From assembly GCA_001303705.1 (NCBI GenBank), contig LJUI01000046.1:1-40638 (forward strand): a DNA stretch of 40,638 nucleotides. Direction: 5' to 3'. Under the pieces are notes generated by a model. The model was given only the letters and a program-made list of their open reading frames with translations. It did not search any database and was not told the origin of the DNA. Both the position numbers and the translations under genes were made by a program. This stretch comes from a candidate division TA06 bacterium SM23_40 (lineage in GTDB: Bacteria > LJUI01 > SM1-40). Numbering within the stretch: position 1 is the first letter of the stretch; every line of letters starts with the position of its first letter. Of this stretch, positions 1 through 40,638 are shown in pieces.

Positions 1-1
1 G

Positions 2-358
2 GGCGCGACGGCAACCGTCAAGGGCGTCACGGTGATGTCAAGCCGGGTGGACGTGGAGAGTAAAGAGATCATGCGGGAGATGGCGGATGCGATGAGACGC
101 GAGCATCCCGAGGCGATGGCTGGAGTGCTGGGCGCTCTGATCGAAGGGAAGGCGGTTTTTGTAGCGTTCGTAAGTGAGGATCTGGTGAAGGCGGGGAGGC
201 TCAGGGCAGGCGACATCGCGCGGGAGGTGGCGAAGATCGCCGGAGGTGGTGGGGGAGGCAAGCCTCATCTCGCCGAGGCCGGCGGAAAGGATGGAGTGAA
301 ACTCGACGCGGCGCTGAAAGCGGTGCCCAGGGTGATCGGTGAACTCATCGGCGACTGA
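2..358 (+). CDS. alaS: Alanyl-tRNA synthetase, C-terminal fragment (5' end outside window)
   Basis: Frame open from the window edge; C-terminal DHHA1-type ending 'GGGGGGKPHLAEAGGKD...LDAALKAVPRVIGELI'. Confidence 0.88.
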   Translation, partial: GATATVKGVTVMSSRVDVESKEIMREMADAMRREHPEAMAGVLGALIEGKAVFVAFVSEDLVKAGRLRAGDIAREVAKIAGGGGGGKPHLAEAGGKDGVKLDAALKAVPRVIGELIGD

Positions 359-673
359 CGGGCCGCGCCCGATGGCCGGCTGCATCAGGCCCGTGATGGA
401 GTCCGGAATATGCGCCGGCAGGTTGGGACTGTCATCCCGATGGGACTCGACATCCTCGAATGGGTCGCCGCGGGGCAGTTCCGAGCGTGGCGCCCGGTCC
501 TATCGACTCCGGGACAGGGCACCTGCGCCGAGGGGGCCGGACCTCGGAGAGATCGGGCAGCGGGGACTGTACACCATTGAGCGGATCGTGATCCAGTATA
601 TCGGGAGCCTCGGTTGACTGCTGAGCGTTATCGCCCGGCAGCGATGGAGATTCGGCAGAAGGAAGGCGGAGAT

Positions 674-1765
674 ATGGGGGCGATCAGAAGAAAAGAGACG
701 AATCGAAGCACGAATGTCAGATATTCGTTTCTGAAGATTTTGACGGGATCGGATCTGTCGCGCAGACGCCTGCCCTTCATGGCAGCGGAGAGTTCCCGGC
801 CGGGTCCCGTCCTCTGGGTGACTGCCTGTGGTCATGGTGATGAAGTGGGAGGCGCCGTCATCATCCAGGAGATCTTCAAGAGAATACGTCGGTCAGGCCT
901 GTCGAGAGGTTCTCTCTATTCGTTTCCCCTGATGAATCCAATCGGGTTCGAGACCAGTTCTCGGAACATCACCCTCACGAAAGAGGACCTCAATCGATCT
1001 TTCCCGGGAAACGTGAGCGGATCTCTGGGTGAGAGAATAGCAGATAAGATATTCACGTCCATTATGCAGACGAATCCTGCGCTCGTCGTAGATCTCCACA
1101 ATGACTGGATACGATCCATCCCCTACACCGTCATTGATCCTGAGTCGGACATTCAACGCGAACAGGTGTGTGAGAAGGCCAGAAGCTTCGCCGGCAAGAC
1201 GGGGCTCCTGATCGTCCGCGAGACCGACGGGCTGGAAGGAGCCTTGACCTACAACTTGCTCAAGAACGACGTGCCGGCACTCACACTCGAACTGGGGGAG
1301 TCCTTCGTTGTCAACGAGAAGAATATCCAATATGGAATCGAATCCCTCGGGAATATTCTATCTGATCTGGAAATGATGGAGCCGGGGGACGAGCCTTTTG
1401 CATATCCACTGCCAGAAGCATATGAGGGGAGGATCTTGGCATATTCTGATAGACCTCTCTGTTCTACGAGTGGCATTATCAGATTCCGGGCTAAACCGGG
1501 CGACCTCGTCAAGGCGAGACAGCCGATAGCTAAAATATACAATGCCTTCGGGAGATTGCAGGAGACAGTCCTCGCTCTCAGCGATGGTATTGTCCTGGGG
1601 CACTCCGATTCATCGGTGGCCTTCCCGGGTATGCCAGTCATGGCGTTCGGCGTTCCGAGGGAGCATCTTCGGACACAGGACGATGCGAAACGGGTTGGGG
1701 GTGAGAGGAGAACGGCTGAACGACATATCGGTGGGGCGAAGAGAGGTCGTCCTCGGACAGGTTGA
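674..1765 (+). CDS. Succinylglutamate desuccinylase/aspartoacylase (AstE/AspA) family protein, M14-like
   Basis: 'WVTACGHGDEVGGA' (GxHGDE-like Zn motif), 'LNRSFPG', 'VVDLHNDW', 'LTLELGE'; ATG at 674 preceded by GGAAGGCGGAG RBS-like sequence. Confidence 0.8.
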   Translation: MGAIRRKETNRSTNVRYSFLKILTGSDLSRRRLPFMAAESSRPGPVLWVTACGHGDEVGGAVIIQEIFKRIRRSGLSRGSLYSFPLMNPIGFETSSRNITLTKEDLNRSFPGNVSGSLGERIADKIFTSIMQTNPALVVDLHNDWIRSIPYTVIDPESDIQREQVCEKARSFAGKTGLLIVRETDGLEGALTYNLLKNDVPALTLELGESFVVNEKNIQYGIESLGNILSDLEMMEPGDEPFAYPLPEAYEGRILAYSDRPLCSTSGIIRFRAKPGDLVKARQPIAKIYNAFGRLQETVLALSDGIVLGHSDSSVAFPGMPVMAFGVPREHLRTQDDAKRVGGERRTAERHIGGAKRGRPRTG

Positions 1766-1978
1766 CACGATAGCCATCAACCGCGGTAGGATAGCGGTGA
1801 GGTTGAGTTCACAGATCGCAGAGGAGTGGGGTGTTCGGCGAGGCATACTCTCTGGAATCGTGTTGCGGTAGACTCCCGCTGGCTGAAACGAAGAACGAGG
1901 GAACAAAGAACGGAGTTCGGGCGTTGCGGATTTCGTCCTCAGTGCAGAGGGCGCGCATCTGACGGCAGGGGGAGGGAG

Positions 1979-3958
1979 ATGAAGGAAGAGACACCGAGAA
2001 ACAGGCGTTCCCAGAAGGCGAAGGCTCCCTCAGCGGCGACGAAATCACTGGGGCCTGTTTCGAGCCTGGAAGAGCATGTGCACGCCGATTGGTGGCGGCG
2101 GATTTTTGGCTCAGTCTACCTGAAGACGGACGCCGATGTGATCGACGATCAGCGGATCACCGCGAAGGAGGTCGACCTCTTCGGAGAGATACTGAAGCTG
2201 ACTCCCGAAGATAGGGTCCTCGATCTGTGCTGCGGCCAGGGACGGCACAGCCTCGAGCTCGTGAGAAGGGGGGTGCGGAACGTCGAGGGTCTGGATCGCT
2301 CCCACTACCTCATTCAGAAGGCGAGATCGCAGGCCAGGAAGGAAGGACTGACCATCAGATTCAGGGAAGGAGACGCGAGAAAACTCCCGTACCCTGCCGA
2401 CACGTTCAGTGCCGTGATGATTCTGGGAAACAGCTTCGGCTATTTCGAGACTGCCCAGGACGATATGCGGGTCCTGAGGGAGGTTCAGAAAGTCCTCAAA
2501 CCCTGGGGGCGCGTTCTCATCGATGTCGCCGACGGGAAATACCTGAGGCGGGAGTTCCAGCCCCGGTCGTGGGAATGGATCGACAAGAAGCAGTTCGTCT
2601 GCCGGGAGCGCTGCCTGTCAGTGGATGGGCAGCGGCTCATCTCACGAGAGGTCGTGACTCACGTGGAAAAAGGTGTGGTCGCGGACCACTTCTACGCTGA
2701 GAGACTCTACAGTCGTCAGAGCTTGACCGAGCTGCTGGAAGCGGCTGGCTTCAGCGACGTAACGTTCCATGGAGAGATCTCGCCCGAGTCCGAGCGGAAC
2801 CAGGATCTGGGGATGATGGAGCGGCGGATTGTCGCGACTGCCGTGGTGAGAAAGGAATGGTCGCCTGTGAGGCGCAGGAAAGAGCAAGCAAGCCATATCG
2901 TCGTGGTGCTCGGCGACCCCACGAAGCCCGATCTGCTGAAGCCGTCGAAGGTCTTCGACGAAGATGACATCTACACGATCGATCAGCTGAAGAGCGCTCT
3001 TCGAGATATGCAGGACTATCAGTTCACGTATCTGGATAACCACGACACGTTGATCCAGGATCTGTTAAGGGCGAAGCCGAAGATCGATATGGTCTTCAAT
3101 CTCTGCGATGAGGGTTTCAGCAATGACGCCACGAGGGAGCTTCATGTGCCTTCCTTGCTCGAAGTTCTGGGAATCCCGTACACGGGTGCCGGCCCGCAGT
3201 GTCTCGCGTACTGCTACGACAAATCGCTCGTCCGGGGAATCGCGAAGGAGATGGAGATCCCTGTTCCGGAGGCGTTCTTCATCAAGCCTGAAGACAAGGC
3301 ATTCGAGCTTCCCTTTGCGTTTCCTGTGATCGTCAAGCCGAATGTCGGCGACTCCAGCTTCGGGATAACGCAGAGGAGTGTTTGCCACAGTATCGAGCAG
3401 CTCGTCGACGCCATCTCAGAGATACGAGAGAGATTCGGCTACGAGAAGCCGATCCTGGTTGAGGAGTTCCTGACCGGAAAGGACCTGAGCCTCGGCATCA
3501 TCGGGAACCCGCCCGAGTCGTACAGGACCCTTCCGATCATCGAGGAAGACTATTCGACGCTTCCCCCCGAACTCCCTCGAATATGCGGGTACGAGGCGAA
3601 GTGGATGCCGGATTCGCCGTACTGGAAGATACGATCGATACCCGCGGAGCTGCCGGATGAGACCGAGAAGCTCATCATCGAGTGGTGTCTCAAGCTCTTC
3701 GAGCGACTTGAGTGCAGGGATTACTGCCGATTCGACTGGAGGCTGGATGGGGCCGGCAACCCGAAGCTGCTCGAGGTGAATCCCAACCCTGGATGGTGTT
3801 GGGACGGGCATCTGGCGAAGATGGCGAAAACGGTGGATATCCCCTATGCGGAGATGCTGGATGGCATACTGCGGGCGGCCGAGCAGCGATTGAGACTGCA
3901 GTCATCGCGCGGGGAGAGGGAGGAGAATGCCGCTGCAGATCCGCCGATATCGACATAG
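1979..3958 (+). CDS. Fusion protein: class I SAM-dependent methyltransferase + D-Ala-D-Ala ligase-like ATP-grasp domain
   Basis: N-terminal 'VLDLCCGQGRHSLELVRRG' SAM motif; C-terminal ATP-grasp 'FPVIVKPNVGDSSFGI', 'PILVEEFLTGKDLSLGI', 'YCRFDWRLDGAGNPKLLEVNPNPGW' in one uninterrupted ORF; ATG at 1979 follows GGGGGAGGGAG. Confidence 0.85.
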   Translation: MKEETPRNRRSQKAKAPSAATKSLGPVSSLEEHVHADWWRRIFGSVYLKTDADVIDDQRITAKEVDLFGEILKLTPEDRVLDLCCGQGRHSLELVRRGVRNVEGLDRSHYLIQKARSQARKEGLTIRFREGDARKLPYPADTFSAVMILGNSFGYFETAQDDMRVLREVQKVLKPWGRVLIDVADGKYLRREFQPRSWEWIDKKQFVCRERCLSVDGQRLISREVVTHVEKGVVADHFYAERLYSRQSLTELLEAAGFSDVTFHGEISPESERNQDLGMMERRIVATAVVRKEWSPVRRRKEQASHIVVVLGDPTKPDLLKPSKVFDEDDIYTIDQLKSALRDMQDYQFTYLDNHDTLIQDLLRAKPKIDMVFNLCDEGFSNDATRELHVPSLLEVLGIPYTGAGPQCLAYCYDKSLVRGIAKEMEIPVPEAFFIKPEDKAFELPFAFPVIVKPNVGDSSFGITQRSVCHSIEQLVDAISEIRERFGYEKPILVEEFLTGKDLSLGIIGNPPESYRTLPIIEEDYSTLPPELPRICGYEAKWMPDSPYWKIRSIPAELPDETEKLIIEWCLKLFERLECRDYCRFDWRLDGAGNPKLLEVNPNPGWCWDGHLAKMAKTVDIPYAEMLDGILRAAEQRLRLQSSRGEREENAAADPPIST

Positions 3959-4076
3959 GGAGGGTCTCTCTCGGAGCTGACGTCTTCTCCCGGAGCCGGG
4001 CCGATTGCGAGTCGGGGACCAGGTCTCGGTCGCGGTTGGCGCCGCCTTCCGGAAGGAGCGCCTGTATCAGGTAGAG

Positions 4077-4110
4077 CGAGGCGCCGGGATTTCGCGCTCC
4101 CGGCGCCTCG
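4077..4110. terminator. Perfect 13-bp hairpin between convergent genes (possible bidirectional terminator)
   Basis: CGAGGCGCCGGGA-tttcgcgc-TCCCGGCGCCTCG; no long T tract. Confidence 0.5.
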
Positions 4111-4125
4111 TCGTGCATACAGCGG

Positions 4126-4581
4126 CTATCCTGCCTGGAGCTCGGAGGTGCAGAAAGCGCAGCGGGTGGCCTTGAGGGGAATGGCGGAGAAGCAGTAGGG
4201 GCATTCTCTGGTAGTCGGTTCCTCCGGAGGCGCTTCCTCCTTCCGCTTCAGCCTGTTGAGGTAGCGAATGATGAGGAAGACTGAAAAGGCGATGATCACG
4301 AAACTGATGATCGTGTTTATGAAGACACCATAGTTGATCGTCACGGCGCCGGCTGTCTGGGCGTCGGCGAGAGACGCGTAGGGGCCGGCGGTCGCGCCTT
4401 GTCTCAGTAGCGCGAACATATTGGTGAAGTCGACATTGCCCAGGAGAAGGCCTACCGGCGGCATGATGATGTCCGCGACGAGCGATCTGACGATGGTGCC
4501 AAAGGCGGCGCCGATAATGATACCGACGGCCATGTCCACAACATTGCCGCGTACCGCGAACTCCTTGAACTCTCTGAACAT
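4126..4581 (-). CDS. mscL: Large-conductance mechanosensitive channel with C-terminal zinc ribbon
   Basis: '[44 protein letters not shown]'; C-terminal '[22 protein letters not shown]'. Confidence 0.95.
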
Positions 4582-4636
4582 TTCCGGATCCCCCTTTCTC
4601 CACCTGCCAGATTGATTTCGCGGTGTGATGCGTGAA

Positions 4637-4665
4637 CTGATAGCAGGTGCGGCCTCGAATGTCAA
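4637..4665 (-). promoter_or_regulatory. Sigma70-like promoter for mscL
   Basis: Minus strand TTGACA-N17-TATCAG, 56 bp upstream of the mscL start codon. Confidence 0.5.
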
Positions 4666-5031
4666 GGCGAAAGAATATCGACCCAATCGAGTCTCGAGAT
4701 CCAGGGACGCCGCTGGTGCTCCCGCTGTCCATCGGGGTCCCGTGTATGAATGCCGATCAGAAGTATTGCAGATCGGGATGCATTCGTGCTACCGTGAAGG
4801 CGAGCCGTTTTGAAATGATCGGCGCATTGTCGTAGCCCGCTTGCCTTTGTCGCCGCGCTTCGGATCCTCGTGGCGTTCGACTCTTCATTCCCCGTTCGGT
4901 GGCCGTGGAGAGAGGCGGGCCCGTGAGCAGCGGGGCATGACGCGGGACTTCGGGGAGGAGTGAGTGGCGGGGGCGAGCGCAGCAGCGTCTGTTACTGAGA
5001 GTACTGAGAGGACTGCAGCCGGAGGAATGCT

Positions 5032-6687
5032 ATGAACGGAGAGGTCTTCACGTTCTTTGTCGGGGGGAAAGCAGGAGCCGGTGTGAAGAAAGCAGGATCT
5101 GTCGCAGCACGGCTCTTTTCTCAGATGGGTCGCCGCGTCTTCGAGATGGATGACTACCAGAGCCTCATACGGGGCGGGCACAGTTACTCTGTCATCAGCA
5201 CGGCGACACGGGACGTCACGAGCCACCACATGCAGGGTCATGTTGTCGTAGCCCTGGACAAGAGGAGTTACGACATCCATGCAGGTCATGTGGCTGACGG
5301 GGGGATCCTCGTCTATAACTCTGATCAGGTGGACGATGGCGACGGCATCGGGGTCCCGTTCACAACGGAGGCGAAGAAGTATCCGAAGCCCGATCTGAGG
5401 CTGGGGGTGGGGGCAGTGGTGGCGCTGGCGGTTGCCATCGGGATGGAGAAAGAACGTCTGGGGAACTTGATCGAGAATGAGTACGCAAGAGATGTGGAGA
5501 GCAACCTCAACTATGCCAACGCCGTGTACGACATACTCTACCCCGAGATGGGCGGGAGATTCGCCGTGGAAGAGGGGGATCACGCGCGCCCGCTCCTGAC
5601 GGGGAACGAGGCCATCGCGCTGGGAGCGTCGGCAGCAGGACTGGACGTCTATTTCGCCTATCCCATGACACCTTCGTCGTCCATTCTCCACTACCTCGCC
5701 GCCCACGACAGGGACCTCGGCGTGACGGTCGTTCATCCTGAGAGCGAGATCGCCGTGATCAACATGGCTATCGGTGCTTCATTTGCCGGTGCACGGGCAA
5801 TGGTCGGCAGTAGCGGCGGCGGATTCGCGCTCATGGAGGAGGCGTTCTCTCTCGCGGGCATGGTGGAGGCGCCTCTTCTCTGTGTGCTATCGTCGAGACC
5901 CGGGCCGTCGACAGGTGTGCCCACATATACGGAGCAGGGGGATCTGAGATTCGCGTTGGGCCAGGGGCACGGCGAGTTTCCCGGGATCGCGGGATCACCC
6001 GGGAGCGTAGAAGAGGCATTCTATCTCGCTGCCGAAATGATGGGTCTTGTCTGGCGGTTTCAGACTCCGGGCATTCTTCTCACCGAGAAGCACCTATCCG
6101 AGAGCACGATGACAGTCGAGATCGATCTATCGAGGGTGGAGCAGGCAGAGCCTGAGATGCACGGCCAGGGCGAATACAAGAGGTATCTCGACACGCCTTC
6201 CGGGGTATCGCCGCTCCTCTTCCCTCCATCAGATAAGCTGATCAAATGGAACAGCTATGAGCATGATGAGTTGGGGATTACGACCGAGAAGGCGGAGCTG
6301 ATCGCGAAGATGCACGAAAAGAGGAGAAGGAAGGGCGAGGCGCTGGCGGAGCACATGAGAGGAGTGCGAACCGTCAATGTCTATGGGAAGGGAGGTCCGG
6401 CGATCTTCGCCTACGGCTCGACGACGATGAGTGTCCTGGAGGCGCTGAGGGTCGGTGGCATAGAGGCGACGGTAGTACAGCCGCGGTACCTGGAGCCGCT
6501 CCCGGTCTGGGAACTCGAACGGTACAGGGGCAGCAAGGCCATTGTCGTAGAGCAGAGTTGCCTGGGAACGTTCTCCTCACTGCTTCGGGAGAAGGCCGGT
6601 ATCGAGCCGACGGCGACGGTCAAGCGATACGATGGCAGGCCTTTCGAGCCTGCCGAGCTCGCCGACGCAATAAAGAGGGAGAGTTGA
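5032..6687 (+). CDS. korA: 2-oxoacid:ferredoxin oxidoreductase, alpha subunit with N-terminal gamma domain
   Basis: N-terminal gamma domain 'GKAGAGVKKAG...MDDYQSLIRGGHSY'; alpha-domain 'GNEAIALGASAAGLDVYFAYPMTPSSSIL', 'MVGSSGGGFALMEEAFSLAGM'. Confidence 0.88.
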   Translation: MNGEVFTFFVGGKAGAGVKKAGSVAARLFSQMGRRVFEMDDYQSLIRGGHSYSVISTATRDVTSHHMQGHVVVALDKRSYDIHAGHVADGGILVYNSDQVDDGDGIGVPFTTEAKKYPKPDLRLGVGAVVALAVAIGMEKERLGNLIENEYARDVESNLNYANAVYDILYPEMGGRFAVEEGDHARPLLTGNEAIALGASAAGLDVYFAYPMTPSSSILHYLAAHDRDLGVTVVHPESEIAVINMAIGASFAGARAMVGSSGGGFALMEEAFSLAGMVEAPLLCVLSSRPGPSTGVPTYTEQGDLRFALGQGHGEFPGIAGSPGSVEEAFYLAAEMMGLVWRFQTPGILLTEKHLSESTMTVEIDLSRVEQAEPEMHGQGEYKRYLDTPSGVSPLLFPPSDKLIKWNSYEHDELGITTEKAELIAKMHEKRRRKGEALAEHMRGVRTVNVYGKGGPAIFAYGSTTMSVLEALRVGGIEATVVQPRYLEPLPVWELERYRGSKAIVVEQSCLGTFSSLLREKAGIEPTATVKRYDGRPFEPAELADAIKRES

Positions 6688-6688
6688 G

Positions 6689-7528
6689 ATGGGTGATCTC
6701 ACGACCTATGCCGAGAATACCTGGTGCCCGGGTTGTGGCAATTTCGGGATACTCAACGCGTTCAAAAGGGCGGTCGGGAGACTGGAGGAGCAGGGGATCG
6801 AGAGACAGAGGATCATGATATCTGCCGGGATCGGCTGCCATGCGAAGATATTCGACTACCTCGAGTTGAGCGGACTCTACTCCATCCACGGGAGATCTAT
6901 GGCGACAGTCCAGGGGATGAAGGTCGCGAACCCGGAATTGAAAGTTGTGGCATTCGCAGGTGATGGTGATGCCTTCGGCGAGGGGATCGCGCATATGATC
7001 TTTGGCGCCAAGCGGAATGCCGACATCACAGTTGTGGTCCATGACAACGGCGTGTACGGATTGACGACAGGGCAGTACACGCCCACGAGTGAGAAAGGAT
7101 TTCGGGGCCGTTCTACTCCGCGAGGGAGCATTGAGGAGCCGCTCAATCCGCTGACCCTGATGCTCGAGGCCGGGGCGACCTTCGTCGCCCGTGGCTATTC
7201 GGGTAAGGTCGACCATCTTGCTGAAGTCATGGTCGACGCCGTTGTCCACGAAGGATTCTCCTTTGTGCAGGTACTCCAGCCCTGTGTGACTTTCCATGAC
7301 ACGTACAAGGAGTACAACGCAAAAGTAGAGATAATGGAAAGCATACCGGCGAGCTTCGAGGATGCTGTCGCTATTGCCAGGTATCGAGATCGCCTGCCTA
7401 TAGGTGTCCTGTACAGGACAGAGAAGCCGGTGTACCATCGGGAGCTGCACGGGGACTGGAATCCTGTCTCCGGGCGCCCGGCCCATGGGGACAGGGTAGA
7501 GAGGATCCGGCGCCTGGTCGCGCCGTGA
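6689..7528 (+). CDS. korB: 2-oxoacid:ferredoxin oxidoreductase, beta subunit
   Basis: 'TWCPGCGNFGILNAFKRA', TPP-binding 'AGDGDAFGEGIAH...HDNGVYGLTTGQYTPTSEKG'. Confidence 0.9.
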   Translation: MGDLTTYAENTWCPGCGNFGILNAFKRAVGRLEEQGIERQRIMISAGIGCHAKIFDYLELSGLYSIHGRSMATVQGMKVANPELKVVAFAGDGDAFGEGIAHMIFGAKRNADITVVVHDNGVYGLTTGQYTPTSEKGFRGRSTPRGSIEEPLNPLTLMLEAGATFVARGYSGKVDHLAEVMVDAVVHEGFSFVQVLQPCVTFHDTYKEYNAKVEIMESIPASFEDAVAIARYRDRLPIGVLYRTEKPVYHRELHGDWNPVSGRPAHGDRVERIRRLVAP

Positions 7529-7650
7529 GCATCTATGCCTCCGGAGAGTGATGTGAGGGCCGCAGTGGCGCAGTTGCGGCGCGGGATATCACCGGCGGGT
7601 TCCGTTTGTCCTTACGCATCGATCTTCGCGTTGTCCGGGAGGGCGCGGTT

Positions 7651-8076
7651 GTGAAGGCAATCCGGATCCTGTTGCACGGCTTTGTGCTGGCAGTGACAAA
7701 CATCGTTTCGGTCGTAGTGGGATTCGGCGTCTATCACCTCGTGGGGACGGCCGGCCAGATCGCTGTCCAGGTCCCGGTGGCTGCGGCCCTCACTCTGGCG
7801 GCGTTCGTAGTATGGAGCCTCTTCGTGCGGCGGCTTGCTCGCGATAGACTGTCGCTGCGGGTGAGGGATGAGTTCGCTGCAACCTATCTCCTGGCTATCG
7901 TGTGGAGCCCGCTGATATTCGTCCCCCTGCACTATATCGCGCGAGGCTATCTCACATCTTTTGGCAACATAGTGGGGATGTGGTTGTTTCAGCTGCCGGC
8001 CAACTTGTTGGCGCTCTTCGCCGCCATGAAGGTTATGGGCATGGAGGGGGGAGCGATGGCACGCGAGTCGGACTGA
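7651..8076 (+). CDS. Small integral membrane protein of unknown function (start could be TTG 7606)
   Basis: Several hydrophobic stretches ('ILLHGFVLAVTNIVSVVVGFGVYHLVG', 'LTLAAFVVWSLFV', 'LLAIVWSPLIFVPLHYI'). Confidence 0.55.
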   Translation: MKAIRILLHGFVLAVTNIVSVVVGFGVYHLVGTAGQIAVQVPVAAALTLAAFVVWSLFVRRLARDRLSLRVRDEFAATYLLAIVWSPLIFVPLHYIARGYLTSFGNIVGMWLFQLPANLLALFAAMKVMGMEGGAMARESD

Positions 8077-8117
8077 CGCACCTTGACGTACCTTATGGGC
8101 GGCTGCAGAAGGGATCT

Positions 8118-8720
8118 ATGGCTGGCATCGGCCGTGAGGTGCTGTGCGGATGGCGGAGGTTCGTCGTGAGTACGATACCCCCGAAAGGGTATGGATTGAA
8201 GACCGGCGAGGAGGTCCTCGTGAGAAGCGCTGAGCCCGAGGATGCCTCCGGACTCGTCGATGCGAAGCGAGGGATCGTCGAAGAAGGGCGATTCACGCTC
8301 GTCGAGCCCGACGAATTCGAATCATCTGAACAGGATGAGGAGAAATCGATCAGGGGCCACGCAGAGAAGCCGGGCTGCATCTATCTTGTTGCCGAGGTCG
8401 GCGGTCAGACGATAGGATTGCTCGAGTTCGAGAACGGGCGGTACAGGCGTACCGCTCACAGCGGGATGCTCTCGATGTTCGTCCGCAAAGAATGGCGGGA
8501 CAGGGGGGTGGGGGCCGCCCTGCTCCAGGCCCTCATCGACTGGGCGGAAGAGAGTCCTCTCGTAGAGAAGATCACCCTTGCTGTCTTCTCTACAAATGCG
8601 AGAGCTATCGCACTGTACAGCAAGTTGGGATTCGAGGAAGAGGGTAGATGTCCTAAGGACATGAAGGTGGCTGGTGGCACGTATCTGGACAGCGTGTTGA
8701 TGTACCGGTTTGTCGGCTGA
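8118..8720 (+). CDS. GNAT family N-acetyltransferase (start could be GTG 8166)
   Basis: 'LSMFVRKEWRDRGVGAALLQALIDWAEE...FSTNARAIALYSKLGFEEEGR' GNAT fold motifs. Confidence 0.8.
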   Translation: MAGIGREVLCGWRRFVVSTIPPKGYGLKTGEEVLVRSAEPEDASGLVDAKRGIVEEGRFTLVEPDEFESSEQDEEKSIRGHAEKPGCIYLVAEVGGQTIGLLEFENGRYRRTAHSGMLSMFVRKEWRDRGVGAALLQALIDWAEESPLVEKITLAVFSTNARAIALYSKLGFEEEGRCPKDMKVAGGTYLDSVLMYRFVG

Positions 8721-8799
8721 TCGCCGGCGATCTCGATGGCCGGTCCTGCCCCCACCACGAGGAAGCTGCGGATCCGGGCCCGCGGCGTTGGAGGAGCCG

Positions 8800-9273
8800 A
8801 TGCCCAGCAGCGAGGGAAGCAAAGAGGCAACTGTCAGCGGACAGGGTACGGTTCGGTTGCCGAGGAGGGAGGATGCGTCTCGTGTTGCCGAGCTGTACCA
8901 CCAGCTGGGGTACCGCGTATCCCGGCGCGAGGTGTTGCGACGTCTCGAGGAGATTGAGCAGAACGAGCATCACGTCGGCTTCGTGGCAGAATCGTCGCAC
9001 GGTGAGATCGTAGGCTTCGTCCACGCCTACCTTCGCCTGCTGATAGAGAGCGGGCTGCGTGCAGAGGTTGGGGGGCTGATCGTCGATGAGGAGTATCGGC
9101 GGACCGGGATAGGCCGACTTCTCATGGAGACTGCCGAGCAGTGGGCTCGGGACAGGGGGTGTTGGGCAGTCCATCTCCGGTCCAACGTTGTCCGGGAGGG
9201 GGCTCGCGTCTTCTACGAGAAGATCGGGTACACGGTCATTAAGAAGCAGCAGGTGTTCCAGAAGGTCCTCTGA
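8800..9273 (+). CDS. GNAT family N-acetyltransferase
   Basis: 'VRLPRREDASRVAELYHQLGY...GGLIVDEEYRRTGIGRLLMETAEQWARDRGC...VFYEKIGY'. Confidence 0.85.
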   Translation: MPSSEGSKEATVSGQGTVRLPRREDASRVAELYHQLGYRVSRREVLRRLEEIEQNEHHVGFVAESSHGEIVGFVHAYLRLLIESGLRAEVGGLIVDEEYRRTGIGRLLMETAEQWARDRGCWAVHLRSNVVREGARVFYEKIGYTVIKKQQVFQKVL

Positions 9274-9347
9274 AGGGGGGACGAAGACCTCCGCCCCTCA
9301 CGTTCAGCGAGGATGTGAGGTCGTTCTCCGCTGCGTGTCAGGGGAGA

Positions 9348-9391
9348 CTGCCGAGTGGGATATGGGATACTGCGCAGTGGAATATGGGAGA
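9348..9391. repeat. Two imperfect 22-bp direct repeats
   Basis: ctgccgagtgggatatgggata / ctgcgcagtggaatatgggaga, adjacent copies. Confidence 0.4.
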
Positions 9392-9483
9392 CCAGCATAG
9401 GTGCACGGCTCCGGCAGTCACGGCCTCTCGGAGGGAACTGGGGTCGCAGGGATAGGTCATTCTAGAGGATGGGAGGGAAAGAG

Positions 9484-10371
9484 ATGAGAGTCATGTTCGC
9501 TGTGCTCGCAGGCATGTGGGCCCTGGTCGCGGCCTCGTCAGTCCCGGCAGAGCCGTGGGCCCTGGCCGTCGACGCAAATCTCATGCTGACGCAGAACGCC
9601 TACAGCGACAGCTGGGTGGGTGGAGAGGCCGGGTCTATCTCTTGGGCATTCAACTCCAATTCGCTTGCAGAACGACAGCTGTCCGACCGATTCCACAGCA
9701 AGAGCACGCTGAAGCTCTCGTTCGGTCAGACCCACAGCCAAGACAGCGAAACCAAGCATTGGGCCAAACCGCAGAAGGCGACAGATCTCATCGAACTCGA
9801 GTCGGTCCTTCGGCTCACGCTCGGAGCGTTTGCAGATCCCTTCTTGGGTGGCAGAGTGGAGACACAGTTTCTGGATGCGAGCGATCCGACAAAGGACCGG
9901 TACCTCAATCCAGTGACGCTCACCGAGACGTTCGGCGTGGCGAGGGTTCTGATCGGGGAAGAAGGTCGGGAGTGGGTGGCCCGCCTCGGTGCCGGTTCGA
10001 GGCAGTACATCGACCGCGACGTGCTTGTGGATACCCTTGCCGAGCGGCGCGAGACCCAGACCGCTTACGATGGCGGACTCGAATTCGTGAGCGATTTCCG
10101 GACTTCGTTCGCCGATGAGCAGATGACCTTCGCCAGCAAGTTGACCGTCTTCAAGGCCCTATTCTATTCCGAGTCCGACGAGTTGGAGGGCCTGCCGAAC
10201 GAAGATTACTGGAAATCCCCCGATGTCGACTGGGAGAACATCTTGACTGCCAACATAAACACCTACGTGATGGTGAACTTCTACATGCAGCTCCTCTATG
10301 ACAAGGAGATCGATCTGAGGTCGCGGTTCAAGCAGACCCTGTCTCTGGGGCTGACATACAAGCTCATCTGA
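9484..10371 (+). CDS. DUF3078-like exported protein, predicted outer-membrane beta-barrel
   Basis: Signal peptide 'MRVMFAVLAGMWALVAASSVPAEPWA'; 'ANLMLTQNAYSDSWVGGEAGSISWAFNSN' resembles DUF3078 N-termini; alternating strands to an aromatic/aliphatic C-terminus. Confidence 0.6.
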   Translation: MRVMFAVLAGMWALVAASSVPAEPWALAVDANLMLTQNAYSDSWVGGEAGSISWAFNSNSLAERQLSDRFHSKSTLKLSFGQTHSQDSETKHWAKPQKATDLIELESVLRLTLGAFADPFLGGRVETQFLDASDPTKDRYLNPVTLTETFGVARVLIGEEGREWVARLGAGSRQYIDRDVLVDTLAERRETQTAYDGGLEFVSDFRTSFADEQMTFASKLTVFKALFYSESDELEGLPNEDYWKSPDVDWENILTANINTYVMVNFYMQLLYDKEIDLRSRFKQTLSLGLTYKLI

Positions 10372-10549
10372 TATTCTCTCCGGTGGTATCCCCCACGGGG
10401 ACTCCACACGAAGGCCGACTGAGCGATATACCGCCTTGACTTGTCCTCCCGCGGCTGGCACAATGGGTCATCGACTCCGGCCGGCCTATTCGCCCTGACA
10501 CCCCGTACGGGCCGGGTGTGATCTACGGGCGACCCTGTCCGATCTGTTG

Positions 10550-10594
10550 TTGACTGGGGCCGAGCCCCTGGGATATACTCACGTTCGCCGTGAG
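10550..10594 (+). promoter_or_regulatory. Sigma70-like promoter with two embedded dyads, upstream of the geranylgeranyl reductase
   Basis: TTGACT (10550-10555) N18 TATACT (10574-10579); dyad GGGGC-CGA-GCCCC (10556-10568) in the spacer, dyad CTCACG-TTCGC-CGTGAG (10578-10594) over the expected start site. Confidence 0.5.
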
Positions 10595-10813
10595 CATATG
10601 TGGGTTCCGATTGCCGGCTTTGCCACGGTTAGCAGCGCCGTCTGCGACCGAGATCCCGGCTCGCGCCATGTCGAACGCCGGGAACCGGTTCCGGGCATCT
10701 CGCTCGGCCACGGTACACGCAGTCCCAATCGCATGACAGGGGACGTGCACCTCGGATGTTGGCCGAAGGGGCAGCAGAGAGACGAGGAATCGTCGGAGGA
10801 TATTCGAAACACG

Positions 10814-12034
10814 ATGCCGCAGACGACGGATTCACCGACGCGGGACATCTCCTGGACGGAAGCGTCGCCTCACGATTGTGTGGTCGTGGGAGCAGGCCCG
10901 GCCGGGTCGATGGCCGCCAGGGCGGCAGCCGAAGGCGGGGCCAGTGTCCTCCTCATCGAGGAAGACTGGGAGATCGGCGTGCCCCTCGTCTGTGCCGAGG
11001 GGGTGGGAAAAGAAACGCTCGCCCAATTCGTCGATGTCGACCCGAAGTGGGTAGCATCGAGGGTGGAGGGAGCGATCTTTGTCTCTCCCAGCGGCCGCCG
11101 TGTCCGCGTCAACTATCCGGATGCCGGGTACATCCTCGAGAGAAAAGTCTTCGATCGCGATCTTGCGGCCCTGGCAGCCGCGGCTGGGGCGCGGGTACAG
11201 GTGGGATTGGAGGCGGTTGGGGTCAGCCCCGGGGAGAATGGACTCCACAGGGTCGAGGTTCGGCGCGGCGATGAGAAGGGGACCATCGAGGCGCGCCTGG
11301 TCATCGGGGCTGATGGGTTTCGTTCCCGAGTCGGGCGATGGGCCGGGCTCGATACGAGGCTGAAACCCGGGGAGATCCACAGCTGCGTGCAATATCTGGT
11401 GGCCGGTGCGGACGTTGAAGAGCACTACCCGGAGTTCACGGCGGGGAGAGAGATCGCGCCGGGAGGGTACGCGTGGGTCTTCCCCAAGGGAAGGGGGACG
11501 GCGAACGTCGGGGTGGGGATCTCGCCGGTCACGGCGAAACAGAGCGCGCTCGAATATCTCGAGCGCTTTCTCGATCAGCGGTTTCCGGGGGCGATGAGAT
11601 TGGAGCGGATGGTGGGAGGCGTCCCCGCGAAACCCCAGGAGCGCCTCGTCGGCAACGGTCTCCTTCTCGTCGGCGATGCCGCTCGCGTCGCCGACCCGAT
11701 CTCGGGCGCCGGTATCATCAACGCCCTCGCGTCGGGAACAATGGCAGGGCAGATCGCCGCAGCGGCACTGCGCGAGGGGGATGTCTCCGGGAGGCGCCTC
11801 GCCGCCTACCAGGATGAGTGGGAACGCACGATCGGTAAAGACATCCGATTCCGCGCCCGTATCCGCGATGTCTTCCTCAAACTGACAGACGCGGATTTCG
11901 AGGCGATCCTCGATGTTGGAAGTAAGCTGTTCGCAAAAGGGGATGTCCGGTCGATCGATCCATACCAGGTAGTGAGGGCAATCATCACATCGAGTCCGCG
12001 TTTTCTGAAGATCGCCAGACACTTGCTGCAGTAG
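10814..12034 (+). CDS. Geranylgeranyl reductase family FAD-dependent oxidoreductase (archaeal DGGGP-reductase-like)
   Basis: 'CVVVGAGPAGSMAARAAAEGGASVLLIEEDWEIGVPLVCAEGV', 'YILERKVFDRDLAALAAAAGARV', 'VIGADGFRSRVGRWAG', 'LLVGDAARVADPISGAGIINALASG'. Confidence 0.88.
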   Translation: MPQTTDSPTRDISWTEASPHDCVVVGAGPAGSMAARAAAEGGASVLLIEEDWEIGVPLVCAEGVGKETLAQFVDVDPKWVASRVEGAIFVSPSGRRVRVNYPDAGYILERKVFDRDLAALAAAAGARVQVGLEAVGVSPGENGLHRVEVRRGDEKGTIEARLVIGADGFRSRVGRWAGLDTRLKPGEIHSCVQYLVAGADVEEHYPEFTAGREIAPGGYAWVFPKGRGTANVGVGISPVTAKQSALEYLERFLDQRFPGAMRLERMVGGVPAKPQERLVGNGLLLVGDAARVADPISGAGIINALASGTMAGQIAAAALREGDVSGRRLAAYQDEWERTIGKDIRFRARIRDVFLKLTDADFEAILDVGSKLFAKGDVRSIDPYQVVRAIITSSPRFLKIARHLLQ

Positions 12035-12125
12035 CGCCATCCATCCGTCTGCGTGGGAATATCGACCGGCTCTATCGGCTGCCGACTGCAGCGCAGAGAG
12101 TGGGCTCTGCTCCGGGAGAGAAACA

Positions 12126-12881
12126 ATGGGGGGACGACCATCTGTCTTTGAGAATCTGATGGATGTGGCTCGTGAGAAGGGCGCTGGTTATCTGGTCCTC
12201 CTCGATCCCGACCGACTCGATACCGCAAGGCTCCGTGCTATGGCCCGAGAGGCGTCAGACGGTGGTGCGGATGCAATCCTCGTGGGGTCGAGCCTTCTCC
12301 TCTCAGATGAGTTCGACGAGATAGTCGCTGCCGTGAAGAAGGCGGCGACGGTTCCCGTCATCCTGTTTCCTGGCAGCGCCAGTCAGGTGTCGCGCCATGC
12401 CGACGCCATCTTCTACCTGTCGCTCGTGAGCGGCCGGAATCCGGATCTGTTGATCGGTGAACATGTGAAGGCAGCGCCACTGCTCAAGCGGTACGAAGTA
12501 GAGGTGATTTCGGTGGCGTACATGATCGTGGAGTCCGGTACGCTGTCGAGCGTGGGGTACATGAGCCACACGCTGCCGATTCCCCGGGACAAGGCGGACA
12601 TCGCCATGGCCCATGCGCTGGCCGGGGAGTTTCTGGGGATGAAGATGGCGTATCTCGACGCAGGGAGCGGCGCCGGTCACAGCGTTCCCACGGCGATGGT
12701 CGAGGCCGTGCGCTCATATATCTCCATTCCGCTTATAGTCGGTGGTGGGATCAAGACACCCCAACAGGCCGGTAAGATAGTGGAGGCAGGAGCAACGTTC
12801 GTGGTAACAGGCAATGTCCTGGAGGAGGACGCCGATCGCCTGCAGGAGTTCGCCCGTGCGATCCACCGTGAGGCCAGTTAG
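12126..12881 (+). CDS. Geranylgeranylglyceryl phosphate synthase (GGGPS/PcrB family, group II-like)
   Basis: 'YLVLLDPDRLD', 'GGADAILVGSSLL', 'VPVILFPGSASQVSRHADAIFYLSLVSGRNPDLLIGEHVKAAPLLKR', 'YLDAGSGAGHSVP', 'PLIVGGGIKTPQQAGKIVEAGATFVVTGNVLEED'. Confidence 0.9.
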   Translation: MGGRPSVFENLMDVAREKGAGYLVLLDPDRLDTARLRAMAREASDGGADAILVGSSLLLSDEFDEIVAAVKKAATVPVILFPGSASQVSRHADAIFYLSLVSGRNPDLLIGEHVKAAPLLKRYEVEVISVAYMIVESGTLSSVGYMSHTLPIPRDKADIAMAHALAGEFLGMKMAYLDAGSGAGHSVPTAMVEAVRSYISIPLIVGGGIKTPQQAGKIVEAGATFVVTGNVLEEDADRLQEFARAIHREAS

Positions 12882-12943
12882 CTGCTTACTCGCCAGGAGA
12901 CGAGACGCGGTTCTCCTCTTGCACTAACGGAAGGAAGGGATCG

Positions 12944-13675
12944 ATGAAAGGTGTCATCCTTGCCGGAGGGCTCGGGACGAGACTCTTCCCGCTCACCAAG
13001 ATCACGAATAAACACCTGTTGCCGGTGTACGATCGGCCGATGATCTACTATCCGATCCAGACACTCGTCGACGCGGGGATAGAAGATATCATGGTCGTGA
13101 CAGGCGGGACGAACGCGGGCGATTTCCTCCGCCTGTTGGGAAACGGGCGAGAGTTCGGACTGAAGCATCTGCGGTATGCTTACCAGGAACGCGAAGGTGG
13201 CATTGCCGAGGCGGTCGGCCTTGCCGAGCACTTTGTTGAGGGGCAGCCGATCGCGGTGATGTTGGGGGACAATATCCTCGAGCGCGGCATCGGCGACGCC
13301 GTGGAGGAATTCCGGCGACAGGGATCCGGGGCGAGAATTCTGCTGAAGGAGGTGGAGAACCCCGCAGCGTATGGCGTTGCCGAGCTCGTCGGGAATCGGA
13401 TCATCAACATCGAGGAAAAGCCGAAGGAACCGAAGAGCAATCTCGCGGTCATCGGGATATACATGTATGACAATCGAGTCTTTGAGATCATCAGGACACT
13501 GGAGCCATCGGAGCGAGGGGAGCTGGAGATCACCGATGTGAACAACGCGTACATCCGTGATGGGTCTATGCACTACTCGATCCTCGAAGGTTGGTGGGCG
13601 GACGCGGGCGAGTCGGTGGAGATGCTTCACGAGGCGAATGTCCTGGTCGCGCGGCAGCGGAGGGGAAAAGCGTGA
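12944..13675 (+). CDS. rfbA: Glucose-1-phosphate thymidylyltransferase (short form)
   Basis: 'MKGVILAGGLGTRLFPLTKITNKHLLPVYDRPMIYYPIQTL', 'VMLGDNILERG', 'GWWADAGESVEML'. Confidence 0.9.
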   Translation: MKGVILAGGLGTRLFPLTKITNKHLLPVYDRPMIYYPIQTLVDAGIEDIMVVTGGTNAGDFLRLLGNGREFGLKHLRYAYQEREGGIAEAVGLAEHFVEGQPIAVMLGDNILERGIGDAVEEFRRQGSGARILLKEVENPAAYGVAELVGNRIINIEEKPKEPKSNLAVIGIYMYDNRVFEIIRTLEPSERGELEITDVNNAYIRDGSMHYSILEGWWADAGESVEMLHEANVLVARQRRGKA

Positions 13676-14517
13676 GGGTCCTGTTGACGGGGGCGCGCGG
13701 TATGTTGGGAACGGACCTCTCTGCCCTGATCCGGGAGCGGCACGAACTCCACCCGATCGACATCGAGGAGGTCGATATCACCGATGGGCCGGCGACGATG
13801 GCTCTCATCGAGAAGATACGGCCTGATGCTATCATTCACACTGCGGCCTACACTGATGTTGATGGCTGCGAGTCTCATGTCGATCAGGCATTTCAGGTCA
13901 ATGGGGAAGGGACACGCCACGTTGCGGAAGGGGCACACCGCTCCGGAGCATCGATGCTCTATGTGAGTACGGACTATGTATTCGATGGGAAGAGTGCCAG
14001 CCCGTATCGGGTGGAGGATGAGCCGCGGCCGATGAGCGTGTACGGGAAGTCGAAACTCCGTGGTGAGGTGTATACTCGGGAGCTCGCGGCGCAACACTAC
14101 ATAGTGCGCACCGGATGGCTGTACGGTGAACACGGGGCGAACTTCGTGGAGAAGGTCATCGGCCTCGCCCGGGATCGGCCGCGACTGGAGATAGTGGACG
14201 ATCAGGTGGGCTCCCCGACCTATTCGAAAGATCTCGCCCCCGCACTCCTCAGGCTCGTCGAGAGCGGGCGGTTCGGCACGTATCATGTGACCAATGATGG
14301 AAGTTGCTCGTGGTTTGAATTCGCCCGACATATCCTGGATCTCGCCGGCATCGAAGACATTGAGGTGGTACCCACGACCTCAGAACGGCTGGCGAGGCCG
14401 GCGCCTCGTCCGCCATATTCAGTGCTCGACAATTCGGCGTGGCGCGAGGTATTCGGCAGTGGCCTGCGCCACTGGCGGGAGGCGATCGAGGAGTATGTGA
14501 GGCACCGGCCTCGGTAG
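13672..14517 (+). CDS. rfbD: dTDP-4-dehydrorhamnose reductase
   Basis: GTG start overlapping the rfbA stop; 'VRVLLTGARGMLGTDLSALI', 'YVSTDYVFDG', 'VYGKSKLRGE', 'RTGWLYGEHGANFVEKV'. Confidence 0.9.
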   Translation: MRVLLTGARGMLGTDLSALIRERHELHPIDIEEVDITDGPATMALIEKIRPDAIIHTAAYTDVDGCESHVDQAFQVNGEGTRHVAEGAHRSGASMLYVSTDYVFDGKSASPYRVEDEPRPMSVYGKSKLRGEVYTRELAAQHYIVRTGWLYGEHGANFVEKVIGLARDRPRLEIVDDQVGSPTYSKDLAPALLRLVESGRFGTYHVTNDGSCSWFEFARHILDLAGIEDIEVVPTTSERLARPAPRPPYSVLDNSAWREVFGSGLRHWREAIEEYVRHRPR

Positions 14518-14572
14518 CCTTCATGGCGCGATCCCGCTGTGGGTAACGGAACTCCTTTACATAGGTCTTGCC

Positions 14573-15078
14573 GTGGAAGAGAAGATCGAAATCGTGCGGG
14601 CCTCGTTGCGCGAGAGCGCCAAGCTCAAGGAGGAGCTGGCGGCCAGCGCATCAGATGTGATCGCCGCCATCGCGGTCGCGGTCGTCGAGACCGTGCGCCG
14701 AGACGGGAAGATCCTCCTCTGCGGCAACGGCGGGCTCTGAGCACCAACAGCTCTGTGGTTACTGCGGTGGCCAATGACCGCGGATGGGAGTGGGTATTTC
14801 TGCGGCAGGTGGAGGCGTTGGGAAAACCAGGAGATATGCTCTTCGGGCTGAGCACAAGCGGCCGCTCCGAGAACGTGATCCGAGCCATAGCGAAGGCTAA
14901 AGAGATTGGCCTGGCGACTGTCGTCTTCACGGGCCTCGGGGGAGAAGAACTCGCCCGGCAAGCGGACTGGTCGATTGTCGTCCCCTCCCGCGACCCACAG
15001 CGGATACAGGAGGCGCACGTCGCGGTAGGACACGTCATCTGCACTCTGGTTGAGGAGGAGGTCGCCCGTTGGGGGTGA
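14573..15078 (+). pseudogene. gmhA: Phosphoheptose isomerase-like SIS-domain gene, disrupted by an out-of-frame internal deletion
   Basis: N-terminal part in frame of GTG 14573 ends 'RRDGKILLCGNGGL*' (TGA 14738-14740); C-terminal part resumes in another frame from about 14734 as 'ALSTNSSVVTAVANDRGWEWVFLRQVEALGKPGDMLFGLSTSGRSENVI...RIQEAHVAVGHVICTLVE'; the intervening SAADAQH region is absent. Confidence 0.8.
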
Positions 15079-15953
15079 TGCGGCTCGAGTCGTTTGCGAA
15101 GGTGAATTTCGGATTGGAGATAGTCCGCCGGCGCCAGGATGGTTATCACGACATCCGAACCGTGCTGACTACCATAGGTCTGGCGGACGCGATAGAGATT
15201 GAAGCGATAGACGGACCTCAGCTTGTCGTCGAGTGTGATGATCCAGAGATCCCCACTGATGAGGGCAATCTAGTCGTACGGGCAGCACGCGCCCTGTCCG
15301 GTGCCGCGGGATCGAGGCGCGGTGCGCGCATCAGGATCGAGAAGAGGATACCGGTATCTGCCGGCCTGGGCGGGGGGAGTTCCAACGCCGCCACCGTCCT
15401 CCGCGCGCTCAATCTGCTCTGGTGGGCCGGGCTCGATCATTCGAAGATCGCCCAGATTGCGGCGACTGTGGGTTCTGACGTCCCGTTTTTCCTCCGTGGC
15501 GGGGCTGCGGTCGCCAGTGGCAGAGGCGATCGTCTGGAACCGATTCCCGACCCCCCTCCGCTCTGGATAGTGCTGGTCAATCCCGGCATCCAGGTCAGCT
15601 CAGCGTGGGCATACGGCGCGTATAGACGGGCGAAAATGGAGTTGACAAACGCTGGTGCCCGGATTAATATGGCGATCAGCGGGTTCCGGAGCAACGATGC
15701 CGCTCGCATCGGAGCCGGTATGTATAACGCTCTGGAACCTATCGTCTTCTCTGAGTATCCGGAGCTTCGCTCGATCAAAGAGGAGCTCCTCTCCTTCTCT
15801 GCGCTGGGCGCATCCATGTCTGGCAGCGGCTCCGCGATATTCGCGCTGGCAGAGGATGAGGAGTCTGCACGGGAGATCGGGCAGGCGATGGAGGACCGCG
15901 GACATCGCACGTGGGCGCTCAGCACCTGTCATGAGGCGGCTCGTCTCGAGTGA
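15078..15953 (+). CDS. ispE: 4-diphosphocytidyl-2-C-methyl-D-erythritol kinase
   Basis: 'SFAKVNFGLEIVRRRQDGYHDIRTV', 'PVSAGLGGGSSNAATVL', 'VGSDVPFFLRGGAAVASGRGDRLEPI', 'SGSGSAIFAL'; ATG overlaps the preceding TGA. Confidence 0.92.
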   Translation: MRLESFAKVNFGLEIVRRRQDGYHDIRTVLTTIGLADAIEIEAIDGPQLVVECDDPEIPTDEGNLVVRAARALSGAAGSRRGARIRIEKRIPVSAGLGGGSSNAATVLRALNLLWWAGLDHSKIAQIAATVGSDVPFFLRGGAAVASGRGDRLEPIPDPPPLWIVLVNPGIQVSSAWAYGAYRRAKMELTNAGARINMAISGFRSNDAARIGAGMYNALEPIVFSEYPELRSIKEELLSFSALGASMSGSGSAIFALAEDEESAREIGQAMEDRGHRTWALSTCHEAARLE

Positions 15954-16017
15954 GACAGCAGTGCCGCAATGCTTGATGGTGAGGCGTGAGGTGTGATCTT
16001 CCTGCTATTCATGCGGG

Positions 16018-16091
16018 TGGGGCGTCGTCAAGTGGCAAGACACAGGACTTTGGATCCTGCATCGGAGGTTCGAATCCTCCCGCCCCAGCCA
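16018..16091 (+). tRNA. tRNA-Gln (anticodon TTG), CCA encoded
   Basis: Acceptor TGGGGCG/CGCCCCA, anticodon arm CAGGA-CTTTGGA-TCCTG, T arm GGAGG-TTCGAAT-CCTCC, 3' GCCA. Confidence 0.95.
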
Positions 16092-16151
16092 GAGTCACTG
16101 TTTCAGCCGACACACGATCCATTCTGACTCATTTCCGGGGAGGGCAGTCTC

Positions 16152-17090
16152 GTGCCTGATGAGTTGAAGGTGTTCTCGGGGAGTTCGAATCCGGAGTTGG
16201 CGAAGGAGATATGTGACTTCCTCGGGCTGACTCTGGGTGATGCGTCTGTCAGTCGGTTCACCGACGGTGAGATCAGGATCAAGGTCAATGAGAACGTGCG
16301 TGGGACAGATGTCTTCGTCGTGCAATCGACGCACCCGCCGGCCGATAATCTCCTCGAGTTGCTGCTGATGGTCGATGCGATGAGGCGAGCGTCTGCCTGG
16401 CGTATCACTGCGGTAGTGCCGTACTTCGGCTATGCGAGACAGGATCGAAAGGACGAGCCGCGGGTCCCCATCTCGGCGAAGCTCGTCTCTAACCTGCTCG
16501 TCACATCCGGTGCGAGTCGCGTGTTGACGATGGATCTGCATGTCGAACAGATCATGGGTTTCTTCGACATACCAGTCGATCAGCTCTATGCCTCGCCGGT
16601 GATCATGGACTACTTCCGCAAGAAGGATCTGACCGATTTCATCATCGTCTCTCCCGATCCAGGAGGTGTGCGCCGATGTCGCGCGTTCGCTAAGCGATTG
16701 GGGAATCTGCCGCTCGCGATCATCGACAAGCGGCGTCCCGAGCCGGATAGGAGCGAGGTGCTCAACATCATTGGCGAGGTGAATAGAAAGAAAGTTGTGA
16801 TCGTCGATGATATTCTGAGCACGGGGCGGACGATGTTCGATGCGGCCGCGGCTCTGAGAGAGAAGGGCGCGGATGAGATCTACGGCAGTTGTACGCACGC
16901 GCTGTTCGCCGGTGATTCACTGGAACGACTGAACGGCAGTGTCATGAGAAAGATCGTTGTCACGAACACCATTCCGCTCGCGGCCCAACTCGACTCGCCC
17001 AAAATCGAAGTCCTGTCAGTCGCCTCCCTTCTCGGGGAGGCCATCAACCGGATTCACAGTGAGGAGTCGGTCAGCACACTGTTTGAATGA
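16152..17090 (+). CDS. prs: Ribose-phosphate pyrophosphokinase
   Basis: 'LKVFSGSSNPELAKEICDFLGLTLGDASVSRFTDGEIRIKVNENVRGTDVFVVQSTHPPADNLLELLLMVDAMRRASA', 'VVIVDDILSTGRTM'; GTG start. Confidence 0.96.
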   Translation: MPDELKVFSGSSNPELAKEICDFLGLTLGDASVSRFTDGEIRIKVNENVRGTDVFVVQSTHPPADNLLELLLMVDAMRRASAWRITAVVPYFGYARQDRKDEPRVPISAKLVSNLLVTSGASRVLTMDLHVEQIMGFFDIPVDQLYASPVIMDYFRKKDLTDFIIVSPDPGGVRRCRAFAKRLGNLPLAIIDKRRPEPDRSEVLNIIGEVNRKKVVIVDDILSTGRTMFDAAAALREKGADEIYGSCTHALFAGDSLERLNGSVMRKIVVTNTIPLAAQLDSPKIEVLSVASLLGEAINRIHSEESVSTLFE

Positions 17091-17182
17091 GATGCCTCCG
17101 GCCCGGAGCCCTGAGTCCGACCTTCGGGAACAGCGGGCACGGGCTGATTCGGGCGGGGGCGTGGAAGCGTAAGGGGTGGAGA

Positions 17183-17875
17183 ATGCTGGAAGAAAGATTG
17201 GAGGTCGAGCTCCGCGAGGAGACAGGCAAGGGCGTGGCAAAGCAGCTGCGCCGGGAAGGAAAGATACCGGCGATTGTCTATGGTGCCGGTGAGGAGACGG
17301 TCCCTCTGTCGATCGATCTGCGGCGATTTGTTGCGATGCTCCAGAGAACCGGCGGCGAGACCGCTCTTATCGATCTCGCGGTTGTCGGACAGGGAAGGAA
17401 GGAATGGAAGACGATCTTACGGGAGGTGCAGAGGGATCCGAGAAGCGGCAGACTTCTCCACATTGATTTCCAGCGGATCTCGATGACTAAGGAGATCACG
17501 GTGGGGGTCGCGCTCCGCATCATGGGAGAGGCGTTCGGTGTGAAGACACAGGGCGGGCTCCTCGATCACCACCTCCGCGAGGTGGAGGTGCGCTGTCTTC
17601 CCTCAGACATTCCCTCACATTTCGATGTCGATGTCTCCGAGTTGAAGATCGGCGACACGATCCACGTTTCGGATCTCCAGATAGAGGGTGTAGAATTCGT
17701 GACAGATCCCATGACGGCCGTCGCCAGCGTACTTGTCCCGACAGTTCATGTTGTCGCACCAACCCCCGCCGAGGCACCTCCTGAGGAAGTTGCTGAAGAA
17801 GTTGGCGAGGAAGCTGAGGCACCGCCTCCTGAGGGCGCTCCACCTGAGGAGGAGAGGGAAGGAGGTCAGGGCTGA
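17183..17875 (+). CDS. rplY: 50S ribosomal protein L25/general stress protein Ctc
   Basis: 'LEVELREETGKGVAKQLRREGKIPAIVYGAGEETVPLSID', 'HIDFQRISMTKEI'; Pro/Glu-rich C-terminal tail. Confidence 0.92.
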   Translation: MLEERLEVELREETGKGVAKQLRREGKIPAIVYGAGEETVPLSIDLRRFVAMLQRTGGETALIDLAVVGQGRKEWKTILREVQRDPRSGRLLHIDFQRISMTKEITVGVALRIMGEAFGVKTQGGLLDHHLREVEVRCLPSDIPSHFDVDVSELKIGDTIHVSDLQIEGVEFVTDPMTAVASVLVPTVHVVAPTPAEAPPEEVAEEVGEEAEAPPPEGAPPEEEREGGQG

Positions 17876-17907
17876 GCGAGGAGGTTCCGTGGGCGGCTCG
17901 AGAGGCG

Positions 17908-18486
17908 TTGCTTGTCGGGCTCGGGAATCCCGGCAGGGAGCACTTTCGTACCCGACATAATCTGGGCTTTCGTGTCGTCGATCGGCTGGCGAGCCGCCTT
18001 GCCGCTTCTTTCTCTCCCGGCAGGGGGCGGTACGTTCTGGCGCGGGCGGCCTGGGAGGACAGGATCCTCTTCCTTCTGAAACCGCTCACGTTCATGAATG
18101 CGAGTGGTGAGGCGGTTCTCGAGGCCATCGATCGCTACGGCTTCGATCTCACTGAAGTGCTCATCATCTGTGATGACTATCAGCTGCCGCTCGGCAGATT
18201 GCGGCTCCGCTCGCGCGGGTCGGACGGCGGGCACCGCGGCCTCGCATCGGTTATCTACCACCTTCAGTCGGAAGAGGTGCCCCGGCTCAGGATCGGAATA
18301 GGTCCTTTGCCTGAAGGAATAACTTCCACTGACTTCGTCCTCGGGGAGTTCGCCCCGTCCGAGGAGGAGATAGTGGAGGCGATCCTTCCCCGCGCAGAGG
18401 ATGGGGCGCTGTTGTACGTGGCAGAAGGAGCGATGAGGGCGATGTCGATCATCAACGACCCGGCGTTCCCCGACGAATGCGAGTGA
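17908..18486 (+). CDS. pth: Peptidyl-tRNA hydrolase (start codon uncertain)
   Basis: 'LLVGLGNPGREHFRTRHNLGFRVVDRLA', 'LLKPLTFMNASGEAV', 'GSDGGHRGLASVI'. Confidence 0.93.
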   Translation: MLVGLGNPGREHFRTRHNLGFRVVDRLASRLAASFSPGRGRYVLARAAWEDRILFLLKPLTFMNASGEAVLEAIDRYGFDLTEVLIICDDYQLPLGRLRLRSRGSDGGHRGLASVIYHLQSEEVPRLRIGIGPLPEGITSTDFVLGEFAPSEEEIVEAILPRAEDGALLYVAEGAMRAMSIINDPAFPDECE

Positions 18487-18503
18487 GGTGAGAAGGGGCT
18501 AGG

Positions 18504-20552
18504 ATGACAGCAATACTGATTGCTACAGCCGCAGGATTGTTGGGGATGTTCTTCGCTGTGGTCACGGCGGTAAGGGTTATGCGCAAGCCCGCAGGCAGCG
18601 AGGAGATGGTGGCCATCTCGGACGCCGTGCACGAAGGTGCGATGGCGTTCCTCCACCGCGAGTACAGGGCCATCGGGATCTTCGCTGCTGCAGTCTTCCT
18701 GGTCCTCGTCTTCGGACTCGGGACTCAGGGGTTCACGTCATCGCTCGCCACCGGAGTGGCGTTTCTCGTCGGGGCGCTCTGTTCTGTCACTGCCGGGTAC
18801 TTCGGGATGCAGATTTCGACGAGAGCGAATACGAGGACGGCTGAGGCGGCCAAGATCGGGTTCGGTGAAGCTCTTGCCGTCGCGTTCCCGGGTGGAGCCG
18901 TGATGGGTCTGACGGTTGTAGGGATCGGTCTATTCGGCCTCTCTCTTCTCTATTTCATCTACATCGAAGTGTTCGACGGCGGCACCGTGATGGAGCAGGT
19001 GTTGCGCGCGACCGGGGTGATCGCGGGGTTCAGCATGGGGGCGAGTTCGGTTGCGCTCTTCGCCCGCGTTGGCGGCGGAATCTACACCAAGGCGGCAGAT
19101 GTCGGTGCTGATCTTGTGGGGAAGGTTGAACGGGGCATTCCCGAGGATGACCCGCGCAACCCGGCGACGATTGCCGACAACGTGGGCGATAATGTCGGCG
19201 ACGTCGCGGGTATGGGAGCGGATCTCTTCGAGTCGTATGTCGGTTCGATCATCTCCGGGCTCGTAATCGCGGCGGCCGTGTTGCCCGAGGGCGCCAGGCT
19301 GCGCGGCATACTGCTCGTCTTCTTCTTCGCCGCGATCGGTCTGGTCTCGTCGCTCATCGGGGTCTTTTTGGTCAGGAGCAGGGGGAATCCCCAGGCTGCA
19401 CTCAGAAACGGCACCTTCGGCAGCGCGTTCCTGTTCATCGTCGGGTCCTTCGTATTGAGCGCTGTCTGGTACGGCGATCTGCGCGTCTTCTTCGCCACAC
19501 TATCCGGCATCGTGGCCGGGCTCGTAATCGGAGCTGTCGCCGAATACTACACATCAGGACGTTCGATACGCGAGATAGCGGAGGCCTCGAAGACCGGCAC
19601 AGCGACCAACATCATCGCCGGACTCGCAATATCGATGAAGAGCACGGTCATTCCGCTCATCGTCATAGCAGCGGCGATAATCATTTCGTTCAAATCGGTG
19701 GGATTCTTCGGCGTTGCCCTCGCCGGCATCGGGATGCTATCTATTGCGGGGATTACAGTGGCGGTCGATGCGTACGGGCCGATCGCAGACAATGCTGGAG
19801 GCATCGCCGAGATGGCGCACCTGGCGCCAGATGTGCGGAGGATCACCGATTCTCTCGATGCGGCGGGAAACACCACGGCAGCCGTCGCAAAGGGATTCGC
19901 CATCGGATCGGCCGCGCTCACAGCCCTCGCTCTCTTCTCTGCGTTCACGCAGGTCGCACCACTGCGCAGCATAGATATCATGGATCCGCGGGTCATCGGT
20001 GGGCTCTTCGTGGGGGGCATCGTCCCGTATATCTTCGCATCGATGACGATGCGCGCGGTGGGCCGGTCAGCGTTCCGGGTAGTGGAGGAGGTGCGGCGGC
20101 AGTTCCGGGAGATTCCCGGGCTGGCGGACGGGACCGGGAGGGCGGAGTACGCGAGGTGTGTCGACATCACTACGGCTGGCGCTCTCCGCGAGATGATCGG
20201 GCCGGGGATAATCGCCGTCCTCATCCCGATCGCCATGGGGAGTCTATTTGGATTCGAAGCGCTGGGCGGCATGCTCGCGGGCTCGCTCGTCGTGGGAGTG
20301 CCCCTGGCGATCTTCATGGCCAACGCTGGTGGGGCATGGGATAACGCTAAAAAATACATAGAAGCAGGGCATCTCGGGGGCAAGGGATCAGACTCGCACA
20401 AGTCAGCCGTTGTCGGCGACACCGTCGGCGACCCGTTCAAGGATACGTCGGCACCCTCAATGAACATCTTGCTCAAGCTCATGGCCGTGGTCTCACTGGT
20501 CTTCACGCCTCTCATAGTCGTCCTGAACGGATACATCGGCATCTTTCGCTAG
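18504..20552 (+). CDS. hppA: Membrane-bound ion-translocating inorganic pyrophosphatase
   Basis: '[56 protein letters not shown]', '[27 protein letters not shown]', '[25 protein letters not shown]'. Confidence 0.96.
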
Positions 20553-20617
20553 GAGGCCGGCCGAAGGTGCCGGATCAACCCTGTGCTCGTGACTGAGCGT
20601 GCGATCGGTGCTGTCAC

Positions 20618-21712
20618 ATGATGCGTCTCGGCATCATAGGATTGCCGAATGTCGGCAAGTCGACGTTGCTCAACGCGCTGACGAAGGCCGACGCCGAAGT
20701 CGGGGCATATCCGTTCACCACGATCGATCGGAACATCGGGATCGTAGAGGTGCGGGACGAGCGGCTCGACCGACTGGGGGAGCTCCTCAAGCCTGAGAAG
20801 CTGACTCCGGCCCGGGTCGAAGTCGTCGACATCGCCGGCCTCGTGCGCGGCGCGTCGAAGGGTGAAGGACTGGGGAACCGATTCCTCGGCCACATCCGGG
20901 AGGTCGATTGCGTACTCCATGTCGTTCGCCTGTTCCGGGATGAGAACGTGGCGCACGTGGAGCAGGGCATAGATCCCCGTCGCGATGTCGAGATCATCAA
21001 TCTGGAACTCGCACTGGCCGATCTCGATACCGTCGCCAAACAGATCGAGAAGACGAGGAAGGCGGGCAAGACCGGGGACGCCGGGGCAGAGAAGAGACTC
21101 GAAGCCCTGGGACGGATCGAGGCTGCCCTCAATGATGGCACGGCGAGCGCCGCGGCGCGGGAGGATGATGAGATCGCGGGAGTGGCACGCGAGCTCTTTC
21201 TCCTCACCACCAAGCCGACACTCTACGTGGCAAATTGCGGCGAAGAAGATCTCAGTGCCGGACAGATAGAGGGTGTCCGGATACTGGAGGAGTTAGCGGC
21301 GTCAGAGGGGAGGGGGGTCGTCGTCGTCTCCGCGAAATCCGAGAGCGAGCTGGCTGAACTCTCTCTCGAGGAGTGTGGTCGGTTCCGCGCGGAGCTGGGG
21401 CTCGAGGAGTTCGACGCCGCTACAGTGGTGGAACGGGGGTACTGTCTTCTCGACCTGATTACCTTTTACACGATCGTCGGCACGGAGACTCGCGCCTGGT
21501 CTCTCATCAGAGGTACTCCGATGGTGGAGGCCGCGGGCCGGATCCATACTGATATGGCGAAGGGATTCATCAAGGCGGAGGTCGTCTCCTGTGATCGCCT
21601 GTTTGAACTCAGCTCATGGGAGGCGGCGCGAGAACATGGTGAGCTGCGCATTGAAGGTCGTGATTACGTCGTGCAGGACGGCGATGTCGTCCATGTAAGG
21701 TTTCATGTCTAG
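20618..21712 (+). CDS. ychF: Redox-regulated ATPase YchF (Obg family)
   Basis: 'GIIGLPNVGKSTLLNALTKADAEVGAYPFTTIDRNIGIVEV', 'ARVEVVDIAGLVRGASKGEGLGNRFL'. Confidence 0.95.
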   Translation: MMRLGIIGLPNVGKSTLLNALTKADAEVGAYPFTTIDRNIGIVEVRDERLDRLGELLKPEKLTPARVEVVDIAGLVRGASKGEGLGNRFLGHIREVDCVLHVVRLFRDENVAHVEQGIDPRRDVEIINLELALADLDTVAKQIEKTRKAGKTGDAGAEKRLEALGRIEAALNDGTASAAAREDDEIAGVARELFLLTTKPTLYVANCGEEDLSAGQIEGVRILEELAASEGRGVVVVSAKSESELAELSLEECGRFRAELGLEEFDAATVVERGYCLLDLITFYTIVGTETRAWSLIRGTPMVEAAGRIHTDMAKGFIKAEVVSCDRLFELSSWEAAREHGELRIEGRDYVVQDGDVVHVRFHV

Positions 21713-21741
21713 TTCCACGTTGGAAAGGAGGCGCCAGTACA

Positions 21742-22179
21742 TTGCCAGGCACAAGGAGGTATGAGATACTCTTCATCCTGGATGCAGGGCTCGAGGACGC
21801 TGCGTCGAACGAGAAGATCGACAAAGTGACGGCGATCATCAAGGACGGAGGCGGAGAGGTCGTTTCGATCGATAAGTGGGGAAGGCGGGAGTTGGCTTAC
21901 GAGATCGACAAGAAGCGCATGGGGTTCTATGCACTGATCCAGTTCGAGGGATCTAAGCCGATTCTCGACGAGCTCGACAGATTGCTGAAGCTCGATGAGG
22001 CATTCCTGCGCTACCTAACGACCAGGACGATCGAAAAGGGTGCGCCGGCGCAGCGCGAGGAGCGCGGAGAGGGGGAGACAGGCGACGACGCAGAGCCTCC
22101 TCCGGCTCCCGCCGAGCCCGAGCCCGAGGCAGAGTCCACCCCCGTCAAGGAGGTCGATGGATTCGGCGCCATCACCTGA
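21742..22179 (+). CDS. rpsF: 30S ribosomal protein S6
   Basis: 'RRYEILFILDAGLED...WGRRELAYEIDKKRMGFYALIQFEG...RYLTTR'; acidic/Pro-rich tail; alternative start codon. Confidence 0.93.
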   Translation: MPGTRRYEILFILDAGLEDAASNEKIDKVTAIIKDGGGEVVSIDKWGRRELAYEIDKKRMGFYALIQFEGSKPILDELDRLLKLDEAFLRYLTTRTIEKGAPAQREERGEGETGDDAEPPPAPAEPEPEAESTPVKEVDGFGAIT

Positions 22180-22344
22180 TTCGAGCGGACTGCCCGGTAT
22201 CGCCGGGCGAGCGACCCTGCGGCCGTTCCGGCGAGAAGGTCGCCGCAGCGCCTGTCGTCATGAGTCGCACGCCGGGAGGTTCGCGCAATGGGAGAACCGG
22301 GTGTATGTCTGTCGCATCACGAGCGGTGAGATGTGGAGGCCATC

Positions 22345-22788
22345 ATGGCTGATCTGCGATTGCCTACGTTGAACAGGGTGTTACTGACCGGGCGGCTGAC
22401 GCGCGACTGTGAGTTGCGATATACGCCGAGCGGCGTGGCTGTAACGAACTTCTCCATCGCCTGTAACCGTCGGTACAAAGATCAGAGTGGGGAGTGGAGG
22501 GACGAGACGACCTTTGTCGGTATAGTGGCGTGGCAGAGGCTTGCCGAACGCTGCGGGGAGTATCTGCACAAAGGGAGCGCAATAATGGTCGAGGGCAGGC
22601 TCCACAGCCGAAGCTGGGAGACTGAAGACGGCCAGCGCAGGAGCATTCTCGAAGTGAGAGCTGACCGCGTGGAATTCCTCGATCGGCTCGGAGCTGAGGA
22701 GAGGGCGGCGGCGACAGCGACGACAGAGAGTCCGAAGGCGGATGAGCCCGAGACCACGCCCGGAACCGATGATGACGTTCCATTCTAG
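22345..22788 (+). CDS. ssb: Single-stranded DNA-binding protein
   Basis: 'LNRVLLTGRLTRDCELRYTPSGVAVTNFSIACNRRYKD', C-terminal acidic tip 'DDDVPF'. Confidence 0.95.
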   Translation: MADLRLPTLNRVLLTGRLTRDCELRYTPSGVAVTNFSIACNRRYKDQSGEWRDETTFVGIVAWQRLAERCGEYLHKGSAIMVEGRLHSRSWETEDGQRRSILEVRADRVEFLDRLGAEERAAATATTESPKADEPETTPGTDDDVPF

Positions 22789-22865
22789 GAAATAGTGTCA
22801 CGTGGCCTCTGTCTGTGTTATCCTGCCGGGCGGCCCCCAAATCGATGATGTCGAAGGAGGGATAG

Positions 22866-23099
22866 ATGGCATTTGAACGACGTTTTCGCAAGAAGGTCTG
22901 CAAGTTCTGCGTCGAGAAGATCAAGGAGATCGACTACAAGGACGACAAGCGTCTGCGCAGATTCATGACTGAGCGTGGACGCATCGTGCCCCGCCGGATC
23001 ACCGGGACGTGCGCCAAGCATCAGCGACAGCTGACGATAGCGATCAAGCGGGCGCGGCACATGGCGCTCCTCCCGTATGTGACGGAGTACTATCGGTGA
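22866..23099 (+). CDS. rpsR: 30S ribosomal protein S18
   Basis: '[62 protein letters not shown]'. Confidence 0.96.
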
Positions 23100-23256
23100 T
23101 TGGAGAGGTGGGCGTCCGTTGCGGTCATTGAGCGACGGTGCGGCGGGCTGAACAGAGGAATCGGCGCCACGTCTCCCCTACTGAGGTGTTGGGCCGTGGG
23201 GGCCGGCAGATGTGGCAGCAGGGCACCACGAAAGATACTTGAGGGACGACGAGACT

Positions 23257-23700
23257 ATGCAAGTGATTCTGCTGGAGGATATCGATCGCCTGGGGAAGCG
23301 TGGATCGGTCGTTACGGTGGCCGATGGATACGGGAGGAACTATCTCCTCCCGCAGCGGAAGGCGGTAACTGCGACGCCGGGTAACCGAAAGTGGTTCGAG
23401 CAGGAGGAGAAACAGGCCGGCGTTCGCGCCGAAAAGGCGCGTCGCGAGGCCGAGAGGATCCAGAAGAAGGTCGAAAAGCTGTCGTTGACGGTCGTCGTCC
23501 AGGCAGGAGAGGATGACAAGCTCTTCGGGGCTGTCACCTCGCAGACCATCGCTCAGTTGCTCAAGGATCAGGGAGTGGAGATCGACAGGCATAAGATCAT
23601 TCTCGAGGGACCGCTCAAGGAACTCGGCGTGTACACGATTCCCATACGGCTCCACAGCGACGTCGAGGCGCACGTGAAACTCTGGGTCGTGCGCGAGTAG
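23257..23700 (+). CDS. rplI: 50S ribosomal protein L9
   Basis: 'MQVILLEDIDRLGKRGSVVTVADGYGRNYLLPQRKAVTAT'. Confidence 0.96.
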   Translation: MQVILLEDIDRLGKRGSVVTVADGYGRNYLLPQRKAVTATPGNRKWFEQEEKQAGVRAEKARREAERIQKKVEKLSLTVVVQAGEDDKLFGAVTSQTIAQLLKDQGVEIDRHKIILEGPLKELGVYTIPIRLHSDVEAHVKLWVVRE

Positions 23701-23840
23701 GTGTGCCCGGTCGATCTACCTCTGCGCGTATGGGATGAGTGCCTGGACGAGTCGGGAGAGCGTGAGAGGTGATGGTCGGGATCGGGGAGGCGGCCGGGAC
23801 GCCTGTTCACCGGTAGTGAGCCGGGAAAGGAGATGTGGCT

Positions 23841-25385
23841 ATGGTCGATATAACGGTCTTCGATCGCCGCATCGATCGCCGCACATTCATACGAAGAGGG
23901 ATCGAGGGCGGGATCTGCCTGGCTCTCGCGCCGATCGTGATCGAGCAACTCCGGAGCCCCGGGGCACTCGCTGAGGAAATCGCGGTCGAGGAGTCGGTGG
24001 CCCTGCTCGGCAAGGAGGAGCTCGAACGCCTGCTCGCGATCGCCCTCGAGCATGGGGGAGACTTCGCTGATGTCTACGCCGAGCGCCGCATCAGGCGCAG
24101 CATCTCTCTCGAAGAAGACAGGATCACGGCGGTCCAGTACGGCATCGATCGGGGCGTTGGCATCAGGGTGACGACGGGACTGACGACGGGATATGCATAC
24201 TCCGACGACTTCTCTTCCGACAAACTGGCGGAGGCAGCTCGGACGGCATCGTTCATAGCCCGCAACAAGCCGAGGAGCGAGGTTGTCGGCCTCACCAGGC
24301 GCGAGCCCCCGCGCTACATCTGGGCGGACATCAATCTAGAAACGGTCGCCGAGAGGGAACGGGTCGCGGTGATGCAGCGGGCGAATGAGGCGGCCAAGGC
24401 GTACCATGGCAAGATCCGCCGCGTCTCAGTCTCGCACGATGAAGAGACGAAGCAGATATTGGTCGCGAATTCGCGGGGCGTCTTCGTGGAAGACACACAG
24501 CCGCTCATCTACTTCACCGTTCATGCCTTCGCACAGGATGGCGGTGCGCGGCATCGCGGCAGGCACCGCGTGAGCGGACATATGGGCTTCGAGTTCTTCG
24601 AGAAGTACCGGCCCGAGGAGGTGGCGAACGAGGCGGCGAGGGAGGCGGTGACGATGCTCGAGGCCGCACCGGCCCCCGCCGGCGAGATGCCCGTCGTCGT
24701 CATCCAGGGATGGGGAGGCGTCCTCTTCCATGAGGCGGTGGGTCACGGGCTCGAGGCCGATGCGATCGTCAAAGGGAGTTCATACTACAAGGGGAAGATC
24801 GGAGAGCGGGTTGCATCCGATTTCGTGACGATGGCCGATGATGGCTCGATCCCGCGGCTGCGCGGCACGACGAACGTGGACGACGAGGGCACCCCCACGC
24901 AGCGGAACATCCTGATCGACCGGGGGATACTGCGCCGGTACATGACCGATATCGTATCGGCACGGGCTCTCAAGGCCGAGCTGACCGGCAACGGGCGGCG
25001 GGAATCGTATCGCTACTACCCGCTCGTGAGGATGACAAACACGTTCCTGTTGAAGGGCAAGGACGACCCCGAGGAGATCGTCAGAGCGACGAAGAGCGGT
25101 CTGTACGCCCGCGCCTTCTCCGGGGGTGTGGTCGATACCACGTCGGGGAGTTTCACGTTCACGGTGCGGGAAGCGTACCTGATAGAGAACGGCAAGATTA
25201 CGAGGCCGGTGCGCGGAGCGACGCTGATCGGCAACGGACCGGACGCCCTGAAGAGCATCGACATGGTGGGGACGAACCTCGAATTCGGGCCGGGGACATG
25301 CGGGAAGGGGCAGTGGGTCCCCGTCACGTCCGGCCAGCCGACGATCAGGATGGGAAAGATCACGGTCGGAGGAACCGCAGTCTAG
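23841..25385 (+). CDS. tldD: TldD family metalloprotease with N-terminal Tat-type signal (start 23835 GTG or 23841 ATG)
   Basis: 'LFHEAVGHGLEADAI' (HExxxH), 'GTPTQRNILIDRGILRRYM'; N-terminus 'DRRTFIRRGIEGGICLALAPIVIEQLRSPGALA-EE'. Confidence 0.9.
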   Translation: MVDITVFDRRIDRRTFIRRGIEGGICLALAPIVIEQLRSPGALAEEIAVEESVALLGKEELERLLAIALEHGGDFADVYAERRIRRSISLEEDRITAVQYGIDRGVGIRVTTGLTTGYAYSDDFSSDKLAEAARTASFIARNKPRSEVVGLTRREPPRYIWADINLETVAERERVAVMQRANEAAKAYHGKIRRVSVSHDEETKQILVANSRGVFVEDTQPLIYFTVHAFAQDGGARHRGRHRVSGHMGFEFFEKYRPEEVANEAAREAVTMLEAAPAPAGEMPVVVIQGWGGVLFHEAVGHGLEADAIVKGSSYYKGKIGERVASDFVTMADDGSIPRLRGTTNVDDEGTPTQRNILIDRGILRRYMTDIVSARALKAELTGNGRRESYRYYPLVRMTNTFLLKGKDDPEEIVRATKSGLYARAFSGGVVDTTSGSFTFTVREAYLIENGKITRPVRGATLIGNGPDALKSIDMVGTNLEFGPGTCGKGQWVPVTSGQPTIRMGKITVGGTAV

Positions 25386-25488
25386 TCTCCTCCTGCCGTG
25401 GTGTCTTCGGGATGGTTCGAGCAGATGATCGGGTCCGGAGAGATATATCAGACGGTAATGAGTCATATGAGCGATGGGAGATCTTCCA

Positions 25489-26826
25489 ATGGACCATGAG
25501 ACATTCGCAGAACAGACCCTTCGCAGGCTGAAGAGCGCCGGGGCAGATAGTGCGGAGATCTTCATCGAGGAAAGTGTCAGTCTCGAGGCGGGCGTCCGGG
25601 AGGGAGAGATCGAGACGTTGCGGCAGTCGTCACCCATGGGATATGGCATCAGGGTATTCAGGGGCGGACGGATGGCGTTCGTCGACTCGACAGACTTCTC
25701 TCAGGCTGCCACGGATGACGTCATAGACAAGGCTATCGCGCTCGCCCGGGAGGCGGGCGAGGATCCGCACCACGGCCTGCCCGCAGGGCCGATCCGCCAG
25801 CCGATGCGGCGGATCTTCGATGCGGGCCTGGAGCGGGTCTCGCTGGAGGAGAAGGTCGAGCGGTGCCGCAGGGCCGAGCAGATCGGGCTCAAGTACGATC
25901 GGCTCATCAAGGCGTGCGACGGCGCATACTACTCGGAGACGCGGGGCCGCACAACAATAGCCAACACTCGCGGAGTACTGGCCAGCTACCAGAGGACAGA
26001 CTGTTCGGTCGGAATCGAACTCGTGGCTGAGCGAGGTCCTCACAAGCAGCCTGGCGGGTATGGCGCCGGTGTCCGATTCTACGGTGATCTGCCCCGAGCA
26101 GGGGAGATCGCCAGGGAGGCGGGATATCGTGCGGTTTCACAGCTGGCCGGAGAGCCGGTGCCGAGCCAGAAGGCCCCCGTCGTCTTCGACCGACGGGCCG
26201 GGGCGAGGCTCCTCCATGGCATCGGTTCGGCCCTGAACGGGCTGTCGGTCTATCAGGGAGCATCGTTCTTGGCGGGAAGGGTGGGTGAGCGGGTCGGGTC
26301 GGAGCTCGTCACGATCATGGACGATGGCACGATGCGGAAGCGAACCGGGACGACACCTGTCGACGGCGAAGGCGTGCCCACCTCCCGGAAGGTGCTCATC
26401 GATCGGGGGATCCTCAAGGGATACATGTACAACACGTACGCCGCCAACAGAGCGGGGACGAGGTCGACGGGCAACGCATCGCGCTGGTGGTATGGCGGGC
26501 TGCCCGGGATCGGGACCACCAATTTCTATCTGGAAAAGGGGACGACATCGCGCGATGAGGTGATCGGTGGCGTGAAGGAAGGGCTGTTCGTGCTCGGGAC
26601 GCTCGGATTCGGGGTCGACTCGGTGAGCGGCAGCTTCTCCACGGGGGCGAGCGGGCTCTGGATCAAGAACGGCAAACTGACCGATCCCGTCGGGCGGGTG
26701 ACCATCGCCTCGACCCTGGACGAGATGCTCATGGGTATCGATGCCGTGGGCGACGACCTCATCTGGCTCGGTTCGATGGCAACCCCCACCTACCGCATCA
26801 AGGAGATGACGATCAGCGGGGTGTAG
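25489..26826 (+). CDS. pmbA: TldE/PmbA family protein
   Basis: 'ADSAEIFIEESVSLEAGVREGEIETLRQSSPMGYGIRVFRGGRMAFVDSTDF', 'LIDRGILKGYMYNTYAANRAGTRSTGNA'; lacks HExxxH as expected for TldE. Confidence 0.9.
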   Translation: MDHETFAEQTLRRLKSAGADSAEIFIEESVSLEAGVREGEIETLRQSSPMGYGIRVFRGGRMAFVDSTDFSQAATDDVIDKAIALAREAGEDPHHGLPAGPIRQPMRRIFDAGLERVSLEEKVERCRRAEQIGLKYDRLIKACDGAYYSETRGRTTIANTRGVLASYQRTDCSVGIELVAERGPHKQPGGYGAGVRFYGDLPRAGEIAREAGYRAVSQLAGEPVPSQKAPVVFDRRAGARLLHGIGSALNGLSVYQGASFLAGRVGERVGSELVTIMDDGTMRKRTGTTPVDGEGVPTSRKVLIDRGILKGYMYNTYAANRAGTRSTGNASRWWYGGLPGIGTTNFYLEKGTTSRDEVIGGVKEGLFVLGTLGFGVDSVSGSFSTGASGLWIKNGKLTDPVGRVTIASTLDEMLMGIDAVGDDLIWLGSMATPTYRIKEMTISGV

Positions 26827-26936
26827 TAGCTCAGCGGGGTTTAGCAGCTCAACGGAGTTTGGCAGCTCAGCGGGGTCTAGGAGCTCAAGGGGGCTCAGCA
26901 GCTGAGCGGAGTTTGACAGTTCAACGGGGCCGGGTG
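26811..26936. repeat. Degenerate tandem array, 7 units of 18 bp (consensus GCTCAGCGGGGTTTAGCA)
   Basis: Unit starts at 26811, 26829, 26847, 26865, 26883, 26901, 26919; first unit includes the tldE stop codon. Confidence 0.85.
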
Positions 26937-27023
26937 GCTGTACCGTCCTCAGTGCGCTTTCATCTCTTGTATGGCGCACCTCACATCGCTCTCTACGCGA
27001 CTTCTTTGCGTCCAGGATAATGC

Positions 27024-27047
27024 GCCGCGGCCTCCGTAGACCGCGGC
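27024..27047. repeat. Inverted repeat, 7 bp, 10-nt loop
   Basis: GCCGCGG-cctccgtaga-CCGCGGC. Confidence 0.6.
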
Positions 27048-27074
27048 ATTGTCATTACCCCCGCGAAGATGATC

Positions 27075-27126
27075 GCAGCAGTGTCGCGCTGCGCCATCTG
27101 GCGCGGAGGCGCGTTAGTACTGCTGC
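27075..27126. repeat. Nested inverted repeat
   Basis: Outer GCAGCAGT/ACTGCTGC (27075-27082, 27119-27126); inner GCGCC-atct-GGCGC (27091-27104). Confidence 0.6.
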
Positions 27127-27149
27127 TGAGGGCTTGCCACAGAAGAAGG

Positions 27150-27190
27150 AGCTGAGGCGGATCTGCGTGGTGCGTCCTCGCCTCAGCTCG
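27150..27190. repeat. Inverted repeat, perfect 11-bp arms
   Basis: GAGCTGAGGCG (27150-27160) / CGCCTCAGCTC (27180-27190). Confidence 0.7.
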
Positions 27191-27201
27191 TGTAGTTGAA
27201 T

Positions 27202-27273
27202 GGGGCCGTTGCTCAGGTGGCGGAGCACTCAGCTACCGAGGAGGTGGCGTACTCGGCAGCCTACCGGCCCCAT
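27202..27273 (+). other. tRNA-like structured element (not a recognisable functional tRNA)
   Basis: Closing 8-bp helix TGGGGCCG/CGGCCCCA, canonical-looking D arm GCTC-AGGTGGCG-GAGC; middle folds as GCTACC-gagga-GGTGGC; no standard anticodon or T arm. Confidence 0.4.
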
Positions 27274-27340
27274 AAGCTGTCTGATCAACTTGTAGTATAT
27301 AAGATAGAGTCGAGAGTGTCAAGTGTGAATCTGAACGAGT

Positions 27341-27530
27341 GCTGGTCACGGCCGGTGAAGGCCAGCGGCGGCCGGCAAAGACCAACAATGGTCAGCAAGG
27401 ACGAACAAAGGCCGGTGAAGGCAAGCGAGAGCCAGTCGAGGCCAACAGACGCCACCCAAAGTCAGGAATGGCCAGGAAAGACTGGCAGGAGCCGGCGACG
27501 GCCGACAAAGAGCGTGAGAGGCCAGCCGGG
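27341..27530. repeat. Degenerate tandem array, about 19 units of exactly 10 bp (consensus GCCRGCRAAG)
   Basis: Units such as gccggtgaag, gccggcaaag, gccaggaaag, gccgacaaag in strict 10-nt register. Confidence 0.85.
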
Positions 27531-27666
27531 GGACCTCCCGTGAGCGTTGATCTAGGTCTCTGCTCCAGGTTGATTCCAGCTGATCGATCCCGATGGGAGA
27601 TTCTCGCGTTGCCCGGCGCCAGAGAGGCGCGCACAGCGATAGCAGCCACGATTGGGAGAATGCCGC

Positions 27667-28980
27667 CTACCGATAGAAGGCGTGAGGGGGCCAGCCGGCC
27701 AGGACGAGGAGAACGGTGATGAGGGTGGTGAAGAGGACGGCCGGGATCAGGAGGCGGTACACACGGCCGAAGTCCGCGCCGAAGTAGCCCTTCGTCAAGA
27801 CGAGACAGAGGTGGACGGGGGATGCGATTACACCCATGAATCCGCCGGAATAGGCGAGCATGACGTATGTGAGGTTGATGCCGTTCGGCGCGAGGAGATG
27901 TACGAGTATCGGGAACGCGATACCGATGTAGGCCACAGTCAGTCCGGTAATGAGCCCGACGGCGAACGGAACGGCATAGATGACGATGAGAGGAGAAATC
28001 CCGATCGACACGAGGAACTCGGGGATCACGGTCACCGCTCCCGATGCCTCGATCATCGTCTTGAAGACCATCACTCCGAGGATGAGCAGGACGAGCTCCG
28101 GAGTGACGGAGCTGACGATGATGCGCCGCATATCGCGCCAGGGTATGCGCGTGATGGCGATCAACAGTATGAGTGCGCCGACTAGGGAAAGCGCGAGAGG
28201 CACACGAAAGCCGAGCGTGGCGACGATGACGAGCACAACGGGCCAGACGGCGACGAAGAGACTCTTCAGGTGTCGGGCAGACTTGTTCGAGAGCGGTGGC
28301 GCGGGTTGGTTTGCCTCACCGAGCGACGGTGAGGCCTCGCGCGCCACAGCGACGTTCGACGCGGGCGCCGGCGAGGATGCCGGCTCCGGCCTGGGGAGGG
28401 GCCGCAGATAGAAGAGGAGGCCGGCGAGAATAGCGGCGAGCGTGAGGGGGAACTGGGCGATGACGACGTTATTGAGCGGCACACTCAGTACGGCGACGGT
28501 CAGGACGATACCGGGATAGAGCGGGAAGAAGTACTCCCAGACGTGGCGGAACCAATAATTGATCAAGGTCTTCTGTTCCGGGTTGAGCGGGTACCGCGTC
28601 GAGACCTCCTCGACCATGGGAGCCGAGAGCATGGCTCCGCCGGGCATCGGGAGGAAGCCGACGAAAGCGGCAGCGGCCGCGGCGACGAGGCGCAGATCGC
28701 GGAACAGCCCTTCCATGGCCACGATGAGCCGTTTCAGGTTCTCGATGTGCTTGAGGACCGCGCCGAGGATCGTGATGAGGAGCACGGCGGCCAGGAGGTT
28801 GAGGGTGGCCGGGGCGATGGCGGCTGATATCCCTGTCCTCGCGATCAGGGGCGGTGACATCCGAAACAACAGTCCGAGAATGAGGGCGCCGCAGAGAAGA
28901 ACATAGCCGATCCGCCACTTCAGGCGGATGAGGACGATCATGACGGCGAAGACGGCACCTATCTTCAACAGCTCGATCAC
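27667..28980 (-). CDS. DUF401 family integral membrane protein
   Basis: 'MIELLKIGAVFAVMIVLIRLKWRIGYVLLCGALILGLLF', 'GFLPMPGGAMLSAPMVEEVS...INYWFRHVWEYFFPLYPGIVL', 'SPVHLCLVLTKGYFGADFGRVYRLLIP'. Confidence 0.85.
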   Translation of the reverse strand: MIELLKIGAVFAVMIVLIRLKWRIGYVLLCGALILGLLFRMSPPLIARTGISAAIAPATLNLLAAVLLITILGAVLKHIENLKRLIVAMEGLFRDLRLVAAAAAAFVGFLPMPGGAMLSAPMVEEVSTRYPLNPEQKTLINYWFRHVWEYFFPLYPGIVLTVAVLSVPLNNVVIAQFPLTLAAILAGLLFYLRPLPRPEPASSPAPASNVAVAREASPSLGEANQPAPPLSNKSARHLKSLFVAVWPVVLVIVATLGFRVPLALSLVGALILLIAITRIPWRDMRRIIVSSVTPELVLLILGVMVFKTMIEASGAVTVIPEFLVSIGISPLIVIYAVPFAVGLITGLTVAYIGIAFPILVHLLAPNGINLTYVMLAYSGGFMGVIASPVHLCLVLTKGYFGADFGRVYRLLIPAVLFTTLITVLLVLAGWPPHAFYR

Positions 28981-29091
28981 GCTCTTCTCACTTCCTGCGG
29001 AGCCGGCGGCCTGCTGCCTCGCCCTCCCGGCGGACGGGGTCGAAGCAGAGTCCAGGTGGGGAGAGATGCTGCGAGGCTGTACAGTCCGCTT

Positions 29092-29601
29092 CTAGAGGTT
29101 CGGGGGGAGCGGATGCCCCGGCGCGAGCTGGTCGATGATCTTCATCACCGACACCCTGGGGTCCACACCGATAGCCCTGGCATAGGAGACGCTCTTCGAT
29201 AGTTTCTCTTTGAGATACCGCTCCAGGGGCTCCCGCTCGAAGACAAGCTCCCTCCCTTCCATGTTGTACGGGACGAACATCGCCGCGAACTCCCTGATCT
29301 GATTCCGGTGACTGGAGAGGAGATAGAGGAGAAACGGGTAGCGCTGCTCCAGGCGCCGGAACCATTCGCGCACTTCGGGGATTTCACGCGGATACCGATC
29401 ATCTCCCTCGAATCCCTGGAATTCGAGATAGATCTTGTGCATCAGAGCGCCGCCGCGGCTCTGACGGGCGATGAGGCCGTCGATCTCTGTAGTGATGGGC
29501 GAGATGTCGCAGCGCATCATATCGCGGCGCTTGACGGTCAGCACGATTACTCCGTGGGGCATCTCCCCGGGATTTCCATTCGCCGCTGGGACGGGGGCCA
29601 T
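29092..29601 (-). CDS. Hypothetical protein resembling Crr6/DUF1817
   Basis: 'CDISPITTEIDGLIA', 'REIPEVREWFRRLEQRYPFLLYLLSSHRNQIREFAAMFVPYNMEGRELVFEREPLERYLKEKL' fits my recollection of cyanobacterial Crr6 proteins; not verified. Confidence 0.5.
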   Translation of the reverse strand: MAPVPAANGNPGEMPHGVIVLTVKRRDMMRCDISPITTEIDGLIARQSRGGALMHKIYLEFQGFEGDDRYPREIPEVREWFRRLEQRYPFLLYLLSSHRNQIREFAAMFVPYNMEGRELVFEREPLERYLKEKLSKSVSYARAIGVDPRVSVMKIIDQLAPGHPLPPNL

Positions 29602-29691
29602 TGCGGATTCTCCTTCAGTTCGTTCCTCGGTTCGTGTCGATCGGATCTCCGATAGGCGATACGGGCCGGCAGGCGAAGCCAGCCTCGGCAT

Positions 29692-30726
29692 TCACTGGGG
29701 TCCAGAGCCTCGGGCGAAGAGCCTCGCAACCTCATCCACGTCGAATCGATCGAGCGGCCTCGTGCTGTCAGCGGACGAGATCGTGAGTCCGTGTCCGCGC
29801 TCCTCGATCGTTCCGATCCGGGCGTAAACGATCCCCTCCCGGTCGAACGCGGAGGCGATCGCATTCGCCTTCTCGGGCGGCGCCGTTACGAGAAGAGCGC
29901 CGGATGCGATGAGGCCGAGTGGGTTCAGATCGAACGTTTCGCAGACGGCACGGCACTCGGGCAGTACGGGGATCGCCTCCTCGTCGATCGCCAGCCCGAC
30001 TTCCGATGCAGTCGCCAGCTCGAGGAGCCCCGTGGCCAGCCCGCCCTCCGTCGGATCGTGCATCGCGCTGGGGAGAGCTGTATCACAGGCGATGAGTGCC
30101 TCTCGCACGACGCTGATCCCCGGGGTATCGAGGAGGGAGGCGGCGCTCTCGACGACTCCCTCGCCCCTGGAATCGATCAGCTCTTCGCGCTTCTCTCTGG
30201 CGATGATGGCTGTGCCCTCGATCGCGATGCCCTTGGTGAGTAAGATCGTGTCGCCGGGACGCGCACCCGAAGAGGTGACGATGCGGTCTCGCCCGACCTC
30301 CCCGATCATCTGTCCCACGGCGATGGTGCGCTCGAGACCATAGGTAATCTCTGTGTGTCCTCCCGCCAGGGTGATATCGAGCTCCCGGCAGGCGTCCGCG
30401 ACCGCGGCAAAGATCCCCTCGACATCGGCTGCGCTCGTCCGGCCCTGGGGGAGGAGGAGCGTGAGCAACAGGTATCGGGGCCTTCCTCCCATCACAGCGA
30501 TGTCATTCGCATTGATGTGGACGACATACCAGCCGATGCGATCGCTTGCGAAGGTGATGGGATCGGTGGCGATCACCTCGCATCCCGGGGACGGGCCGAG
30601 TACAGCTGCATCCTCGCCGACCTTCGGCCCGACGAGGAGCCGTTTGTCAGGTCGGGAGTATTTCGCGAGAAGATCGGACAGCATGGTCCGATCGAGCTTT
30701 CCCACAGGCAGAGGATCGGCAATCAT
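29692..30726 (-). CDS. AIR synthase-related protein (HypE-like)
   Basis: 'VGEDAAVLGPSPGCEVIATDPITFASDRIGWYVVHINANDIAVMGGRPRYLLLTLLLP', 'LAGGHTEIT', 'HDPTEGGLATGLLELA'. Confidence 0.85.
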   Translation of the reverse strand: MIADPLPVGKLDRTMLSDLLAKYSRPDKRLLVGPKVGEDAAVLGPSPGCEVIATDPITFASDRIGWYVVHINANDIAVMGGRPRYLLLTLLLPQGRTSAADVEGIFAAVADACRELDITLAGGHTEITYGLERTIAVGQMIGEVGRDRIVTSSGARPGDTILLTKGIAIEGTAIIAREKREELIDSRGEGVVESAASLLDTPGISVVREALIACDTALPSAMHDPTEGGLATGLLELATASEVGLAIDEEAIPVLPECRAVCETFDLNPLGLIASGALLVTAPPEKANAIASAFDREGIVYARIGTIEERGHGLTISSADSTRPLDRFDVDEVARLFARGSGPQ

Positions 30727-30919
30727 CGGTCGATCCAGGCGATAGCGTGATGACGCACCATCCGTTATCTCTCATCAGGAGGAACTGGGTCAAGACTAAC
30801 GTTCAGGAGGGATGTTTGTCAACACTCAAACAGGCGCCATGCTCACGGAGGAGCATCGCCTTTCGCTGAGGTACGCGTGGCCTCGTGCGGGGGATAGCTG
30901 TCCCTCGCTGCGAATCTCT

Positions 30920-30948
30920 TTGATTTTCACGTGCGTCGAACCTATAAT
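30920..30948 (+). promoter_or_regulatory. Sigma70-like promoter
   Basis: TTGATT-N17-TATAAT, -10 ends 38 bp before the ATG of the methyltransferase at 30987. Confidence 0.6.
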
Positions 30949-30986
30949 TGGGCACGTTGCTCCGGTAGTTCAGGAGTCAGAGCGCA

Positions 30987-31676
30987 ATGGTACGGAGAGC
31001 ATTTCTTCGCCTCATGGTTCCCCTCGTGGGGAGAACATTCGCAGTGCTCTGGTGGCGGCGATCGGGCCGCACAGAGGTACGTCCGGTAGTCTGGGCGATG
31101 CGTGCCTGGTTCGGATCGATCGCGCGGATGTACGAGCCGATGGCCAGGAGGCTCGCCGGCGGCTCCTACGATGGCGCGCTGGTGTCGGCGATCTGCGCCC
31201 TGCAGGAGTTCGGCGCACTGCGCGGCCGGGAAGCCGCAGATCGAGATGGAGAGTGGATACTCGACGCCTGTGCCGGATCGGGGGCCGTGGCCCGGCAGCT
31301 TGCTGAAACGTTTCCCGGGGCTGTCATCGTATGCGCGGACATTTCGGGGCGCATGCTGTGCGAGGTGCGGCGGCGGTGGCGGCCGGGGGACGGCAAAAGA
31401 CCATATCTCGTCCAGGCCGATGCTACGCGGCTCCCGTTCCGCAGCGACATCTTCGGCGTCGTCTTTCTCCAGAACGCGCCGCCATACGTTGAAGAGATGG
31501 TGCGGGTGGGACTACCTCGTGCCGCAGTTGCGCTTATCTATACGTTCGGCGCAGTGGTCCCGGAGAGATATGAGACATTGATAGCGACCAAGTGCAAGCA
31601 TGCCGGATTGGCGACCGTCCAGGTTGTGCGGACTGGAGGAGGCGCATACGTCATCGGGGAGAAAGAGGCGAAGTGA
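30987..31676 (+). CDS. Class I SAM-dependent methyltransferase
   Basis: 'WILDACAGSGAVARQLAETFPGAVIVCADISGRMLCEVRRR...LVQADATRLPFRSDIFGVVFLQN'. Confidence 0.8.
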   Translation: MVRRAFLRLMVPLVGRTFAVLWWRRSGRTEVRPVVWAMRAWFGSIARMYEPMARRLAGGSYDGALVSAICALQEFGALRGREAADRDGEWILDACAGSGAVARQLAETFPGAVIVCADISGRMLCEVRRRWRPGDGKRPYLVQADATRLPFRSDIFGVVFLQNAPPYVEEMVRVGLPRAAVALIYTFGAVVPERYETLIATKCKHAGLATVQVVRTGGGAYVIGEKEAK

Positions 31677-32701
31677 AGGTCAGATGATATCGAGGCGCCT
31701 TGCCTGCCGATACCGATTCTGCGTGTTGCGAGCTTGAGCACGCCCCGTCCGAGCATGAACGAGAGGAGGATCGGACTGAGGCAGAGGATGACCAGATAGG
31801 CGGCCCCCACCAGGGCGGCGAGAGGGATGCCGATCAGGGTGGCCGCGAGCGCGATCATGAGGAGCGGCATTCCGACGATGGTACAGAGAGATGTGAGGAG
31901 ACTGGCGAGCGGACGGGCCGAGAGTGTCTGAGCCGTGACGGTGGTGAACTGTGGCGCTAGGCCGATCAGGACGAGCCCGACCAGGAAAAGAGAGAGGAGC
32001 CCGACGACTCGCGAAATCCTTCTTGCATGGACCAGTACGCGACGTGGTGTATCGGGTGGGACCGTGTGCTGGATCGCGCCTCTGATCTCGACGCCCTCGG
32101 GGATCGTGGCTGCCTGATACGAGATGTAGGAGAGGTCACCGTCGATCCTTGTGCCGGGAAGGAAGGTGAGCGATTCCGCAACGAGGAGTTCCACGTCGCC
32201 GGCGATGTGACCGCCGATGGTCGTTTGTCGTGCGACGCCGCGCAGGTCACCGATGATCGTCCCGAACATCTCGCAATCGCCGGTGACGACGCTGACCGAT
32301 CCGCCGATCTCCGAGCCAGGAGCGAGCCGAAGAGAGGAGCACCAGGCGTCGAGGTTGCTCGCGACAAACGTGCCCACTCTGGCGTTGGCTGAGACGATTC
32401 GCGCATCATCGTAGACCGTTCCGTCGATGTCGACGGTTCGGGCGATGGCGAGAATATCTCCGGCAACGGTTCCCGGAAAGTGGGCCACGGCGCCCATGGC
32501 CAGAACGTCTCCGTATACCGTTCCTGCGACCTCGACAGAGCTTCCCAGGAGGGTGATGTCGTCCTGGATGGTCTGTCTGGCCTCGACCGATTCGCCGGAG
32601 AAGCGGGGCGATATGAACCGCAGGTGTTCCCAGCGCGGGGCCTGGCTGTGCGCCTGGCATGCAGCCAGGAAGAGAACGATGATTCCCAGGCACGTTCGCA
32701 T
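31538..32701 (-). CDS. Bactofilin-like polymer-forming/beta-helical protein with C-terminal transmembrane region
   Basis: Lipoprotein-like N-terminus 'MRTCLGIIVLFLAACQA'; repeated 'VEVAGTVYGDVLAMGAVAHFPGTVAGDILAIARTVDIDGTVYDDARIVSANARV'; hydrophobic C-terminal segments. Confidence 0.75.
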   Translation of the reverse strand: MRTCLGIIVLFLAACQAHSQAPRWEHLRFISPRFSGESVEARQTIQDDITLLGSSVEVAGTVYGDVLAMGAVAHFPGTVAGDILAIARTVDIDGTVYDDARIVSANARVGTFVASNLDAWCSSLRLAPGSEIGGSVSVVTGDCEMFGTIIGDLRGVARQTTIGGHIAGDVELLVAESLTFLPGTRIDGDLSYISYQAATIPEGVEIRGAIQHTVPPDTPRRVLVHARRISRVVGLLSLFLVGLVLIGLAPQFTTVTAQTLSARPLASLLTSLCTIVGMPLLMIALAATLIGIPLAALVGAAYLVILCLSPILLSFMLGRGVLKLATRRIGIGRQGASISSDLHFASFSPMTYAPPPVRTTWTVANPACLHLVAINVSYLSGTTAPNV

Positions 32702-32798
32702 ACTATGAGCCTTTCGAGGATGGCGATCCCCTCTGGTAGTGGCCTTGCGCCTTGTCGACAGCCGATTGGCGATAGCCGATTGGATCGAGAGCGGTCCT

Positions 32799-33051
32799 CG
32801 GTGCGGGCACAGGATAACGCCCGCACGCGACTACGTCTGCACCAGACCGTGTCCGTGTGAGATATTGTCCGCACCAGACAAAGCCCATCCGAGACCACGT
32901 CTGCACAAAACGATGTTCCTATGAGATTATGTCCGCACATTATGTGCGCGAGCGATAACGTTCGCACAAGAGCACGTTTGCAGAAGATCACGTCCGTACA
33001 ACAGAGCATCGGCACAGGATGACGTCCGCACAGGGCGACGTCCGAGAAGGA
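32799..33051. repeat. Degenerate tandem array, 16 units of 16 bp (one unit 13 bp), consensus YNACGTCCGCACAAGA
   Basis: Units e.g. taacgcccgcacgcga, ctacgtctgcaccaga, tattgtccgcaccaga, taacgttcgcacaaga, tgacgtccgcacaggg in register. Confidence 0.85.
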
Positions 33052-33098
33052 CGGTCGGCCCTGAGGAGAAGTCCTGGAATCGATTAGCGCTGAGTGTA

Positions 33099-35468
33099 GT
33101 GACAGACGCGGCAGGTGTCAAGGTGATTCAGTTCTTTCAGGCAGTGGCGGGCCGGACAGAGCGTGCTGGCGGGGTCGAAGGATCTCCGGGCGTGGAAGCC
33201 CGGAGAGCGATGGTGCTCGGCGCGATTCTCCTTCTCGCTCTTGCCCTTCGGATCGTCTACCTCGTCGAGATCGCGGATCAGCCGCTGTTCGACACCCCGA
33301 TGGGCGATCCCTGGTATCACGATGAATGGACCAAGCGGATCGCCACAGAGGGGTGGCTCGGGACTGAGTCCTTCTTCAGGGCACCGCTGTACCCATACCT
33401 CCTGGCCCTCATCTTCCAGGTTTCGGATCACAGTTACCTCGCGCCCCGGATCGTCCAGATGGCGATGGGTGTTCTCGGCATCTTCCTCATCTATCTTCTG
33501 TCGAGAAGGCTCTTCTCCGATGCGCGGGTCGCTCTTGTTGCATCCCTCATGGGGGCCCTGTACGGCATACTCATCTACTTCGAAGGGGAGCTGTTGATAC
33601 CTTCGCTCCTCGTCGTGCTCGACATCGGAGCGATTCTGGTCCTGCTGGGCGCCCATCGCCGTCCACGAATGTGGAAGTGGATCGGCGCCGGCATCCTGCT
33701 CGGACTGTCAGCCATCGCCCGCCCAAACATCCTCCTGTTCCTTCCCTTTGTACTGGCCTGGATCTGGTGGAGTGCGGGCGCGGGAGCGCGAAGCGGTACG
33801 GAGAGCGGCGAGACATCGGCCCCAGTCCGAATAAGCAGCCGGAGGCGAACCCTGGCCGCACTCGCCCTCTGTCTGTGCGGGGTGGGAGTGATCGTGGCGC
33901 CGGTGACGATCCGGAACTACATGCTCGGAGGGGATCTGGTGCTCATCGCATCACAGGGTGGGATCAATCTCTATCTCGGCAACAACCCGGTTGCCGACGG
34001 GAGGACCGCGCGGATGCCCCCTGGACAGGTCCCAGAGCGGCTTATCCGCGCTGAGCAGATCCGTCTTGGCAGGCCCATGACGTTGTCGGAGCGATCACGC
34101 TTCTGGTACGCGAGGACTCTGAACTCGATAACAGAGGATCCGATCGCCTTCGCCCGGCTGTTCGGGAGGAAACTCTACTTTCTGGTCAATTCATACGAGA
34201 TACGCAACAACCAGGACATCTACTTTTTCCGTCGGTACTCGACGCTGTTCAGGCTCCTGGTCTGGCGCCTCGATCTGCCCGGGCCGTTCGCGCTCGGGTT
34301 CCCCTTCGGATTGCTGCTGCCGCTCGCTCTCGCCGGAATGGTACTTGCCGGGAGGCCTGAGCCGGAACACCTCATCGTCTATCTCTTTCTCGCCTCATAT
34401 GGGCTGTCGATCGTGCTCTTCTTCGTCTGTGCGCGCTACCGCGTCCCGCTCATCCCGTTCCTTATTCCATTCGCCGCGCTCGCTGTCGTGAGGGGAATCG
34501 ACCGTGTGCGGCGCAGGGATCTCCGGCCTCTCATCGTGCCCGCCGTCGTCTTTCTGGGGACCTCGCTAGTGGCAGATAGCCGGCTGGCCGGAGTCGATAC
34601 CGATACGTTCGCCCAGCAGCACTTCTGGAACGGGAATGCGTATGTGAGAAGGGGAGAGTATCGAGCGGGGTTGGAGGAATTCGCCGCCGCCCTCGAGATC
34701 GAGCCCGGCTTCCCGCTCGCCCACCTGAACCGGGGAGCGATCTTCTACCGCCTGGGGAACGAGAACGAGGCGCTGGCGGAGGTCCGCCGCGAGCTCGAGG
34801 TGAATCCCGAGTCGGCAGAGGCACACCACCTGCTCGCCACCATCCTGCGCGAGACGGGGAGGCCTGATCAGGCTGTCGGTCATGCGCTGTCGGCATGGGA
34901 ACTCGATCCCTGGATGACCGAGGCCGAAGTGAACCTGGCGCTCGTCTATTTCGATCTCGGCAGGCTCGACGAGGGCGAGGAGATCCTCATATCGCTCGCC
35001 CAGCGGCGGCCCGACGAGGCCGGCGTGCACGAGGCATTGGGAAAGGTCCTCGCCGCGAGGGGTGATGTGAGGGGAGCACTTGCTGCGTACGCCAGGGCGG
35101 TAGAGCTCGAGCCGGAGAGGGACTCCTATCAGTACCGGTTAGGACTGCTGTACGGGCGCCTGGGTGACTTGCCGCAGGCGGAGCGACACCTGGCGAGGGC
35201 AGCGGCGCTCGATCCCCTGAGGGCGAAGTATCATGCCGATCTGGGGACGGTGTACCTGCGGCAGGACAACCTGGCCGCCGCTCAGGAGGAGCTGGTGCGG
35301 GCACGCGAACTGGCACCGGACCAGGCCGAGGTGGAGCACAATCTCGGCCTCGTGGCCCTCCGGCAGGGCCGTATTGCCGAGGCGCGGGAGCACTTCCTCC
35401 GTGCGCTAGACCTCGACTCCGGACTCGATGCGGCCCGCGAGGGATTGCGCATGACGAGTGAACGTTGA
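33099..35468 (+). CDS. Membrane glycosyltransferase-like protein (GT39/PMT-type) with C-terminal TPR repeats
   Basis: Multiple TM helices, 'TPMGDPWYHDEWTKRIATEG...FFRAPLYPYLLAL'; C-terminal TPRs 'GNAYVRRGEYRAGLEEFAAALEIEPGFPLAHLNRGAIFYRLGNENEALAEVRRELEVNPES'. Confidence 0.82.
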   Translation: MTDAAGVKVIQFFQAVAGRTERAGGVEGSPGVEARRAMVLGAILLLALALRIVYLVEIADQPLFDTPMGDPWYHDEWTKRIATEGWLGTESFFRAPLYPYLLALIFQVSDHSYLAPRIVQMAMGVLGIFLIYLLSRRLFSDARVALVASLMGALYGILIYFEGELLIPSLLVVLDIGAILVLLGAHRRPRMWKWIGAGILLGLSAIARPNILLFLPFVLAWIWWSAGAGARSGTESGETSAPVRISSRRRTLAALALCLCGVGVIVAPVTIRNYMLGGDLVLIASQGGINLYLGNNPVADGRTARMPPGQVPERLIRAEQIRLGRPMTLSERSRFWYARTLNSITEDPIAFARLFGRKLYFLVNSYEIRNNQDIYFFRRYSTLFRLLVWRLDLPGPFALGFPFGLLLPLALAGMVLAGRPEPEHLIVYLFLASYGLSIVLFFVCARYRVPLIPFLIPFAALAVVRGIDRVRRRDLRPLIVPAVVFLGTSLVADSRLAGVDTDTFAQQHFWNGNAYVRRGEYRAGLEEFAAALEIEPGFPLAHLNRGAIFYRLGNENEALAEVRRELEVNPESAEAHHLLATILRETGRPDQAVGHALSAWELDPWMTEAEVNLALVYFDLGRLDEGEEILISLAQRRPDEAGVHEALGKVLAARGDVRGALAAYARAVELEPERDSYQYRLGLLYGRLGDLPQAERHLARAAALDPLRAKYHADLGTVYLRQDNLAAAQEELVRARELAPDQAEVEHNLGLVALRQGRIAEAREHFLRALDLDSGLDAAREGLRMTSER

Positions 35469-35599
35469 AGTAGACCCCTCCTGCCCCGTTCTCCTCAATC
35501 GTTGCACGATCCCGTTTCACTCTGCAGTGGATGTCGCGCACTCTCCTGGGCCATCAGCCAGGCCACGTCCGACAGGAGCCATCTCAGGCGGGCGGCGTC

Positions 35600-35908
35600 C
35601 CGGGAGCTCGTCGGCCGGGGACGCGTCTGTGCGGTAGCTCGCCGGCGACGCGTTCGTCCGGTGGCTTATGGGAGACACGTCCATCCGGTAGTTCGTCGGC
35701 GAGGCCTTCGTGCGGTAGCTTATCGGCGATACGTTCGTCCAGTAGCTTGTCGGCGACGCGTTCGTCCGGTAGTTGGCCGGCGACGCGTTCGTCCGGTAGC
35801 TGGCCGGCTACACGTTCGTCCGGTAGGTTGTCGGCGACGCGTCCAGCCGGTAGCTCGCCGGCGACGCGTTCGTCCGGTAGGTCGCCGGCGATACGTCGTT
35901 CCAGTAGG
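35600..35908. repeat. Degenerate tandem array, 10 full units of 27 bp plus partial flanking units (consensus CCGGTAGCTCGCCGGCGACGCGTTCGT)
   Basis: Unit starts at 35631, 35658, 35685, 35712, 35739, 35766, 35793, 35820, 35847, 35874. Confidence 0.9.
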
Positions 35909-35910
35909 TA

Positions 35911-35950
35911 TAAAGAGCCCCGCTCTTCCCTCATCGGGGAATCGCGGGGC
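35911..35950 (-). terminator. Rho-independent terminator downstream of the matrixin-like gene
   Basis: Minus strand GCCCCGC-GA-TTCCC-cgatga-GGGAA-GA-GCGGGGC followed by TCTTTAT. Confidence 0.7.
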
Positions 35951-36009
35951 CCTGTTCATGTCTGGCGTCAGCGTGTGCTGTCGATCTCGGCCGGCTTTCC
36001 TCCCCGCGG

Positions 36010-37023
36010 CTACTCGAACAGCTCGCCGGTCGCTGAGACCGTGGTCAATCCCCGGGCACGTGCGGGGCCGGTATTGTCGCCGGACATAGTCACTGTAAAC
36101 GCGAAGTGCTCCATATCCCACTTGTCATAGGTATACTGGCCGATGTACCCGTTGTACATGAAGTCGCCGCACGGAGCTGCATTCGGTATCTTGTGTTTGA
36201 GCGTGCCATTCTTCGTCTGACTGGGCGAGAAATTGACGTTGAACGGCCCGAAGACATCGTACAGGCTGCCGTTCGGGAGAAAGGCGGTCGTCCAGAACGT
36301 GCAGCTCACTGAGGAGCTCGAGTTGTTCGTGGCCGTGACGTCGATCTTGAGGGTGTCGCCTCTCGCGATAGTCGTCGACTGCGGCTGGAACTGGATGATG
36401 ATGTCCTGGCTTCCGGCCGATCCGTACAGCGCCACGATACCATTGATGTCGTCGAAGTAGAGATCGCGCTTGTAGGTCTCGCCGTACGAGGCGTAGGCAT
36501 ACATCGTGGCGGCCGAATACGATGAGTGGTCGAGGCAGAGGAAGTGCCCGAACTCGTGTGCCGCGATGTTCCAGACGTCCATCTCGTTGGAGAGGGGCCA
36601 TCCATCTGCGTTCCAGGAGTAGGAGTAGTCGTTGAAGATTACATCGCACTCACTGATGTTATATCCGCCCCAGATGTAGGTTGTCGCGATCGACCCGGTG
36701 TTGTAGTTGACGAAGGAGGCAACGTTGTGCCCGTCGTGAATGTTGCCGACTATGCTGGTACGCCCGCCGTACGTGAAGATGAAGTCCGCGGTGCCCTCGT
36801 TGTTCCATGCCTCTAACCCGTTGAGGTATGCCTCGAGCTGCTGATTCTGTGTCCCCACATTGGGGTCGATGCAGTTCGGGTTGAGGAGGACGTCCTCGCC
36901 CATCGGATAGGTCTGCCAGTTCCAGCTCATGTTGCAGAATGCGTACCCGAGGGCGGAGGAGACAAGGAGCGGAGCGACGAGGAGGCACCCCGCAACGAAA
37001 AGACTTCGAGATAGTGTGCGCAT
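36010..37023 (-). CDS. Secreted matrixin-type (M10) metallopeptidase with C-terminal beta-sandwich-like domain
   Basis: Signal peptide; 'VWNIAAHEFGHFLCLDHSSYSAATMYAYASYGETYKRDLYFDDINGIVALYG' (HExxHxxxxxH); C-terminal 'RGDTLKIDVTATNNS...LPNGSLYDVFGP'. Confidence 0.85.
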   Translation of the reverse strand: MRTLSRSLFVAGCLLVAPLLVSSALGYAFCNMSWNWQTYPMGEDVLLNPNCIDPNVGTQNQQLEAYLNGLEAWNNEGTADFIFTYGGRTSIVGNIHDGHNVASFVNYNTGSIATTYIWGGYNISECDVIFNDYSYSWNADGWPLSNEMDVWNIAAHEFGHFLCLDHSSYSAATMYAYASYGETYKRDLYFDDINGIVALYGSAGSQDIIIQFQPQSTTIARGDTLKIDVTATNNSSSSVSCTFWTTAFLPNGSLYDVFGPFNVNFSPSQTKNGTLKHKIPNAAPCGDFMYNGYIGQYTYDKWDMEHFAFTVTMSGDNTGPARARGLTTVSATGELFE

Positions 37024-37033
37024 CGTCGCTCTC

Positions 37034-37525
37034 CTATTTCTGGGCTGCGAGGATCTCTTCGATCCTCTCGATGAACGAGTCGAGAGACATCCCGTATTCG
37101 ACCACACTGTTGGCGTGGTCAACTGTCGCTTTGCCCTGGTGCCAGCCGACCAGGTCCATCTCGGCATACTCCGAGGTGAGAAAGAGGACGGCGCGGTCCC
37201 CCACACCGAACCACGGAGTGTCGGAGACGGTGAGTGTGACGTCGCCCACTGTTCCACCCGGTATCCGGAACGTGAGCTCGTCAGCAACGTCTGGATTCTT
37301 GATGTACTCATCGACTGCGACAGTGATGCTGGTGTAGATGGTGCGGTGATCCGGAGTCCAACTCGATTCGACCTCGATTACCTCGCCGAGAACGATTCGC
37401 TCAGCCTCTGTCGTGAGGGCTGTGAGATCCTTATACTCCACAATGGCGAATGTGCTCTGGGCGAGGAGGACGATCAGAGTCACCACACCTATGCCGTGCA
37501 GCAAAGGGGAGAAGACACCTTTCAT
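37034..37525 (-). CDS. Secreted protein of unknown function, probably co-transcribed with the matrixin
   Basis: Signal peptide; 'ERIVLGEVIEVESSWTPDHRTIYTSITVAVDEYIKN...TFRIPGGTVGDVTLTVSDTPWFGVGDRAVLFL'; 10 bp upstream of the matrixin start. Confidence 0.7.
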   Translation of the reverse strand: MKGVFSPLLHGIGVVTLIVLLAQSTFAIVEYKDLTALTTEAERIVLGEVIEVESSWTPDHRTIYTSITVAVDEYIKNPDVADELTFRIPGGTVGDVTLTVSDTPWFGVGDRAVLFLTSEYAEMDLVGWHQGKATVDHANSVVEYGMSLDSFIERIEEILAAQK

Positions 37526-37835
37526 GATTCCGGCCCTCCTGTCTCACGTGATGAATAAGTAGCGGCACAACGCGGGCCCCTTCGTCTCGTCCGCACCACC
37601 GTATGGGCTTCCCAGCCTGTGCCGTGCCGTGCTGCGCCAACGACCCACCACTATGATACCGTAGTTTAGAACCGCATGTCAAGGAGAATCGTTCCCTCCA
37701 CCTCTCTTCTGGCCACTGAGTACGAGTCAGCACTCGAGAACCGGCGCAGATGTGTCTTACGGAGGGGTCGGGGAACTTCCGGAGTGCCGGGATGTTATTG
37801 GGTATGAGTAGAACGCGCTGGGTGGACTTTTTTTC

Positions 37836-37865
37836 TTGCCTTCACGACCTCAGTTGTGGTATAGT
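37836..37865 (+). promoter_or_regulatory. Candidate promoter upstream of first papain-like gene
   Basis: TTGCCT-N18-TATAGT with TGTGG directly 5' of the -10. Confidence 0.4.
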
Positions 37866-37977
37866 GATTGGGCAGTTAGGTATACTTGGAATCAGTCTGG
37901 GGGTGGTCGCATCGTTGGCGGCCGCGCCCGGCAGCGAATGGTGAGAGATGCCGTTTCTGGCCTGAAGGGAGGATATC

Positions 37978-39906
37978 GTGAGACAGGGAGTCGTTGCTGT
38001 GCTTTTCTCCGCTGCGTTTGTGCTGGCCTTCGTGGTCAGCATCGGTGCCGAGACGGCCTACTGGGCTGAGACGACTTCGCTGGACCTGTTGACTGAGGGG
38101 GTCGTCGATCCTGAGCGTGTGGCGGAGGCAGCCGAAGCCTGGATGGACGAGGCCGTGCAGCGGATGGAGCAGTTCGAGGCTGAGGGGGAGGCCGGCCCGA
38201 TCGAACGAGAGGTGCTGACGTTCAATCGAGGAGCTACGGCAGGCATGCCCAGGCTCATCTTCGGTGAAGATGGGCCCCTGGGCTGGTTTGTGCCGATGGT
38301 CAAGGACGGGGGGATCGTCGGGTTCTTCGTCTTCGATGCATACAGCGGTTCTCTCAAGGCGACGCCGTGGTGGGGGCCCGGCGGTACGGCCGGGATCAGC
38401 ATGCGCGAGCCCGAGTGGAATGAGCTCGAGGCCATCGTCGCTCCCTGGCTCGGCGCCCACGAGATCGATCAGGCCCGGCTCATCATAATCCCGCAGCGGG
38501 AGAGTGCAGTGCTCTATGTGGCGAGTCCGGGTCCGGCCGGCGTCGTCCGGGTCGACGTCAGTTCCCTGTGGAGCCGTGCGGGGCTGATCCCGCGCCTGCT
38601 CGAGGCCAGACCTCTGTTCGAGCACAAGGATGGGGTGCCACCTCGAGAGACGCGCGACAGCGCCCCGGCGGTGAGCGGGCACGGACGTGACCTGCTCGAC
38701 CTGCCGACGCAGTTCACCCTGGATGTGGTGCCGCAGGTGAAGGACCAGGCCGTGTACGGAAGCTGTACGGGCCACGCCGCCCACAGCGTGCGCGAGTGGT
38801 GGGAATGCGGGATGATCTGCTACGAGGGGACGGGTAACTCCGAACTGTACAGTTGCGACTGCCCCAAGGGATGGCAGGGTGACTGCGCATGCATCAGCAC
38901 GCTGTTGAGCCGCGAGTTCATGTACGATAGAGCACGGAGCCGGGGGGGAGACGACTGCCAGCTGGCGGGCTTCTGCGCATCACGATACTGTGCCCAGATC
39001 ACGTGCACCAATCTCTTGGTCACGGACGGGGACATGATGTCTGACAATCCCTACTGTGGTTCGTGTGGGGGTGCGGGTATTGATGAGGCCAAGACCGCGC
39101 TGCTCAGCGATGGCTGCTGTACGGATGCGTGTCAGCCCTATCCGGGATACGGGTACGCCGGGCCGCAGCACGCCGGGTGCACGAACGGCGGGAGGACCAC
39201 CTGCACCGGCGTCTGCCCGAACGTGGGCGATCCGTGTGGCGACGATTTCGTGCTCGCGGAGTCGTATCAGCTCTGGACGAAGGAAGATATCTACGATGCG
39301 CTGTACCACCGCGGGCCGAGCTTCTTCGGAGCCAATCTCTGTAACCCATGCTGGGTCTTCAGTTCGTGTATGTGTCACACCTGCCCGTGTACTCCGTGGG
39401 GAGGTCACGCCATGATGTTCTGCGGGTACAACAACGAGGGTTACACGCCTACATTCTATGTGCAGAACAGCTGGGGGACGAGTTGGGGCACGCAGGGAAG
39501 GGCGAATACCAGCCAGAATTGGTGGGAGCTTTTCCATCACAGCGGTGACACCTATGCGTTCCTCGGTGTGAAGATCCTCGACGTCACGCTCGAGCCCCAT
39601 AGCATTTCGTATCATCGAGGCGAGACACTCTCCTATACGGGAGAAGTGCGGAATCTCACTGATCAGCCACAGACCTTCTATATAGAGGCAAACGTGACGC
39701 TGCCGAACGGGAATCCGTACCCCAGGAATCCCGTCCTCGGTCCGATCCAGGTTACGCTCCAGCCGTACGCGGTGTTGAGCCGCGACCGCTCGCATTTCAT
39801 CCCGTACAGCGCACCGTTTGGCTTCTATGGATATAGTGTTGTAGCGTACAATCCGCCCAACACCGTGTACGACGAGGATAACTTCGGCTTCTCCGTTATG
39901 CCGTAG
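37978..39906 (+). CDS. Secreted papain-like (C1A) cysteine peptidase, Cys-rich, with C-terminal beta-sandwich-like domain
   Basis: GTG start with signal peptide; 'PQVKDQAVYGSCTGHAAHS' (Cys), 'WGGHAMMFCGYN' (His), 'FYVQNSWGTSWG' (Asn). Confidence 0.85.
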   Translation: MRQGVVAVLFSAAFVLAFVVSIGAETAYWAETTSLDLLTEGVVDPERVAEAAEAWMDEAVQRMEQFEAEGEAGPIEREVLTFNRGATAGMPRLIFGEDGPLGWFVPMVKDGGIVGFFVFDAYSGSLKATPWWGPGGTAGISMREPEWNELEAIVAPWLGAHEIDQARLIIIPQRESAVLYVASPGPAGVVRVDVSSLWSRAGLIPRLLEARPLFEHKDGVPPRETRDSAPAVSGHGRDLLDLPTQFTLDVVPQVKDQAVYGSCTGHAAHSVREWWECGMICYEGTGNSELYSCDCPKGWQGDCACISTLLSREFMYDRARSRGGDDCQLAGFCASRYCAQITCTNLLVTDGDMMSDNPYCGSCGGAGIDEAKTALLSDGCCTDACQPYPGYGYAGPQHAGCTNGGRTTCTGVCPNVGDPCGDDFVLAESYQLWTKEDIYDALYHRGPSFFGANLCNPCWVFSSCMCHTCPCTPWGGHAMMFCGYNNEGYTPTFYVQNSWGTSWGTQGRANTSQNWWELFHHSGDTYAFLGVKILDVTLEPHSISYHRGETLSYTGEVRNLTDQPQTFYIEANVTLPNGNPYPRNPVLGPIQVTLQPYAVLSRDRSHFIPYSAPFGFYGYSVVAYNPPNTVYDEDNFGFSVMP

Positions 39907-39942
39907 TACAGTTGTTGGCGCGCACAATATCAACTGATCGCT

Positions 39943-39984
39943 AGCAGGTCCGGGCACTCTAGAGAGGGCGGACCTGCTTTTTTC
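39943..39984 (+). terminator. Rho-independent terminator
   Basis: AGCAGGTCCG-ggcactctagagaggg-CGGACCTGCT followed by TTTTT; perfect 10-bp stem. Confidence 0.88.
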
Positions 39985-40152
39985 GTGCCGGGCGAGCCGG
40001 GCATGCGGGACGTGCGAGTCCTGTGCAGGCCGTGATAGCCGGAACCGCGAGTCCCCTTCCGCTCGATGCCGGTCTGACTCCACAGCGATTCCGCGCCGTT
40101 GGTTGTGTCTTCCGGGATGATGCAGGCATGGAGGCGGTCCGGCGGGGGAGCC

Positions 40153-40182
40153 TTGCCGGCAGACCGAGAGATGTGGTATGGT
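40153..40182 (+). promoter_or_regulatory. Candidate promoter upstream of second papain-like paralog
   Basis: TTGCCG-N18-TATGGT with TGTGG directly 5' of the -10, same architecture as 37836-37865. Confidence 0.4.
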
Positions 40183-40291
40183 AGTGCAGCACTTGGCTCC
40201 GGGCAGCCAATCGAGAAGCGGTACGGAGGCAGTGACTGTGCGTGAGCGTACGCGCTCTGCGCCCTCGTACGCAGTGAGAAGGGAGGGCATC

Positions 40292-40638
40292 ATGGAACGG
40301 GGAGTCCGAGCAGCACTCATCTCCGCTGGTTTCGTCTTGACTATCGTCCTGGGTGCGGGCGCCGAGACGGCGTACCGGACTGAGGTGACTCCTGTTGCGA
40401 TGTTGACGCAGGGGATCGTCTGTCCCGAGGAGGTCATCGAGACAGCGCAGGGCTGGATTGACGAGACGGTGCAGCGGATGGAGCAGATGGTCGCCGGAGG
40501 GCAGGCCGGTCCGATCGAGAGGGAAATGCTCGCGTTCTATCGAGGAGCAACGGCCGGGACGCCCCGCCTCTTCTTCGGCCAGGAGGCGCCGCTCGGCTGG
40601 TTTGCTCCCGCGGTGAAGCGGGGCGACATCGTGGGTTT
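40292..40638 (+). CDS. Paralog of the papain-like peptidase at 37978 (N-terminal part, truncated by window end)
   Basis: 'MERGVRAALISAGFVLTIVLGAGAETAYRTEVTPVAMLTQGIVCPEEVIETAQGWIDETVQRMEQMVAGGQAGPIEREMLAFYRGATAGTPRLFFGQEAPLGWFAPAVKRGDIVGF' aligns with the start of the upstream protein; open to window edge. Confidence 0.85.
   Translation, partial: MERGVRAALISAGFVLTIVLGAGAETAYRTEVTPVAMLTQGIVCPEEVIETAQGWIDETVQRMEQMVAGGQAGPIEREMLAFYRGATAGTPRLFFGQEAPLGWFAPAVKRGDIVG

Follow-up and report, generated by a model that had tools for sequence, protein, structure and literature searches.

A degenerate decamer array between convergent genes of a candidate division TA06 bacterium is best read as one of many decayed minisatellites in its genome

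The degenerate decamer array that lies between a TldE/PmbA-type protease gene and a DUF401 protein gene of candidate division TA06 bacterium SM23_40 is very probably an old, decayed minisatellite, whose 10-bp spacing needs no function of its own. We analysed it within a stretch of 40,638 bp (contig LJUI01000046.1; hereafter the window), and it is best read as one of a population of minisatellites that are born and decay throughout the genome, birth presumably being by slippage or unequal exchange. Specifically, replication slippage or unequal recombination would have multiplied a short intergenic sequence head to tail, giving about 19 decamers, and the units would then have diverged by point substitutions, mainly of the transition type that is observed, until their likeness to the consensus had fallen to about 70%. 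The period of 10 bp would be due to chance. Because arrays whose units are unrelated and whose periods range from 10 to 37 bp occur in many intergenic regions, the array-making process appears indifferent to helical spacing and would act on whatever sequence is present. The array was probably retained because the stretch between the convergent genes, on the upstream side of an sRNA-like promoter, is free space.

Table 1 The decamer array and the other features located in the window.
Feature	Position	Strand	Remarks
TldE/PmbA-type protease gene	25474..26826	+	450 aa; left neighbour; PF19289, E 1e-74
Second degenerate array	26813..26929	.	same intergenic region as the decamer array; 18-bp unit, 54-bp higher-order unit; begins in the last tldE codons
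Structured RNA-like element	27134..27282	-	multibranch domain and long GAGCTGAGGCG/CGCCTCAGCTC hairpin; lineage-specific family
Sigma-70-like promoter	27294..27322	-	predicted; TTGACA-17-TATACT, 11/12 matches; lies between array and RNA element, directed away from the former
Degenerate decamer array	27341..27530	.	19 units; consensus GCCRGCRAAG (+ strand); no indels
DUF401 protein gene	27667..28980	-	right neighbour, convergent; PF04165, E 1e-56
Sister array	32807..33044	.	16-bp unit
Sister array	35614..35907	.	27-bp unit, 81-bp higher-order unit

The decamers are head-to-tail units within the class of minisatellites of about 10–60 bp, and their periodicity is above chance. The identity of the array with itself at lags of 10, 20, 30, 40, 50 and 60 is 0.53, 0.52, 0.51, 0.50, 0.47 and 0.55, respectively, and the mean of the first three lags, 0.521, compares with 0.301 ± 0.020 in shuffled sequence (5000 shuffles, maximum 0.383); the maximum over all periods from 5 to 30 in 500 shuffles of the region is 0.387. 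Wraparound alignment runs ungapped over positions 27350–27526, covering 17.7 units at 71% consensus identity with 52 substitutions and no indels. The majority bases of the ten columns are G C C A/G G C A A A G, with majority counts from 10 to 16 of the 19 units. Together, the lag identities and the alignment confirm the 19 diverged decamers in strict register that a preliminary description of this DNA had reported, and the lag-10 autocorrelation (about 0.5 versus 0.30) is stronger than in shuffles, the opposite of what that description had named as grounds for refutation. Tandem Repeats Finder, which it had proposed as a check, misses the array even at a score of 30, since the likeness of the units to the consensus is no more than about 70%. 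The unit was found nowhere else in the genome, and a search of a plasmid collection gave no match. Additionally, the + strand folds somewhat better than its shuffles (z -2.5), while the - strand is unremarkable (z -1.25); the former value is not surprising for GGCC-containing repeats, and the array as a structured RNA was rejected.

The divergence among the units looks mutational, as in a minisatellite left to decay. Mismatches to the consensus are even across the ten columns (heterogeneity p 0.60), no core column is kept, and 42 of the 60 mismatches (70%) are transitions. As counted by column, about 39% of consensus A sites now carry G or C, and about 18% of consensus G/C sites carry A or T; the former change is about twice as frequent, as drift toward the genome base composition would give, and the rates imply an equilibrium of about 0.68 G+C, roughly the 0.61 of the window. 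This decay is read from the sequence of one genome. Pooled over the other arrays, 66 indel events accompany 1254 substitutions (0.053 per substitution), a rate at which about three would be expected among the 52–60 substitutions of the decamer array, which has none (P(0) about 0.05). The absence hints weakly that the decay was not purely neutral, in an array that had been picked for its strict register and in a set where several sister arrays also lack indels. Two further observations speak against the minisatellite reading: unit similarity is flat with distance, the identity being level from lag 10 to lag 120, so that no trace of stepwise growth is left, and the array stands directly upstream of a strong promoter-like site.

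The sister arrays place the decamer in its genomic setting. In the window and 60 further stretches of the same genome (915 kb of the 2.88 Mb of a fragmented MAG), an ungapped scan, which favours arrays without indels, together with a gene finder of our own making, yielded 29 intergenic degenerate arrays with an ungapped score of at least 0.50, each with its own unit. Their periods are 10, 14–19, 21–23, 25, 27, 32, 35 and 37 bp; the decamer is the shortest in this sample, and the window holds three of the others. The periods show no preference for 10.5 (Rayleigh p 0.95), and multiples of 3 (9/29) are not favoured, for which reason an origin of the arrays as remnants of coding repeats was rejected. 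Units of different arrays are no more alike than shuffled units, comparison of the flanks revealed nothing significant in common beyond neighbouring arrays and no carrier element, and the arrays are located between genes of every relative orientation. Sister arrays with unrelated units and periods in the same genome are what would be expected of a degenerate minisatellite.

Raising the score threshold to at least 0.55 leaves 20 non-coding arrays in the 915 kb, none in shuffled sequence of the same genome, and three in 1.0 Mb from other genomes drawn from many different families, all three with 7- or 12-bp periods. Tandem Repeats Finder shows a spectrum from two-copy near-identical repeats to long degenerate arrays, many of them with two- or threefold higher-order units, which is what slippage or unequal exchange would leave; the two-copy repeats and the higher-order arrays look like younger stages. 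Loss of mismatch repair as the cause of array formation was rejected, as MutS and MutL are present. Tandem arrays occupy 9 of 105 contig ends and 81 of 2000 interior segments, and the cleaner arrays may break short-read assembly. Other repeats were observed alongside: an interspersed intergenic repeat with the core CGTTGGTAGGTTC...GGTTAC forms direct-repeat pairs (L071:7373-7452, L077:14992-15079, L087:806-880 and L047:15525-15648), and a coding region at L035:11062-13227 (C185) has an in-frame 39-bp periodicity (GGCAACACGATC...) and appears by eye to encode a beta-helix-type repeat protein.

The neighbourhood of the array also contains a structured RNA element, which the promoter next to the array would transcribe. 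The family of this element, about 145 nt long, comprises five loci, namely the one in the window, C88:37357-37501 (+), C185:5492-5632 (+), C185:3192-3361 (+) and C73:1-110 (-), and a hairpin remnant occurs at C160. The multibranch domain shows some compensatory pairs and is followed by the long terminal hairpin, and a CACCUC-containing segment could pair with Shine-Dalgarno sequences. An Rfam search with the element gave no match at E ≤1, and a model of the family found only four marginal matches (27–30 bits) in 57 other genomes. Three copies have a sigma-70-like promoter of their own, those at C88 and C185 as judged by eye; in the latter copies the array is missing, and a tRNA-Glu gene, or sequence resembling one, lies upstream. 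Another conserved leader (GTAGGCGTTGAGTTCCCGAGATTTCTGC...GGCCTCGGGAGCGGTTTGGCACT), possibly a 5' leader RNA, follows a TTGACA-type promoter just past the RNA hairpin (L002 after 1600, L128 after 1553 in C160, and C185 after 5620) and precedes apparently secreted proteins, one of them with FG-GAP-like repeats by eye. As for the protein-coding neighbour on the left, the best TldE relatives are 34–38% identical, in compared genomes that share only the domain with the source.

This arrangement raises the alternative that a protein binds a series of weak sites in the array, which spans about -54 to -245 relative to the promoter, and thereby activates or silences the transcription of the structured RNA next to it. 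The array lies directly upstream of an 11/12 promoter that points away from it and has no indels in 17.7 units, and the promoter points away in seven of the eight arrays that have a promoter-like site (at least 10 matches, 150-bp flank). We nevertheless consider such a role unlikely. Promoter-like sites near arrays are not enriched (8 observed vs 6.5 expected), and intergenic layout by itself would tend to make them point away; moreover, the evenly decayed columns retain no core motif, the phase drifts most of a turn along the array, and a phased upstream element would be kept at homologous promoters, whereas the homologous promoter–RNA copies at C88 and C185 are without it. An upstream role of the array is possible but unsupported. 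It is very improbable that selection keeps the array in register as a helically tuned control element upstream of a lineage-specific small RNA, and that a general array-making process in this lineage seeds promoters with elements of many periods.

The period near the helical repeat and the flat identity across lags would also suit intrinsically curved DNA or a nucleoid-protein site selected for helical phasing; the preliminary description had likewise named phased A-rich ends on the same face of the helix, and its two proposed explanations were selection on the spacing and an old minisatellite. Its A-rich ends prove weak, since the array contains no run of at least four A or T and only five AAA, and the claim of a shared face fails over 190 bp, as a 10.0-bp period at 10.5 bp per turn rotates each unit by about 17 degrees and the array by about 309 degrees over 18 steps. 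In a wedge model with Bolshoy parameters, where an A-tract control bends as expected (0.46), the array (0.968) has a straighter predicted path than 99% of its dinucleotide shuffles (0.886 ± 0.062). The sister-array periods show no preference for multiples of 10.5 bp either, and we judge helical phasing a hardly credible explanation. The old minisatellite, upheld by sister arrays of other periods and by neutral-looking decay, is the part of the earlier proposal that survives; selection on spacing finds neither predicted curvature, A-tracts, helical preference among sister periods nor an array at the homologous sRNA promoters. A decapeptide repeat encoded in an open frame (27196–27543 or 27339–27719) is almost certainly not the origin of the pattern. 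Two forward frames are indeed open across the array and a 10-bp period gives a 10-aa repeat, so the earlier argument that a period other than a multiple of 3 excludes coding does not hold. The non-coding verdict stands on other grounds: identity at lag 30 and its multiples is not above that at other multiples of 10, substitutions fall evenly over codon positions (19/18/23) with no codon-phase bias, and the frames have no family match and are not called by the hexamer-based gene finder.

The decamer array is by itself ordinary. What the genome as a whole shows is modestly interesting: unrelated degenerate arrays number about 30 per 0.9 Mb in a compact genome (86% coding) with MutS and MutL, and the pieces of other genomes show no such density. 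This makes the lineage a candidate for the study of bacterial minisatellite birth and decay. The preliminary description knew of no array of this kind, but degenerate intergenic minisatellites are a known kind of DNA. The short tandemly repeated repetitive (STRR) sequences of cyanobacteria are heptanucleotide repeats, whose same units are reused genome-wide; here too short tandem arrays stand at many places, while each is built on a unit of its own. Phased A-tract curved DNA (PMC3940949) resembles the decamer array in a period near the helical repeat, and differs from it in that the array has no A-tracts, a period of 10.0 instead of about 10.5, and no predicted bend. In Burkholderia pseudomallei, the tandem arrays are VNTR loci with units mostly of 6–9 bp (PMC1853098). 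Compared with these, the present units are longer (10–37 bp), strongly decayed and not common to several loci, yet the two genomes are alike in having many arrays, mostly intergenic and some of them degenerate, for which slippage is the usual explanation.
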